From Candidatus Methylacidiphilales bacterium (GTDB taxonomy: Bacteria > Verrucomicrobiota > Verrucomicrobiia > Methylacidiphilales > CAZTYG01), in NCBI GenBank assembly GCA_033875315.1, contig JANRJG010000009.1, forward strand, positions 1 to 64,000: a stretch of DNA of 64,000 bases. The letters run 5' to 3'. The position numbers and the translations under genes were made by a program. The notes under the pieces are model-generated. The model was not told the DNA's origin. It did no database searches and saw only the letters and a program-made list of their open reading frames with translations. Positions 1 through 64,000 of the stretch are shown here, one piece after another; the stretch's first letter is position 1; every line of letters begins with the position of its first letter.

Positions 1-129
1 CGCGCATATCGGGACGAGATACGCAAGGAAGAGACGACGAAGGGGGTGGGCAGGTGCCGCCATCACCCTCTGGGCTGGGGCCAAAAAGCCGCCCCGCTTT
101 GTTGCTCGTCGGTCACGGGTATATTTCAT
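1..129 (-). CDS. Start of an unidentified gene running off the left edge
   Basis: An open minus-strand frame begins with ATG at 129 and stays open for 43 codons to the window edge. A strong Shine-Dalgarno sequence (AGGAGG on the minus strand) lies about 8 bases before the ATG, which is the main reason to call it. The visible N-terminus is basic (MKYTRDRRATKRGG) and then turns hydrophobic (RLFLAYLVPICA), which could be the start of a membrane segment. No family can be named from so short a piece. It diverges from the small membrane protein gene at 296. Confidence 0.35.
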   Translation of the reverse strand, partial: MKYTRDRRATKRGGFLAPAQRVMAAPAHPLRRLFLAYLVPICA

Positions 130-295
130 ACCTGCTCCCTCCTCGCGCCTCGCCGGACGGTTTTTTGACCCCCCGCGTAAGGTCGCGTTCCGCTCCCACG
201 CGGTCACGCGACAGCGCGGATCACGCGGGTTATCCGGATAGGCTCTAAGGCAGGTGGAGGATGACGTAGGTCGGCCTGCATGATATAAAACCCTC

Positions 296-508
296 ATGAA
301 GGAAAGTACCCAACGCGCCCTCTTCCGCTGGACCCACCTGCTTTTTGCCCTCCCCTTGGTCGGTTTCATTTACGGACCGCCCGCCGAAGTCGAGCCGTAT
401 CGTCCGTATTTCCAGTTCGTCTATTTTCCGGTGGTGGTGCTTTCCGGATTGTGGATGTGGAAGGGCCCCTCGATCAGAAAGCTGTTTGCCAAGACGGACA
501 AGCCCTGA
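296..508 (+). CDS. Small two-helix membrane protein of unknown function
   Basis: A 70-residue protein with two hydrophobic stretches (about residues 12-28 and 40-56), a Pro-rich connector between them, and a basic C-terminus (RKLFAKTDKP). This is the layout of a small inner-membrane protein with a cytoplasmic tail. I do not recognise a family. It stands alone between the left-edge gene and a repeat-bearing spacer. No obvious ribosome-binding site precedes the ATG, so the start is less certain than the frame. Confidence 0.5.
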   Translation: MKESTQRALFRWTHLLFALPLVGFIYGPPAEVEPYRPYFQFVYFPVVVLSGLWMWKGPSIRKLFAKTDKP

Positions 509-605
509 GCCATGGGTGAACCGGGGGGCTGCTCTCTGTGCTCCGGGAAAGCGTCATCCCTGGCCTCCCGTTTCTGATGCGCTTCTGTTTGATCCGGATC
601 GATGC

Positions 606-645
606 AGGAGATCTCGCGCAGAGTCGCGGAGACGCAGAGAGGGGG
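606..645. repeat. Dispersed cgcggagacgcagag-type repeat
   Basis: The core tcgcggagacgcagag is echoed at 6999-7021 (cgcggagacgcaggggcgca) and more loosely at 3492-3522 (ccgcgaaggatgcggagg), all intergenic. Such phased purine-rich motifs are common intergenic repeats in several phyla. No coding role is evident. Confidence 0.4.
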
Positions 646-757
646 AGAGGAATAAAGCCGATGGGGGACGAAAAGGGAACGGGCTTCGCCCTCCCATAAG
701 GCACGTTTTTACGCCCACTCAATTCAATTTGGCATCAGATCGCATTGCGATTGATTG

Positions 758-827
758 GCAGTGGTTTCAACTCTTTCTCTTACTCGATCACGTGCTCGTT
801 CTCTCCATGCCCGAGAGAACGAGTGGA
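758..827. repeat. Hairpin repeat, family A, copy 1
   Basis: Contains a perfect 11-bp inverted repeat, CTCGTTCTCTC (795-805) and GAGAGAACGAG (813-823), around a 7-base loop. The left flank, gtggtttcaactctttctct, is shared with copy 4 at 6.76 kb. One strand is pyrimidine-rich and then purine-rich, so it would form a strong stem in RNA or single-stranded DNA. It lies just beyond the stop codon of the convergent-facing toxin gene and may help end transcription. Confidence 0.7.
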
Positions 828-833
828 GTATCT

Positions 834-1151
834 TCAGGGATGCGGGGTGATGGCGATGATGGTGATCACCGGAATCCGCTTTTTGCCGTTTTGTTCATCC
901 GGTCCGTAGTGCCAGAAGATCCGGTAGGCGCCGGGCGTTTTGTTCTGCGCATAAGCTTCGTACACTTTTTCCCCATGGAAGCCGGATAACGAGGTGTATT
1001 CGTGGGTCTGCAGCCCGGGATGCCGGGGATTGGTTTCCAGATACCCCAGGGCTTTGCGGACCTGTTTGAGCAGGCCGGCCTTCGAAGCCTGGGCCTCCAG
1101 TTCGTCCAATTGACGATCCGCCGTGCGTGTGAAAACCAGCCGCCAGGCCAC
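834..1151 (-). CDS. RelE/ParE-family toxin
   Basis: A 105-residue protein with the RelE/ParE fold pattern: N-terminal WRLVFTRTADRQLDELE helix pair, a central LETNPRHPGLQTHEY segment, and C-terminal strands with AYRIFWHYGP and PVITIIAITPHP. Family members are mRNA interferases or gyrase poisons neutralised by a partner encoded just upstream. The gene lies three bases after the stop of the putative antitoxin gene at 1155-1475, the usual antitoxin-toxin order and spacing. Whether it cuts mRNA or targets gyrase cannot be told from sequence. Confidence 0.8.
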   Translation of the reverse strand: MAWRLVFTRTADRQLDELEAQASKAGLLKQVRKALGYLETNPRHPGLQTHEYTSLSGFHGEKVYEAYAQNKTPGAYRIFWHYGPDEQNGKKRIPVITIIAITPHP

Positions 1152-1154
1152 GGC

Positions 1155-1475
1155 TTATTCCTTGGCGTCTTGGGTTTCTTTGATTTCTCTGGTGAAGCGG
1201 ACGAACGATCCGCGATGACGGCTTTTCCCTTCGGCGGATTCTTTCAACCCCTGCCGGACCGTGGCCAAGGCCTTGGGGTTTTCGTAGAGCCAGGCCTCCG
1301 AGGCCGGAACCACCTTCACGGGGTCGAGGACGATTTGCCCGAGGGAGTTGCAGTAGATGTTGAAGGCCCCTGCCGCCGCGGCTTCGCCCAGGGAAAGGCG
1401 CTTCTTGGAGTCGGTGCGGGCGAACTCGCTGATGAGTTGGAAGTCCTGGTTTTTGATCACCGTAGAGGAAGCCAT
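1155..1475 (-). CDS. Antitoxin of a RelE/ParE-type pair
   Basis: A 106-residue protein directly upstream of the toxin gene. The start was set at ATG 1475 (MASSTVIKNQDF) because upstream in-frame sequence is Pro-rich and not protein-like. The middle carries the LYENPKALATVRQGLKE segment typical of antitoxins encoded next to ParE/RelE toxins, where it contributes to toxin binding. It would also be expected to repress its own promoter, as is usual for the class. No clear DNA-binding motif is visible by eye, so the fold class is not assigned. Confidence 0.7.
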   Translation of the reverse strand: MASSTVIKNQDFQLISEFARTDSKKRLSLGEAAAAGAFNIYCNSLGQIVLDPVKVVPASEAWLYENPKALATVRQGLKESAEGKSRHRGSFVRFTREIKETQDAKE

Positions 1476-1595
1476 GGGGACAATATGGCGGGCGTGGGAT
1501 GGATCGTCAAGTGGGATTGGCCCACCGCATGGAGAAGGCAAACGAGGATGAGGCGGTCCGAGGTGCAACAGCCTGATCCCCTCCACAAACGTATA

Positions 1596-2678
1596 TCACA
1601 GCACCCGGATCTGTTCCATCCATGGGAAATTGAAACGCCCGGGGCGGATGTGAATTTCAACGGCTTTTCCTTCGCCACCCTCGTTGTATAGCCCGCGACC
1701 GACAACCATCTGTTCCGGAATCCGCACCTTGGAGGCTTCAGCCTCGAACTCCAATCTAAAATAGTAGCTGACTTTGCGGCTCCCTCTCCGTCCTCGTGTG
1801 ATGCGTGTGTATTTTTCCGTGATGCGCGCATGCCGTATCTCGGCAGGCCGGTTGTCAAAGGCGATATTGGCATCCGACACGAGTTCCGCACCCGTCCAAG
1901 GCAAGCCTATGAGAAGGAGCAGGGCACTCTCAACGATGATCCGGTGTGTTCGTGAGGAACCACCCAGAAACAATGCCAGAAACAACATGAGCAATAAAAA
2001 AAGCACCGCCGACAAGAGCAGCCCCATCCCCAATACCGGCATCCATGACAAATACAAAGGGTGCGGGAGCAGACTTAGTTCAATCAAACCCGGAGCACCG
2101 TAAAGCGCGATTCCCCAAGTCAGAGATTCGGCAATAAAGGCTTTGTGGAAAAATGGATCCTGGAGGAATTGCAATGCAGAATCCGGCACTTTTTTGAGAA
2201 GTTTCCCCAACGTGCTTAAGTCCTCTAAATCTTCTTCGTTGGGAACGATGCTGCCCTTTTGATAGACCCAAAGGTAGGAACCGTCGGTGCTGATGGAGTG
2301 AATACCGCGCCGGAACAAGCGACAAACGGCCTTTCGGGCGGCGACATCCTGCTTTAAAAACTGCGGCAACTCCCTATGATCACAGGCGACATAGATGTGC
2401 CGGTCAAACTCTTCATCCTCTGTCTGCATTTCACTTGAAAAGCCCAGCCATTTGAAAAAGCGGTCCGTTCCGCCTTCCTCGGTCAGCTTGAAGTAAAAAC
2501 CCTTCTTAAGGGCAATACCGTAGAATGTTCCGGTAATTCTGTGTTTGTTACGGGAATATCGAACAAACCAAGACCCAATGGAGCTACGCCCCCTCTTCTC
2601 AGGCTGGTGAACCCTGGGCCAGCAGGACCGGGCGATGGCCGCACCCACGGCGAAGAGCACCCGCAGTAAAATCCACAT
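1596..2678 (-). CDS. Membrane protein with a DUF3592-like C-terminus
   Basis: A 360-residue protein. It has an N-terminal hydrophobic helix (about 3-17), a soluble region of about 150 residues, then a cluster of hydrophobic segments (about 185-255). The C-terminal domain has TEKYTRITRGRRGS, YYFRLEFEAE and GEGKAVEIHIRPGRF, resembling DUF3592 proteins, which have a short extracytoplasmic beta domain next to membrane helices. Function is unknown. It stands alone, facing the toxin-antitoxin pair, with a hairpin repeat upstream of its start. Confidence 0.6.
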   Translation of the reverse strand: MWILLRVLFAVGAAIARSCWPRVHQPEKRGRSSIGSWFVRYSRNKHRITGTFYGIALKKGFYFKLTEEGGTDRFFKWLGFSSEMQTEDEEFDRHIYVACDHRELPQFLKQDVAARKAVCRLFRRGIHSISTDGSYLWVYQKGSIVPNEEDLEDLSTLGKLLKKVPDSALQFLQDPFFHKAFIAESLTWGIALYGAPGLIELSLLPHPLYLSWMPVLGMGLLLSAVLFLLLMLFLALFLGGSSRTHRIIVESALLLLIGLPWTGAELVSDANIAFDNRPAEIRHARITEKYTRITRGRRGSRKVSYYFRLEFEAEASKVRIPEQMVVGRGLYNEGGEGKAVEIHIRPGRFNFPWMEQIRVL

Positions 2679-2742
2679 TAATTCACCCTAGGATATCAAA
2701 CCAAAGGCATCAAGAGGCTTAGAGCCTTTTGCATTTGATCAG

Positions 2743-2814
2743 CTGCTCGTTCTCATACTCTTTCTCTCGGGCATGGAGAGAACGAGCACGAGAGCGAGTA
2801 AGAGAACGAGTGGC
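2743..2814. repeat. Hairpin repeat, family A, copy 2 (inverted)
   Basis: This is the family A repeat in the opposite orientation to copy 1: the loop reads GGGCATG here and CATGCCC there. The outer arms CTCGTTCTCATACTC and GAGTAAGAGAACGAG pair with a single mismatch, and the inner arms CTCTC and GAGAG pair fully. It sits between the queE stop and the start of the upstream membrane protein gene. Confidence 0.7.
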
Positions 2815-2832
2815 CGATAACCGGAAAAGGCT

Positions 2833-3483
2833 TCAGACTCCGGTGGCTTTGGGGTCCCAGATGACTTTGTGCATCTGGATCTGGAATCGCACGGGCAGCT
2901 GGTCCTCCAGGATCCAGGCCACGATGTCTTTCGGATCGACGCGGCCGAAGACGGGCGAAAACAAGACCGCCCGCACTTTCGACGCCAGGCCGTGTTCCCG
3001 CACGCGATCCCGCGCCCACTCGTAATCGCCGCGCGAGGCCAGCACGCATTTGACCTCGTCGTTGGCGGTGAGCAACGGGATGTTCTCCCAGCGGTTCTTG
3101 TCGCTCATGCCGCTGTCAGGACATTTCAAATCCATGATGCGCACGACCCGGGGGTCGACCGGGCCGATGTCGCGGTGGCCGCCGGTTTCCAGCAGGACGC
3201 GGTAACCGCGGTCGCACAATTGCTTCAACAGGGGAAGGCAGTTGGGCTGGAGCAGGGGTTCGCCCCCGGTCACTTCGACCAGGGGCAGGCCGAGGGCCTC
3301 GACGCGGGCCAGGATCGCATCCAGCTCCATCTTCTCCCCGCCGTAAAAGGCCTGGGGGGTGTCGCACCAGGCACACCGGAGGTCGCAGAAGGTCAATCGC
3401 ACGAAGGTACAGGGCAGGCCGGCAAAGGTGCTTTCCCCCTGCACACTGGCGTAGATTTCGTGGATGGTCAGTTGTTCCGGCAT
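2833..3483 (-). CDS. queE: 7-carboxy-7-deazaguanine synthase QueE
   Basis: A 216-residue radical SAM enzyme converting 6-carboxytetrahydropterin to 7-carboxy-7-deazaguanine on the way to queuosine in tRNA. The cluster motif is C33-X3-C37-X2-C40 (FCDLRCAWCDT), preceded by the QueE signature IYASVQGESTFAGLPC. EVTGGEPLLQ supplies the SAM-binding GGEP motif, and IMDLKCPDSG is also characteristic. Length suits the shorter QueE class. It is an isolated gene, with no queD or queC nearby. I saw no preQ1 riboswitch upstream. Confidence 0.93.
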   Translation of the reverse strand: MPEQLTIHEIYASVQGESTFAGLPCTFVRLTFCDLRCAWCDTPQAFYGGEKMELDAILARVEALGLPLVEVTGGEPLLQPNCLPLLKQLCDRGYRVLLETGGHRDIGPVDPRVVRIMDLKCPDSGMSDKNRWENIPLLTANDEVKCVLASRGDYEWARDRVREHGLASKVRAVLFSPVFGRVDPKDIVAWILEDQLPVRFQIQMHKVIWDPKATGV

Positions 3484-3611
3484 CGGGAGAGATTAACCGC
3501 GAAGGATGCGGAGGGCGCGAAGTTTTTTTTCGCCATCCTTCAACGGGCTGCGCTGGCCCGGAGCCGAAGATTCTTGGCACGCGGGAGGGCGATCGCGGTA
3601 TTCTGTTCAAA

Positions 3612-3974
3612 ATGAAGGGTCCCCTGCTCATTTTCGATGGCGATTGCCGGTTTTGCCGTCGTTCGGTGGCCCTGCTGCAAGCCTGGGCCCCCCTGCCCAT
3701 CGCGGCCCAAGCGTCGCAGGACTGCACCGTGGCGGTTGCATCGGGCGGGATCGACGGCGAGCAGGCCCCGGGCGCGGTGCAATACATCGACCGGTCGGGG
3801 CGGCTGCACCGGGCGGCGCGGGCGGTGCTGCTTTGCCTGGCCGAGCACGGGGCGCCGGCTTGGCCGCTGGCGCTCTATGAACGGGTGCCGGGGATGGCGT
3901 GGCTGGCGGAGTGGGTTTACCGGCTGGTGGCCCGCCACCGGGGTTGGATTTCGCGCTGCTGCGTGCGGGGTTGA
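3612..3974 (+). CDS. DCC-family thiol-disulfide oxidoreductase-like protein (DUF393)
   Basis: A 120-residue protein beginning LLIFDGDCRFCRRSV, which carries the DxDCxxC motif (C12, C15) that defines the DCC (DUF393) family. Distal features include YIDRSGRLHRAARAV and a C-terminal WVYRLVARHRGW segment, both usual in the family. Family proteins are thought to be thioredoxin-like redox proteins, but their substrates are poorly known. It diverges from queE and is followed by repeat-rich intergenic DNA. Confidence 0.82.
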   Translation: MKGPLLIFDGDCRFCRRSVALLQAWAPLPIAAQASQDCTVAVASGGIDGEQAPGAVQYIDRSGRLHRAARAVLLCLAEHGAPAWPLALYERVPGMAWLAEWVYRLVARHRGWISRCCVRG

Positions 3975-4000
3975 GCCGCGACTGGCGCAATGAGCTGAAC

Positions 4001-4028
4001 CCGGCTCGGCGGGAGCCTCGCCCTCCCG
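4001..4028. repeat. Family B repeat, partial copy
   Basis: ccggctcggcgggagcctcg followed by ccctcccg matches the right half of the full copies at 6863-6938 and 42125-42200. The left half is missing here. Confidence 0.6.
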
Positions 4029-4070
4029 CTGATTCTGTCGCCTACCCAATAGGATTTGGTATCAGCTTTG

Positions 4071-4161
4071 GGTTCAAATCGTTTCTCTTACTCGCTCTCG
4101 TGCACGTTCTCTCCCATTCAGAGAGCACGAGAATGAGAAAGAGTATGAGAACGAGTGGCAG
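4071..4161. repeat. Hairpin repeat, family A, copy 3
   Basis: Nearly identical to copy 4 at 6.76-6.86 kb across the whole unit, from gtttctcttactcgctctcg to gagtatgagaacgag. CTCTC and GAGAG flank the loop cccattca, and CTCGTG and CACGAG extend the stem across a bulge. It is upstream of hppA, whereas copy 4 is immediately downstream, so the gene is bracketed by the two copies in direct orientation. Confidence 0.7.
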
Positions 4162-4286
4162 ATTAAATGCAAAATGCTCTAACGTCCGTTTCAGGGAGAT
4201 CCTCCCGCCTCCGAACGATTGCTGCCATAAAATCTCTTGACCCTCGGAGCCTTCATCTATAAGATTGTCTTGTAGATTTAAAACAT

Positions 4287-6734
4287 ATGAAATTATCAAA
4301 ACTAATCCTTGGTGGTCTTCTTTTGTGTCCTGCCGTGCTGCGGGCGGGCGAATCCGAGCTCTCCCTGCCGATCGACCGGTCGGCATCGTTCAGCTTCTCC
4401 GGCATCTCGCTGCAAAGTGAGTGGATCTTATGGATCGGCCTGGGGGTGGCCCTACTGGGGATGTTGTTCGGCTTTCTGGAATACCGGAAGCTCCGCCAAC
4501 TGCCGGCCCACCAGAGCATGCTGGACATCTCCGCCCTGATCTACGGCACCTGCAAGACCTACCTCCTGCAGCAGGGCCGGCTGCTCCTGATCCTGGAGAT
4601 CTTCATCGGGTCGACCATGGTCTACTACTTTGGCTTCCTGAAACACGCCGGGCCGTCCACCGTGGCCCTGATCCTGATGTGGTCGCTGATCGGGATCGGC
4701 GGTTCCTTCGCCGTGGCCTGGTTCGGGATGTTGATCAACAACGTGGCCAACAGCCGCATGGCCTTCGCCTCGCTCCGCGGACGGGCCCTGGAAGTTTCCG
4801 AAATCCCGACCCGCTCGGGCATGAGCATCGGCGTGCTCCTCATCAGCGTGGAACTGTTCCTGATGATCGCCATCCTGGCCTTCGTGCCGCCCGCCCTGGC
4901 CGGTTCCTGTTTCATCGGCTTCGCCATCGGTGAATCCCTCGGCGCCAGCGTGCTCCGCATCTGCGGGGGGATCTTCACCAAGATCGCCGACATCGGCAGC
5001 GATTTGATGAAGATCGTCTTCAAGATCAAGGAAGACGATGCCCGCAACCCGGGGGTCATCGCCGACTGCGCCGGGGACAATGCCGGCGACAGCGTGGGCC
5101 CGACGGCGGACGGCTTTGAAACCTACGGGGTGACCGGGGTGGCCCTGATCACCTTCATCCTGTTGGCGGTCATGGGGCAGTTCCAGTGGACCTTCATCAT
5201 CTGGATCTTTGCCATGCGCATCGTGATGATCCCGACCTCGGTGTTGTCCTGGAAAATCAACACCTGGATCACCAAGGGCTTCTTTGGAAAGCAAAAGCAC
5301 TTCAACTTCGAACACCCGCTGACCATCCTGGTCTGGCTGACCTCGATCCTCTGTGTGGCGGTCAGCTACGTGGTCAGCTACCTCATGCTGGCGCAGGAGT
5401 TCCCCACCCTCTGGTGGAAACTGGCGACGATCATCAGTTGCGGCACGCTGGCGGCGGCCATCATCCCCGAACTGACCCGGGTCTTCACCAGCACCAAGAG
5501 CGCGCACTGCCAGGAAGTGGTCAACGCCACCACCGAAGGCGGCGCCGGATTGACCATCCTGTCCGGCCTGGTGGCGGGGAATTTCTCCTGCTTCTGGAAA
5601 GGTTGCGCCATCGCCCTCCTCATGTTGGTGGCCTACCTGACCAGCCTGGGCACGCTGGGTGATTTCATGGACTACCCCGCCGTCTTCGCCTTCGGTCTGG
5701 TGGCCTTTGGCATGCTCGGCATGGGACCGGTGACCATCGCGGTCGACAGCTACGGACCCGTGGCCGACAACGCCCAGTCGGTTTTCGAACTCTCCACCAT
5801 CGAGCAACTTCCCGGCATCGGGGAAGAGGTGAAAAAAGACTTCAGCTTCACCCCGGATTTTGAAGCCGGCAAGATGTTGCTGGAAGACAACGACGGGGCG
5901 GGCAACACCTTCAAGGCCACGGCCAAGCCCGTGCTCATCGGCACCGCCGTGGTGGGTGCGACGACCATGATCTTCTCCCTCATCCTGATGCTCAAGAACC
6001 ACTTCGGCTGGACCGACCTTTCCAACCTCAGCATCGTCGATCCGCGCATCATCCTCGGATTGCTGATGGGCGGGGCGGTGGTCTACTGGTTCGCCGGGGC
6101 CTCGCGCCAGGCCGTCACCACCGGGGCCTACCGGGCGGTCGACTACATCAAACGCAACATCAAGCTCAGCTCGGGCAACCGCGCCTCGGCCGAGGACAGC
6201 AACGCCGTGGTGAAAATCTGCACCCGGTATGCCCAGCACGGCATGGTCAACATCTTTGCCGTGGTCTTCTCCCTCACCCTGGCCTTCGCCTGCTTCGACG
6301 CCGTCTTCTTCGTCGGCTACCTGATCTCCATCGCCATGTTCGGCCTCTACATGGCCATCAACATGGCCAATGCCGGCGGCTGCTGGGACAACGCCAAGAA
6401 GATCGTGGAAGTCGAACTGCGGCAGAAGGGCAGCCCCCTGCACGATGCCACAGTCATCGGCGACATCGTGGGCGATCCCTTCAAGGACACTTCCTCGGTG
6501 GCCCTGAACCCGATCATCAAGTTCACCACCCTCTTCGGGATCCTGGCGGTGGAAATCGCCATCAATTCCCCCCGCCACCTGGCCCTGGGCATCGGTGTGG
6601 TCTTCCTGTTGATCGGCCTGGTCTTTGTCCTGCGCTCCTTCTACGGCATGCGCATTTCAACCCTGCACCCGCAGGCCCACATCGATTTCAACAAAAAGCG
6701 CGACGTTGCGGCCGCGGAAGCGGAAGCGGCCTGA
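4287..6734 (+). CDS. hppA: Membrane-bound proton-pumping pyrophosphatase
   Basis: An 815-residue polytopic protein that hydrolyses pyrophosphate and pumps H+ (or Na+) across the membrane. The substrate site is visible as DDARNPGVIADCAGDNAGD (about 250-268) continuing into SVGPTADGFETYGVTG, and a second acidic motif is GDIVGDPFKDTSS near the C-terminus. The AGNTFKATAK motif has Lys where K+-dependent enzymes have Ala, which by family knowledge indicates a K+-independent pump. The N-terminus looks like a signal or first helix. It is a single gene bracketed by two family A repeats. Confidence 0.95.
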   Translation: MKLSKLILGGLLLCPAVLRAGESELSLPIDRSASFSFSGISLQSEWILWIGLGVALLGMLFGFLEYRKLRQLPAHQSMLDISALIYGTCKTYLLQQGRLLLILEIFIGSTMVYYFGFLKHAGPSTVALILMWSLIGIGGSFAVAWFGMLINNVANSRMAFASLRGRALEVSEIPTRSGMSIGVLLISVELFLMIAILAFVPPALAGSCFIGFAIGESLGASVLRICGGIFTKIADIGSDLMKIVFKIKEDDARNPGVIADCAGDNAGDSVGPTADGFETYGVTGVALITFILLAVMGQFQWTFIIWIFAMRIVMIPTSVLSWKINTWITKGFFGKQKHFNFEHPLTILVWLTSILCVAVSYVVSYLMLAQEFPTLWWKLATIISCGTLAAAIIPELTRVFTSTKSAHCQEVVNATTEGGAGLTILSGLVAGNFSCFWKGCAIALLMLVAYLTSLGTLGDFMDYPAVFAFGLVAFGMLGMGPVTIAVDSYGPVADNAQSVFELSTIEQLPGIGEEVKKDFSFTPDFEAGKMLLEDNDGAGNTFKATAKPVLIGTAVVGATTMIFSLILMLKNHFGWTDLSNLSIVDPRIILGLLMGGAVVYWFAGASRQAVTTGAYRAVDYIKRNIKLSSGNRASAEDSNAVVKICTRYAQHGMVNIFAVVFSLTLAFACFDAVFFVGYLISIAMFGLYMAINMANAGGCWDNAKKIVEVELRQKGSPLHDATVIGDIVGDPFKDTSSVALNPIIKFTTLFGILAVEIAINSPRHLALGIGVVFLLIGLVFVLRSFYGMRISTLHPQAHIDFNKKRDVAAAEAEAA

Positions 6735-6758
6735 GGTGTGGCGTTTTGCGTTCAACTA

Positions 6759-6855
6759 GCAGTGGTTTCAACTCGTTTCTCTTACTCGCTCTCGTGCACG
6801 TTCTCTCCCATTCAGAGAGCACGAGAATGAGAAAGAGTATGAGAACGAGCGACAG
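6759..6855. repeat. Hairpin repeat, family A, copy 4
   Basis: Begins gcagtggtttcaactcgttt as in copy 1 and ends gagaacgagcgacag. The central part matches copy 3 almost base for base. It starts 25 bases after the hppA stop codon, where a stem in the transcript could act as a terminator or stabilise the 3' end. Confidence 0.7.
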
Positions 6856-6862
6856 AAAAAAC

Positions 6863-6938
6863 GGGAGGGCGAAGCTCCCGCTGAGCCGCCCTTGGGAGGA
6901 AGACCACAAACCGGCTCGGCAGGAGCCTCGCCCTCCCG
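6863..6938. repeat. Family B palindromic repeat, full copy 1
   Basis: A 76-base unit with inverted ends: gggagggcgaagctcccgct at the left and aggagcctcgccctcccg at the right, with an inner pair gctgagccg/ccggctcggc. It is shared with 42125-42200 and in part with 4001-4028 and 7140-7168. It follows family A directly, so the two may travel as a composite. Confidence 0.7.
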
Positions 6939-6998
6939 TTGACCGTGTCGCTCAATCAATGCGATTGGGTATAAAGGGCCCTTGTTCTCAAGCTGAAA

Positions 6999-7021
6999 CG
7001 CGGAGACGCAGGGGCGCAGAG
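6999..7021. repeat. Dispersed cgcggagacgcag-type repeat, second copy
   Basis: Shares cgcggagacgcag with the copy at 606-645. Intergenic. Confidence 0.35.
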
Positions 7022-7050
7022 TTTGAGGGGTAGACTGCCGGATGGAACAA

Positions 7051-7073
7051 CGGGGATGGGAATCCCCGTCTAC
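7051..7073. repeat. Family C palindrome, copy 1
   Basis: cggggatgggaatccccgtc is a short palindrome-containing motif (gggga/tcccc) that recurs exactly at 42065-42084 and nearly exactly at 43849-43870, always intergenic. Confidence 0.55.
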
Positions 7074-7139
7074 AGGGCGGGCGCGTTCTAATCTCGGTTC
7101 TTTTTGACCAAATCTGTTGGATTCGGTGACAGAAACAAC

Positions 7140-7168
7140 GGGAGGGCGCGGCTCCTGGCTCCCCCGTT
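7140..7168. repeat. Degenerate family B fragment
   Basis: gggagggcgcggctcctggc followed by tcccccg resembles the two ends of family B joined together with the middle missing. It lies just before the lptB stop codon. Confidence 0.4.
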
Positions 7169-7176
7169 AGCAGACC

Positions 7177-7902
7177 TCACATGTTGAAGCGGGGGCCGAG
7201 GTAGAGTTCCCGGGCGATGGGATCGTTGACCAGGAACTCGCTCGTGCCCTGGGACTCCACTTTGCCATCACAGATGAGATAGGCCCGGTTGACCACCTCG
7301 AGGGTGTCGCGGACATTGTGGTCGGTGATCAACACGGACAACCCGCGCCGGGTCAGGGCGACGATGATGTCCTTGATGTCGCTGACGGCAATGGGGTCGA
7401 CGCCGCTGAAAGGCTCGTCGAGCAGGAGGATGGAGGGTTCGGTGGCAAGGCAGCGGGCGATGGAGAGGCGCCGTTTTTCCCCGCCGGAGAGTTTGTAGGC
7501 CTGGCTTTTGCGGATGTGCTCGATGCCGAACTCGAAAAGCAGGTCATCGCAGCGCTGCCTGCGTTCCTCCTCCGGGATGGCGAGGGTTTCCAGGATGCAG
7601 AGGAGGTTTTCCTCGACGGTGAGTTTGCGAAAAATGGATTCTTCCTGCGGGAGGTAGCCGAGGCCGCGGCGGGCGCGGCGGTACATGGGCATGTGGGTGA
7701 CATCCTCGCCACCGATGAAGATGTTGCCATCGGTCGGGCGGACGATGCCGGTGATCATGTGGAAGGTGGTGGTTTTCCCGGCCCCGTTCTTGCCCAAAAG
7801 TCCGACCACCTCGCGGGCCTCGACACGGAGGCTGACGCCATTGACCACGTTGCGGCTGCCATAGGTCTTGACCAGGTTGTCGGCGCGGAGAACTTCGGAC
7901 AT
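7177..7902 (-). CDS. lptB: LPS export ABC transporter ATPase LptB
   Basis: A 241-residue ABC ATPase that powers extraction of lipopolysaccharide from the inner membrane with LptF/LptG. Walker A is GKNGAGKTT, the signature is LSGGEKRRLSIAR, Walker B is SILLLDEPFSGVDP, and the H-loop follows in VLITDHNVRDT, all in the LptB-specific style. It is the last gene of the LPS operon, 87 bases after lptA. The LptF/LptG permeases are not in the window. Confidence 0.95.
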   Translation of the reverse strand: MSEVLRADNLVKTYGSRNVVNGVSLRVEAREVVGLLGKNGAGKTTTFHMITGIVRPTDGNIFIGGEDVTHMPMYRRARRGLGYLPQEESIFRKLTVEENLLCILETLAIPEEERRQRCDDLLFEFGIEHIRKSQAYKLSGGEKRRLSIARCLATEPSILLLDEPFSGVDPIAVSDIKDIIVALTRRGLSVLITDHNVRDTLEVVNRAYLICDGKVESQGTSEFLVNDPIARELYLGPRFNM

Positions 7903-7989
7903 AAAGGTGGGGATGCGGGTGGGGAGGAAAAGGACAGCCCGCTTAAGATTGAATGCTTGAAACGGAATATTCCCGTCCGCCAGAGGAGC

Positions 7990-8496
7990 TCATTCGAGGA
8001 AGAAAGTCACTTTGCTGCGGCCATCGACGTCCATGCGGTCGGAATCCGGATACATGGTGATGACGGTGCCGGTGACGCGGTTCTGGTTCTGCATGACCAC
8101 GGGGTCGCCGGTGAGCTTGATTTTCTTTTCCGCGACGAGGTATTCGGCCTCGCGGCTGGTGGAAGAACGGGTCGGGCCGGCTTTGATGCGGACGTTCCCG
8201 CGGGCGACCAGGCGCTCGAGTTTGTTGTCGGCGGCGAAGTAAACGATCAATTCCTCGGACTCGAGGTTGAAGGACTTGTCGGCGACCTTGACGTTGCCGC
8301 TGAAGACCCCCTCCTTTTTCTCGAGGTTGAGGCGGAAGGAGTCGCTGGCGACCTGGGTTCCCGCGGGGACGTCCGATGCGGGGGCGGGCAGCGAGGGTTT
8401 GGCGGCGTTCTGGGCCCCGAGCCGGGGCAGCGGGAGCAGGAGGCCGAGCAGGAGGAGAAGAGGGACGGCGGCACGGGTCAGGGGATGGGTGTTCAT
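7990..8496 (-). CDS. lptA: LPS transport periplasmic protein LptA (OstA-like)
   Basis: A 168-residue protein with a signal peptide (MNTHPLTRAAVPLLLLLGLL, cleaved near RLGAQ) and an OstA-like beta-jellyroll region with repeating strands such as GVFSGNVKVADKSF, NKLERLVARGNVRI and YLVAEKKIKLTGDPVV. Such proteins bridge LPS across the periplasm. The start at 8496 was chosen because it gives the signal peptide and a four-base ATGA overlap with the end of lptC. The identification rests on fold pattern and position between lptC and lptB. Confidence 0.88.
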   Translation of the reverse strand: MNTHPLTRAAVPLLLLLGLLLPLPRLGAQNAAKPSLPAPASDVPAGTQVASDSFRLNLEKKEGVFSGNVKVADKSFNLESEELIVYFAADNKLERLVARGNVRIKAGPTRSSTSREAEYLVAEKKIKLTGDPVVMQNQNRVTGTVITMYPDSDRMDVDGRSKVTFFLE

Positions 8497-8919
8497 GGGA
8501 TGGCGGCTTCCTTTTTCTGGACTGTGAGGATGACGCCGCCCTGGAAGAGGCCTTTGTTGGCGTTCAATTCCCAGTCCATCTTTTGCGAAACAAGCTTGAA
8601 TGAAGGGTGGCGGATCTCCACCCCCTTGTTGGTGGTGAGGCGGTTTTCCTGTTTCCAAAAATCGGTTTCCGGCGAGTTCATCTGCACCTCGGGCTGTCCG
8701 TCCCTGTAAAGGTCGATGCGGATTTTTTCCACCTTGATGCGGTTGAGGCTGATGACGGTGGCCTGTTCGCCGGAGATTTGCAGCTTCATTTTCCCGTCGG
8801 AATCGCGCTGGGGAAGCTGGAAGGATTTGATGATCGAACCGATGGCGAACTCACTCTGGGCGCGGAGCAGAAGCGGCGCGGCCAGAGCCGAGAGGGCCAG
8901 AAGGGCCAACAGCGTTGTT

Positions 8920-8933
<14 letters not shown>
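8493..8933 (-). CDS. lptC: LptC-like LPS export factor
   Basis: A 146-residue protein with an N-terminal membrane anchor (TTLLALLALSALAAPLLLRA) and a periplasmic beta domain. IKVEKIRIDLYRDGQPEVQM and LTTNKGVEIRHPSFKLVSQK give the LptC pattern of alternating strands. LptC passes LPS from the LptBFG transporter to LptA. It overlaps kdsA by 14 bases and lptA by 4, suggesting translational coupling. The sequence is divergent, so the name relies partly on the operon. Confidence 0.75.
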
Positions 8934-11332
<2,399 letters not shown>

Positions 11333-12076
11333 CTAATCCCTGAGGAATGCAGCCACACGCTGCACATCCTCCGGACGGTCCACTCCGATCGTTTCCACGC
11401 TAGTGGGAACGACTTGGACCGCAACCCCATTCTGTAGGGCGCGGAGTTGTTCGAGTTTCTCCGCCAGTTCGAGCGGGCTGGGCGGACATTGGACCAAAAA
11501 CTGGAGGGTGTCGGGCCGGTAGACGTAAAGGCCGAGGTGGTGCCAGTGCTCGGCCCGGTCGCCGGGGTCGCGGACGTGCGGGATGGGCGAACGGGAAAAA
11601 TAAAGGGCCCGTCCGGAGAGGTCGGAGACGACCTTGACCACGTTGGGATCGGTGATGGCGGCGGGGTCGGTGATCCGCCGGGCCATGGTGGCCATGGGAG
11701 CGACGGGGGTGGGCCCGAGTGCGGTGATGAGGCTTTGCAGAACGTCCGGGGTGATCATGGGCTCGTCACCCTGGACGTTGAGAATCCAATCCCACCCCGT
11801 TTCACGGCCCCGGATGACGGCCGCCACCCGGTCGGTGCCGGAGGGCAGATCCGGGTCGGTCATGACCGCCTCACCCCCGAAAGCTTCCACCACGCGGGCA
11901 ATGCGTTCGTCGTCGGTGGCAATGGTGATCCGACCCAAGGCCGGGCACTGGCGGACCCGCTCCCAGACACGCTGGATGAGCGGCTTGCCCTGGATGTCGG
12001 CCAGCATTTTTCCGGGAAACCGGCTGGAGGCGTATCTGGCGGGGATGACCGCCCAAACTCGGGGGGAAGTGCTCAT
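11333..12076 (-). CDS. kdsB: CMP-Kdo synthetase (3-deoxy-manno-octulosonate cytidylyltransferase)
   Basis: A 247-residue nucleotidyltransferase that activates Kdo with CTP. VIPARYASSRFPGKMLADI is the nucleotide-binding start, and MTDPDLPSGTDRVAAV, NVQGDEPMI and HHLGLYVYRPDTLQF are typical. The start at 12076 was preferred to an ATG 8 codons upstream because it creates a four-base ATGA overlap with the gmhB stop. KdsB and KdsA plus CTP synthase are neighbours, so the Kdo branch is almost complete here. Confidence 0.95.
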   Translation of the reverse strand: MSTSPRVWAVIPARYASSRFPGKMLADIQGKPLIQRVWERVRQCPALGRITIATDDERIARVVEAFGGEAVMTDPDLPSGTDRVAAVIRGRETGWDWILNVQGDEPMITPDVLQSLITALGPTPVAPMATMARRITDPAAITDPNVVKVVSDLSGRALYFSRSPIPHVRDPGDRAEHWHHLGLYVYRPDTLQFLVQCPPSPLELAEKLEQLRALQNGVAVQVVPTSVETIGVDRPEDVQRVAAFLRD

Positions 12077-12630
12077 GTTTTTGTCTGGGAAAGAATCCAT
12101 TGGGCGGCGGCGAGGAAGTCATCGGCGGCGTGGTCGGCCAGGTCTTCCGCTCCCTCCACTTCAAACGCCACCGTGCCCGTCCGCACCAGCACCGCCCGGC
12201 ATCCGGCATTGCGCGCGCATTCGATGTCGATGCGCTTGTCTCCGACCATGAAACACCGTCCCAGGTCGAGGCCGAGTTCGTCCCGGGCGCGGAACAAGAG
12301 CGCGGGCGAGGGTTTGCGCTCGTTGGCGGCGGAGGGATCGGAAGGGTCGGCATAGCTGAGGTAGTAGCCACCGATCAGACCGGGCCCGACTTTGGATTCC
12401 ATGGCGAGATTGACGGCGGCCACCTGTTCTTTGGTGATCAATCCCCTGCCGACGCCGGATTGGTTGCTGACCACCAGAAGACGGAAACCCGCATCGTTGA
12501 GCAATCCGAGCCCTTCGGCCACGCCGGGCAGAATTTCCACTCCAGCCGGATCGCCCAGATAGGGCACATTGCGGATCAAGGTATCGTCCCGGTCGAGGAA
12601 GACCGCGCGCATGGGTTCATGGCCCGACAT
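12073..12630 (-). CDS. gmhB: D-glycero-beta-D-manno-heptose 1,7-bisphosphate 7-phosphatase
   Basis: A 185-residue HAD-family phosphatase of ADP-heptose synthesis. HAD motif I is VFLDRDDTLI, motif II LLVVSNQSGVGRG, and motif IV CFMVGDKRIDIECARNAGC. The zinc-loop cysteines found in many GmhB proteins are not evident: the region reads YYLSYADPSDPSAANERKPS. That variant occurs in the family, but it leaves a small chance of a related histidinol-phosphatase-like HAD. It starts 3 bases after the rfaE1 stop; an internal ATG at 12612 is an alternative start. Confidence 0.85.
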   Translation of the reverse strand: MSGHEPMRAVFLDRDDTLIRNVPYLGDPAGVEILPGVAEGLGLLNDAGFRLLVVSNQSGVGRGLITKEQVAAVNLAMESKVGPGLIGGYYLSYADPSDPSAANERKPSPALLFRARDELGLDLGRCFMVGDKRIDIECARNAGCRAVLVRTGTVAFEVEGAEDLADHAADDFLAAAQWILSQTKT

Positions 12631-12633
12631 GGT

Positions 12634-13635
12634 TCATTCGGCCTCGGGGAAAAAACTCGCACCAAGTTCTTCCGGGGTGACGGTGGCCGTGCCCAACTTG
12701 CTCACCACCACGCCCGCGGCATGATTGGCGGTTTCCGCGGCCAGGCGGACGTCGAGACCGGCGGCGAGGGCGGCGGTGAAAAAGGCGATGACCGTGTCGC
12801 CCGCGCCCGAAACATCAAAGACCTCGCGGGCGCGCGTGGGCGTGTGGTAGGGCGGCAGACCCTTGGAAAAGAGCAACATGCCCTCCTCGCCCAACGTCAC
12901 CAGCAGGTGCGGCAATTTCCAGCGGCGCAGCAGGACCGGGCCGGAGGACCGCGCCTCGGCCAGCGTCTCGAACGAACGGCCCGCCGCGGCCGCCGCCTCC
13001 AGACGGTTGGGCTTGAGCACGGTGGCACCGGAATAATCAAGCGGGTTGTTGACGTTGGGGTCGACGGTAACCGGCTTGCCCGCGGCCTGGCAGATCCGGA
13101 AGATCTCCCTGACCAGCTCCTGGGTGACAAATCCCTTCCCGTAATCCTCGATGATGACGGCATCATGGGATTGGACCGCGCGCAGGAGGTAGGCATGGAG
13201 GCGCTGGCGGTGGCCGGCGGAAAGAACCGTCCGTTCCTCCCAATCGACGCGCACGAGCTGCTGCTGGCGGGCGAAGATGCGCGTCTTGACGATGGTGGGG
13301 ATGCTGGGTTCGACGAGGAGTCCGGCCGTGCCGATACCATCCGCCTTCAACAAAGCGGCAATTTCCCGGCCCGCGACATCACGTCCGACCAGACCGCAAA
13401 TGGTGCAGCGGACGCCGATTCCCGCCAGGTTGCGGGCCACGTTGGCCGCCCCTCCGGCGTGGGCGGTCTCCTGGGTCACGTGGACGACCGGCACCGGGGC
13501 CTCGGGAGAAATCCGGCTGACCTTCCCGCGGACGAAACGGTCGAGCATCACATCGCCGACCACCAAAATGCGTTGGCGCTTCATCGCCGCCAGGGCGGCC
13601 GCGAGCTCGGCACGTGTGGAAAAAACCGGATTCAT
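12634..13635 (-). CDS. rfaE1: D-glycero-beta-D-manno-heptose-7-phosphate kinase (RfaE domain I)
   Basis: A 333-residue PfkB-type sugar kinase, the kinase half of RfaE/HldE. RILVVGDVMLDRFVRGKVSR is the classic start, and the catalytic GAGDTVIAFF anion hole comes at about residue 277. The adenylyltransferase half (domain II) is absent, so this is the split form, with the partner presumably elsewhere. First gene of the LPS operon; the divergent neighbour starts about 100 bases away at 13740. Confidence 0.93.
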   Translation of the reverse strand: MNPVFSTRAELAAALAAMKRQRILVVGDVMLDRFVRGKVSRISPEAPVPVVHVTQETAHAGGAANVARNLAGIGVRCTICGLVGRDVAGREIAALLKADGIGTAGLLVEPSIPTIVKTRIFARQQQLVRVDWEERTVLSAGHRQRLHAYLLRAVQSHDAVIIEDYGKGFVTQELVREIFRICQAAGKPVTVDPNVNNPLDYSGATVLKPNRLEAAAAAGRSFETLAEARSSGPVLLRRWKLPHLLVTLGEEGMLLFSKGLPPYHTPTRAREVFDVSGAGDTVIAFFTAALAAGLDVRLAAETANHAAGVVVSKLGTATVTPEELGASFFPEAE

Positions 13636-13739
13636 GAAGCGGTCACATTAGCCGGGGGGCCAGTCCCGAAAAAGAATTTATTTCTCCCCTCCCCCAGCCC
13701 GCTCTTTATCAGGACCACCCCATGGTTTATGCTTTGGGG

Positions 13740-15467
13740 ATGAAGCAAGGATGCAGGACCTGGCTGGCCGTTTCGCTTTTGGCCGCCATGCAAGCGCAGG
13801 CCGCGCTGCCGCCCTGGACGGAAAAGACCGCCGAAGGCTGGTTCCAAAAACACCCCAACCCGGCCGGCTGGCCCGCAGCCTGTGCCGAACTCGAGGCCGC
13901 GCTCAAGGAAGAACACGGGCGCCGTGGAACGTCGGTCTTCGCCGTGGAAGATCCATTCGCCGGCTGGATGGAACACCTGTTGTGGCTCAAAGCCGGCCTC
14001 GCCTCGCCCGGGCTCCTGGAAGACCCGGACAAGAAACGTGCCTATCTGGCCATTGGCTCCCATAGCGCCATCGCCCGCGAATGGCTGCGCAACCTGACGG
14101 CCTCCGACAACGGTCAAAAATCCCTCGAAATCCTCCTGCAACTGCAGAATCTCCAGCCCTCGGCCCTGGCCGAATACCCCCGGCTGGGCGTGGCCTACGC
14201 CCTCGTTTTCGACCAGCCCTTCCCGACCCACTGGCCCCATCCCCAGGTCAACCCGTCGGATATCCCCCGCGACCACCCGGAGGCCATCGACCGCTTCAAC
14301 GACATGGTCGAAGCCCAGCGGGCCAACCTCCTTGAAATCGACCCGCGCAAGCTGGGCGTGCACGAATTGCGTTTCGTCGTCGATTCGAACGTGTCCCTGG
14401 ACGAACTGGCCTGGGCCCGGAAAAACATCCGCCTCGGCACCAACAAATTCGCCAACGCGTTCGGCATGATCCGTTACAGCATGCCGCGCGCGATCCAGGG
14501 ACAATTCCAATGGGATCTCGGGCCATATACATTGGAGGCCATCCAGACACATGGGGGCATTTGTGTCGACCAGGCCTATTTTGCCTCCGTCGCGGGCAAG
14601 GCCCTGGGCATACCGACACTCTACTTCCATGGCCAGGGTGGGTCGGGCGGACATGCCTGGTTCGGCTATATGGAAAAGCCCGGACGCTGGAACACCGATT
14701 GCGGACGCTATGCCAGCCAGAACTACCCCGTCGGCCAGGCCATCAATCCCCAGACCTGGCAGCCGATCAATGATTCGGAATTGGAATGGCTGGTGGCCGA
14801 CCTGCCGAAAAATCCTGCCTACCCACAGGCTTGGAGCGCGCTGGCCTGGGCCCGCCTTTCCGCCCGGGGCAACCCCGACGACCTGCTCAAGGGCATTCGC
14901 GAAGCCCGGGACCTGCTGCCTTCCTGGCCCCAACCCTGGATCGAAGAAGCCCGGTTGCTGGAGCCGGCGGCACCCGGCGAACGCAGGGCTTTTTACGAAG
15001 ACTGGATCAAAAACTTCGACAAGCAATCCGACCTCAAAGTGCAGGGCCAGCAACAGTTGCTGGTCTTGCTGAAGGCCGCGGGCGACCCTGCGGCAGCTGC
15101 CCTGCAAAAAGAAATCGTGCGGGAGAACCGGAAGAAGCGCTTCGATCTCGGCATCGATGCGGGTGCCGGGGCCATCTTTGAAAAAATCGACTCCGGCGAC
15201 TGGAATGCCGCGGAAAAAGAATTCAAGAGCATGGTGCGCAAGTTCGACAACCAGGGCGGGGGCAGCCTTTACTACCAGTTGGTCGAACCTTACGTCTTCA
15301 GTTGCCTGGAGGATGCCCAATGGGAACGGGCCGGGGAAGCGGTCGACTATGCGGAGAAGAAGATGGGGGTCGACAACAGATCCATTCTTTCCAAGGAGTT
15401 CGAGGACCTGCGCCGCCGGGTGGAGTCAAAATGGCAACCCCCAATCTCCATGCCGGGTGGGCTCTGA
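13740..15467 (+). CDS. Secreted transglutaminase-like protein
   Basis: A 575-residue protein starting at MKQGCRTW with a signal peptide ending near AMQAQA. A transglutaminase-like core in the middle shows the triad: Cys in THGGICVDQAYFASVAGKAL, His in GSGGHAWFGYME and Asp in RWNTDCGRYA. The C-terminal 200 residues are helical and look like TPR-type repeats (YPQAWSALAWARLSARGNPD and similar). Family members are cysteine proteases or amidases acting on peptides or peptidoglycan, but the substrate is unknown. It may be transcribed with uppP, 49 bases downstream. Confidence 0.8.
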   Translation: MKQGCRTWLAVSLLAAMQAQAALPPWTEKTAEGWFQKHPNPAGWPAACAELEAALKEEHGRRGTSVFAVEDPFAGWMEHLLWLKAGLASPGLLEDPDKKRAYLAIGSHSAIAREWLRNLTASDNGQKSLEILLQLQNLQPSALAEYPRLGVAYALVFDQPFPTHWPHPQVNPSDIPRDHPEAIDRFNDMVEAQRANLLEIDPRKLGVHELRFVVDSNVSLDELAWARKNIRLGTNKFANAFGMIRYSMPRAIQGQFQWDLGPYTLEAIQTHGGICVDQAYFASVAGKALGIPTLYFHGQGGSGGHAWFGYMEKPGRWNTDCGRYASQNYPVGQAINPQTWQPINDSELEWLVADLPKNPAYPQAWSALAWARLSARGNPDDLLKGIREARDLLPSWPQPWIEEARLLEPAAPGERRAFYEDWIKNFDKQSDLKVQGQQQLLVLLKAAGDPAAAALQKEIVRENRKKRFDLGIDAGAGAIFEKIDSGDWNAAEKEFKSMVRKFDNQGGGSLYYQLVEPYVFSCLEDAQWERAGEAVDYAEKKMGVDNRSILSKEFEDLRRRVESKWQPPISMPGGL

Positions 15468-15516
15468 CCCGCTTCCCTCGTTGCATGCCGCGACGGCTCG
15501 TGCATAGTCCGACTCC

Positions 15517-16314
15517 ATGCCGCACTGGTTGGAAACGATTGTCCTGGGGATCATCGAGGGGATCACCGAATTCCTTCCCATCTCCTCCACCGGCCACCTG
15601 ATCGTGGCCGAACACTTCTTCGGTTCACCCCGTTCGGAATTTTTCAACGTCGGCATCCAGTCCGGAGCCGTTCTGGCCGTGGTCCTGATTTACTGGCGGC
15701 GACTGCTCGATCTGGGCCTGCGTTGCCGTGAACGGGAGACCCAGGCCTACCTCGGCAAGCTCGCCCTGGCTTTCCTCCTCACGGTCATCCTGGGACTGAT
15801 CACACGGAAAATGGGCATCAAACTCCCGGAAACCCTCGAACCGGTGGCCTGGGCCGTCCTCCTCGGTGCCTTGGGCATTTTCTTTGCCGAATCCGTGCTG
15901 CATCGCCGCAGTTCCACGGACCACATCGCCTGGTCCACCGCCGCCCTGGTCGGCATTTCCCAGGTCATCGCGGGGATTTTCCCCGGCACCTCCCGGTCCG
16001 CCGCCACCATCATCGTGGCCATGTTGCTAGGCTGCTCCCGCCTTTCGGCCACCGAGTTTTCCTTCCTCGTCGGCATCCCGACCATGTTTGCCGCCAGTGC
16101 CTACCTGGCTTTGGGGGAATGGAAAGACCGCGGACCGGATGCCGTGATTCCGGAGTTGGGCGACTTCGCCCTCGGCTTCGCCGTATCCCTTGTCACCGCC
16201 TTCCTGGTCGTCAAGTGGCTCCTCTTCTACCTCCGCAGCCATGACTTCCGGCTCTTTGCCTGGTACCGCCTGGCCCTAGGGATTGCCCTCCTTGCCTGGG
16301 TCTATCTGGCCTGA
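15517..16314 (+). CDS. uppP: Undecaprenyl-diphosphatase UppP/BacA
   Basis: A 265-residue integral membrane enzyme that recycles undecaprenyl diphosphate for cell-wall and polysaccharide synthesis. The two BacA signatures are present: GIIEGITEFLPISSTGHLI near the N-terminus and GIFPGTSRSAATII in the middle. About eight hydrophobic segments fit the family. It sits between the transglutaminase-like gene and exoD, a plausible envelope group. Confidence 0.97.
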   Translation: MPHWLETIVLGIIEGITEFLPISSTGHLIVAEHFFGSPRSEFFNVGIQSGAVLAVVLIYWRRLLDLGLRCRERETQAYLGKLALAFLLTVILGLITRKMGIKLPETLEPVAWAVLLGALGIFFAESVLHRRSSTDHIAWSTAALVGISQVIAGIFPGTSRSAATIIVAMLLGCSRLSATEFSFLVGIPTMFAASAYLALGEWKDRGPDAVIPELGDFALGFAVSLVTAFLVVKWLLFYLRSHDFRLFAWYRLALGIALLAWVYLA

Positions 16315-16349
16315 TACGTTGTCGCGCACCATCCCGCGGACTCCAGACC

Positions 16350-17021
16350 ATGTCACACTACGATCAAACGCTCCAGCACCTGGACCACCTGGCCACTCTC
16401 AACGAGGAAAAAAACCTCTCTGTCGGGAAAGCCCTCGACGAATTGGAAATCTCCAGCTTCGACTTTCTCTGCATCCTGCTCACCGTCCCCTTCCTCCAAC
16501 CGATTTCCCTCGGTCCGCTTTCGGCCATCGGGGGAATGACCTTTGCCGCCCTCGGCTGGCAGATGGCCCGGCGCCAGTCCAAGCCCTGGTTGCCCGAGAG
16601 CATCCGCAAGATCGAACTCCCCGGCGCATCCTGGAAGGTGCTCCTGCTCACCTGCCGCAAAGTCCTGCAGTGGGGTCACCGGATCTGCCGCCCCCGTCTC
16701 CAGCGCTGGGTGGAAGGTGCGCGGATGGAACAGTTCCGGGGCATCCTCATTTGTCTCGCCGGCCTCCTCATGGCCATCCCCTTCTTCGGCGTGCCCTTCA
16801 ACAACACACTCCCGGCCCTGGTCATCCTCTTCGCCTGCCTGGCCAACCTGGAGGACGACGGACTCATGATCCTGGTCGCCCTATTCTGGATGGTCCTGAC
16901 CGTGCTCTATTTCGGCCTGATTTTCTGGATCGTGTTTTTTGTCGGCGAGGCCGCATGGGAATGGATGCGGGCCCACGGGCTGGGTTGGTTCGGGGATTTC
17001 GTCCGCCCGGAGAAGAACTAA
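16350..17021 (+). CDS. ExoD-family membrane protein
   Basis: A 223-residue protein matching the ExoD (exopolysaccharide synthesis) family: VGKALDELEISSFDFLCILL near the start, then a PFLQPISLGPLSAIGGMTF loop, a basic central region, and hydrophobic segments including GILICLAGLLMAIPFFGVPF and NTLPALVILFACLANLEDDG. ExoD was linked to exopolysaccharide production in rhizobia but its biochemical role is unknown. It follows uppP by 35 bases on the same strand and is probably cotranscribed. It is convergent with the FIST gene, with the stops two bases apart. Confidence 0.85.
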   Translation: MSHYDQTLQHLDHLATLNEEKNLSVGKALDELEISSFDFLCILLTVPFLQPISLGPLSAIGGMTFAALGWQMARRQSKPWLPESIRKIELPGASWKVLLLTCRKVLQWGHRICRPRLQRWVEGARMEQFRGILICLAGLLMAIPFFGVPFNNTLPALVILFACLANLEDDGLMILVALFWMVLTVLYFGLIFWIVFFVGEAAWEWMRAHGLGWFGDFVRPEKN

Positions 17022-17022
17022 T

Positions 17023-18198
17023 CTAACTATCCTTTTGAGGGTAGAAAAGGGCCAGGGTCGCGGAGTAGCCGTGGGCGAAGGTGCGGCCGGCCACCGGGCC
17101 GATTTCCCCGTTGCAAAACAATCCTGCCGAGGGGTGCGCCCCCAGCGCATGGGCCAGCATGCGGGCGTCGTGGCCGGGCTCGCCAAAAAATCGGCTGCCC
17201 CGGCCGGTGCAGGTGAAGACGAGCGAGGCCATCGGGGTCCCCAATCGTTGCAGTTCATCGAGCATGCGGTGATAGTCGCTCTGGGCCGTGTCTTTTTCCC
17301 GCATCTGGTATTGCAGGGTCTGGCCGACACGCGGCCAGGCCCCGACCACCACCGCTCCGCTGGCCGGGTCTGCGGCCACGATGTTGCGCACCAGAAAATC
17401 CCCCGCTTGGAAGTCGTCGTGGTATTCGCTCATGGCCAGACCGGCAAAGATGTTGCCCTTGGCCCGCTCGCGCTCGGCTTCATCCATCGAACCAATGACT
17501 TCATTCAGGACCTCGTAGGCCGAACGCAATCCGAGTTGCAACACGACATGGTCCTGGGCCTGGGTGATGGTTAGCGGTTCGCCGATTGGTTTGCATCCCT
17601 GCGAGATGGCCGTGCGCATGATGAAATCGCCCTTGATGCCGATGGCCAGACCCCCTTCCCTGACCACTTCACCGTCGGCAAAAACCTGGATGCCCTGCGG
17701 GCCGAGGCGGCTGCTGGCCAGCCCCCCGACGCAGGGGATTCCGGGCCAGGCTTTGTTCCACGAATCCAGCCACGGATCCACCCCGAGGGCCAGGGGGTTG
17801 GCCAAAACAACCCAAGCTTTGACCTCGTCCGCCCGGGCTCCGGCCCTCCGGTGCCAGGCCTCCGGCGTCATGGAGGGCTCGGTCTGTTCCCGGCCGAACG
17901 CCATCGGAAAAAAAGTCGCGCCGGGCAAATCCAGAAACAAGAGCGCCGCCCCGGATTCTCCCTCGTATTCACGACCCGCACCGACCAGGCCCGCCGCGGT
18001 GCTGCCGAAGATGGAAGGCACATGGCCGTGAACCCGGACCAGATCGCAGAACGACTCCAATTCGGGCAGGTAATCCTCGCTGACAAAGGCAAAGGCCGCG
18101 CCGGCCCTGCCACCACAGGTGGCACGGAGTTGCTCGGCCGCAGTCCGGACCACGGCTTCGTCAAATACCCCATTGATGACCAGCGACGCCGCACTCAC
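17023..18198 (-). CDS. FIST-domain sensory protein
   Basis: A 391-residue soluble protein with FIST N and FIST C regions. N-terminal markers are GRAGAAFAFVSEDYL and HVPSIFGSTAAGLVGAGREYEG, and C-terminal markers are AYEVLNEVIGSM and VFTCTGRGSRFFGEPGHDAR. FIST domains are thought to bind small ligands, perhaps amino acids, and are often joined to signalling domains. Here the protein is stand-alone. It ends next to exoD on the opposite strand and begins about 85 bases from the hydrolase gene that precedes it on the same strand. Confidence 0.85.
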   Translation of the reverse strand: MSAASLVINGVFDEAVVRTAAEQLRATCGGRAGAAFAFVSEDYLPELESFCDLVRVHGHVPSIFGSTAAGLVGAGREYEGESGAALLFLDLPGATFFPMAFGREQTEPSMTPEAWHRRAGARADEVKAWVVLANPLALGVDPWLDSWNKAWPGIPCVGGLASSRLGPQGIQVFADGEVVREGGLAIGIKGDFIMRTAISQGCKPIGEPLTITQAQDHVVLQLGLRSAYEVLNEVIGSMDEAERERAKGNIFAGLAMSEYHDDFQAGDFLVRNIVAADPASGAVVVGAWPRVGQTLQYQMREKDTAQSDYHRMLDELQRLGTPMASLVFTCTGRGSRFFGEPGHDARMLAHALGAHPSAGLFCNGEIGPVAGRTFAHGYSATLALFYPQKDS

Positions 18199-18282
18199 CC
18201 CACCAAAGTCGACGGGATTTACGAACCTGTCAATGACGCCCCAACCGCGATTCCGACCCCGGCCAGACGAACCGGCGGACGC

Positions 18283-19284
18283 CTACCCGCATCCCGGAAA
18301 GAGGTGCGGCATTTTTTCCTGCGCCAGCCGCAGGCTCTCCGGCATCAACTGGTAGCCCACATGACCCTGGCGGCACTCGGCGTAATGGGACCCTTTCCAG
18401 AGCCGGTGCACCCGGTGGATGGTCTCGGGCGGGGCGATCCGGTCGAAGGTCCCCGCCATGAGCAGGATGTTTTCCGGCGGGATGACCGGCTGGTGCCGGC
18501 CCGGGCAAACCAGGTGGCAATGGGGCGCCACCTGGTTGCGGGTGATCCCGCGCTGCCGCAATTGCCGCCGCAGGGTCAGCGTGGCCGGCGAGGCAAAAAT
18601 GGCCTCCTCCACATCGACAATCGGCTCCAAGAGCCAGGCCGTGCTGACGGAGGTTTCCAAGTGGGCCAGGAGCCCGGCGATCCAGCCCCCGTAGCTGGTG
18701 GCCCACAGTCCGATATGGGGCACGCCGCGTGCGCGCAGGGCCCGGCAGACGATCCGCAACTCCACCACCGCCTGCCTCAGACCCTCGGCGGTGCGTATGA
18801 GGTTGGCGCTCAGGGCCATTTCCCCGCTCCATGCCCCCTTGGGACGTCGACCATAATGATAGGGAAGGTGGAAAAAGGCCGCACTCCAGCCGAGCCGGTT
18901 CAACTTCTGCGCCCACAGGCGGTAACCGACATCGCTGACCGACATGAACCCGTGCAGCATGAACATGACCGGGGAATCCCAGCCCTGCGGTCCGGGCCAG
19001 AGGTCGACATGGACGCGGTTGTTCTCCGGGCATTCGCTCGCCACCGGACTCTCGAAAACCACCGTGCCCCGTCCATCACGGAGATCCGGCAGGGGCGTTC
19101 CATCGGGGATGGCAAAGAAATCGGCCGGACCGCCCCCACTCCACCGGGAAAAGTAGGCATTCATTTGTTCCGCGTCATGCGCCCCGCTTTTGGCACGGAG
19201 TTGGAGGGCGTTGATCAGTCCGAAGGAAAGACCGTCCACCCCGATGGCCATGAGGTCCTTGATCGAATGGGCTCCGCTGCTCAT
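18283..19284 (-). CDS. Alpha/beta hydrolase, ABHD18-like
   Basis: A 333-residue protein. The core has the oxyanion segment VMFMLHGFMSVSD, FFHLPYHYGRR, and the nucleophile elbow LWATSYGGWIAG, with Ser in an A-x-S-x-G-G setting rather than the usual G-x-S. LLMAGTFDRIAPPETIHRV and the Asp/His region near GSHYAECRQGHVGY complete the triad. This resembles the ABHD18 family of uncharacterised hydrolases. The start at ATG 19284 overlaps the plsC stop by four bases (ATGA), so the two are likely coupled, hinting at a lipid substrate. Confidence 0.75.
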   Translation of the reverse strand: MSSGAHSIKDLMAIGVDGLSFGLINALQLRAKSGAHDAEQMNAYFSRWSGGGPADFFAIPDGTPLPDLRDGRGTVVFESPVASECPENNRVHVDLWPGPQGWDSPVMFMLHGFMSVSDVGYRLWAQKLNRLGWSAAFFHLPYHYGRRPKGAWSGEMALSANLIRTAEGLRQAVVELRIVCRALRARGVPHIGLWATSYGGWIAGLLAHLETSVSTAWLLEPIVDVEEAIFASPATLTLRRQLRQRGITRNQVAPHCHLVCPGRHQPVIPPENILLMAGTFDRIAPPETIHRVHRLWKGSHYAECRQGHVGYQLMPESLRLAQEKMPHLFPGCG

Positions 19285-20003
19285 GCGGGCTCCTGCCAGC
19301 GTTCTTGGGCCGTACGGGGTTCCAGACCCGGGTGGTAATCCGGTTGCTGCCGTAGCAACGTGTGCAGCGCGAACCAGGCGTCGCGAAGTCGCCCGTTCAA
19401 GTCCTCCCGCGCCGCCGCCGCATCCTTCGCGGGATCCAGACGCAGCTCCTCGCCGAAAGCCACCAACACTCGCGGACGTCTCCACAAACTCCACCATCGG
19501 TAAATCTGGTCGGTGCCCAGGATGACAGCCGGTCTCACCCCCACCCCGGCCATCTGGGCCAGGCTGGCCACACCCGCCGGCAGGGGCGCCCCCCCGAGGA
19601 CCGAGGCAGCCCCGGAACGGATCCCCCCCTCGGGAAAAACAAAAACAATCCGGCCCGCCCTCAACCGCCGCACCGCCGTCCGCACCGCGCTTGTGTCCTG
19701 ACGGTCGCGCGAAACCGGGAAGGCATCGCAGACATGCGTCAACACCCAGGCCGGAAGCGGGTGGGCAAAGAGCTCCCGCATGGCCATGAAATCCACCTTG
19801 CGCCGGGTGCAAACCCCGGCCACCGGGGGATCGAAGTGGCTGATGTGGTTACAAGCGATCAGATAGGGTCCGGCAGGCAGGCGGACCTCGGTGCAAACCC
19901 GCACCCGGGCCACGAGGCCGAAAACCAGCCAACAAACCGTTCGCGCCGCCCACCAAGACCAGGAGTCCCGAGTGGTCGGATGAGAAAGCAACGCGGCAGC
20001 CAT
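19281..20003 (-). CDS. plsC: 1-acyl-sn-glycerol-3-phosphate acyltransferase family protein
   Basis: A 240-residue acyltransferase. Motif I is NHISHFD (H-x4-D), motif III VFPEGGIRSG, and an N-terminal hydrophobic region precedes them. Such enzymes make phosphatidic acid from lysophosphatidic acid, though paralogues acylate other lipids. It is translationally coupled to the downstream hydrolase and preceded by an FGGY kinase gene 24 bases upstream. With several PlsC homologues usual per genome, the precise acceptor is unsure. Confidence 0.85.
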   Translation of the reverse strand: MAAALLSHPTTRDSWSWWAARTVCWLVFGLVARVRVCTEVRLPAGPYLIACNHISHFDPPVAGVCTRRKVDFMAMRELFAHPLPAWVLTHVCDAFPVSRDRQDTSAVRTAVRRLRAGRIVFVFPEGGIRSGAASVLGGAPLPAGVASLAQMAGVGVRPAVILGTDQIYRWWSLWRRPRVLVAFGEELRLDPAKDAAAAREDLNGRLRDAWFALHTLLRQQPDYHPGLEPRTAQERWQEPA

Positions 20004-20027
20004 ACACTCCCAGGCAACTCCACCGGC

Positions 20028-21347
20028 TCAGACCCGTTCCCGGGGTTCGATCGAACCGAGGCCACGCATGGTGGCGTCGGTCACGGCACGGTAACGCCAT
20101 TGGCCCGGCCAGTCCCGGTGGAGGATTTTGTCCAGCCGGTCCGCCCCCCCGGAAACCATCACCACCGGCTGCAGGGACGTTCCCGTGGCCTGGAGCAGGG
20201 GCAGGCGCTCGGCACTGGCGGCGATCAATCCCTCGATGACGGCGGAGAGCAAATGACCCCGCTGGGTCGCCAGCGTGATGCCATTGAACCGCCCCTGTCT
20301 TTGTTCGATCTGGGTGCGTTCCCCGGCCATGTAGGGTTCGAAGGTGACGCCTGCCGCCGCCTTGGGACCCACCCTGGCCAGCCGGTGCACCTCGGCCTGA
20401 AATTCCGCCAGCGGCATTTCCCGGAAAAACTGGTCCCGCACCCAATAAATGGAGGAAGCCGCCGCCGCCAGCGTGCTGACGGAAAGCCAGCGCCTGCCGA
20501 TCCCCAGGGCCCGCGTCAACAGACGCTCGTGCGGGCGGGGCCGCTCGGTGCAGAGCGCCAACACATCGGTGGAACCCACGACGTTGAACAGGCGGCCGTG
20601 TTCGGCCCCGGCGTGGATCATGCCCGCACTCCCGTCCATGAGACCGGTCATGACGGGTGTGCCTTCCTTCAACCCAAATCGTGCCGCACCCGCGGCGTGA
20701 ACCCGCCCGGCGATGACATCGGAATCCAGCACTTCGGGAAGAAGTCGGGAGTCCACCCCGAGGTTGTGACAAAGCTCCTCACTCCATCCGCCGAGTTTGA
20801 GGGTTTCGTAGAGTCCGCTGAACGAGGCATTGGAAGGATCAATGACCCGCGCCCCGGTCAGGTGGAGGTGCAGGAAGGTATTCAAATGGCCGATGGTGGC
20901 CGCCTTGCGCAGACGGGCCGGCTCGTGTTTCAGGTACCAGGCCCAGGTGGTCGAACTGATGCCCCCGGGGAAAGGGCGGCATCCGCACAGCTCCAGATGC
21001 CGCTTTTTGCCCAAACGAGATTCCAATTCCACGGCCTCGGCCACACTCCGACGGTCCTGGTGGGTCACCATCGGCGTCAGGGCGCGTCCGGTACGATCCA
21101 TCGCCACCCAGGCCGGACACATCACCGCCAGGTTGATGGTCTCCACCTTGCGCACCCCGGAGCCGAGGGAACGGATGGCCTGCGCCACTGCGGCGAGCAG
21201 GGCCTCGGGATCGACTTCGACCCGCGATCCATGGCAACGCGAAGGGAAAAATGCCCGCGGCGATTCGCGCAAAAGGGTTTTGCCCCTCAGGATTCCAGCA
21301 ATCACCGATGACGAACCAATATCCAAGCCGAGCATCGAACCGCGCAT
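20028..21347 (-). CDS. FGGY-family carbohydrate kinase
   Basis: A 439-residue kinase with the actin-like ATPase fold. Phosphate 1 motif is MLGLDIGSSSVIAGIL. Other markers are MVTHQDRRS (substrate region), GLMDGSAGMIHAGAE and the adenosine loop VVMVSGGADRL. Family members phosphorylate xylulose, glycerol, gluconate, ribulose and similar; the sequence does not reveal which. No sugar transporter or isomerase is adjacent. The start is ambiguous among TTG 21371, ATG 21347 and ATG 21335; the second was taken. Confidence 0.83.
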   Translation of the reverse strand: MRGSMLGLDIGSSSVIAGILRGKTLLRESPRAFFPSRCHGSRVEVDPEALLAAVAQAIRSLGSGVRKVETINLAVMCPAWVAMDRTGRALTPMVTHQDRRSVAEAVELESRLGKKRHLELCGCRPFPGGISSTTWAWYLKHEPARLRKAATIGHLNTFLHLHLTGARVIDPSNASFSGLYETLKLGGWSEELCHNLGVDSRLLPEVLDSDVIAGRVHAAGAARFGLKEGTPVMTGLMDGSAGMIHAGAEHGRLFNVVGSTDVLALCTERPRPHERLLTRALGIGRRWLSVSTLAAAASSIYWVRDQFFREMPLAEFQAEVHRLARVGPKAAAGVTFEPYMAGERTQIEQRQGRFNGITLATQRGHLLSAVIEGLIAASAERLPLLQATGTSLQPVVMVSGGADRLDKILHRDWPGQWRYRAVTDATMRGLGSIEPRERV

Positions 21348-21505
21348 GATAAGCAAGCTACCCCGTCCCAAGGTTCGCTGGCAACGAACAACTTATACCA
21401 TCCCGGCATCGCTCTTCGCCGACAGGGCCCAGGCTGCGGTAAAAATCGCCCCGTCCGCGTCTTTCCGTTGAAGACCGCGCCCGGGTTGGCTATGGTCCCC
21501 CCTCC

Positions 21506-22393
<888 letters not shown>

Positions 22394-22398
22394 ATCCC

Positions 22399-24645
22399 AT
22401 GGAATCCAACCAGTCCATCCACCAGATCACCCGCAAGAGCGGCTCCAATCTCGCCCTCTCCTTCGTTTCCCTCCCCCGGGAAAAGAAGGAGGCGATGTCG
22501 GTCTTTTACGCCTTCTGCCGCCTGGTCGACGACATCTCCGATGACAAAACGCGCCCGGTGTCGGTGAAACAAGCCGAACTGGAGCAATGGCGGGAGGAAA
22601 TCCGTGCCTGCTACAAGGGCCAGCCCGCCACCGCGCACGGACGCGAACTCCAAAACATCATTCGCGCCCACCTCATCCCGCCGCAGCCCTTCCTCGACAT
22701 CATCGACGGCGTGGAAATGGACCTGACCCTGAACCGCTACCGGACATTCGCCGAGCTCCACGAATACTGCTACCGGGTGGCTTCGGCCGTCGGTCTCGTC
22801 TCGATTGAAATCTTCGGCTACACCCGCCCGGCGGCCAAGGAATACGCCGTGGCCCTCGGCCTGGCCTTCCAGTTGACCAACATCCTGCGCGACGTCCGCT
22901 ACGACCTGGTGACCTACGGGCGCATTTACCTCCCACTGGAGGAAATGGAGGCCTGTGGCGTTGTCGAGGCAGACCTGCTCTCGACCGAGCCGCACGCGGG
23001 CCGGACCCGTCTCTACCGGATGCAGTATTACCGGGCCCAGCATTTTTTCCACAAGGCCGCCCGGTTGCTTCCGCCGGAGGACAAGAAATCATTCATCGCC
23101 GCCGAGCTGATGACCGAGGTCTACCACCGCCTCCTGGCCAAGATCCGGGCCGCCGGGTTCCCGAATCCCGAAAAACCCATCCGCCTGAACAAATGGGAAA
23201 AGATCCTTGCCGTACAACATGCCCGCAACCACGGGGCCCGGGTCAACCGGACCGGGCTCGTCCCCCCACGGAAAGTCACGGTTTGGGGCGCCGGTTTCGC
23301 CGGCCTGAACGCCGCCCTCCAGGCCGGTCTCCACGGCCACATCCCCGAAGTGCTGGAAAGCAAGAGCTACGCCGGGGGACGCGCCCACAGCTTCAGCGAC
23401 GCCCGCAGCGGCACCATCCTCGACAACGGCCAGCACATCTTCATGGGGTGTTACCCCAGTTGCCTCGAACTCTTCGATCTCCTCGGCGTTACGCACAAAC
23501 TCGACCGCCAGGATGCCATCGAAGTTCCCTACCTTTCCGCCAACGGTGCCTCCGTCCTCAAGGCTTCCGCCGCCCCGGCCCCCTTCCATCTCCTATCCGC
23601 CCTTTGGAACTTCAAGGAGTTTTCCGCCCGCGACCGCCTGGCCGTCCTCGGCATGGGCCTGCGACTGCGCTTCGGCGGAGGTGCCGGTGACGCGGAAACC
23701 GTCGACCACTGGCTCAACCGGCTCGGCCAGTCCCCCGGCGCCATCCGCGCGCTTTGGGAACCCCTCTGCATCGCCGCCCTCAACGAACCCATCGCCAGTG
23801 CCTCCGCGCCTCTCTTCGAGACCGTCCTGCGACGATCGATCTTCGGCAACCGATCTGCCTCCAGCATCTACATCAGCCGGGTGGGTTTGAGTGACCTGTT
23901 GCTTCCAGAGGCCAGAATCTTCCTCGAATCCATCGGGGGTTCGCTCCATTTGGGCGAGGGTGTGCAAAGCGTGCGTTTTGAAGGGCGGCAGGTGGCCTCT
24001 GTCACAACGACACGTGGAAGGGAAATCACCGGGAGCGTCCACATCAGCGCCCTGCCTTGGTCGGCCCTGCGGGCCCTGTTGCCCGAATCCGGTCCCGGCC
24101 CCGCACAATTGGCCGGCCGCATCGCCGCAATCGAGGGCGCCCCGATCATCGCCGTCCATTTGTTCACCGACCGCCAGTTGATCAACCAACCCTTCGTTGG
24201 CTTCCTCGATTCCCCCCTGCACTGGATCTTCGACCGCAGCCATCAGGTGGATCCAGGAACGGCGGAAAAACTCAGCGGCCTTCCCGGGGCCGAAGGACGC
24301 CCGGTGGACACGGTCTTCCTATCCTCGGTCGTCATCAGTGCGGCCTACGAACTCGCCGCCCTCCCGACCCCGGAATTCCTCCTGCGGATGCGCGCGGAAT
24401 TGGAACGGTTGATCCCGGAGGCACGCGGGATGCGCCTGCTCCATCACGTGGTCTACAAATCCAAGGATGCCACCTTCGCCGCGCGACCGGGTGTGGCTTC
24501 CGCCCGACCGGGTCCAACCACCGATTGGGAAAACCTTTTCCTGGCAGGGGATTGGACGGATACCGGCCTGCCCGCCACGCTCGAGGGCGCCGCTTGGAGC
24601 GGAAAAACCGCCGCCCGCTCGATCGACCCGGCGATCTCTCAGTAG
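22399..24645 (+). CDS. hpnD-hpnE: HpnD-HpnE fusion: presqualene diphosphate synthase plus hydroxysqualene dehydroxylase
   Basis: A single uninterrupted 748-residue frame. Residues 1-275 form HpnD: AFCRLVDDISDDKTR and QLTNILRDVRYDL are its two Asp-rich motifs, making presqualene diphosphate from two farnesyl diphosphates. After a linker of about 15 residues, residues 290-748 form HpnE, a flavin amine-oxidase-like protein with the FAD-binding VWGAGFAGLNAAL, the typical LDNGQHIFMGCYPS, and a C-terminal LFLAGDWTDTGLPATLEG. The two enzymes are usually separate neighbouring genes. The start at ATG 22399 avoids overlap with hpnC. The stop overlaps the convergent FKBP gene by 7 bases. Confidence 0.93.
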   Translation: MESNQSIHQITRKSGSNLALSFVSLPREKKEAMSVFYAFCRLVDDISDDKTRPVSVKQAELEQWREEIRACYKGQPATAHGRELQNIIRAHLIPPQPFLDIIDGVEMDLTLNRYRTFAELHEYCYRVASAVGLVSIEIFGYTRPAAKEYAVALGLAFQLTNILRDVRYDLVTYGRIYLPLEEMEACGVVEADLLSTEPHAGRTRLYRMQYYRAQHFFHKAARLLPPEDKKSFIAAELMTEVYHRLLAKIRAAGFPNPEKPIRLNKWEKILAVQHARNHGARVNRTGLVPPRKVTVWGAGFAGLNAALQAGLHGHIPEVLESKSYAGGRAHSFSDARSGTILDNGQHIFMGCYPSCLELFDLLGVTHKLDRQDAIEVPYLSANGASVLKASAAPAPFHLLSALWNFKEFSARDRLAVLGMGLRLRFGGGAGDAETVDHWLNRLGQSPGAIRALWEPLCIAALNEPIASASAPLFETVLRRSIFGNRSASSIYISRVGLSDLLLPEARIFLESIGGSLHLGEGVQSVRFEGRQVASVTTTRGREITGSVHISALPWSALRALLPESGPGPAQLAGRIAAIEGAPIIAVHLFTDRQLINQPFVGFLDSPLHWIFDRSHQVDPGTAEKLSGLPGAEGRPVDTVFLSSVVISAAYELAALPTPEFLLRMRAELERLIPEARGMRLLHHVVYKSKDATFAARPGVASARPGPTTDWENLFLAGDWTDTGLPATLEGAAWSGKTAARSIDPAISQ

Positions 24646-25130
24646 GCCGATCCGGGCGGAACCACAGGCTTGGCGATGTCGATCAATTCGATATCGAAAA
24701 TCAAGGTCGAAGCCGGGCCGATCGTCGGGGGTGAACCGCGCTCGCCGTAGGCCAGTCCCGGAGGAATGACGACCCGGAACTTCGAGCCGACCGGCATCAA
24801 CTGCAGGATTTCCGTCCATCCCTTGATGACCTGGGTCAGGCCGAAGGAGGCGGGCTCGCCGCGCTTGTAGGAACTGTCGAACTCGGTGCCATTGATCAGC
24901 GTTCCCCGGTAGTGGACCAGCACCTTGTCCGACTTCTTGGGCTTGGCTCCCTCCCCCAGGGTGAGGATTTCGTATTGCAGCCCGCTGGCGGTGGTCTTGA
25001 CCTCCTGGCGGCGGCCGTTTTCTTCCATGAAACGTTTGCCATCAACCATGTTCTGCAACCCCTCATCCAAGGCAAAGGCAGAGGAAACCAGGGAAAAAAG
25101 GAACAAGGGCAGGATCAGGCAACGGTTCAT
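24639..25130 (-). CDS. Periplasmic FKBP-type peptidyl-prolyl isomerase
   Basis: A 163-residue protein with a signal peptide (MNRCLILPLFLFSLVSSAFA) and a C-terminal FKBP domain: SGLQYEILTLGEG, VLVHYRGTLINGTEFDSSYK, VIKGWTEILQLMPVGSK, PPGLAYGERG and LIFDIELIDI. Such FkpA/Mip-like proteins help fold periplasmic and outer-membrane proteins. The N-terminal helical part is short (about 35 residues). The start at 25130 was chosen for the signal peptide. Confidence 0.93.
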   Translation of the reverse strand: MNRCLILPLFLFSLVSSAFALDEGLQNMVDGKRFMEENGRRQEVKTTASGLQYEILTLGEGAKPKKSDKVLVHYRGTLINGTEFDSSYKRGEPASFGLTQVIKGWTEILQLMPVGSKFRVVIPPGLAYGERGSPPTIGPASTLIFDIELIDIAKPVVPPGSAY

Positions 25131-25186
25131 GAAATGATCTTGGCGGACCCTGCCGCGAACGGAAGGCAAAAAAACATCCACCACGA

Positions 25187-25615
25187 TCACAGCTCGCGCC
25201 AGCCAACCACCTTGCCTTCGCGGAACATGACCTCGAAGGCATCGACCAAGTAGGTGTCGGTGATGGGTGTATAAACATCCCGGATGCAACGCCGTCCGTT
25301 GACAAAAACCACCTGGGGCGTGAAGGCAGGCACCACCCGCGACTCCAACCGGCTGTAAATCCAGGAAACTTCCTCCTTGCCGTCACGCTGGCCCCGGGTC
25401 CGGCGGCTGGGGTGGCCCATGGCCACGTAGACGGCATCCTCGTCCAATCCCTCGCGGATCTTGCCCTTCAGCACCAGACGCTGGTCGTCCTGGCTGAGTT
25501 TTTCGAACGAACTTGCGCGTTCCTGGGAACGGGACTGGGGCGTCGAACAACCGGTGCCCAAGAGCAGAAAAGCGCCCAGAACCAGCAACCCGGCACACCA
25601 CGCTGAACGGTTCAT
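25187..25615 (-). CDS. Lipoprotein, BamE/SmpA-like fold possible
   Basis: A 142-residue lipoprotein. The signal peptide ends in the lipobox LGTGC (Cys at about 23). The mature part has GKIREGLDEDAVYVAMGHPS followed by EEVSWIYSRLES, a pattern seen in small BamE/SmpA-like domains, where an initial helix pair is followed by strands. That relation is an inference. It is 56 bases upstream of the FKBP gene on the same strand, so a shared envelope role is plausible. Confidence 0.68.
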   Translation of the reverse strand: MNRSAWCAGLLVLGAFLLLGTGCSTPQSRSQERASSFEKLSQDDQRLVLKGKIREGLDEDAVYVAMGHPSRRTRGQRDGKEEVSWIYSRLESRVVPAFTPQVVFVNGRRCIRDVYTPITDTYLVDAFEVMFREGKVVGWREL

Positions 25616-25733
25616 CAGAAAGCCCGTTGTCAACCGGCTCGCATCTGGCACGGTTTTTTCTTTCACTGAAGACCGGAAGGTGGCCACATGATCAGTGAAG
25701 CGCACCCCCCGGCATTCATCAAGGAGCAATAGC

Positions 25734-28214
<2,481 letters not shown>

Positions 28215-28242
28215 AGTCCCCTACTCCGTACTCTTTCGGGAT

Positions 28243-29694
28243 TCAGCGCACCCGTTGCGCGCGCGGGACGATTTCCAGCAACACGCGCACGCTGCGTCCG
28301 CTGCCCTGGTTGGCCGGCTCTATGGAAGCGGGGATGTTCAGCGGTTGGGCGGCGATGTTGACCGGCCCCGGCGCGGTGACCGCGCTCAGGTCGATGGGAA
28401 GTGTGAGCAGCCGGTCGGTCGCCTTCCACGTGCGGTCGCGCACCACGGCCTGGAGGACATTCGGCTGGACGCTGATCGACGCCACACCCCATTCCTTCGA
28501 CAGACCGGTGACGGGACCGGGCTCAATCGAAATGTCCAGCATGCGCGAGCGTTCGAGAACAAAATTCAACCGCGGCGGGTCGATCCGTTCGACCGCCATT
28601 TCCTTGGGCAGCCCGGTGACCATTTCCGGGGAAAGATTGAGCGAGACCGCACCGGGGGCCGTGCGGCTCAGGTCGACGTTCACCGTGAGGTTGCGCGGGA
28701 TGGGGATGTTGCGCGGGCTGCGCAGTTGCAGGATGCAGCTTTGCACCGCCAGACCATCGACGTAATACTCCTTCGGCACCTCGACGAATTGGATCCGCGC
28801 TTCCGCGCCGGTCAGCACCGGGGTTTCGACGAGGTACTTGTCGCGCAGGTTCTGCACGACAAACGATCCGGAAATGGACAGGACCAGCGCGGTCAGCCAA
28901 AGAATGGCCGACCAGGCCACCGCCCGGCGTTCGTGGACGCGTTCGCGCCGCATGCCGAGGATGTTGATCAGGTGTTCTTCCAGCCCTTCCTGGGTCAGCG
29001 GGGAAAGTTCCCGCAGATTGCCCTCGCGTGCGTGGGAGACCGTCCCGCGTTCCTCGGAAACCACCAGGACGTCGGCATCGGCCCGCTCTGACAAACCAAG
29101 TGCGGCCAGGTGCCGCGTGCCCAGCTTGGCCTCGGCTCCCTCGGCGGAAGCCAGCGGCAGCACCGCCCCGATGCGAACGATGCGGTTGTTGCGCAAGACG
29201 GCGGCCCCGTCGTGGCGGGGACAGTTGGGATCGAATATCGAGCGCAAGAGTGAGCGTTTGATCGAGCAGTCCACTTCCTCCCCGCCGCTGATGAGATTCT
29301 CCGCGTCCTGCAGGCCGGGAAAGACCAGGATCGCCCCCTTGCGCTCGCTGGCCAGTTGCTCCAGCGCGCTGGCGACTTCCGACAGTGTTTCCTCCGACTG
29401 CATGACCCGTCCGCGGAAGAGATTGCCGCGGATGGCCGTCTGGTAAACGCGGGACAACTCGGGCAGGAAGGAAAGGAAGATGATGATCGTGGCCGGGACG
29501 ATCAACAGCAGCACCAGCAGGCCGGCCAGGGGCAGTTGCAGGAAGTTGATCAGGAACACCGCACCGACGATCAGGAACAGCGTGATGATCAGCCGGAGCA
29601 AACGCGGAAAGGCCCAGAGCCAACCCAGGATGATCCGCAGGGTGACCAGGCAAAGCGCGATATCGGCGAGATGAATCCAGAAACGGGAAAACAT
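28243..29694 (-). CDS. cdaA: Diadenylate cyclase CdaA fused to YbbR (CdaR-like) domains
   Basis: A 483-residue protein. Residues 1-75 hold three membrane helices as in CdaA. Residues 100-225 form the DAC domain making c-di-AMP from ATP, with PRHDGAAVL (DGA at 162-164), LGTRHLAALGLSE, and VVSEERGTVS. The usual GTRHR reads GTRHL here. A fourth helix (about 260-280) leads to a periplasmic part with YbbR-like repeats, for example TVNVDLSRTAPGAVSLNLSP and TLPIDLSAVTAPGPVNI. In Firmicutes CdaA and its regulator CdaR are separate neighbours. The start was set at 29694 to match CdaA N-termini. Confidence 0.88.
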   Translation of the reverse strand: MFSRFWIHLADIALCLVTLRIILGWLWAFPRLLRLIITLFLIVGAVFLINFLQLPLAGLLVLLLIVPATIIIFLSFLPELSRVYQTAIRGNLFRGRVMQSEETLSEVASALEQLASERKGAILVFPGLQDAENLISGGEEVDCSIKRSLLRSIFDPNCPRHDGAAVLRNNRIVRIGAVLPLASAEGAEAKLGTRHLAALGLSERADADVLVVSEERGTVSHAREGNLRELSPLTQEGLEEHLINILGMRRERVHERRAVAWSAILWLTALVLSISGSFVVQNLRDKYLVETPVLTGAEARIQFVEVPKEYYVDGLAVQSCILQLRSPRNIPIPRNLTVNVDLSRTAPGAVSLNLSPEMVTGLPKEMAVERIDPPRLNFVLERSRMLDISIEPGPVTGLSKEWGVASISVQPNVLQAVVRDRTWKATDRLLTLPIDLSAVTAPGPVNIAAQPLNIPASIEPANQGSGRSVRVLLEIVPRAQRVR

Positions 29695-29788
29695 GGCGGC
29701 TATGGGCGCAGGTGGAATGACGGTACGGAAGAAGGCTGCAAATTCATGGCGCACAGGTCAATGGCCGAGCTCCGCATATTTTTACCGG

Positions 29789-30313
29789 TCAAATCAGCCC
29801 CCGGTCGCGCAGATCGCGCAGATTTCCTTCCCCCGAGGACTGCACCAGGTCGAACATGAATTTGAGCAGGCAAACCTCCCACCCTTCCTCGATTCCCGTG
29901 ATGACCGCCGCCAGGGGGTCCTGGCGAGCCTTCACCTCATCGCGCACCCGTCCCGCCACCGGACCCATCGCCTCGTGGACTTCGTAGCCGCGGATATCGG
30001 CCTTGCGGATGCGGAAGCCGTACTTGAGGACGGCGAATCGTTGCGCGTTCTGGTTGACCATTTCGGCGAACCGCCCGGCCTCCGGCCCGAATCCCTCCAG
30101 CAGCAACTTGGCGATGTTCTCCGGGGAAATGATTTGCGGACGTTCGGCCACAATCGACCCCTCGCGCACGTGCGCAACATCGACCCGGTCCATGTCCTCG
30201 GTGATGAGGAAGTAATTCAGAACAGAGGTGCCGAACGTTTCGAGCCGCTTTTCCGGGGGCAGGATCACCTTGGTGTTCTCCAGGGCGTATTGGAAGTCAT
30301 CGGAGGAAAACAT
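29789..30313 (-). CDS. Conserved-looking protein of unknown function
   Basis: A 174-residue soluble protein with no family I recognise. It begins MFSSDDFQYALENTKVILPP and has acidic and basic alternation throughout, no signal peptide and no membrane segment. The middle, LEGFGPEAGRFAEMVNQNAQ, is helical. The frame has normal GC-rich codon use for this genome. It lies between ptsI (67 bases upstream) and cdaA-ybbR (94 bases downstream) on the same strand, so a role linked to c-di-AMP or PTS signalling is possible but unproven. Confidence 0.7.
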   Translation of the reverse strand: MFSSDDFQYALENTKVILPPEKRLETFGTSVLNYFLITEDMDRVDVAHVREGSIVAERPQIISPENIAKLLLEGFGPEAGRFAEMVNQNAQRFAVLKYGFRIRKADIRGYEVHEAMGPVAGRVRDEVKARQDPLAAVITGIEEGWEVCLLKFMFDLVQSSGEGNLRDLRDRGLI

Positions 30314-30380
30314 GGTGCACCTTCAGCCTAGCGTCCGGTGAAGAAAGTCAAACCGCAACTCGGCGGCGAACGCGCAAAGG

Positions 30381-32153
30381 CTATTCCAACAACTCGGGGT
30401 AATGCTGCAGGGCCACTTCCTCGATGCTGTCGCGCACATCACGGGCGCTCGCCATCTGGGCCAGTGAATGGGCCAGGATCTGCATCTGCCCGTAATCCAG
30501 GCGCTGGATCGCCCGTTTGACCCGCGGGATGAAAACCGGGCCCATGCTCAGTTCGTCCACCCCCAAACCCAGGAGGAGCGGGGTGTAAAGAACCTCCGCC
30601 GCCATCTCGCCACACACGCCGACCCAGATGTTCCCCTCGTGGGCCGCCTGCACGACCCGGCTGATCAGAGCGATGATGGCCGGATGGGTGGGTTGGTAAA
30701 GATAGGCCACCTTCTCGTTGGTGCGGTCACAGGCCAGGGTGTATTGCACCAGGTCGTTGGTGCCGATGCTGAGGAAATCCACCTCGGGCACGATGCGGTC
30801 CACAATCAGCGCCGCCGAAGGCACCTCGATCATCGCACCCAGTTCGATGTCATGGGAACGGTCGCGGCTTTCCCGGTCCAGTTCCAACAGCACGTTCTGG
30901 AGGATCGATTTGGCCTCGGTCAGTTCCTCGATGGTGGCGATCATCGGGAACATGATGCGGATGCGGTATCCGGCCCCGGCCCGGCAGATGGCCCGGAGCT
31001 GGGTCTCGAAGATATCCCGGCGCTGGAGGGTCAGGCGGATGGCACGCCAGCCCAGGAAGGGATTCAGCTCCTGTTCCATGCCCAGGTTGTTAGGCATCTT
31101 GTCCCCGCCGCAGTCCAGGGTGCGGAAGATGACCGGGTGCGGATGGGAGGCCTCGACAAATTTTCGGTAAACCGCCATTTGTTCCTCTTCATCGGGTACA
31201 CTCAGGCGGTTCATGAACAAAAACTCGGTCCGGTAGAGGCCGATCCCCTCGGCCCCGTTCTCGCGCAGGTGCGGCAGGTCCTCGATCAACTCGACGTTGG
31301 CCGAAACAACCAGCTTGCGCCCGTCCGTCGTCGAGGCCGGGGTGTCGCGCAGGGTCTCCAGTTCGGCCTCGACCCGGTTGCGCCGGATCTCGATCTGGCC
31401 GTATTCAAACTGGGTTTTTTCCGAAGGACTGACGATCAACACGCCCTCATAGCCATCGAGGAGCACATCCATGCCCCCGGAGAGCAGGAAGGAGGCGTCC
31501 TTCAAGCCGACCACGGCCGGTATGTTGAGGGCCCGGGCAATGATGGCGGTGTGCCCGACCGGCCCCCCCTGGTCGGTGGCGAATCCCAGCACCTTGCTGC
31601 GGTCGAGCAGGGCGGTGTCACCGGGCGACAAGTCGTGGGCCAGGATGATGCTCGGCTGGTCCAGATGGTACTTCTCGACCGGTTTTTTGCCCATCAGGTT
31701 GTTGAGGACGCGCTTGCCCACATCGAGGATGTCGCTGGCGCGTTCGGCCAGGTAGGGGTCATCCATCTCGCGCATGGTCTGGGCATACTGCGTGATGATG
31801 TGGTGGAAAACGTATTCGACCCGCAGGTGCTTGGTTTCCAGTTGCTTGTGCACCGCCTGGATGAGCATGGCATCCTCGACCACCAACAGATGGGCCTCGA
31901 AGATGCTGGCGTCCTTCTCTCCGATGGACTCGGAGAGAAGGTCTTTGATCTGCTGGATTTGTTTGCGCGTTTCGACCAGGGCCGCTTCCAACCGCGCCAT
32001 CTCGCCCGGCACTTCATCCGCAGCGATCGGATCACGCGGAATGGTCAGTTCTTCGCGGTCCAACACCACCAGGGGACCGCGCGCCACCCCGGGCGAAACC
32101 GGAATTCCTTCCAGACGGACGTCGGTCTGAAGTTTCTTTTTGGGTGGGCGCAC
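30381..32153 (-). CDS. ptsI: Phosphoenolpyruvate-protein phosphotransferase (PTS enzyme I)
   Basis: A 590-residue enzyme transferring phosphate from PEP to HPr. The active His is H201 in QGGPVGHTAIIARALNIPA. PEP-binding motifs follow: GIGLYRTEFLFMNR, DCGGDKMPNNLGM, FLSIGTNDLVQYTLACDR and the active-site Cys in VGVCGEMAAE. ptsH and hprK are just upstream in the same direction. No sugar-specific EII genes are in the window, suggesting a regulatory phosphorelay. Confidence 0.96.
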   Translation of the reverse strand: MRPPKKKLQTDVRLEGIPVSPGVARGPLVVLDREELTIPRDPIAADEVPGEMARLEAALVETRKQIQQIKDLLSESIGEKDASIFEAHLLVVEDAMLIQAVHKQLETKHLRVEYVFHHIITQYAQTMREMDDPYLAERASDILDVGKRVLNNLMGKKPVEKYHLDQPSIILAHDLSPGDTALLDRSKVLGFATDQGGPVGHTAIIARALNIPAVVGLKDASFLLSGGMDVLLDGYEGVLIVSPSEKTQFEYGQIEIRRNRVEAELETLRDTPASTTDGRKLVVSANVELIEDLPHLRENGAEGIGLYRTEFLFMNRLSVPDEEEQMAVYRKFVEASHPHPVIFRTLDCGGDKMPNNLGMEQELNPFLGWRAIRLTLQRRDIFETQLRAICRAGAGYRIRIMFPMIATIEELTEAKSILQNVLLELDRESRDRSHDIELGAMIEVPSAALIVDRIVPEVDFLSIGTNDLVQYTLACDRTNEKVAYLYQPTHPAIIALISRVVQAAHEGNIWVGVCGEMAAEVLYTPLLLGLGVDELSMGPVFIPRVKRAIQRLDYGQMQILAHSLAQMASARDVRDSIEEVALQHYPELLE

Positions 32154-32189
32154 CCGACCAACTTACGGGCCCGCCGGGGATTTGAAAAG

Positions 32190-32206
32190 CCCCCTGTTCA
32201 CGGGGG
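32190..32206 (-). terminator. Possible stem-loop between ptsH and ptsI
   Basis: On the minus strand, CCCCC and GGGGG pair around GTGAACA and are followed by CTTTTC. The stem is short and the T run weak, so it could be an attenuator that lowers ptsI expression relative to ptsH, or nothing. Confidence 0.28.
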
Positions 32207-32218
32207 TGGCCGAAAGGG

Positions 32219-32524
32219 TTATTCCTCGTCGAACTTGCGCTGGATCAGGGCCTCGATGGCGTCGAGGGCTTCGGCCCCCTTCTCGCCCTGCACGGTGATC
32301 TTCAGCTGGGAACCACAGCCCGCGGCCAGCATCATCAGGCCCATGATGCTCTTGCCATTGACCTGTTCATTGTCCTTCTCGACATGGATGTCACAGGGGT
32401 ATTGGTTGGCCACCCGGACGAACATGGCGGCGGGTCGGGCATGAAGACCCAGCTTGTTCTGGACCACCAAATCCCGGCTCAGTGTATCACCACCGGCACC
32501 CGTCTTTTTCTGCATCAATCCCAT
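32219..32524 (-). CDS. ptsH: Phosphocarrier protein HPr
   Basis: A 101-residue HPr with an N-terminal extension of about 13 residues. H28 in NKLGLHARPAAMFV corresponds to the EI-phosphorylated His15. S59 in VNGKSIMGLMMLAAGCGS corresponds to the regulatory Ser46 that HprK phosphorylates; the presence of both sites agrees with hprK lying one base upstream. An internal ATG at codon 4 could also be the start. Confidence 0.95.
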   Translation of the reverse strand: MGLMQKKTGAGGDTLSRDLVVQNKLGLHARPAAMFVRVANQYPCDIHVEKDNEQVNGKSIMGLMMLAAGCGSQLKITVQGEKGAEALDAIEALIQRKFDEE

Positions 32525-32525
32525 T

Positions 32526-33506
32526 TCAAAGTTCCTTGTCTGACATCCGGCTCATGAGTTTCTGGTTGAACTCAAAAGCCGAGTTGTGCCCCATGCTTTT
32601 CAGTTTCTGATCCAGGGCCGCCACCTCGACCAATCCGGCCAGGTCGCGCCCCGAACGCACTGGCAGTGTGACATGCGGTACTTTGATTTGCAATATCTCA
32701 AACAGGTCCTGGTCCAGGCCGATGCGGTCGACGTTCTCCACCTCGGCCCAATCCTTCAGGGTCACCACCATGTCCACCCGTTTGGAATGGCGGATGCTGC
32801 TGGCGCCGAAAATCGAGGCCACGTTCAGGATGCCGATGCCGCGTACTTCAATGTAATGGCGGGTCAAATCCGAGGCCGTCCCCATCAGCTCCCGGCCCTC
32901 GATGCACTTGATCCGGGTGACATCGTCGGCCACCAGGGAATAACCCCGCTCGATCAGGCCCAGCACGCACTCGCTTTTGCCGATGCCGCTTTTCCCGGTG
33001 ACGATGACCCCCACCCCCTGGATGTCGACCATGCTGCCGTGGATGCTGGTGGAGGGGGCGAAGTCTTCCTCCAGACAGATCGTCACGCTGTTGACCAGTC
33101 GCATGGTCTTGATCGGCGAGGTGAAGATGGGCACGCGCAAGCGTTCCGCCTCCTCGAGGAAAAAAGGCGGCACGGTGATGTTACGGGCAAAAACCACGCA
33201 GGGGATCTTGTGTTCGAAGATCAGACGGATGCGCTGGCGGCGTTCCTCCGGCTTGAGCGAGCGGATGTAGGCGATTTCGCTGTTGCCGATGATCTGGACG
33301 CGGCGGTGGGCGAAGTACTTGAGGAAGCCGGTGATGGCCAGACCGAGGCGGTTGACCGAACCCTCGGTGATCTTGCGGTTCATGCCCTCGGCCCCGGCCA
33401 CCAGTTTGAGCTGGAGGGAGGCGGAGTGGAGGGCATAGAACTGGCCCACCGTCAGGGTGGGTCCCTGGCTCTTGTTCAGGCCGGTTGTGGCGGACTTAGC
33501 GGGCAT
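32526..33506 (-). CDS. hprK: HPr kinase/phosphorylase
   Basis: A 326-residue bifunctional enzyme that phosphorylates or dephosphorylates HPr at serine. H156 in SIHGSMVDIQGVGVIVTGKS leads into the Walker A loop GKSGIGKSE (171-179), and the HPrK signature EVRGIGILNVASIFG follows. The N-terminal domain is present. The start at 33506 overlaps the galE stop by 11 bases. Position immediately before ptsH is common in Gram-negative bacteria that use the system for regulation. Confidence 0.95.
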   Translation of the reverse strand: MPAKSATTGLNKSQGPTLTVGQFYALHSASLQLKLVAGAEGMNRKITEGSVNRLGLAITGFLKYFAHRRVQIIGNSEIAYIRSLKPEERRQRIRLIFEHKIPCVVFARNITVPPFFLEEAERLRVPIFTSPIKTMRLVNSVTICLEEDFAPSTSIHGSMVDIQGVGVIVTGKSGIGKSECVLGLIERGYSLVADDVTRIKCIEGRELMGTASDLTRHYIEVRGIGILNVASIFGASSIRHSKRVDMVVTLKDWAEVENVDRIGLDQDLFEILQIKVPHVTLPVRSGRDLAGLVEVAALDQKLKSMGHNSAFEFNQKLMSRMSDKEL

Positions 33507-34467
33507 AACCCTGGGGATGGGCCCGGCGCCATTCCCAGGCGCTGGCCACGGTGTCGTGAATCTTGGTGAACTGCGGCTTCCAACCCAGGTCCATCTTGAT
33601 CCGGTTGGCCGAGGCCACCAAGCGCGGGGGGTCGCCGGCACGCGGCGGCTCGATCACCGCGGGAATCGGATGGCCGGTGACCTTGCGGCAGGCTTCGATC
33701 ACCTGAAGGACCGAGACCCCCTCACCCGTCCCCACGTTGTAACTGGCCGAAGCCGTGCGGCCAAGGGCCAGCAGGTGGGCGTCCGCCAGATCGAGGACGT
33801 GGATGTAATCCCGGATGCAGGTGCCGTCCGGGGTATTGTGCTTGTCGCCGAAGATGGCAATCTGCGGCCGCTTGCCCAGGGCCACATCAAGGACGATGGG
33901 AATCAGGTGGGTTTCGATCTTGCGGTCCTCCCCGTTCTTCTGGGTCGCGCCAGCGGCGTTGAAGTAACGCAGGTTGATGTGGACCATGCCGTACACCTGC
34001 TCGTACCACTTGAGGATCTGCTCAAAAAGGAGCTTCGAGTGGCCGTACGGATTGATCGGCTTCTGCGGGCAGCGCTCGTCGATCGGGATTTTCTCCGGCA
34101 GGCCGTAGGTGGCACAACTCGAGGAAAAAACGATCTTTTTGCACCCCGCCGCCACCATGGCCTCCAACAGGTTGCAACCGCCGGTGACGTTGACGGCGTA
34201 GTAGATGCCCGGATCGCGCATCGATTCGCCCACCAACGCCCGGCCGGCGAAATGCAACACGGCGTCGGGCTTGAATTCGGTCAGGCTTTTTTTCAGCAGG
34301 GGTCCATCAAGGAGGTCGCCCACCACCAACTCCGCCGGAGCGGTCACGGCGTCGTGATGGCCCTCGGCCATGTTGTCATAAACTCGCACCACGTGTCCCC
34401 CGGCCAGGAGGGACTCCACACACACGCTGCCGATGTATCCGGCCGCACCCGTCACAAAAATACGCAT
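33496..34467 (-). CDS. galE: UDP-glucose 4-epimerase
   Basis: A 323-residue short-chain dehydrogenase-type epimerase interconverting UDP-glucose and UDP-galactose. The NAD motif is VTGAAGYIGSVCVE. The catalytic Ser is in VFSSSCATYG and the Tyr/Lys pair in NPYGHSKLLFE. LRYFNAAGAT and YNVGTGEGVSVLQVI are further GalE markers. It overlaps hprK and follows rho by 65 bases, all in the same direction. The galactose supplied could serve LPS or capsule. Confidence 0.94.
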   Translation of the reverse strand: MRIFVTGAAGYIGSVCVESLLAGGHVVRVYDNMAEGHHDAVTAPAELVVGDLLDGPLLKKSLTEFKPDAVLHFAGRALVGESMRDPGIYYAVNVTGGCNLLEAMVAAGCKKIVFSSSCATYGLPEKIPIDERCPQKPINPYGHSKLLFEQILKWYEQVYGMVHINLRYFNAAGATQKNGEDRKIETHLIPIVLDVALGKRPQIAIFGDKHNTPDGTCIRDYIHVLDLADAHLLALGRTASASYNVGTGEGVSVLQVIEACRKVTGHPIPAVIEPPRAGDPPRLVASANRIKMDLGWKPQFTKIHDTVASAWEWRRAHPQGYAR

Positions 34468-34532
34468 AACTAGGAAAAACCTAGAAGTTCACCGCTCCAA
34501 GTCACGCGATTTCAACGCGGCTTTGCCCGGGA

Positions 34533-36098
<1,566 letters not shown>

Positions 36099-36127
36099 AG
36101 TCGGCTTTCTTGCGTTCGGCCCGGACT

Positions 36128-36739
36128 TCAAACAGGAATGCGCTCCAGCTGCGCTTGCAGCAGGGCGGGGGTTCCGTCGTTCCAGATCACGTGATCGCTT
36201 TGTTTCATTTTTTCCGCCAGCGGCCATTGGGCCGTCAGACGTCGGTCCGCTTCTTCCTGGTCCCAACCCCGATCACGCATGCGACGGAATTGCTGTTCCG
36301 GGGAACAGCCGACCGTCACCGTGCGGGCGAACCAGGGCTCGGCCGCGGTCTCAAAAAGCAGGGGGATTTCCACCACGGCGGGTATGCCGGGTTGGGAGGC
36401 CACATGCGTTTGGAGCTGCCTTTGCCACAGGTTGCGGATGATGGGGTGGAGGATGGAATTCAACCGTTCCCTCTGCGCGGTGTCGAAAAAAACAATGCGA
36501 CCCAGCCGGGAACGGTCAACAGACTTGTCCGTGTTTAGGATGGATGGGCCGAAAGCGTCAACCACTTTTTTATAGCCCTCATGCCCCGGCTGCAGGCATT
36601 CCCGCCCCAATTGGTCGGTCTCGATCACCCGCCAACCCCTCGCCGCCAGCAGGCGGCAGACCGTCGATTTGCCACAGGCGATCCCGCCGGTCAGTCCGAC
36701 CGTATGCGGCAGTTTTGGAGGTTGGCTGGTCTCTTGCAA
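36128..36739 (-). CDS. coaE: Dephospho-CoA kinase
   Basis: A 203-residue kinase for the last step of coenzyme A synthesis. The P-loop is [18 protein letters not shown], followed by [10 protein letters not shown] and the CoaE signature region [13 protein letters not shown] with [10 protein letters not shown]. Length is normal. First of the coaE-rho-galE-hprK series on the minus strand; 57 bases separate its start from the stop of the secretin-like gene upstream. Confidence 0.95.
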
Positions 36740-36796
36740 AAGGTTAAAGGACGGACCGGAACGGTCCGCACAGGTTCGATTCGGCCCCTGTATGGG

Positions 36797-37624
36797 TCAG
36801 AAGACGGTCGCACGCAAGCCGAATCCCGACGACTGCGTCCCGTTAGTGCGCCCGCCGCCGGAGAAAAAATTCCGGTTGAATTCCTCCCCCGCCCCCTGGA
36901 ATCCCCCCACCTGAACGGTCTGGCCATTGGGCACGGTCACGCGCGTGGCCAACCCCCGGAAATCCACCGTCTCCGTGCGGGCATCGACCAAGGTCGTGAT
37001 CTGCGGCACCAACTCGACCTCGATGTAGTCCCCCACCACCCGCGGGGTCACCGCCATCTGGCTTCCGATATCACGCCAACGCACGGTCCCGGGAGTAAGC
37101 AACCCGAGCCCCAGGGCATACTGATAAAAAAAATCCACTAAGGGCACCTCGCGCACGACCCGGATGGAGGCTGTCCGCCCGCTCTGCACCACCAGGAACT
37201 GGTTCGACATGGACGAGGTCGAAGTCCGGCTGTGGGTGCCGTTGATGACCACACTGTTCGACGGCCCCGGACTGTTGCCAACCTGGATGTCGCGCCCCCC
37301 CACCCGCCCGCGCACGGCCAGCTGCCGGTCCTGGAGCGAGGAATCCTCCTGGTAAAGAACCTCCACCCGCACGTTGGGCCGCGGTGCGTTCAATTGCCGG
37401 ATGATGGCCTCCGCCATGGGAAGATTTTCCGCCTCGTCCTGGACCAGGAGTTTGCGCTCTTTCGGCAGCAAGACCGTTTTGCCTTTGGAAGAAAGCGTCG
37501 CCTTCACCGCCGCCTCCACCTCATGCGGGTCGGCATCCCCGAGGACAAATACCTTGGAGACCAGTTCCGCCTGGGCCCACCCGGCCAGGCTCCCGAGCAG
37601 GATCGCCGCGCACCACGCCTTCAT
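36797..37624 (-). CDS. Short secretin-like outer-membrane protein
   Basis: A 275-residue protein with a signal peptide ending near GWAQA. An N-domain-like part (KVFVLGDADPHEVEAAVKAT, LPMAEAIIRQLNAPRPNVRVEV) resembles the modular N domains of type II/III secretins. The C-terminal part has MAVTPRVVGDYIEVELVPQ and VTVPNGQTVQVGGF, matching the secretin core consensus in which strand pairs precede a VQVGG-like motif. It is much shorter than true secretins (usually over 400 residues) and no secretion genes are nearby. It may be a stand-alone paralogue of unknown use. Confidence 0.68.
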   Translation of the reverse strand: MKAWCAAILLGSLAGWAQAELVSKVFVLGDADPHEVEAAVKATLSSKGKTVLLPKERKLLVQDEAENLPMAEAIIRQLNAPRPNVRVEVLYQEDSSLQDRQLAVRGRVGGRDIQVGNSPGPSNSVVINGTHSRTSTSSMSNQFLVVQSGRTASIRVVREVPLVDFFYQYALGLGLLTPGTVRWRDIGSQMAVTPRVVGDYIEVELVPQITTLVDARTETVDFRGLATRVTVPNGQTVQVGGFQGAGEEFNRNFFSGGGRTNGTQSSGFGLRATVF

Positions 37625-37717
37625 CCCCCCACCCTAGCCCACCCCACCCTCCCGGACAATGTGGAAAGCTGGGGGGATTTTTCTTGTCCCCCCACCCCGC
37701 ACCAACATGCTTTCCCC

Positions 37718-38623
37718 ATGCACCGCGAAATCTCCTACTCCGGCTGGAACCGCTGCCTCGAACTCACCAACGGCGCCTTCCGCCTCATCGCCACCCTCGA
37801 GGTCGGGCCCCGCATCCTCTTCTTCGGCCCGCCGGACGGCCCCAACCTGTTCAAGGAATTCACCGCCCAATCCGGACTGCGCGTCCCCAAGCAATCCGAC
37901 CCGCAGAGCGGCGACTGGCTCATCTGGGGCGGCCACCGCCTCTGGGTCGCTCCCGAAGCCGATTACTGCTACCTGCCCGACAACCAACCCGTCCGCCTGG
38001 AAACCCTGCCCGGCGGAGGCTTCCGCCTCATCGCACCGGACGAAGCCGGCCCGGGCTGGCGACGTGAAATCGACCTGCTGCCCTCGCCCGACCAGGCACG
38101 GATCGAAGTCCTGCACCGATTGGTCTCCCTGCGCGATCAAGACCTCGAGGTCGCCCCCTGGGCCTTGAGCGTCATGGATGCGGGTGGAACCGCGCTCATC
38201 CCCCAACCTCCCCTGGGCAAACACCCCATCGACCTGCTTCCCAACCGCAATCTCGTCGTCTGGCCCTACGTCGATCTGACCGACGACCGCCTGGACATGA
38301 ACGCCACCTGTTGGACCCTGCGGCAAACAGCCGGCCGCGAACCGATCAAAATCGGACTGCGCCACAGCACCGGCCCACTCGGATACTGGAACCACGGCCA
38401 CCTCTTCACCACCACCGTCGACCTCGACCCGGCGGCGTCCTATCCGGATTTCGGGGTCAACTGTGAATTCTTTACCAACAGCGAAATGCTGGAGGTGGAA
38501 ACCCTCGGGCCCCTGCGCCGCCTGCGCAAGGGAGAAACCGCGGAACTGCGTTCCGTCTGGCAAATCCATCCCGCCGCCGACCTGGCCGCCGCCCGGGCCC
38601 GCATCCAGGGCGTCGGACTTTAG
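37718..38623 (+). CDS. Aldose-epimerase-like sugar-binding protein (DUF4380-like)
   Basis: A 301-residue soluble protein, start MHREISYSGWNRCLELTN. The sequence is beta-rich with EVGPRILFFGPPDGPNLF near the N-terminus, GDWLIWGGHRLWVAPE, and later VAPWALSVMDAGG and WPYVDLTDDRLDMN. This looks like the galactose-mutarotase superfamily and close to the DUF4380 group. Catalytic residues cannot be assigned by eye. Located between the secretin-like gene and tRNA-His. Confidence 0.68.
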   Translation: MHREISYSGWNRCLELTNGAFRLIATLEVGPRILFFGPPDGPNLFKEFTAQSGLRVPKQSDPQSGDWLIWGGHRLWVAPEADYCYLPDNQPVRLETLPGGGFRLIAPDEAGPGWRREIDLLPSPDQARIEVLHRLVSLRDQDLEVAPWALSVMDAGGTALIPQPPLGKHPIDLLPNRNLVVWPYVDLTDDRLDMNATCWTLRQTAGREPIKIGLRHSTGPLGYWNHGHLFTTTVDLDPAASYPDFGVNCEFFTNSEMLEVETLGPLRRLRKGETAELRSVWQIHPAADLAAARARIQGVGL

Positions 38624-38625
38624 GG

Positions 38626-38653
38626 TTGATGTCATCCGCGCCCGCGCTATCTT
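38626..38653 (+). promoter_or_regulatory. Candidate promoter of tRNA-His
   Basis: TTGATG and TATCTT are separated by 16 bases, and the second box ends 12 bases before the tRNA. Each box matches the sigma70 consensus at four of six places. It overlaps the end of the preceding gene slightly. Confidence 0.42.
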
Positions 38654-38665
38654 CGAAGATTCCAC

Positions 38666-38740
38666 GGCGGCCGTAGCTCAGTTGGTTAGAGCTCCAGATT
38701 GTGGATCTGGATGTCGCGGGTTCAAGTCCCGTCGGTCGCC
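38666..38740 (+). tRNA. tRNA-His (GTG)
   Basis: A full cloverleaf is visible. The extra G at -1 (38666) pairs with discriminator C73 (38740), the identity mark of tRNA-His. The acceptor stem is GCGGCCG with CGGTCGC (one G-T pair), the D-arm is agctcagttggttagagc, and the anticodon stem CCAGA/TCTGG encloses TTGTGGA with anticodon GTG at 38701-38703. The T-arm is gcgggttcaagtcccgt. CCA is not encoded. Confidence 0.97.
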
Positions 38741-39052
38741 CGTCCCCCTTTTTCCCCTGCCCTGATCGGTCGGCGGGGAAGCCCGAGCGAAGTGAGCCCC
38801 GCAACATTCTGTTCCAGGAGACGGAACAGACCGAATTGAAGAGAAGCAAATTCAGCGAAGATCAGGTGAAGTAAGGTCCACGCCCGGCCGGGACATCCCA
38901 GCCCCCCTACGGGACGTTTCCGCGGGCCTGGCAGGATCAGGAAGCCTGCCCAAGCCGACCCGGGGTCTGCCACCTGATCCATCCGGGGAGGAAGGAACCA
39001 CGGTGAAAAAAATCTTCGCGCGCCCGGCGGCCTTCGCGGTAAGCTCTCTTCC
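38741..39052. other. Intergenic spacer before lpd
   Basis: No gene or known RNA is recognised in these 312 bases. A perfect 7-bp inverted repeat, ctgttcc/ggaacag, lies at 38809-38829 without a T run. The last 20 bases before lpd presumably hold its ribosome-binding site, but no strong Shine-Dalgarno is evident. Confidence 0.4.
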
Positions 39053-40429
39053 ATGTCCTATGACCTCCTCATCATCGGCGGCGGACCCGCCGGCTATGTC
39101 TGCGCCAACCACGCCGCCCACCTCGGCCTCAAGGTCGCCGTGGTCGAGCAACGCAAAAACCTCGGTGGCACCTGCCTGAACGTGGGTTGCATCCCCAGCA
39201 AGGCGCTGCTCAATTCCTCCGAACACTTCCACTACGCCCAACACCGCTTCGCCGCGCATGGCATCAAGGCCGGGGAAATCTCCATCGACATCCCCACCAT
39301 GATGGCCCGCAAGGAAAAAGTGGTCAACGACCTGGCCAAGGGCATCGACTTCCTCTTCAAAAAGAACCAGGTGGAACGCTTCGAGGGAACCGGCAAAATC
39401 CTCAACGCCACCACGGTCGAAGTTTCTTCTCCGACAGGAACCCAGAAACTGGAAGCCAAGAACATCCTCCTCGCCACCGGCTCCGTTCCGATCGAGTTGC
39501 CTTTCATGAAGTTTGACGGCCAGTCGATTGTCAGCAGCGACCAGGCACTCTCCTTCCCGGAAACACCCAAGTCCCTGCTCATCATCGGTGCCGGAGCCAT
39601 CGGTCTGGAACTGGGCTCGGTGTGGGCCCGGCTGGGCACAAAGATCACGGTGGTCGAGTTCCTCCCCCGCGTGGCCGCCGGTTTCGATGCCGAGGTTTCC
39701 ACCGCGCTCCAGCGCAGCTTCGAGAAACAGGGCATGGTCTTCCATCTCAACACCAAGGTCCAGGCAGCCAAGGTCGGCAAAAACAAAGTCACCGTCACCG
39801 CCATGAAGGAAGGGGTCGAACAAACCTACGAAGCCGAGAAGGTTCTGGTCGCGGTCGGCCGCAAACCTTTCACCGACGGTCTGGGCCTGGAGGCCGCCGG
39901 GGTCAAGTTGACCGACAAGGCCCGCATCGCGGTCGATGCCCACTGCAAAACATCCGTCGACGGTATCTATGCGGTGGGCGATGTCATCGACGGCCCGATG
40001 CTGGCCCACAAGGCCGAGGCCGAGGGCCGGGCATTGGCCGAACGGCTGGCGGGCAAAGCCGCACCGGTCAACTACGCCACCATCCCGAATGTGGTCTACA
40101 CCTCGCCCGAAGCCGCCTCGGTCGGCCTGACCGAAGAACAACTGAAGGAAAAGGGCACGGCTTATCGTGTGGGCAAATGGACCTTCATGGCCAACGGACG
40201 GGCCAAGGCCGTCGACCAGACCGAGGGTTTCGTCAAGCTCCTGGCCGATGCCAAGACCGACCGCATTCTCGGTGTCCACATCGTTTCGAGCAACGCGAGC
40301 GAACTCATTGCCGAGTGCGTACTGGCGATGGAATTCAGCGCCAGTGCCGAGGATCTGGCCCGGACCATCCACGCCCACCCGACGATGGCCGAAGTCATCC
40401 GCGAGGCCGCGGAACTGGCCCAGGGTTGA
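39053..40429 (+). CDS. lpd: Dihydrolipoyl dehydrogenase (E3)
   Basis: A 458-residue FAD enzyme reoxidising dihydrolipoamide in 2-oxoacid dehydrogenase or glycine-cleavage complexes. FAD motif is LLIIGGGPAGYVCA, the redox disulfide is GGTCLNVGCIPSKAL, the NAD motif is LLIIGAGAIGLELGS, and the catalytic His/Glu pair is in IHAHPTMAEVIREAA. FAD-binding IYAVGDVIDGPMLAHKA is also present. No E1 or E2 gene is adjacent; it follows tRNA-His by about 310 bases. Confidence 0.95.
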   Translation: MSYDLLIIGGGPAGYVCANHAAHLGLKVAVVEQRKNLGGTCLNVGCIPSKALLNSSEHFHYAQHRFAAHGIKAGEISIDIPTMMARKEKVVNDLAKGIDFLFKKNQVERFEGTGKILNATTVEVSSPTGTQKLEAKNILLATGSVPIELPFMKFDGQSIVSSDQALSFPETPKSLLIIGAGAIGLELGSVWARLGTKITVVEFLPRVAAGFDAEVSTALQRSFEKQGMVFHLNTKVQAAKVGKNKVTVTAMKEGVEQTYEAEKVLVAVGRKPFTDGLGLEAAGVKLTDKARIAVDAHCKTSVDGIYAVGDVIDGPMLAHKAEAEGRALAERLAGKAAPVNYATIPNVVYTSPEAASVGLTEEQLKEKGTAYRVGKWTFMANGRAKAVDQTEGFVKLLADAKTDRILGVHIVSSNASELIAECVLAMEFSASAEDLARTIHAHPTMAEVIREAAELAQG

Positions 40430-40496
40430 AACCGGGGTCTTGGTTTCGTCACATTTTCGGGTTTGTTTAATCATTTGCTTGGGCAATGCTCGGGTC

Positions 40497-41543
40497 ATGC
40501 ATCGTTCCAAATCACCGGCGATCCTGCCCTTCCATCTGACGTTTTTCCTGCTCTTGGCCGCCCTGCTGCCTGCAGTGGCCCCGGCGCAGGACACCTACAC
40601 CATCGGCCTGTGGAACGTGCAGAACTTCGGCGTCACCGACCGCTTCATCAACGACAGGCCGGTCAAGTCCGCGATGAAGCCAGAATCGGAAATCCGCACC
40701 ATGGTGGCCATCCTCAAACGCCTCAATCCGGATATCCTTGGCTTGGTGGAAATCCTCCAGGACCCGGAGGACAAGTACGTCAAGCTCATGCAGTCGACGC
40801 TCAAGGAAGCCGGACTGGACTACCCGCATCTGAGCGACTGCCGCGGCGAGGACGACCGCATCCAGACACTCCTGCTTTCCAAGTTCCCCATCGTCCGCAC
40901 CGAGCACCTCACGGATGCCACGTACAAGGCCACCTTCAAAGATCCCAAGACCCAGGTGACGAGCGAAGTCCAGCGCAAGGTCGAGCGGGGCATCAACCAG
41001 TCGGTCATCGAAGTCCGGCCCGGTCTCCAAGTGCGGGTTCTCCTGGTCCATCTCAAGTCCAAGCGTCCCTTCCCCGAGATCGTCAGCGACCAAGCCGAGG
41101 AATTGGGCGACGGCTTCGTGCGTCGCAATGAAGCCCTCATCCTGCGCGGGGCCATGACGCGGGCGGTCCAGGCCAACCCGGACGAGCGTCTGATTGCCAT
41201 GGGTGACTTCAACGACACCCCACGCAGCAAGGCGGTGGGTACGATCCTGGGCCCCAAATCGGCCGAAATCCGTTTCTACGACCTCTGGCTGCAGGACTGG
41301 CTGGGGGATTGGTGGACCCACTTCTACATCCCCGAGAAGAGTTACGAGCGCCTGGACTACATGGTGGTCAGTCAGAAATTGTTTCAAGATTGGAAAAAAG
41401 AGAAATCCTTCGTCTACCGCCACAACCAGACCGACGGCCCGGAATACAACCACTACAACGCGAGCGACCACCGTCCGCTCCTGGCCACCTTCACCGTCCC
41501 GGTGGAAGGGGCCGAGGCCAGGGAACCGGCAAAGAAGAATTGA
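40497..41543 (+). CDS. Secreted endonuclease/exonuclease/phosphatase-family protein
   Basis: A 348-residue protein with a signal peptide (HLTFFLLLAALLPAVAPAQ). The EEP fold is shown by TIGLWNVQNFG, the Glu in DILGLVEILQDPE, VLLVHLKSK, LIAMGDFNDTPRSKA and the catalytic NASDHRPLLATF. Such secreted members hydrolyse DNA, RNA or phosphoesters outside the cytoplasm. Start ATG 40497 gives the signal peptide. It lies 67 bases after lpd and may be read through from it. Confidence 0.87.
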   Translation: MHRSKSPAILPFHLTFFLLLAALLPAVAPAQDTYTIGLWNVQNFGVTDRFINDRPVKSAMKPESEIRTMVAILKRLNPDILGLVEILQDPEDKYVKLMQSTLKEAGLDYPHLSDCRGEDDRIQTLLLSKFPIVRTEHLTDATYKATFKDPKTQVTSEVQRKVERGINQSVIEVRPGLQVRVLLVHLKSKRPFPEIVSDQAEELGDGFVRRNEALILRGAMTRAVQANPDERLIAMGDFNDTPRSKAVGTILGPKSAEIRFYDLWLQDWLGDWWTHFYIPEKSYERLDYMVVSQKLFQDWKKEKSFVYRHNQTDGPEYNHYNASDHRPLLATFTVPVEGAEAREPAKKN

Positions 41544-41625
41544 GCCCCGGAGGTTGCCCGTTTTGGACAAGGATTCCCCTCACCCCTGACCTTGCCTTGC
41601 GTGCCGCAACTGCTTCAATCATGCC

Positions 41626-42048
41626 ATGAACATCCCCGGTTTGCGCAGTCCCTACGATAGGGTCAATGGTCTGGTCTATTTCGGCCGCATGTTGGACAAG
41701 ATCCGCCTGCACCAACAGGGCAGGCTCACCGCCGACTACATTGAAAATCTCGGCCAGGGTTTCGACCTGCGGTGCTGCCGCCTGCTGCGCGTGGGTTACG
41801 ATGAGATCACCTCCCGCACGCTCCAAGGGGGGACGGACGAGGAAATCCTGTCCTGGGCGCAGCAAAAGGGCCGGGTGCTCGAAGACGACGACATCGAAGT
41901 TTGGAACGATTTCATGAGGAAGCGGGGCTGGAAGGATGAAGCGCACGAGCGTCTCCTCTTCCGGCTGAAGGAAGCCAACGCCGCCCACCGCACCGACATC
42001 GAAACCATGTTCGATTACATCGATTTCGACGAAGGCCGGAAGGCCTGA
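41626..42048 (+). CDS. DUF5069-family protein
   Basis: A 140-residue soluble protein opening with LRSPYDRVNGLVYFGRMLDK and IRLHQQGRLTADY, the hallmark of DUF5069, then LGQGFDLRCCRLLRVGYDE and EEILSWAQQKGR. The family is frequent in Verrucomicrobiota and Planctomycetota, and its function is unknown. It is probably independent of the EEP-family gene 82 bases upstream. Confidence 0.8.
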   Translation: MNIPGLRSPYDRVNGLVYFGRMLDKIRLHQQGRLTADYIENLGQGFDLRCCRLLRVGYDEITSRTLQGGTDEEILSWAQQKGRVLEDDDIEVWNDFMRKRGWKDEAHERLLFRLKEANAAHRTDIETMFDYIDFDEGRKA

Positions 42049-42064
42049 GGCAGCATCAAGGCAA

Positions 42065-42084
42065 CGGGGATGGGAATCCCCGTC
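42065..42084. repeat. Family C palindrome, copy 2
   Basis: cggggatgggaatccccgtc is identical to the core at 7051-7070. Confidence 0.55.
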
Positions 42085-42124
42085 TTATACACAATTGGAT
42101 TGAATGGGCGACAAAGTGCCTTAC

Positions 42125-42200
42125 GGGAGGGCGAAGCTCCTGCTGAGCCGCCCTTGAAAGATAGACCTCAAACCGGCTCGGCAGGAGCCTCGCCCTCCCG
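42125..42200. repeat. Family B palindromic repeat, full copy 2
   Basis: A 76-base unit very close to 6863-6938, with inverted ends gggagggcgaagctcctgct and aggagcctcgccctcccg. It is followed by cttattctttcg and then an atttggtat motif like that near 4050. It lies in the convergent spacer between the DUF5069 gene and the aminotransferase gene. Confidence 0.7.
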
Positions 42201-42257
42201 CTTATTCTTTCGAGAGGTCAATTCTATTTGGTATGACAATCTGAAAAAGGCGCGGCC

Positions 42258-43337
42258 TCAGGCCAGGGTTTTGAGGCCCTCGTCCAACCACCCTAGCAAC
42301 TGACCGATGGATTCCTCGGTTTCGTCACCCATGTTGGAAATGCGGAAGGTGGTGCCCTTGATCTTGCCGTAGCCTCCGTCGATGATGCAGTGGTGGTTTT
42401 CTTTCAGCCATGCAATGAGCTTGGCCACATCGATGCCGGGGACGTTCTTGACGCAGGTCAATGAGGGCGAGGCATAGGCTTCGCCGGGGAAGAGGGCGAA
42501 ACCGTGCTTCTTGACCCAGGCGTGGACGAGGGCGCGGGTGGCGCGGTGGCGGGCGTAACGCTGCTCCAGACCCTCGGCGAAGATATCCTCCAGTTTGCTT
42601 TCGAGGGCGTAAAAATGGGAGATGCTCGGGGTGGTCGGGGTCATGTTCGACTCCGCGTTCTTGCGGAACTCGACGAAGTCCATGTAATAGCCCCGGTCCT
42701 TGATCGACTCGGCACGGGCGAAGGCCCGCTCGGACACGGTGAAGATGGCGGCCCCGGGCGGGAGGGCCATGGCTTTCTGCACCCCGGCCAGCATGACATC
42801 GATGCCGAGTCCGGCCACGTCGATCTTGACCGTGGAGAAGGACGAGACGGTGTCGACAATGAACATCACCTCGGGGTATTTGCGGACCACGGCGGCTATT
42901 TCTTCCAGCGGATTGATGGTGCCAGTGGAGGTCTCATTGTGGATGAGGGTGATGGCATCGAATTCGCCGGTGGCCAGCCTGGTTTCGATCTGATCGGGCA
43001 GGATGGCCTGGCCCCATTCGACCTGGAGTTTTTCGGCGGCCTTGCCGCACTTGAGGGCGACATCGTACCACTTGTCGGAGAAGGCGCCGCTCATGCAGGT
43101 GAGGACTTTTTTGCGGACGAGGTTGCGCAGGGAGGCTTCCATGACGCACCAGGCCGAACCGGTGCAGAGGAAAACGGGCTGGGTGGTGAAGCAGAGTTCG
43201 CGCAGGCGGGGCTGGACCCGGGCGTAGAGATCCTGGAAGCCTTTGCCACGGTGCCCCATCATGGGCTTGCGGAAGGCTTGGAAGGTTTTATCGGAAACTT
43301 CGACGGGACCGGGAATGAACAATTTGGTGTGGGGCAT
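42258..43337 (-). CDS. Class V aminotransferase (serine/alanine-glyoxylate type)
   Basis: A 359-residue PLP enzyme. The PLP Lys is in MLAGVQKAMALPPGAAIF, preceded by FIVDTVSSFSTVKIDV with the PLP-ring Asp. The N-terminus (LFIPGPVEVSDKTFQAFRKP, MMGHRGKGFQDLYARVQ) matches the serine-pyruvate/alanine-glyoxylate group. Substrates in this group vary (serine, alanine, phosphoserine or aminoethylphosphonate), and the neighbours do not decide. It starts 83 bases after the panD stop on the same strand. Confidence 0.87.
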   Translation of the reverse strand: MPHTKLFIPGPVEVSDKTFQAFRKPMMGHRGKGFQDLYARVQPRLRELCFTTQPVFLCTGSAWCVMEASLRNLVRKKVLTCMSGAFSDKWYDVALKCGKAAEKLQVEWGQAILPDQIETRLATGEFDAITLIHNETSTGTINPLEEIAAVVRKYPEVMFIVDTVSSFSTVKIDVAGLGIDVMLAGVQKAMALPPGAAIFTVSERAFARAESIKDRGYYMDFVEFRKNAESNMTPTTPSISHFYALESKLEDIFAEGLEQRYARHRATRALVHAWVKKHGFALFPGEAYASPSLTCVKNVPGIDVAKLIAWLKENHHCIIDGGYGKIKGTTFRISNMGDETEESIGQLLGWLDEGLKTLA

Positions 43338-43420
43338 GGGAATTGTGATTTTTGATTTTTGAATGCTGATTGGCTAATCGTTGGGAACGATCCGCATGTG
43401 CGTGGTCAGTATATAACCGG

Positions 43421-43783
43421 TCAGGGACCTTTGCGTTGGAGGATGTGGTTTTTTTCGTCGAGGAGGATGACGCTCGGCTGGTGGGTGGCCACTTCGGCCG
43501 GGGTCAGATGACAGAAGCTCATGATGGTGAGTCGGTCGCCGATCTTGCCGAGGTGGGCGGTGGCGCCGTTGAGGCTGATGGTGCCGCTGCCCGCCGGGGC
43601 CTGGATGGCGTAAGTCTCAAAACGCTCGCCGTTGTTCAGGTTGCCGACGAGGATGCGTTCGTATTCCGCCATGCCGCAGGCTTGGAGGAGGTTGGCGTCG
43701 ATGGCGAGACTGCCCTCATATTCAAGGGAGGCGTCGGTGACCGCGGCGCGGTGGATCTTGGAACTGAGCAGGACCTTCAACAC
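43421..43783 (-). CDS. panD: Aspartate 1-decarboxylase
   Basis: A 120-residue pyruvoyl enzyme making beta-alanine for pantothenate. The self-cleavage site is G24-S25 in LEYEGSLAIDANLL, and HRAAVTDASL and LNGATAHLGKIGDRLTIMSF are conserved family segments. No maturation factor gene is seen. With coaE at 36 kb, this is a second coenzyme A pathway gene in the window, though not linked. Confidence 0.95.
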   Translation of the reverse strand: MLKVLLSSKIHRAAVTDASLEYEGSLAIDANLLQACGMAEYERILVGNLNNGERFETYAIQAPAGSGTISLNGATAHLGKIGDRLTIMSFCHLTPAEVATHQPSVILLDEKNHILQRKGP

Positions 43784-43848
43784 CCGAAAAAATTAGGCCC
43801 TGGCAGGGAAAAAACAACAGGATTCCCAGAATCCAACGCCAAGACCAC

Positions 43849-43918
43849 GCGGATGGGAATCCCCGTCTACAAAAGGCAGATCGTTGATTCCCCTTGTAGC
43901 CGGGGAATCCTTTCCCCG
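43849..43918. repeat. Family C palindrome, copy 3, extended into a long hairpin
   Basis: gggaatccccgtctacaa (from about 43855) pairs imperfectly with ttgtagccggggaatcc (43894-43910), giving a hairpin of about 17 bp with a loop of about 20 bases between panD and citrate synthase. The left arm is the family C motif. It lacks a T run, so it is more like a repeat than a terminator. Confidence 0.5.
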
Positions 43919-43953
43919 GTCCTCCAGACCAACATCCCACCCCCGGGATGTTT

Positions 43954-45084
43954 TCAGCCCCGCTGGTCGATGGGGACAACGGTCTTGCCGACGGGCGGTC
44001 CGACGTATTCGCTGGAAGGGCGGAAGAGTCGGTTGTCGGCCAGTTGCTCCAACACATGGGCCGTCCACCCGGCCGTGCGGGAAATGGCAAAGATCGGCGT
44101 GAAGAGATCCAGAGGGATGCCCAGACTGTAGTAAACCGTGGCGGAATAGAAATCGACGTTGGCGTGCAAGCCCTTCTTTTCCAGCATGTGCGCGGCGATC
44201 TTTTCGCTCATTTGCACCCACTTGGGCTCGCCCAATTCGGAGGTGAGCTGGACGGCCATGCGTTTGAGATGGGGGGCCCGGGGGTCGAGGGTTTTGTAGA
44301 CGCGGTGGCCGATGCCCATGATCTTGCGTTTCATGGCCAGTTGTTCCTCCAGCCAGGGCTCGACGTTTTCCACCGAACCGATTTCCAGGAGCATGCGGAT
44401 GACGCCCTCGTTGGCCCCGCCGTGGAGCGGTCCCTTGAGGGTGCCGATGGCGCTGGTCACGGCGGAATAGATGTCGGTCAGGGTCGATACGGTGACCCGG
44501 GCGGAGAAGGTGGAGGCATTCATGCCGTGGTCGGCGTGGAGCACATAGGCCATGTCGAGGGTGCGGACGGCCTCGGGGCCGGGATCGCTGCCCCGCATGA
44601 GGTAGAGGAAGTGGGCCGCCTCACCCAGATCCGAACGGATCGGGGGCAGGGTCTGTCCTTGGCGGGCACGGTGAAAATAGGCCGCCATGACCCCGATCTT
44701 GGCCGTGATGGAAAGCGCCCGGCGGCGATTGGGTTCGAGGGCATCCTCACCGATTTGACCCTGGTCGTACAGGCCGAGCATCGAAACCCCGGTGCGGATG
44801 ACGTCCATGGGGTTGGCGTCCTTGGGGCAATCGCGGAGGAAGTTGATCACACCCTCGGGCAGTTCCCGCTCGCTGCGAAGCTCGGTGCTGAGGAACTCGA
44901 GTTCCTTGCGTGTGGGCAGGTGGCCGTGCCAGAGGAGGTAGACCACTTCCTCGAAAGAGACCTTTCCCGCCAATTCGTTGATGTCGTAGCCGAGGTAGAT
45001 CAACTGACCTTGAACCCCGAGGACATCGCTCAGCGCGGTGTCTGTGGCAACGATTCCTTCCAGTCCTTTGGCAGTCACGGGCAT
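43954..45084 (-). CDS. gltA: Citrate synthase
   Basis: A 376-residue enzyme of the short (type II, also methylcitrate-like) class. GLEGIVATDTALSDV starts the mature sequence. The active His residues are in GPLHGGANEGVI and GIGHRVYKTLDPRA, and the catalytic Asp is in LHANVDFYSATV. The start at 45084 has GGAG at a good distance; an earlier in-frame ATG at 45120 is less likely. It stands 62 bases downstream of sucD on the same strand, so a TCA-cycle operon sucC-sucD-gltA is likely. Citrate versus 2-methylcitrate synthase cannot be told apart by eye. Confidence 0.93.
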   Translation of the reverse strand: MPVTAKGLEGIVATDTALSDVLGVQGQLIYLGYDINELAGKVSFEEVVYLLWHGHLPTRKELEFLSTELRSERELPEGVINFLRDCPKDANPMDVIRTGVSMLGLYDQGQIGEDALEPNRRRALSITAKIGVMAAYFHRARQGQTLPPIRSDLGEAAHFLYLMRGSDPGPEAVRTLDMAYVLHADHGMNASTFSARVTVSTLTDIYSAVTSAIGTLKGPLHGGANEGVIRMLLEIGSVENVEPWLEEQLAMKRKIMGIGHRVYKTLDPRAPHLKRMAVQLTSELGEPKWVQMSEKIAAHMLEKKGLHANVDFYSATVYYSLGIPLDLFTPIFAISRTAGWTAHVLEQLADNRLFRPSSEYVGPPVGKTVVPIDQRG

Positions 45085-45146
45085 AAGTCTCCATCTTATG
45101 GGGACCATGCCGGAAGGCAACCGAGAAGCGCGTTCTTGTTCGCGTT

Positions 45147-46022
45147 CTACTTGCGGAGCAGACCCTTCATGGTCTGGCCGATGTCAGCCAGGGTCTTGCA
45201 AACAGCGATGCCCGAGGCCTCGAGCGCGGCGATTTTCTGCGCCGCCGTACCCTTGCCCCCGGAGATGATGGCGCCGGCATGGCCCATGCGGCGGCCGGGC
45301 GGTGCGGTGGCTCCGGCGATGAATCCCACCACCGGTTTGCGCACCCGTTCCTTGATGTAGGCGGCGGCTTCTTCTTCTTCCGATCCGCCGATTTCGCCGA
45401 TCATGACAATGGCTTCGGTCTGGGGGTCGGCGTTGAAGTATTCAATGGCATCGCGGTGGGTCATGCCGTGGATGGGGTCGCCGCCGATGCCGATGCAGGT
45501 GCTTTGGCCGTAGCCCAGGCTGGTCAACTGCCAGACCGCCTCGTAGGTCAGGGTGCCACTGCGCGAAACAACCCCGATTGAGCCCGGGCGGTGGATGTAA
45601 CCGGGCATGATGCCGATCTTGCACTGGCCGGGCGTGATGATGCCGGGGCAGTTGGGGCCGATGAGAATCGAATGGCGACCCTGCATGGCCACCTTGACCC
45701 GCATCATGTCCTGCACCGGGATACCCTCGGTGATGCAGACCACCAGCTGGATGCCGGCGTCGATGGCCTCGATGATCGAATCCGCGGCGAAGGGCGGCGG
45801 AACGAAAATCATGGTGGCGTTGCAGCCGGTTTCCCGCTTGGCCTCGAACACGGTGTCGAAGACCGGGACTTTGCCCTCCCATGTTTCACCGCCGCGGGCC
45901 GGGGTGACGCCGGCGACGATGTTGGTGCCGTATTCCTGGCAATACTTGGCGTGGAAGGCGCCGGACTTGCCGGTGATGCCCTGGACGAGGAGACGGGTGT
46001 TTTTATCGACAAGAACGGACAT
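45147..46022 (-). CDS. sucD: Succinate-CoA ligase subunit alpha
   Basis: A 291-residue subunit with an N-terminal CoA-binding Rossmann domain ([20 protein letters not shown]) and the phosphohistidine in [36 protein letters not shown] is also characteristic. It forms the ligase with SucB-type beta subunit SucC, encoded 3 bases upstream. The enzyme interconverts succinyl-CoA and succinate with ATP or GTP formation. Confidence 0.97.
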
Positions 46023-46025
46023 GGC

Positions 46026-47210
<1,185 letters not shown>

Positions 47211-47303
47211 GGAGTGCGACCAAGGTTCCAGAACCCACCCCAGCCGTCAAAAGGAAAAGGAAAAAAGCTGCGATTTTGCCCGGATGCGGCATGTTGATGG
47301 TTG

Positions 47304-48590
47304 ATGGCCTCAACCCTTTACTTGGATTGCATTTCTGGAATCAGCGGCGACATGTTTCTGGCTGGCTTGCTTGACCTCGGGCTGGACCCGAAGGCGGTGG
47401 AGAAGTCGCTTGCCTCGCTTCGTCTGGAGGAACATGTCCACCTGCACACCCACCGGGAAACCCGTTGTGGGATTTCCGGAACCCACCTCAACTTCGAGGT
47501 CCATCACCATGATTGCGGCCAGGCCGGTCATTCCCACTCCCACTCCCACGATCACCATGACCATCCCGATCATGATCATGGCCACACACACGACACTGCG
47601 CACGGGCATGGCCGATCCTTCACCGCGATCAAACAACTCATCGCCCGTTCCAACCTGCCGGACTTGGTCAAGTCACGGGCCATTTCCGTCTTCCGCCGCA
47701 TTGGTCTGGCCGAGTCACGCATCCATGGCGTCGGAATCGAGGAAATCCATTTCCATGAGGTCGGCGCCATCGATTCCATTGCCGACATCGTGGGCGTCTG
47801 CAGCGGCCTCCACCTGCTCGGCATCAAACGCGTGCTGGCCTCCCCCCTCGTCGAGGGCCGGGGCACGTTGGCCTGTGCACACGGCACCTTCCCCATTCCC
47901 GCACCCGCGACCCTGGCCATCCTCGAGGGTGTTCCATTGACCCAGATCGATGTGCCCTTCGAGTTGATCACTCCGACCGGTGCCGCCCTGTTGGCCGAAT
48001 TCGCCGAGTCGTTCACCCCCTTGGCGTCTTTTGCCACGGAAAAGATCGGCTACGGACTTGGCACCCGCGACCTGCCCGGCCGCCCGAACGTCGTGCGCAT
48101 GCTTTTGGGAGATACGATCAAGACCCAGAGCGAACCCGCCCCGGGTTACGAAAGGGATGAAGTCGCGGTGCTGACCACCCAGATCGACGACGTCACCTCC
48201 GAGGTGCTGGCTGCCGCGGTCGAAGCCCTGATGGATGCCGGCGCCCTCGATGTGGGCGTCGGTTCGGTGACGATGAAAAAAGGGCGCAGTGGCTTCCGTC
48301 TGGAAGTGCTTTGCGCGACGGCGGAACAGGAACGTCTGGCCGCCTTGGTACTCAAATTGACCCCGGCCATCGGCCTGCGCGTGCGGCTTGAATCCAGAAT
48401 CAAGCTGCCACGCAGCCGGGTGGAAGTCCCCACCCCCTGGGGTCCGGTGGCGGTCAAGGAAGTCCGCTTTCCCGATGGCTCGGTACGCCGCAAGGCCGAG
48501 TTCGAGGATTGCCGCCGCCTCGCCAACGCCCACGGCTTGCCGGTGGCCGATGTCATCCGCCTGGTAGAACGAGAACGGGAGACCCGCTAA
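47304..48590 (+). CDS. larC: Nickel-pincer cofactor biosynthesis protein LarC
   Basis: A 428-residue protein that inserts nickel into the pincer nucleotide of lactate racemase and related LarA enzymes. The N-terminus LYLDCISGISGDMFLAGLLD is typical. A His-rich metal-binding stretch follows (about residues 68-100, many H and D), then IHFHEVGAIDSIADIVG. The C-terminal half continues in the same frame, whereas in lactobacilli larC is split as larC1/larC2 and joined by frameshift. The ATG at 47304 follows an in-frame TTG. It is convergent with the NtrC-type gene (4-base overlap of stops). Confidence 0.93.
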   Translation: MASTLYLDCISGISGDMFLAGLLDLGLDPKAVEKSLASLRLEEHVHLHTHRETRCGISGTHLNFEVHHHDCGQAGHSHSHSHDHHDHPDHDHGHTHDTAHGHGRSFTAIKQLIARSNLPDLVKSRAISVFRRIGLAESRIHGVGIEEIHFHEVGAIDSIADIVGVCSGLHLLGIKRVLASPLVEGRGTLACAHGTFPIPAPATLAILEGVPLTQIDVPFELITPTGAALLAEFAESFTPLASFATEKIGYGLGTRDLPGRPNVVRMLLGDTIKTQSEPAPGYERDEVAVLTTQIDDVTSEVLAAAVEALMDAGALDVGVGSVTMKKGRSGFRLEVLCATAEQERLAALVLKLTPAIGLRVRLESRIKLPRSRVEVPTPWGPVAVKEVRFPDGSVRRKAEFEDCRRLANAHGLPVADVIRLVERERETR

Positions 48591-49972
48591 TCCAAGGAAG
48601 GGTCACGGCTTTCTTCGATGACTCGGGCTTCCCGCCGGTAACGGGCCAGTTTGTTGCGCAGGGTCCTGAGTGAAATACCCAGGGATTCGGCGGTGCGGGT
48701 GCGGTTGCCTCGCTGCGCCTTGAGCCCCTCGCGGATGGCCTCGTATTCCAATTCATCGATGGTTTTGCCCAGGAAGGAAGGCCCACCCTCCGAAGGCTCA
48801 TGGTGAGGGAAGGCAAAATCATCGACCGTCAGTCCGGTGCCGGCCTCGGCCAGGATGACCGCACGCTCGACGGCATTCTGCAGTTCGCGGACATTGCCCG
48901 GCCATGAATAGGCCAGCAAACGGGACTTGACAGCTGCATCGAACGAACGGACAGCCTTCCCGTGTTTGCGCGAAAAAGATCTGAGAAAATGCTCCGCCAG
49001 ATGCAGGATGTCGTTACCGCGCTCGCGCAGCGGGGGAAGGTCGATCGGCACCACGTTGAGCCGGTAGTACAAGTCCTCGCGGAAACGCCCGGCACGGACT
49101 TCCTCCTTCAGGTTGCGGTTGGTGGTGGCCAGAACGCGCACATCCACCGGGATGGTTTTATTGCCACCGACCCGTTCGAATTCCCTTTCCTGCAGGACCC
49201 GCAGTAATTTGACCTGGAGATCGGAAGGTATTTCCGAAATTTCGTCCAATAAAAGCGTGCCCCCATCGGCCACTTCGAAACGACCCTCCCGCCGCTGCAC
49301 GGCCCCGGTGAAGGCGCCTTTCTCATGGCCGAAGAATTCGCTTTCGAGCAGGGTGGCCGGGATGGCCGCGCAATTGACCCGGATGAAGGGGCGGGTGGCA
49401 CGGTTGCTGCGGGCATGCAGTTCCCGGGCCACCACTTCCTTGCCGGTTCCACTCTCGCCCTGGATCATGACGGTGGCATCCGTAGTTCCCAATTTCTCGA
49501 TCAGTTCCCTCACCCGCCCCATGGCCGGACTGCGACCCCATTCAATGCCCTCAAGGGAACTCTCCCGGACCTCGCGCCGCAGGTACGTGTTTTCGCTCTG
49601 CAACTGGCCGATTTCCTCCAATCGCTCCAGTGTGACTTTCAACCGCGACAAATTGATCGGTTTCAACAAATAATCGAAGACCCCCAGGCGGATGGCCTCC
49701 ACCGCGCTGTCCAAGCTGCCATAACCGGTCATGACCACCAGACGGGTCTGGGGCTGGATCTGCTTCGCTTCCTGGAGGAAATCAAGCCCATTGCCGTCCG
49801 ACAACCGGACATCGGAAAGAATCAGGTCGTAATTGTCCTGCTTGAGCAGGCTGCGCGCCTGCTGCAGCGTGGCCACCGCCAAGGGCGTGTAGCCCAATTC
49901 GCGCAACAAATCCGTCATCACCGCCCGGACCGCATCCTCGTCATCGAGAACCAAAATCCGTTCGAGCTTCAT
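48587..49972 (-). CDS. Sigma-54-dependent NtrC-family response regulator
   Basis: A 461-residue regulator. The receiver has D54 in DLILSDVRLSDG. The AAA+ domain contains Walker A IQGESGTGKEVVARE, the sigma54 contact loop GHEKGAFTGAV, and Walker B ADGGTLLLDEISEI. The C-terminal Fis-type helix-turn-helix is GNRTRTAESLGISLRTLRNK. It therefore needs RpoN. No histidine kinase is adjacent. An ATG two codons upstream (49978) is also possible. It is divergent from the hupE-larB genes and could regulate them, but no sigma54 promoter was found by eye. Confidence 0.93.
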   Translation of the reverse strand: MKLERILVLDDEDAVRAVMTDLLRELGYTPLAVATLQQARSLLKQDNYDLILSDVRLSDGNGLDFLQEAKQIQPQTRLVVMTGYGSLDSAVEAIRLGVFDYLLKPINLSRLKVTLERLEEIGQLQSENTYLRREVRESSLEGIEWGRSPAMGRVRELIEKLGTTDATVMIQGESGTGKEVVARELHARSNRATRPFIRVNCAAIPATLLESEFFGHEKGAFTGAVQRREGRFEVADGGTLLLDEISEIPSDLQVKLLRVLQEREFERVGGNKTIPVDVRVLATTNRNLKEEVRAGRFREDLYYRLNVVPIDLPPLRERGNDILHLAEHFLRSFSRKHGKAVRSFDAAVKSRLLAYSWPGNVRELQNAVERAVILAEAGTGLTVDDFAFPHHEPSEGGPSFLGKTIDELEYEAIREGLKAQRGNRTRTAESLGISLRTLRNKLARYRREARVIEESRDPSLD

Positions 49973-50224
49973 GGCCATAAACTGGGCAAATTTTGCCTTT
50001 CTGGCGAGGCAAATGTCTAAGGGTCTGGTGGTCCATCAAAGCCCGATGCCAAAACTTCCTGTCTTCCCGTCTTCCTGTCTGAGTTCTAGCAGGAATTGCG
50101 AACGATTCCGATGGATGGGAGCGGGGCGACGGCTAAAAATGCGCTTTTGATTCGTAAGGGTGTCCCAGCCAGGAGATGCAGACACGCATTGACTTTGGCC
50201 GGTAAAAAACAGATAAAAAGCCCC

Positions 50225-50842
50225 ATGAAGCCTTCCCCCGCACAAACCCCGCTCCAGCTTGGCCCGGTGAGATACGCCCTCTCGTTCCTTTTGCTGTTGT
50301 TTGTCCTGCCGTCGCTGGCCCAAGCCCATCCCGGAGCCGGGCACGCCGTTGGGTTTCTCCATGGCACCACCCACCCGGTCACCGGCCTGGACCATCTCTG
50401 TGTCATGCTGGCCGTGGGCCTCTGGGCGGCACAGCGTGGCGGGCGGGCCACCTGGCTGGTCCCTTTGACCTTTGTCAGCGTCATGGCCTTAGGGGGATTC
50501 CTTGGTCTGGCTTCCGTTCCCCTACCCTTGGTCGAACAAGGCATCCTGGCCTCTGTGCTCGTCTTGGGCGTGCTCATCGCCGCAGCGGTGCGTCTTCCAC
50601 TCGCAGCCACTTCCATTCTGATCGGACTTTTCGCCCTATTCCACGGTCATGCCCATGGCACGGAAATGCCCGAGAACGCCTCCGGACTGGCCTATGGACT
50701 CGGATTCATGCTGGCCACCGCCTGCCTGCACGGCTGCGGCATCGGACTGGGCTTGATGGTTCAACGACTGGGCAGCGCTCGGATGTTTCGTTATGTCGGC
50801 GGGGCCATCACCGCCTGCGGCATCTACCTTTGTTTGGCCTAA
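50225..50842 (+). CDS. hupE: HupE/UreJ-family nickel permease
   Basis: A 205-residue membrane protein with a signal-like first segment ending AQAHPGAGHAVGF, and then HPVTGLDHLCVMLAVGLWAA, which carries the HX5DH metal motif of HupE/UreJ proteins. About six further hydrophobic segments follow. The family transports nickel (or cobalt) for hydrogenase or urease, but neither is present here, and the neighbours larB and larC point to LarA-type nickel cofactor. Start ATG 50225 was chosen because upstream in-frame sequence is not membrane-like. Confidence 0.87.
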   Translation: MKPSPAQTPLQLGPVRYALSFLLLLFVLPSLAQAHPGAGHAVGFLHGTTHPVTGLDHLCVMLAVGLWAAQRGGRATWLVPLTFVSVMALGGFLGLASVPLPLVEQGILASVLVLGVLIAAAVRLPLAATSILIGLFALFHGHAHGTEMPENASGLAYGLGFMLATACLHGCGIGLGLMVQRLGSARMFRYVGGAITACGIYLCLA

Positions 50843-50920
50843 GAGCCTATCCGAGGCGATTGGGATGGCCTCTCCACATCCCCCCTTGGCCGGGCAAGGG
50901 AAAGCGTGTTAAGTAGAGAC

Positions 50921-51652
50921 ATGCCCCGGACTTCTCCCCGCACCCGCAGCACGGCACAGTTGGCCCACCCCACCCGCTCTTCCCATACCCCGCATGCTTT
51001 TGCCCGGGTCGATCTCGAACGTGAGATGCGATGCGGGGCGGCCGAGGTGATCTATGGCCCGGGGAAAACCCCGGGACAGATCGTCCGCATTGCCAAGACC
51101 CTGCGCGCCGCAGGGCAGCCTGTCTTGATCAGTCGCATCGAACCCGGCGTGGCTGCGGTTCTGCGCAAAGGGTTGAAAGGCCTGGGCGCAAACTACGACC
51201 CCGTTTCGCGCCTGATCTCGATCGGGGGATATGCCTTCCGGCGGGATTTCCCCGTGGGCGTGTGTGCGGCCGGCACATCCGACCTGCCCGTGGCCGAAGA
51301 AGCCGCGCAGGCCTGCACCTTTTTTGGCCTGCCCGTGACCCGCTTCACCGACATCGGCGTGGCCGGCCTGCACCGTCTGTTGGCTGTGCAAGACGACCTC
51401 CGGCGGATGAAGGTGATCATCGTGGTGGCGGGCATGGAAGGGGCACTGCCCAGCGTAGTCGGGGGGTTGGTGGCCTGCCCTGTCATTGCCGTGCCCACCA
51501 GCGTGGGCTACGGGGCGAACTTCCAGGGACTGAGCGCCCTGCTCGGGATGCTCAATTCTTGCGCCTCCGGATTGACTGTGGTGAACATCGACAATGGCTT
51601 CGGGGCTGCTTACGCCGCCCTCCGCATCGCGGGGAATCCCGCGAACCGCTGA
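50921..51652 (+). CDS. larB: Nickel-pincer cofactor biosynthesis protein LarB
   Basis: A 243-residue protein related to PurE that carboxylates and hydrolyses NaAD in the first step of pincer cofactor synthesis. GAAEVIYGPGKTPGQIVRIA, VAEEAAQACTFFG and VGYGANFQGLSALLGMLNSC are diagnostic. ATG 50921 is preferred to the in-frame GTG at 50906. It lies 78 bases after hupE on the same strand. LarE (sulfur insertion) and LarA were not found in the window. Confidence 0.92.
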   Translation: MPRTSPRTRSTAQLAHPTRSSHTPHAFARVDLEREMRCGAAEVIYGPGKTPGQIVRIAKTLRAAGQPVLISRIEPGVAAVLRKGLKGLGANYDPVSRLISIGGYAFRRDFPVGVCAAGTSDLPVAEEAAQACTFFGLPVTRFTDIGVAGLHRLLAVQDDLRRMKVIIVVAGMEGALPSVVGGLVACPVIAVPTSVGYGANFQGLSALLGMLNSCASGLTVVNIDNGFGAAYAALRIAGNPANR

Positions 51653-51753
51653 GGTTAGCGCATGCTACGATTGATCTGCCAACCTTACCCGTAATTGTTC
51701 TCGTTCTCGATCTCTCTCGGCCCGGCAAATTTCAGCTTAAGAGCCAATCCAGC

Positions 51754-52419
51754 TCAGCGTCTTGGATACACCGGCCCCACCGTTCCCCGGGCCATGACGT
51801 AGCGGGTCACTTCGGCCGCATTGTGCAACCCCAGCTTCCGCATCATACCGGAACGATGGATATTGACCGTGGCCGGACTGATCCCGAGTGAGTCTGCGAT
51901 CTGTTTGTTGCTCAACCCGGCCGCCACCGCCCGGGCCACCTCGCGCTCGCGCGGGCTCAGGGACACTTCCCCGGCCATTCCCCTGCCCTTGATTTTGCGA
52001 TCTTGATCGGCGGAACCCTCCTTCAAACAATCGGGCCGGTAGCTACGACGCTGCCGGGCCACCGCATCGAGAGCCCGGTTGAACTCCTCCGCCGGCGCCA
52101 ACTTGGGCAGACACCCCAGCGCCCCCCGTCGCAGACAATCCCGCAGCCGCTCGGCATCCGCACTGCCGGAAAAAACCAGGATCGGCACCCCCGAGGCGCG
52201 GCGACGATGGAAATCAATCACCGCCTCGCCGTTTCCTCCCGGCATGCTCAGGTCAAGAACGACGGCGTCCAAAGGTTCCGCCTTCCACTGGCGGACCGAT
52301 TCCCCCGCGCTGCGGGCCCTGGCCGCCACCGTAAAACGGACCGGGTCGGCCATGTGCAACACCGCGGCATGGATGGCCGGGTGATCATCGACTACCTGCA
52401 ACCGGATGCGTTCCCTCAT
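51754..52419 (-). CDS. NarL/LuxR-type response regulator
   Basis: A 221-residue two-component regulator. The receiver starts LQVVDDHPAIHAAV with phospho-acceptor D56 in VVLDLSMPGGNG and the conserved Lys in GCLPKLAP. The C-terminal LuxR helix-turn-helix is LSPREREVARAVAAGLSNKQ, with IADSLGISPATVNIHR. No partner kinase is adjacent. It diverges from the AT-rich island, and an inverted repeat at 52448-52469 lies in the intervening region. Confidence 0.92.
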   Translation of the reverse strand: MRERIRLQVVDDHPAIHAAVLHMADPVRFTVAARARSAGESVRQWKAEPLDAVVLDLSMPGGNGEAVIDFHRRRASGVPILVFSGSADAERLRDCLRRGALGCLPKLAPAEEFNRALDAVARQRRSYRPDCLKEGSADQDRKIKGRGMAGEVSLSPREREVARAVAAGLSNKQIADSLGISPATVNIHRSGMMRKLGLHNAAEVTRYVMARGTVGPVYPRR

Positions 52420-52447
52420 AGCCCCCCCCTAATGTGACATTTCCATG

Positions 52448-52469
52448 AACTAGAGTGTTTCCCCTAGTT
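52448..52469. promoter_or_regulatory. Inverted repeat between the LuxR-type regulator and the island
   Basis: AACTAG and CTAGTT are exact inverted 6-mers with a 10-base spacer, 29 bases upstream of the regulator start and 65 bases before the hydrolase start. It may be an operator for the neighbouring NarL-type protein. Based on position and symmetry only. Confidence 0.3.
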
Positions 52470-52533
52470 GCCAAATAACCAAGAACTGCACACAACTGTC
52501 AAGGCGAAACCAAACATTAAGTGGAGTTATTAC

Positions 52534-53844
52534 ATGTCTCTAACGCATCCTGTTATATTGTTGCCAGGCATCACTGGAACTGAGCTTGTCGATTTTTACC
52601 CGCTCGACCCCTCCGATGTCTGGAAACTACTCAAGCAGGACTATGACCGGATCAAGTTACATCCGGATTCCCTCAAATATGAAGCGATCCAGCCCTCGCG
52701 TATTCTTCCCACCCGCGGTTACGAGATTCCCTATGGGGAGATGGTCGAACAGCTCCGCTTCGAACTTAGCCCCAATCAGCAAACTCCCGTGCCCGTGTTT
52801 GTTTTTCCGTATGATTGGCGGCAAAAACTTGAAGATACAGAACAGGTTCTCGACTTTTTCATTGAGGAAGTTATAGAACGAACCAAACTTCTTAAGCATT
52901 ACCATAAGTCAGAATTCGCCAAAAATCCAAAAGTGAACCTGGTCGGCCACTCGATGGGCGGCCTTATTATCTCCGGTTATTTATCGCGTTTTGGATCGAA
53001 GAAACGCGTCGGCAAAGTGGCCACCTTAGGAACCCCCTACCAAGGATCGCATGAGGCCGTGGCCCGTGTCATTACAGGAATCGATTTGCTGGGGAATGTT
53101 GTCTCCCATTCCCGCGAACGCGAATCCGCGCGTGTGACTCCGGGCCTTTATCACCTTCTGCCAAGCTATCCGGGTGCCGTCCAAGTGGATGATCCTTCTT
53201 TAGAGGAGGATTTGTTTGAGCTGACCAATTGGCAGCCCTCCATTCTGAAAACCATCAAATCCTACTCCCAAACCTATGGACTGGGCTTGCTCACACCCGA
53301 AGAAATCTTTGAAAAAATGCTGAATGCCGCCGCCACCCAACGCAAGCGTTGTAATGAGCTGACTTTGAGCAAAATGGCTAACGGGCTTCAATCAAGCGAT
53401 TGGCTTTGCGTGGTTGGCATCGGCAAAGAGACACGGGTTCAAACGCTCGTGACGAAAAAAAGCGGGAAACCCTATTTTGATATCGATGAAAAACGCGATA
53501 TACAGAATGACTGGGCACCAAAACCAAGCGATGATAGCAAACAGACCCCTACCGGAATCAGAACCGGGGATAACACCGTTCCCTATTTGGGTGCCAAACC
53601 TGCCTTCTTAAAAACAGAGGAGTTGGTCTGCGTAACCGATGACGACTTTGGTTTCTGGGAGTTAAAAGATCGCGCGATCGAAAAAGCGGCTGGCCTGCAC
53701 GGGGCTCTTCCCCTGATGAACCTGGTGCAGAAACTGGTCATTTCCCATTTCAAAGGAACAACCATCACAGGAACCTATGGTCGTCCGGCACCCGACTTAA
53801 AAAGTGAATGGAAACCTCCTATTTCCGGATTAAAAAAAGCATAA
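52534..53844 (+). CDS. LCAT-like serine hydrolase (predicted lipase/acyltransferase)
   Basis: A 436-residue protein of the lecithin:cholesterol acyltransferase-like alpha/beta hydrolases. HPVILLPGITGTEL is the oxyanion region, the nucleophile is S140 in LVGHSMGGLIISGYLSRF, the acid is probably D346 in GDNTVPYLGA, and the base H389 in GLHGALP. There is no signal peptide. ATG 52534 follows GGAG by 7 bases; an ATG 22 codons upstream lacks this. DNA is clearly AT-richer than the flanking core. It opens a five-gene same-strand block, and lipids or acyl esters are the likely target. Confidence 0.85.
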   Translation: MSLTHPVILLPGITGTELVDFYPLDPSDVWKLLKQDYDRIKLHPDSLKYEAIQPSRILPTRGYEIPYGEMVEQLRFELSPNQQTPVPVFVFPYDWRQKLEDTEQVLDFFIEEVIERTKLLKHYHKSEFAKNPKVNLVGHSMGGLIISGYLSRFGSKKRVGKVATLGTPYQGSHEAVARVITGIDLLGNVVSHSRERESARVTPGLYHLLPSYPGAVQVDDPSLEEDLFELTNWQPSILKTIKSYSQTYGLGLLTPEEIFEKMLNAAATQRKRCNELTLSKMANGLQSSDWLCVVGIGKETRVQTLVTKKSGKPYFDIDEKRDIQNDWAPKPSDDSKQTPTGIRTGDNTVPYLGAKPAFLKTEELVCVTDDDFGFWELKDRAIEKAAGLHGALPLMNLVQKLVISHFKGTTITGTYGRPAPDLKSEWKPPISGLKKA

Positions 53845-53877
53845 ATCCAACAGATTCTGTTTAAGGAATAAAGATTA

Positions 53878-54741
53878 ATGAAAAAAAATACCCCAATAAA
53901 CAACGTCTCTCCAGGCATAATAGCTTTTCTGTTTTTATTTTTGGTCGGCTGTGCTGATCTCAAAGGCATAAGGAAGTTTGCTGACACTGGCGCAGATTCG
54001 ACCTCCTACAATGCCTTTGTTACCGACTATTCCGGAACGGTTCTGCGAAGAAAAGAGTATGCCCCAGGTAAAGAACAGATTGAAAGTATTCACGTAGAGT
54101 ATGAACGTAGAATCAAAGATCAGAAGCGCCTCTTAGAATTGAATAAAACAGTAACGGACTATATGGCCGCTTTAGCCGCTTTAGCCTCCGACGAAACAAT
54201 AGATTTTAGCGCCGAAAGCAAGGAGCTAGGAGGCTCTTTGGAAAAAATAGGCTATTTAGATAAAAAGGAGACTGCTGCTGCTACAGCCCTATTCGATCTC
54301 ATAGCTAAAGCCGCCTCAGAAGGTTATAGACAAGGCAAACTGAAGGAAATTATAAAGAACTCCAATGCAGATTTGCAGGTCCTGCTAGGCTCAATTCAAC
54401 AAATTGTTGGAACTGCTTATGTTCAGTCATTGGATTCCGAAAAGTTAGCCTTGAGCTCGGCCTACCAAGGCCCTTCCATGACCGACTTGACAAAAGAAAA
54501 TGCAGCTGTCGTTCTGCCTTTGCGCTCCGTTTATTTCTCTCGCCTAACTAAATTAGAATCACAGAAAGAAGCAGCTATTATGTACAGCCAAGCTATCGGC
54601 ATTATTGCAAAAGCTCACCAGAAACTTTACGACGAGCGGAACAAGATGAGTTTAGGCCGTCTCTCAACAACTGTTGAGTTCCACGCCAAGCAGGCTAAAG
54701 CATTATATGAAGCAGCCAAAGAACTACTAAAGAAAGAATAA
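53878..54741 (+). CDS. Predicted lipoprotein of the AT-rich island
   Basis: A 287-residue protein with a basic start, a hydrophobic segment and lipobox FLVGC (Cys near 26). The mature part is helical and highly charged, with heptad-like stretches (ERRIKDQKRLLELNKTVTDY, FSRLTKLESQKEAAIMYSQA) suggesting coiled coils. I do not recognise a family. It follows the hydrolase gene by 33 bases, with AAGGA before the ATG. AT-rich like its neighbours. A chaperone or immunity role toward the hydrolase is only a guess. Confidence 0.72.
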   Translation: MKKNTPINNVSPGIIAFLFLFLVGCADLKGIRKFADTGADSTSYNAFVTDYSGTVLRRKEYAPGKEQIESIHVEYERRIKDQKRLLELNKTVTDYMAALAALASDETIDFSAESKELGGSLEKIGYLDKKETAAATALFDLIAKAASEGYRQGKLKEIIKNSNADLQVLLGSIQQIVGTAYVQSLDSEKLALSSAYQGPSMTDLTKENAAVVLPLRSVYFSRLTKLESQKEAAIMYSQAIGIIAKAHQKLYDERNKMSLGRLSTTVEFHAKQAKALYEAAKELLKKE

Positions 54742-54745
54742 TTTT

Positions 54746-55141
54746 ATGAGCAAATTAACAACTCAAGACGCCTTGGATCTGAGCAAAGAGCTTGTTTCAA
54801 TGGCAAATGAAATCGGTTCCCTGAGGCTCGCTAAATGGTCTACCTCCACATCGGCAGAAGACCGAATACTTGCGGACCAACAGTGGGATTTACTTACCAT
54901 GGCAACAAGATTAGAAACAGATGCTGTTGGCGCGATTTTGGATACAGCCCAAACAAGTATTAATAAAATCAAGTCGTCGATAAAAGCTGCGAAGAATGCG
55001 GTTAAAACAATCCAAACTATTAAGTCCGCCGTAAAAATTGCTTCGGCTGTTGTCGTCCTAGCTGGCGCAATTGCAACTCAGAATCCAGGAGCTATTGGGG
55101 GCGCTGTCGTAGCTTTGGGCAATGTTATTGCCAACCCTTGA
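54746..55141 (+). CDS. Small protein with a Lys-rich helix and hydrophobic Gly/Ala tail
   Basis: A 131-residue protein starting 4 bases after the lipoprotein stop. The first 70 residues are soluble and helical. Then comes a Lys-rich amphipathic stretch (IKSSIKAAKNAVKTIQTIKS) followed by a hydrophobic Gly/Ala tail (IASAVVVLAGAIATQNPGAI continuing to the end). This layout could be membrane-active or a tail anchor. No signal peptide and no known family. Probably translationally linked to the lipoprotein. Confidence 0.65.
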   Translation: MSKLTTQDALDLSKELVSMANEIGSLRLAKWSTSTSAEDRILADQQWDLLTMATRLETDAVGAILDTAQTSINKIKSSIKAAKNAVKTIQTIKSAVKIASAVVVLAGAIATQNPGAIGGAVVALGNVIANP

Positions 55142-55168
55142 TAACACACAAAGGCCCATTCCTGATCT

Positions 55169-55197
55169 TTGACAAATTTATGGCTAAGCATGATAAT
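55169..55197 (+). promoter_or_regulatory. Strong sigma70-like promoter inside the island
   Basis: TTGACA at 55169-55174, a 17-base spacer, and GATAAT at 55192-55197. Together this is 11 of 12 matches to the classical consensus. The expected start near 55204 leaves a leader of about 210 bases before the GTG start at 55415, which could carry a regulatory RNA. Confidence 0.5.
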
Positions 55198-55414
55198 GAC
55201 ACAAGCGCTTAAAATACACTGTTAAGAGTGGACTTGCCGACAATCACATTTGTTAACCTCCTATCAAAACTCGTCAATCACTATTAAAACAATCAGCAAC
55301 GCCTTTAAGCAACAGGGTTAAGCCCGTAAAAAAGCTCCTACTCATCGCAAAATAGGCATTAAATCTGCTAACCATACTTTATCTCATGAATTTCTTTTCT
55401 TAAAGAGGTGTTTA

Positions 55415-56074
55415 GTGAAAAAGCTAATTTATGTTATATTAATAATTTCAACCACTATTTTGAGCCATGCCAACCACGCTATGTCGGCCCCAAAACTCGA
55501 GGTTCGCATGGACTCCCAATGGAAGGCTAAAGCTTTTAACTCGACACACAATCTCAAGTTTGAGGGTGATGAAGTTGCCATCAAGTATTCTAATGATACA
55601 AATTCGAAATTCATCTGTTTTCTGGTTCGTCGCTTTTATAAGCCGAACACAATAAACCATTCGACCACAGATGATATCATAAATAACGTCTACTTCACAC
55701 GAGGCCAGGATGACAAATCAATCAAACGTCAGTATTACATAAACTTTCACAACAGTCAGAACTTACCAATCGGTCGAATATATGACGCCATTTATTCATG
55801 GCATTATCCGGAAACCAGAAGTCCATCCAACCGAAGAAGGATTTTCAACTTCCCAACAACAACCCAATCCAAAGTTAACGAAAAGGCCACTCTTCAGGCC
55901 AGAACCAGAACAGGCAATGTGCTGATTATTTTTACTAATTCCTCCAGTGATCCTACTGACGATAAATGGAGAAGTCCTTATGAGAAAATTGAAATAACAA
56001 TAATCGAACCGACGCCAATTATATCTAAATCGATCACTCTACGAAACACAGATCCAATGAAACCTTCGCTATGA
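55415..56074 (+). CDS. Predicted secreted protein of unknown function
   Basis: A 219-residue protein starting with GTG, preceded by AGAGGTG at the right distance, which supports this start. A signal peptide (KKLIYVILIISTTILSHANH) is followed by a polar, beta-looking region (FEGDEVAIKYSNDTNSKFIC, VNEKATLQARTRTGNVLIIF). No family recognised. The codons are very AT-rich. Its stop overlaps the start of the next gene by four bases (ATGA), so the two are coupled. Confidence 0.68.
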   Translation: MKKLIYVILIISTTILSHANHAMSAPKLEVRMDSQWKAKAFNSTHNLKFEGDEVAIKYSNDTNSKFICFLVRRFYKPNTINHSTTDDIINNVYFTRGQDDKSIKRQYYINFHNSQNLPIGRIYDAIYSWHYPETRSPSNRRRIFNFPTTTQSKVNEKATLQARTRTGNVLIIFTNSSSDPTDDKWRSPYEKIEITIIEPTPIISKSITLRNTDPMKPSL

Positions 56075-56709
56075 ATTCAATACTGCGTTCCACTTCTTTA
56101 TTCTACTGGAAAGACGAGCCAGCCGACCTCAAGGAGGTGCTGCTTCTAGCAGTTTCCAATATGGGTCTGTATTTTTTCTGTGTGGCTCTATACAGCATAA
56201 ATTCCGAAGCGGGATTTAAAATTTCCGAAACAATCATCACCGCCTTTCTGAGTTGCATACTTCCTCTATTTTCAAGCGTTGTTGTGATTCTCATGGGATA
56301 TGAAAAATTAACAGATGACTCTGTAGCGCGAATATCCCGAACTGTCCTGTTTGCTTGGCTACTTAGTCTGTTTGCTTTTTTGCACAATGCTATTTATGGT
56401 TTAAGTATAACTTGGGGACCGTGGCGTAACTGGCTGGGAATTAGTAATCTCGATTCTTCAACTCAGAACTTTATTTTTTCCCTGGCATATGGATTCGTTG
56501 GACCACTTCTCCTGGCCTTATGGACATGCAAGAAGTGCACAGCCCAAGGTTGGGATACTGGAAATACCTTCTTTCGAAATCTTTTTATTATCACCACATT
56601 GGTGGGGCTGATGAATAGCGCACTATTTTATGGACTCCTTTTTGACCCCCAAATCGGAGATAAGATAACAACATCTTTTTCTGCTTCAACCAAATCAGTA
56701 GAGCAATAA
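56071..56709 (+). CDS. Polytopic membrane protein of unknown function
   Basis: A 212-residue protein with about five hydrophobic segments: VLLLAVSNMGLYFFCVALYS, IITAFLSCILPLFSSVVVIL, VLFAWLLSLFAFLHNAIYG, FSLAYGFVGPLLLALWTCKK and LFIITTLVGLMNSALFYGLL. The start overlaps the secreted-protein gene (ATGA), so they are cotranslated. No family or catalytic residue is recognised. Last gene of the AT-rich block. Confidence 0.68.
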   Translation: MNSILRSTSLFYWKDEPADLKEVLLLAVSNMGLYFFCVALYSINSEAGFKISETIITAFLSCILPLFSSVVVILMGYEKLTDDSVARISRTVLFAWLLSLFAFLHNAIYGLSITWGPWRNWLGISNLDSSTQNFIFSLAYGFVGPLLLALWTCKKCTAQGWDTGNTFFRNLFIITTLVGLMNSALFYGLLFDPQIGDKITTSFSASTKSVEQ

Positions 56710-57198
56710 TCTACCTGAAAATTTTATTTATACATTTTAATCCAAGCAAAGAAATATCCATCCTAACTCATTTAGATTTTTAGGCTTTTTTATTTGACCT
56801 ATAATTTCAGCTTTTTGTCTTTGGGGTTGATTCTCAACGGGCTATCAGCGGGGTCAGTCCTTGAAATCTGAATCGTTATGCTTTGAGCGCACCCCTTGCC
56901 ACCCAGTCTGTCGCCTAGCGATACTTAACCCTTTTGCGCTCCGCCGGCGAGGAGGTCTTGCAGGATCGGGAGGTGGGTCAGGAGGTTCTCCACGTGCTCG
57001 GGGCTGGTTGCTTGCTTGGCTTCGTGGAAAAAGCCCCCCCACAAACGGGGCGATCTGGTCCGGCTGGATTCCCGCGCTATGAAGCCCGGATGCCGCCTAG
57101 GCGATGTCACCCGCCTGTCCCCGTATCATCGATCCGACCGCAATTAGGAATAGTCGGCACAAATGTGGCTCGATGATCTAGGCTGAATCCTCCTCACC
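56710..57198. other. Boundary spacer between the AT-rich island and GC-rich DNA
   Basis: The first part (to about 56870) is AT-rich with poly-T stretches, and the rest is GC-rich. A coding-looking gene remnant lies at 56925-57020 on the minus strand. No insertion-sequence ends, integrase or direct repeats marking an insertion were found. Confidence 0.5.
56925..57020 (-). pseudogene. Possible C-terminal remnant of an unidentified gene
   Basis: A frame ends ATSPEHVENLLTHLPILQDL, then AGGAQKG and a stop at 56925. The amphipathic pattern and codon use look like real protein, but the upstream part turns into low-complexity sequence and has no convincing start. It may be the tail of a gene lost when the island arrived. 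Confidence 0.3.
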
Positions 57199-57627
57199 CT
57201 ACTTTTTCCAAACGGCTATCAGGTAGTAGCCAGCCCAGACCAGCAGCAGGGGCAGGGTGAGGACTTCGAGGCGGGGTGTGGTGAAGACGCAGAAAAGCAA
57301 GGCCCCGGCGGTCAGGGCCACCGCCAGTCCCACCGCATGCAAGACGGGACGGGATTCGGGCAGGAAGACGGCCACCAGCATGGCCAGGAAGAGCACGGCC
57401 AATCCGGCCTGCGGCAGCGCGCTTATCCAGCCGGAACCGACTTGCTCAGGCGCCGTGCCCTGAGTGAATCCGGAAGTGAAGAGTTGGATCACATACCCCA
57501 GCACCCCCACCCCCTCCTTGGCCAGTTGCAGGGTATCGCGCACGAACCAGATCAACCCAGCCAGTGCAAGCCCCGCCACGGAGGCCAGGGCCGCCAAGAT
57601 CCGTGTAACAAGAAATAAAGTATTCAT
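57199..57627 (-). CDS. Small membrane protein, four helices
   Basis: A 142-residue protein with hydrophobic segments at about 5-27, 71-88, 95-113 and 121-138, and a soluble-looking loop (TSGFTQGTAPEQVGSGWIS). No family recognised. GC-rich like the core genome. It lies 15 bases downstream of the hepT stop and might be cotranscribed, although it has no obvious link to the toxin. Confidence 0.58.
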   Translation of the reverse strand: MNTLFLVTRILAALASVAGLALAGLIWFVRDTLQLAKEGVGVLGYVIQLFTSGFTQGTAPEQVGSGWISALPQAGLAVLFLAMLVAVFLPESRPVLHAVGLAVALTAGALLFCVFTTPRLEVLTLPLLLVWAGYYLIAVWKK

Positions 57628-57642
57628 CCGGTGATTCCCCCG

Positions 57643-58002
57643 TTATTCCAGAGGCCTTGGCCGATCCTTGAAGTAACGCTCAAGGACGGCAATCAAGGGT
57701 TCAATCTCCTCTTGGGTCACGGCCCAGACAATTTGAAAATCCACCACTCCGTAATCGTGGGCGATCCGGTTGCGCATGCCCCGGATGCTTTTGAAAGGAA
57801 TCCCGGGCAGGGTGTCCTCGATCTCTCTTCCGATTTTGTGGGCGGACTCGCCCAGTACGGAAATTCTCAAGGCCACCGCATCCCGCTTCTCGTTGTTGCC
57901 CATGAATTGTTCCAAGGTCACCCCGGCCGTATAACTGCGGATCAGCCGCGCCGCTTCGAGCATGTCGTGCAGATAGGCGTCCGGGGATTTGAGCGGGCAC
58001 AT
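57643..58002 (-). CDS. hepT: HepT-like ribonuclease toxin (DUF86)
   Basis: A 119-residue HEPN-family toxin. The catalytic RX4HXY motif is R77 to Y84 in GMRNRIAHDYGVVD, preceded by LRISVLGESAHKIGREI, typical of HepT. HepT cuts tRNA or mRNA and is silenced when its partner MntA adds AMP to the motif tyrosine. It starts 5 bases after the mntA stop. Fragments matching its last 25-30 residues recur at 61.07-61.15 and 61.57-61.64 kb. Confidence 0.93.
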   Translation of the reverse strand: MCPLKSPDAYLHDMLEAARLIRSYTAGVTLEQFMGNNEKRDAVALRISVLGESAHKIGREIEDTLPGIPFKSIRGMRNRIAHDYGVVDFQIVWAVTQEEIEPLIAVLERYFKDRPRPLE

Positions 58003-58007
58003 AGGGC

Positions 58008-58445
58008 TTATCCGCGATAGATCACTTTCCGATCGGCCAGGATGGAAGCACGACGGTAGGGATTCGGCATCTGCTCCACCGAATCACGTGTCAACAGGTG
58101 GACCGGCACCCCAAGGATGTTCGACATCTCCCCTTCCATGGCAAAGAATCGCAGGCCGGGATTGGCGGCAAAGGTGGCGATCAGGTCGACGTCGCTGCCG
58201 CGCCGGGCTTCGCCCCGTGCGTTGGAACCAAAGACCTCCAGTTGGATGATGCCAGCCTGACGGCAATAATCCGCCAGCTTCTGCCCGACGACCTCCGCTG
58301 CGGGCGGGGTGCGCAAGCGTCGGGGAGCGGGCTTTTCTCCCGCACGAACGGCATTCCAGTAGGCGGCGGCCTTGAGACGATTCGCCGCCGTCTTGGCCGC
58401 AGAACGCCCCTTTCCTCCCCTGCGACTGAAGGTGGAATGATTCAC
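58008..58445 (-). CDS. mntA: MntA-like nucleotidyltransferase antitoxin with N-terminal extension
   Basis: A 145-residue minimal nucleotidyltransferase. The GSX10DXD motif runs from G73-S74 to D85/D87 in VFGSNARGEARRGSDVDLIA. It adenylylates HepT, encoded next to it. The first 60 residues are basic and Ala-rich (SAAKTAANRLKAAAYWNAVR), an addition not found in minimal MntA proteins, and might bind DNA for autoregulation. A later start would remove this extension; no Shine-Dalgarno decides it. Confidence 0.88.
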   Translation of the reverse strand: MNHSTFSRRGGKGRSAAKTAANRLKAAAYWNAVRAGEKPAPRRLRTPPAAEVVGQKLADYCRQAGIIQLEVFGSNARGEARRGSDVDLIATFAANPGLRFFAMEGEMSNILGVPVHLLTRDSVEQMPNPYRRASILADRKVIYRG

Positions 58446-58584
58446 AAATTCATTCTAAGCGCTTAGCATTCTATGTCGAGTCTATTCATTTGCTGATCAA
58501 GGACTTGAAATGCGAATGAATCAACTGAAAAACACAAGATCGCCGTTTTCCAAGAACCGCCCCACGGAAGCCCCACCGAGGCTT

Positions 58585-59406
58585 TTACTCAAACGAGATG
58601 GGCGATGCCGTGTAGGCGGGTACGATGGGGGTGAGCTTCTGCACCTGGATTTCCATCGACTCAAATTGCACCCCCGCCGACATCGTCGCCACCGAGGTGT
58701 CGCCGGCATCGTGGCCGCCCCCGATGAGGATGAATCCGGCCTGGGGGGCCAGGCGGGTGGCGTCGTAATACCACCACCGGTCGCCCAACCAGACCTCGAA
58801 GAAGGCATGGAAATCCGGGTAGGGCAGTTGGTGGACGTAGGCACTGCCGTAGCGCGCCGGGATGCCCAAGTGCGCGAAGTCCCGGCAAACGCCCGCGCGG
58901 GAGATCAGGCAATCGACCGCGCTGCTGTGCTCGTCGGTGGCCCCGGGCAGGTAATCGATCCGGTCATGGATCCAATTGCAGATCGCCGCCACCCGGCTGT
59001 GACCGGGGACGAGGGATCCGAATTGCTTGGCGGCCAGGCGGACCAGCTTGTCGGATTCGCAGTAGCGGCTCGGGTAAAGGAACCGCGCCACGTCGACTGG
59101 CAGATCGACCAGCGAGGCCTCCAAGGGTTCCCACGATCCCGCGAAGTCGACCTCGGTTCGTTCCACTTCGGCCTCGTAGGTCACTTCGAAGGCCCCGGGC
59201 GGGACGTTGACCCCATGGAACCGGGTGCGGGAATCGGGGGCCACCTGCTCCCGGAAAGGCAGGCCCGCGCTGTTGAGGAGGGATTCGCGAATCACCCGCT
59301 GGTGCCCGCAGTGGGCGACCGCCATGTTCAACAACATCCACCCCGCGGGTTGGATGTGGTAGCGCAGCCGCGCCTGGACGAGGAACCGGTGGGTGGTGGA
59401 CATCAA
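58585..59406 (-). CDS. Transglutaminase-like domain protein with a shortened core
   Basis: A 273-residue protein of the bacterial transglutaminase-like group. An N-terminal beta region (FLVQARLRYHIQPAGWMLLN) precedes the core with Cys in SRAGVCRDFAHLGIPARYGS, His in PYPDFHAFFEVWLGD and Asp in WWYYDATRLAP. In relatives, the helix after the Cys motif is about 8 residues longer (family knowledge: HLAIALCRALGIPARY). Here the region reads HLGIPARY, which suggests an in-frame deletion that may disturb the active site. No signal peptide is visible. Confidence 0.82.
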   Translation of the reverse strand: MMSTTHRFLVQARLRYHIQPAGWMLLNMAVAHCGHQRVIRESLLNSAGLPFREQVAPDSRTRFHGVNVPPGAFEVTYEAEVERTEVDFAGSWEPLEASLVDLPVDVARFLYPSRYCESDKLVRLAAKQFGSLVPGHSRVAAICNWIHDRIDYLPGATDEHSSAVDCLISRAGVCRDFAHLGIPARYGSAYVHQLPYPDFHAFFEVWLGDRWWYYDATRLAPQAGFILIGGGHDAGDTSVATMSAGVQFESMEIQVQKLTPIVPAYTASPISFE

Positions 59407-59571
59407 TCAAGATGGGCGCGCCGGGGAAGGTGTCAACTACCGGAAGGAGAGGTATTCAGCCCCGTCGAGGCGGATACCGGGCCTTATTCCATAAAGCAAA
59501 CCCAAAACCCGGATTGAGCACGAAGATCATGACGTCAAGAGTCAGGCGTAGACCCCACAGACGTTCTTTTG

Positions 59572-59594
59572 TTTGTATGGTTTATCCATACAAA
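59572..59594. promoter_or_regulatory. Palindrome TTTGTATGG-N5-CCATACAAA
   Basis: A perfect 9-bp inverted repeat with a 5-base centre in the region between two divergent genes. A near-identical element is at 62021-62041. It could be a repressor operator or a dispersed palindromic repeat. Confidence 0.4.
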
Positions 59595-59693
59595 TAAAAC
59601 TTCGGATGAAGGAAAGGGCAAGGTGATCGCGGGAGGGCTGGGGCAAGGGAACTTGGAGTTGCTGTTCGTAAATCTGTTCTTCAACTTAAGTCC

Positions 59694-60551
59694 ATGCGCA
59701 TCGGCATCACCGGGGTTACGGGCTTGATCGGGCGGCGACTCGCCGAGGAAGCATCCAAGCAGGGCCACACGGTCATTGGCTTTTCCCGCAAGCCAGCCTC
59801 TGCCGCGTCTTTTGACTCCCCTCTCCGCCTGCTTTCCAACACCGAACCGGTCGATGTCTCCGGCCTTGATGTCCTGGTGCATCTGGCAGGCGAACCGCCC
59901 CTCGGTTTTTGGACAGAAGCCAAACGACGCCGCATTCGCGACAGCCGGGTTCTGACCACACGGCATCTGGTGGAATCCCTGGCGGCTCGCAAAGATAAGC
60001 CCGCCGTCTTTCTCTGTGCCTCGGGTACCGACTACTACGGCAACCGGGGCGATGAAGTCCTCACGGAAAGTTCATCGCCCGGCAGCGGCTTTCTCTCCGA
60101 AGTCGCCCAAGACTGGGAGGCCGAAGCGATGAAGGCCTCCCTCCTTAGCATCCGGACGGCCTGTCTCCGATTGGGACTCGTCTTGGACGACGAGCAAGGG
60201 ATCTATCCCCTGATGAAGCGAATCTTCGGACTGGGTCTGGGAGCATGGATGGGATCGGGGCGGCAATACCTGCCGTGGATCCACGTCGAAGATGCAGCCC
60301 GGCTCTTTCTTCATGTGGCCGAGAACCAGGAGATTTCGGGCCCGGTGAATGCCGTCACCCCCGAGCCTCTGACCAACCGGCAATTCAGTGAAGCCCTCGC
60401 CGCCAGCCAAGGCAAGAAAGTCCACCTAGCTGTCCCGGCATGGGCCCTGCGCGTGACGCTGGGCGACCTATCCAGCATCGTCCTCGACAGTCAACGGGTG
60501 GTACCGACGAAGGCACTCCAAAGCGGGTACGCGTTTCGAAAACTATGTTAA
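59694..60551 (+). CDS. YfcH/SulA-type NAD(P)-binding epimerase family protein (TIGR01777-like)
   Basis: A 285-residue Rossmann-fold protein. MRIGITGVTGLIGRRLAEEA gives the GxxGxxG motif. LDVLVHLAGEPP, YYGNRGDEVLTESSSPG, RTACLRLGLVLDDEQG, YLPWIHVEDAARLFLH and the C-terminal DUF1731-like tail (QRVVPTKALQSGYAFRKL) match the YfcH group. The substrate is unknown. It is convergent with hicAB, about 50 bases between stops. Confidence 0.88.
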   Translation: MRIGITGVTGLIGRRLAEEASKQGHTVIGFSRKPASAASFDSPLRLLSNTEPVDVSGLDVLVHLAGEPPLGFWTEAKRRRIRDSRVLTTRHLVESLAARKDKPAVFLCASGTDYYGNRGDEVLTESSSPGSGFLSEVAQDWEAEAMKASLLSIRTACLRLGLVLDDEQGIYPLMKRIFGLGLGAWMGSGRQYLPWIHVEDAARLFLHVAENQEISGPVNAVTPEPLTNRQFSEALAASQGKKVHLAVPAWALRVTLGDLSSIVLDSQRVVPTKALQSGYAFRKLC

Positions 60552-60603
60552 CTGCGCTCTGCCTCGTGAAGACAGAGTCGATTCCCTATATTCCCAGGGT
60601 TGG

Positions 60604-60810
60604 CTAGATTTCTTCTTCGCTCAGCTCGGCTATCTTCATCAAGGCGCGCAAAAGCCCGATCTTCAGAGACTGCTGGCCATGGATGGGAATGACTATTCGC
60701 TCTCGGCGACCCTCTTTGACGAAAATGTGGTGACTTCCCTTGATCCGCGCAAGAACCCATCCTTTACTCTGGATGGCTTTGGCCAGTTCTTTTCCCGAAA
60801 CTTGCTTCAA
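60604..60810 (-). CDS. hicA: HicA-family mRNA interferase toxin
   Basis: A 68-residue HicA toxin: VSGKELAKAIQSKGWVLARI with the catalytic His in KGSHHIFVKEG. Length and dsRNA-binding-like fold are usual. Unusually for classical hicAB, the antitoxin gene comes first here (the stop of hicB overlaps the hicA start by four bases), which is nonetheless common in many genomes. Confidence 0.92.
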   Translation of the reverse strand: MKQVSGKELAKAIQSKGWVLARIKGSHHIFVKEGRRERIVIPIHGQQSLKIGLLRALMKIAELSEEEI

Positions 60811-61010
60811 AGAGCCAGCTCCAAGATCTGGCCATCCCTGCTGCCTGCTTCCTCTGATTCCCCAGCCTCAAGCCAAAGTTGGATGGCTTCATAAAGGTTG
60901 GCGCGCAACTCTTCCAGGGTTTCGCCCTGGGTGACACAACCCGGGAGTGCGGGAACTTCCGCCCAAAATCCGCCTTCTTCCGCCTTGTGAACGATTGCCT
61001 TGAGGGTCAT
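60807..61010 (-). CDS. hicB: HicB-family antitoxin
   Basis: A 67-residue HicB antitoxin: LKAIVHKAEEGGFWAEVPAL, PGCVTQGETLEELRANLYEA and IQLWLEAGE are the usual partial RNase-H-like fold. There is no added DNA-binding domain, so operon autoregulation may be weak. Its end overlaps hicA by four bases. Confidence 0.92.
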   Translation of the reverse strand: MTLKAIVHKAEEGGFWAEVPALPGCVTQGETLEELRANLYEAIQLWLEAGESEEAGSRDGQILELAL

Positions 61011-61066
61011 GCATTCAATTTACCATGGCGTCATGGGCAGGCAATCCGCCATTTCAACGAAGAAGT

Positions 61067-61152
61067 GGCTGGTCTTTGAAATAACGCTCACCACCCTGAT
61101 AATAGGTTCGATTTCTTCTTGGGTCACGACCCAGACCGTTTGAAAATCCACC
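61067..61152 (-). pseudogene. Decayed hepT 3' fragment 1
   Basis: Translating the minus strand gives VDFQTVWVVTQEEIEPIIRV, like VDFQIVWAVTQEEIEPLIAV of the intact HepT. The following residues match HepT (ERYFKD) only after a frameshift. No start or upstream HepT sequence exists. A broken copy of the toxin's C-terminus. Confidence 0.72.
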
Positions 61153-61264
61153 GTCGCGCATGGGTGAGGAAAAAGCCCAGTCTGTCATGAATCTGGCGCA
61201 GACCCCATGGCCCTCCATTCTGCATTTCCCATTTACCATCCGCCATTTAGGATTCCCCCCCCAT

Positions 61265-61489
61265 ATGCCCCATCCCAACGACCCCCTGCACAACGTGACC
61301 TTGGAATACATCGTGACGGTATTGTCCGAACGGCACGGGTGGGAAAAACTGGGACGGGCCATCCCCATCCGCTGCTTCCTGAACAACCCTTCGGTCAAAT
61401 CCAGCCTGACCTTCCTCCGCAAAACCCCCTGGGCCCGGGCCAAAGTCGAAGAATGGTATTTGGCCGACAAGGCGGAGGACGCCCGCTGA
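61265..61489 (+). CDS. VF530-family (DUF2132) DNA-binding-like protein
   Basis: A 74-residue protein: NDPLHNVTLEYIVTVLSERH then GWEKLGRAIPIRCFLNNPSV and SSLTFLRKTPWARAKVEEWY. This is the VF530 family, small helical proteins with a SAP-like fold thought to bind DNA. Start ATG 61265 was chosen as the first conserved Met. It lies between two hepT fragments. Confidence 0.87.
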   Translation: MPHPNDPLHNVTLEYIVTVLSERHGWEKLGRAIPIRCFLNNPSVKSSLTFLRKTPWARAKVEEWYLADKAEDAR

Positions 61490-61566
61490 GGGGCGAAAGA
61501 AAGAGGTCCGATGCCCCCGCTCTTGCATCACACAATCAGCTATTAGCTGTTAGCCATCAGCCATGG

Positions 61567-61640
61567 GCATTTAAGTAACGCTCCGGCACCTGGATCAAGG
61601 GCTCGATTTCCTGTGGGATCACGCTCCAGACGATCTGATA
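61567..61640 (-). pseudogene. Decayed hepT 3' fragment 2
   Basis: Minus-strand translation reads YQIVWSVIPQEIEPLIQVPE then RYLNAHG, aligned with HepT residues from FQIVWAVTQEEIEPLIAVLE to RYFKD. It is only the last 25 or so residues, with no upstream part. Confidence 0.7.
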
Positions 61641-61647
61641 CCCGACC

Positions 61648-61935
61648 CTAATTCCAACGGGGTGGGGCCATCAGGATGACGAGGACGAAAACCAGCCCGA
61701 CAAAGACCGGCAGGGCGGTGGTCAGCAGCACCACCAGCGAAACCCAGGGATGCTTTTGCACATGCAGCACATATCCCCCAACCGGCACCGTGCTCACCCA
61801 CAAAAGCAGCCCCGTCCACAGCAGTCCGTTGAACGACGACACCGAGCCGTCCATCAAACCGACAAAGAAAAAGAACCAAGCCACGCCCGCCCCGAGTATC
61901 GATGCCGAGAAAACCGTGCGAAACAACCATCTCAT
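61648..61935 (-). CDS. Small membrane protein, three helices
   Basis: A 95-residue protein with hydrophobic segments at about 5-26, 37-60 and 67-88 (WVSLVVLLTTALPVFVGLVF). No family recognised. It lies immediately beside hepT fragment 2 with a palindrome 86 bases upstream of its start. Confidence 0.55.
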   Translation of the reverse strand: MRWLFRTVFSASILGAGVAWFFFFVGLMDGSVSSFNGLLWTGLLLWVSTVPVGGYVLHVQKHPWVSLVVLLTTALPVFVGLVFVLVILMAPPRWN

Positions 61936-62020
61936 ATCTGCACAATCCGGCTTTCAACGCCGTTTTCCCAGCACAAAACAACAGCAGGCCGACAACCCCG
62001 CAAAACCCCATGAGACCTTG

Positions 62021-62041
62021 TTGTATGGTTATTCCATACAA
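62021..62041. promoter_or_regulatory. Palindrome TTGTATGG-N5-CCATACAA
   Basis: A perfect 8-bp inverted repeat with a 5-base centre, the twin of 59572-59594. It is 86 bases upstream of the small membrane protein gene at 61935. Confidence 0.4.
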
Positions 62042-62230
62042 TGTTCTTCACCATTTGGATTGTTGAATTTTTTGCGGAATCTCCATGGAGATCTTGATGT
62101 CGGGGGCTCCATACTGCCTGATCCAGAACCTGTCCAGTGGCGCGGGTTGACCCCAGGGCTCCACTCCCTGGCTCCATCTTTGTCGCCTTAAGCCAGCCAA
62201 ACCCCATCCATCCAAAGCCACTTTCAGCTC

Positions 62231-62275
62231 TCAGGTTTCAGGTCTCAAGTTTCAAGTTTCAAGTTTTCAGGTCTC
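62231..62275. repeat. Tandem heptanucleotide repeat (TCARGTY)
   Basis: Six units in a row of the form tcaggtt, tcaggtc, tcaagtt (three times) and, after one extra t, tcaggtc. Such short tandem arrays can change length by slippage; it sits about 45 bases before the DUF4174 gene. Confidence 0.7.
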
Positions 62276-62319
62276 AAAACAGGCCCCCCTCCCCGTTTGG
62301 TGTGGTATGATCTGGAACG

Positions 62320-62808
62320 ATGAAACCCACGTCCAACGGTCAGTCGAAACTGCCCATCCTCGGCCTGTCTCTGGTGATCCTGGGGGCACTGTCGTTCTCG
62401 GTAGAGGCTGCACCGAGCGGCCAGGCCCCCGGGACGGTCCCATCCGTGGGTTCCTTGGGGGAATTCCGCTGGAAGAACCGCGTGCTGGTCGTCCGGGCAA
62501 CAGACGATGAAGCTGCCCTGATAAGGAAATTGGAGCAGGCGGCGGCCGCCTTCCGTGAGCGCGATCTGGTGTGGTTCCTCATTCGCGCGAAAGGGGTCGA
62601 ATCGAACACCGGACGACCCTGCACCGCCCAATTCCGGAGCCAACTGGAGAAAATCACTTGGGGCGAAACCCCATGGAAAACCGTCCTGATCGGAAAAGAC
62701 GGGGGCGTCAAAGCAAAGAGCAAAACCCTCGAAGTTGACGCCATCCTCGCCCAAATCGAAGCCATGCCCATGCGGCAACAGGAGATGCGGGAGATAAAAG
62801 AGAACTAA
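62320..62808 (+). CDS. DUF4174-family secreted protein
   Basis: A 162-residue protein with a signal peptide (LPILGLSLVILGALSFSVEA). The mature part opens LGEFRWKNRVLVVRATDDEA, the DUF4174 signature (a thioredoxin-like domain), and continues ERDLVWFLIRAKGVE and ETPWKTVLIGKDGGVKAKS. No redox cysteine pair is seen. Function unknown. Confidence 0.8.
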   Translation: MKPTSNGQSKLPILGLSLVILGALSFSVEAAPSGQAPGTVPSVGSLGEFRWKNRVLVVRATDDEAALIRKLEQAAAAFRERDLVWFLIRAKGVESNTGRPCTAQFRSQLEKITWGETPWKTVLIGKDGGVKAKSKTLEVDAILAQIEAMPMRQQEMREIKEN

Positions 62809-62928
62809 GAGGGATTAACCTGACCCTGAATTGAGAAAGAAAATCAGGAAGTCAAGAATCAGGCATTGACCTCTTGGCTCCTAACTTAGAATCCCAACTT
62901 GTGGGGATTGACCTCGTAGGTGTTGTAG

Positions 62929-62943
62929 ACTATCTGTGATAGT
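62929..62943. promoter_or_regulatory. Small inverted repeat upstream of the SIR2-like gene
   Basis: ACTATC-tgt-GATAGT is a perfect 6-bp inverted repeat 41 bases before the SIR2-like start. TTGACC at 62908-62913 and a weak TATCTG 17 bases later could form a promoter that the repeat overlaps. Confidence 0.28.
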
Positions 62944-62983
62944 AACTGTTAATTGATTATACAGTGCTCTTGAGCTAATTAAC

Positions 62984-64000
62984 ATGAAAACTAAATACGC
63001 AAGATACGACGCTCTTCATAACGACCACAATGTCTACATTTGCGGAGCCGGTTTTTCCGTTCCTGGAGGAATACCTACAGTTAAGGACTTTTTTAACAAG
63101 ATGCGAGATGCTTATGACTGGCTTGTTGAAAAGGAGAGATTTCCTGAAGCTGATGCAATCAAAGACGTTATATCTTTTAGAATACATTCCTCCGCAGCGG
63201 GCTATTGGACTAAATTAGATTTAGAAAATATTGAAGAGCTTTTCAGTTTAGCAGCTGCATCCTCGAAACCCGACCTATTGAAAAAAATCCCAATTGCAAT
63301 TAGCGCGACAATAAGTTACTCCAGAATCATCAATACCTCCAATAGCAGAAGTATAGGCAGTAGAACCACAGCATCAAATTTAGCTGCTTTTCCATATTTC
63401 GAAAAAGTGCCCCTAATTGGGATGCCTGATGTAGAGCTATCTATTAGTTCTTACGGTCATCATGTTGGAAAGTTATTAGGAGTTTTTCAAGATGGGACTA
63501 TAAAAGGAGAAAACACATTTATCACTTTTAATTATGATACTCTGATAGAAGAAGGATTAACGGATATAAAAGTGCCATTCACTTACTCATTTGCCAATAA
63601 AACTACAAATAATGAAATAAAAGTCCACGATTACAGAGCCGATAGTAAAGTTAAAGTCCTGAAGCTTCATGGTTCTATGAACTGGGCCAAAAAGATAGGA
63701 GGCAAAGGACGTAGATTCACACTCTACGATGATTACGATATCGTGCGTGAGAAAGGCTTCATTCCGTCAATTGTACCTCCAACATGGCAAAAAGATCTGT
63801 CGGGACCTCTTACATCAATTTGGGGAAAAGCAGTAGAAGCAATCGGCTGTGCAACTAGATTAATTATAATTGGATTTTCGATTCCCAAAACAGACACGCA
63901 CTTTAAGTACTTAATTTCTGCTGGCTTAAGAAGTAACGCCTCTCTTCGAAGTATTCATATAGTAGATCCAGATTCATCAGAAGACTATCAAAATAGACTT
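62984..64000 (+). CDS. SIR2-like NAD-binding protein (partial, runs off the right edge)
   Basis: ATG at 62984 opens 339 codons with no stop before the window ends. The NAD-binding start is NVYICGAGFSVPGGIPT (GAGFS at 21-25). TFITFNYDTLIEEG gives the FNYD motif (183-186 region), KVLKLHGSMNW places the probable catalytic His at 229, and LIIIGFSIPKTDTHFKYL is the closing SIR2 motif near 295-310. Stand-alone SIR2-like proteins of this kind, or ones with a C-terminal sensor, are antiphage NADases in many defence systems. DNA is strongly AT-rich, unlike the core. C-terminus and partner genes are beyond the window. Confidence 0.85.
   Translation, partial: MKTKYARYDALHNDHNVYICGAGFSVPGGIPTVKDFFNKMRDAYDWLVEKERFPEADAIKDVISFRIHSSAAGYWTKLDLENIEELFSLAAASSKPDLLKKIPIAISATISYSRIINTSNSRSIGSRTTASNLAAFPYFEKVPLIGMPDVELSISSYGHHVGKLLGVFQDGTIKGENTFITFNYDTLIEEGLTDIKVPFTYSFANKTTNNEIKVHDYRADSKVKVLKLHGSMNWAKKIGGKGRRFTLYDDYDIVREKGFIPSIVPPTWQKDLSGPLTSIWGKAVEAIGCATRLIIIGFSIPKTDTHFKYLISAGLRSNASLRSIHIVDPDSSEDYQNRL

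Follow-up and report, generated by a model that had tools for sequence, protein, structure and literature searches.

Do the five closely packed genes in this contig stretch belong to one system, or did they come together from separate sources? A sequence-only reading of the window (the whole stretch of DNA analysed here, 64 kb long) had put them forward as its best candidate for an undescribed system, possibly a defence cassette that attacks membranes. We compared the genes with profile libraries, genomes, plasmids, and viral sequences and evaluated where their relatives occur.

Composition and gene content of the island

The region holds the following features:

52534-53844, + strand: ORF1, LCAT/PGAP1-like alpha/beta hydrolase, 436 aa (Pfam LCAT, conserved triad)
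53878-54741, + strand: ORF2, helix-rich lipoprotein, 287 aa (lipobox LVGC; Nostoc plasmid homologue)
54746-55141, + strand: ORF3, all-helical protein, 131 aa, with a hydrophobic C-terminal segment (hydropathy, AlphaFold2)
55169-55197, + strand: promoter-like site TTGACA-17-GATAAT (11/12 consensus positions)
55415-56074, + strand: ORF4, secreted-looking orphan, 219 aa, GTG start, N-terminal signal-like segment (no relatives found)
56071-56709, + strand: ORF5, membrane protein, 212 aa, five hydrophobic segments (hydropathy)

The description of a same-strand, tightly spaced, and AT-rich island was borne out: all five ORFs lie on the + strand at the coordinates expected, separated by 33, 4, and 273 bases and then by a 4-base overlap, and the island has a foreign composition, with a G+C of 0.436 (43.6%) as compared to 0.624 +/- 0.016 in same-size windows from the upstream part of the 64-kb window, the lowest of which reaches 0.576. 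From ORF1 to ORF5 the values are 0.49, 0.43, 0.45, 0.39, and 0.41. The borders are sharp, at ~52.42 kb and ~56.85 kb; we found no convincing flanking repeats or attachment sites around the island and no tRNA genes close to it.

The labels given earlier to the individual genes (cytoplasmic lipase-like enzyme, lipoprotein, small membrane-active-looking protein, secreted and membrane proteins) were right, and so was the remark that three to four of them have no recognisable family, as searches of Pfam, NCBIfam, PADLOC, and PHROGs gave nothing significant for ORF2 to ORF5. Weak library scores of these four genes with GapR, WASH, DrmD, Phage_integr_3, and PIG-F, as well as a match to a PHROG minor head protein, were treated as chance. 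The chance-level DrmD score for ORF3 is the sole match of ORF1-5 to the PADLOC-DB anti-phage models, and none of the five has a significant match in PHROGs.

Of the promoter-like sites in the region, the best (TTGACA-17-GATAAT) lies in the 273-base gap between ORF3 and ORF4, while none was found between ORF1, ORF2, and ORF3. This candidate is a sigma70-type consensus match in a region where the total number of such sites does not exceed that of shuffled sequence; its position suggests that the five genes probably form at least two transcription units, with ORF4-5 probably transcribed separately from ORF1-3. Neither ORF4 nor ORF5 has relatives in any genome collection or profile library searched, with only a sub-threshold PIG-F match (0.003) for ORF5, leaving the two as a separate orphan secreted/membrane pair.

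ORF1 and the neighbourhoods of its relatives

ORF1 matches the Pfam LCAT profile (PF02450) at 2e-11 and 44.2 bits, against a curated cut-off of 21, over residues 88-214 only. It shares with LCAT/PGAP1-like acyltransferases and phospholipases (PF02450, PF07819) the GxSxG nucleophile, the GDxTV aspartate, and a late histidine, here S140 (GHSMGG), D346 (GDNTVP), and H389 (LHGALP), and it also carries the motifs PGITG and YDWR. Unlike those families, it is bacterial and cytoplasmic, with no signal peptide. An alternative TTG start at 52468 would add 22 residues; the closest homologue begins at the ATG position rather than at this extended start. The order and context of the triad are kept in all aligned relatives, both the 47% homologue and those on plasmids, and we predict that ORF1 is a lipid hydrolase or acyltransferase.

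Close homologues are very patchy in distribution. We found an intact copy, 47% identical, in G056, a genome from a different family of the same phylum, and a broken copy in G376; there are none in the 23 other genomes listed for the same order, and apart from these two they are absent from up to 388 Verrucomicrobiota genomes per search. Scanning genome contigs with ORF1 alone returned nothing, and a two-sequence alignment returned only RA.bin38, which is the G056 locus. That locus is a defence island: upstream of the hydrolase lie one uncharacterised gene at 1.3 kb, an FRG (PDC-S15) gene at 2.6 kb, and a REase-APAZ/short-pAgo (SPARDA-type) operon at 3.9 kb; farther out is a TIR-like protein.

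More distant relatives (25–30% identity in alignments covering the first half of the protein) occur on plasmids, where 13 of 14 loci, representing about seven independent architectures, have CHAT, trypsin-like, NB-ARC(-CHAT), or STAND/WD40 proteins adjoining or fused with the hydrolase. These CHAT/STAND/trypsin-partnered hydrolases share with ORF1 the PGI-G, YDWR, HSMGG, GDGTV, and His motifs, with exceptions in single proteins, two of which are missing some of the PGI-G stretch at the N-terminus. Because of the G056 defence island and the CHAT, trypsin-like, NB-ARC, and STAND partners of the plasmid relatives, the best reading of ORF1, from sequence and context, is a putative effector that hydrolyses lipids within bacterial conflict (immune) systems.

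A comparative-genomics study of NTP-dependent conflict systems reports that, in one class of them, caspase-superfamily domains never occur without an alpha/beta-hydrolase gene next to them (Kaur et al. 2020, PMC7159879). Like these MoxR-vWA/caspase/STAND systems, ORF1 is a stand-alone alpha/beta-hydrolase gene, and its relatives lie next to CHAT (caspase-superfamily), trypsin-like, and STAND proteins, a likeness drawn from gene context and not from those systems' own hydrolase sequences. Unlike them, the island has, in place of a CHAT/caspase, trypsin, or STAND gene, a lipoprotein and a small helical protein. Searches of the island with Pfam, NCBIfam, and PADLOC found no CHAT, trypsin, or STAND gene, and no CHAT match was present anywhere in the source genome, so the usual trigger is missing here. 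Our literature search found no direct study of LCAT-type anti-phage effectors.

The missing NTPase or protease partner would also suit an ordinary cytoplasmic lipase or acyltransferase carried with unrelated passengers on a mobile segment, which would be just as likely to show a patchy distribution and low G+C. We regard this as improbable given the immune-type partners or neighbours of the intact close relative and of 13/14 plasmid relatives; where the hydrolase was found, an ordinary lipid-metabolism setting was not seen.

Much less credible is a secreted antibacterial lipase resembling the T6SS Tle effectors, with ORF2 as its periplasmic lipoprotein immunity protein. The gene order fits, a signal-peptide-free lipase being followed 33 bases on by a lipoprotein gene. 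However, the genome (95.65% complete) gave no match to VipB/TssC, for which a control genome was positive, annotated hydrolase relatives adjoin CHAT/STAND genes, no recognisable lipoprotein adjoins the G056 copy, and the Nostoc homologue of ORF2 described below stands without a hydrolase. With no TssC match in the genome, we rejected the Tle/Tli arrangement. A lipoprotein adjoining the 26–29% identical hydrolases of G035 and G384 was considered as an ORF2 relative and, in the G035 comparison, proved unrelated. Phage lysis or moron (lysogenic-conversion) genes were likewise discarded, as no relatives of ORF1 were found in phages and none of ORF1-3 in viral contigs.

A separable ORF2-ORF3 cassette

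Plasmid pNsp_i of Nostoc sp. ATCC 53789 carries a pair, GJB62_RS35825/RS35830, that matches ORF2-ORF3 in order and strand, a lipoprotein being followed by a ~135-aa protein; unlike in the island, no hydrolase adjoins it. ORF2 aligns with the first gene (P0001) over 82% of the query (tblastn E 2e-5; z = 19, with 0 of 2000 shuffles as good) at 24–26% identity. ORF3 has its best match within the locus in the second gene (P0002; local alignment z = 6.5, ~18% identity), although blastp and plasmid tblastn with ORF3 found nothing. The two proteins agree in position, length, and hydrophobic segment (residues 92-110 in ORF3, 92-114 in P0002), and ORF3 is probably a remote homologue of P0002. By this sequence evidence, ORF2 and ORF3 form a separable cassette of two genes, found again in Nostoc with no hydrolase alongside.

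Structure prediction yielded an AlphaFold2 model of ORF3 (pLDDT 78; helices 6-33, 37-112, and 114-129) but an unusable one of ORF2 (pLDDT 37). A fold search with ORF3 in the PDB returned nothing below E = 1.5, and its profile matches there (spike/fusion constructs and "Protein B" 5h6i; 0.011–0.19) were taken as chance.

The Nostoc pair lies 0.4 kb downstream of recombination/mobilisation genes on a mobilizable plasmid. This setting of the sole other copy, together with the anatomy of a lipoprotein plus a small membrane protein, could point to a mobile-element exclusion or envelope-modification pair unrelated to the hydrolase, in the manner of TraT/TraS, an exclusion pair of a lipoprotein and an inner-membrane protein. 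By analogy this is conceivable, yet we think it would be a long shot, as Pfam and NCBIfam show no similarity to known exclusion proteins and just two loci are known in all.

The five genes were never found together in any collection searched (plasmids, phages, viral contigs, and, for each query, as many as 388 genomes of Verrucomicrobiota), which is the outcome that the sequence-only reading had itself named as refuting a single system. In Nostoc the pair has no hydrolase beside it, and the hydrolases of G056 and G376 are not accompanied by ORF2-5. Because the modules separate, one five-gene system was rejected in these collections; the idea of a membrane-attacking defence cassette gains, for ORF1, from the immune surroundings of its relatives but is not supported as a five-gene system.

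A genuine three-component membrane-attack operon of ORF1-3 is possible, albeit unlikely. ORF3, with its long helix and hydrophobic tip, would insert into the inner membrane while ORF1 degrades lipids, and the ORF2 lipoprotein would sense envelope damage or restrain ORF3. The single strand, the 33- and 4-base spacing without an intervening promoter-like site, the predicted helices of ORF3 with their hydrophobic C-terminus, the conservation of the ORF2-ORF3 pair, and the defence contexts of the hydrolase elsewhere are in its favour. Against it, no second genome has ORF1, ORF2, and ORF3 together, the pair is missing beside the hydrolases of G056 and G376, just as the hydrolase is missing beside the pair in Nostoc, and ORF2 has no usable model. 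We are somewhat more doubtful still that ORF1-3 is a new immune operon in which the lipoprotein and the helical protein replace the usual protease/STAND switch.

Proposed organisation and its meaning

We favour, with a probability of roughly 0.55, a horizontally acquired low-G+C accessory segment of at least two separable modules, in which ORF1 is a conflict effector heading ORF1-3. The island appears to consist of two or three pieces acquired separately and thus gives no evidence for one five-part system. Module A, ORF1-3, would be headed by an intracellular LCAT/PGAP1-like serine lipid hydrolase of a kind that may serve bacteria as effectors in NTPase- or protease-gated conflict systems. Attack by a phage or mobile element would release or activate ORF1, whose Ser140-Asp346-His389 triad might then hydrolyse or transacylate membrane phospholipids and so halt the cell. 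The ORF2-ORF3 cassette, pairing an envelope lipoprotein with a small helical membrane protein, presumably travels independently, as on the plasmid, and was joined to the hydrolase here either as a membrane-acting partner pair or as a mere neighbour; the 33- and 4-base spacing argues for one operon and so speaks against the latter. Module B would be the separate orphan secreted/membrane pair ORF4-5.

The association of LCAT-like hydrolases with CHAT, trypsin-like, and NLR-like (STAND) proteins resembles the way in which eukaryotic cell death links proteases to membrane damage; the literature searched contained no biochemical study of such coupled hydrolases. The locus adds a hydrolase variant whose nearest relative lies beside a short-Argonaute operon, as well as a lipoprotein/helical-protein cassette without a Pfam family that is common to Verrucomicrobiota and a cyanobacterial plasmid. 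Both the hydrolase and the ORF2-ORF3 cassette offer small, concrete test constructs.

Composition and surroundings of the island

The five genes lie on a single strand, with 33, 4 and 273 bases between the first four, while the last two overlap by 4 bases; their coordinates agree with the sequence-only reading. The G+C content is 43.6%, as compared to 62.4 ± 1.6% (lowest 57.6%) in same-length upstream stretches, and the edges are sharp (~52.42 and ~56.85 kb); the island is a foreign segment within a Verrucomicrobiota chromosome. Phage and viral searches gave no support for a phage origin. One flank is bordered by a LuxR-type response regulator, and the other by a small membrane protein followed by a HepT/nucleotidyltransferase pair.

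Features of the island and its surroundings
52534-56709, + strand: the island, with ORF1 (hydrolase), ORF2 (lipoprotein), ORF3 (small helical membrane protein), ORF4 (secreted-looking orphan, from 55415) and ORF5 (membrane protein)
57643-58445, - strand: toxin-antitoxin-type pair of a HepT-like RNase with an MNT nucleotidyltransferase, lying ~0.9 kb downstream from the island
61054-61470, - strand: apparently a degenerate, frame-shifted duplicate, with a translation that resembles the C-terminal part of the HepT gene region (57.7 kb)
62984-64150, + strand: SIR2-like (SIR2_2) protein
65074-66639, - strand: P-loop ATPase with a weak nSTAND3 match

The last two belong to a second low-G+C island (38-45%), which occupies 62984-64000, continues to 66639 of contig C9 (locus L034, 2984-6639), adjoins ribonucleotide reductase genes and resembles a second defence module.

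The hydrolase and the gene company of its relatives

ORF1, which has no signal peptide, matches the Pfam LCAT model (2e-11) and, more weakly, PGAP1-like and other alpha/beta-hydrolase models. Its aligned homologues share Ser140 (GHSMGG), Asp346 (GDNTVP), His389, a YDWR motif and a PGIxG stretch. Searches that each covered up to 388 Verrucomicrobiota genomes found close relatives in just two others, one intact at 47% identity (G056) and one without the first ~117 residues (G376); no other genome of this order has a copy. G035 and G384, which belong to a different genus, carry a relative at 26-29% among unknown genes whose arrangement is conserved. The nearest named relative is that of Verrucomicrobia bacterium RA.bin38 (the G056 locus), the sole match in two pattern-based scans of an 84,980-species collection. 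Segments like the hydrolase core also occur in very large open frames of 4131 and 3110 aa (L048 in G119 and L069 in G502).

The RA.bin38 relative sits inside a defence island. On its upstream side, a few kb away, a DUF4365/REase-APAZ protein is paired with a short Argonaute (PADLOC, 4e-115 and 3e-147) in the SPARDA arrangement; the same stretch encodes an FRG-domain protein (PDC-S15, 2e-73) and a further protein whose CAP12/Pycsar TIR match is below threshold. This hydrolase is surrounded by several unknown genes (137, 178, 358 and 494 aa).

More distant relatives occur on plasmids (32 records, of which 14 loci were read). At 13 of the 14, the hydrolase adjoins or is fused to an immune-type partner, a figure that is descriptive and not a test; the exception is an unannotated Embleya locus. 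Counting the related Streptomyces loci as a single group gives about seven independent architectures. The pattern agrees with published comparative genomics, which reports for one class of NTP-dependent conflict system that the caspase-superfamily domains always have an alpha/beta-hydrolase gene as neighbour (PMC7159879).

Gene company of ORF1 relatives
L031 1316-12758 (RA.bin38): TIR-like protein, REase-APAZ protein with short Argonaute, FRG protein, hydrolase homologue
L038: CHAT
L039: trypsin-like peptidase
L040: NACHT-like ATPase
L042: TPR-CHAT
L070: NB-ARC-CHAT
L071: single ORF annotated as CHAT (record annotation alone)
L041, L072-L077 (Streptomyces): divergent STAND/WD40 set (L073, L074 and L077 from record annotation alone)

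On the Rhizobium etli plasmid (L039), the record annotates a TIR/cyclic-nucleotide-binding protein and a nucleotide cyclase, a Pycsar-like pair (9665-11290), 0.6 kb downstream of the hydrolase-trypsin operon.

The relatives' gene company and the intact triad point to a role in membrane attack. ORF1 is thus a probable conflict or defence enzyme, the part of the earlier interpretation that is supported. It would most likely be a lipid hydrolase or acyltransferase, kept inactive in the cytoplasm and turned on the own cell's membrane during attack; in the relatives, the switch would be the CHAT, trypsin or STAND partner. The island contains no such gene and CHAT proteins gave zero matches genome-wide, therefore ORF1 may be an orphaned effector, may be controlled by ORF2 and ORF3, or may answer to a control gene elsewhere. 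A type VI secretion (T6SS) effector with its immunity protein is unlikely, because the genome has no TssC match.

A probable composite island with a lipoprotein gene pair

ORF4 and ORF5 have no relatives across the libraries and collections searched, including 195 genomes and plasmids. The gap before ORF4 contains the region's best promoter-like site (TTGACA-17-GATAAT); it is suggestive only, because shuffled sequence yields as many sites of this sort in total.

ORF2, a helix-rich lipoprotein, has one match among 72,556 plasmids, pNsp_i of Nostoc sp. ATCC 53789 (E = 2e-5, 82% of the query; z = 19 against its counterpart), where a 137-aa gene comes after the lipoprotein gene and shares its strand. 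This second gene is too diverged from ORF3 for BLAST, and their alignment outscores 2000 of 2000 shuffles (z = 6.5). It is also the top match to ORF3 within the locus, with a hydrophobic segment equally placed (residues 92-110 in ORF3, 96-114 in Nostoc). Judged by these alignments, ORF2 and ORF3 appear to be a travelling pair. No hydrolase lies near the Nostoc pair. Genome-wide searches centred on Verrucomicrobiota, two wider pattern scans and, for ORF3, searches of plasmids and viral contigs found no conserved five-gene or three-gene set; this absence counts strongly within the phylum and only weakly outside it. The proposal of a single five-gene system is accordingly not supported in the collections searched; the island is most likely a composite.

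The single-sequence prediction for ORF3 (pLDDT 78, pTM 0.42) has three helices, including one that spans 76 residues, and no solved structure resembles the model; the prediction for ORF2 was unusable. The pair most likely acts at the envelope, either as an exclusion pair or as a membrane-acting protein partnered by the lipoprotein. What is new here is one more hydrolase of an already known kind, plus an uncharacterised gene pair beside it.
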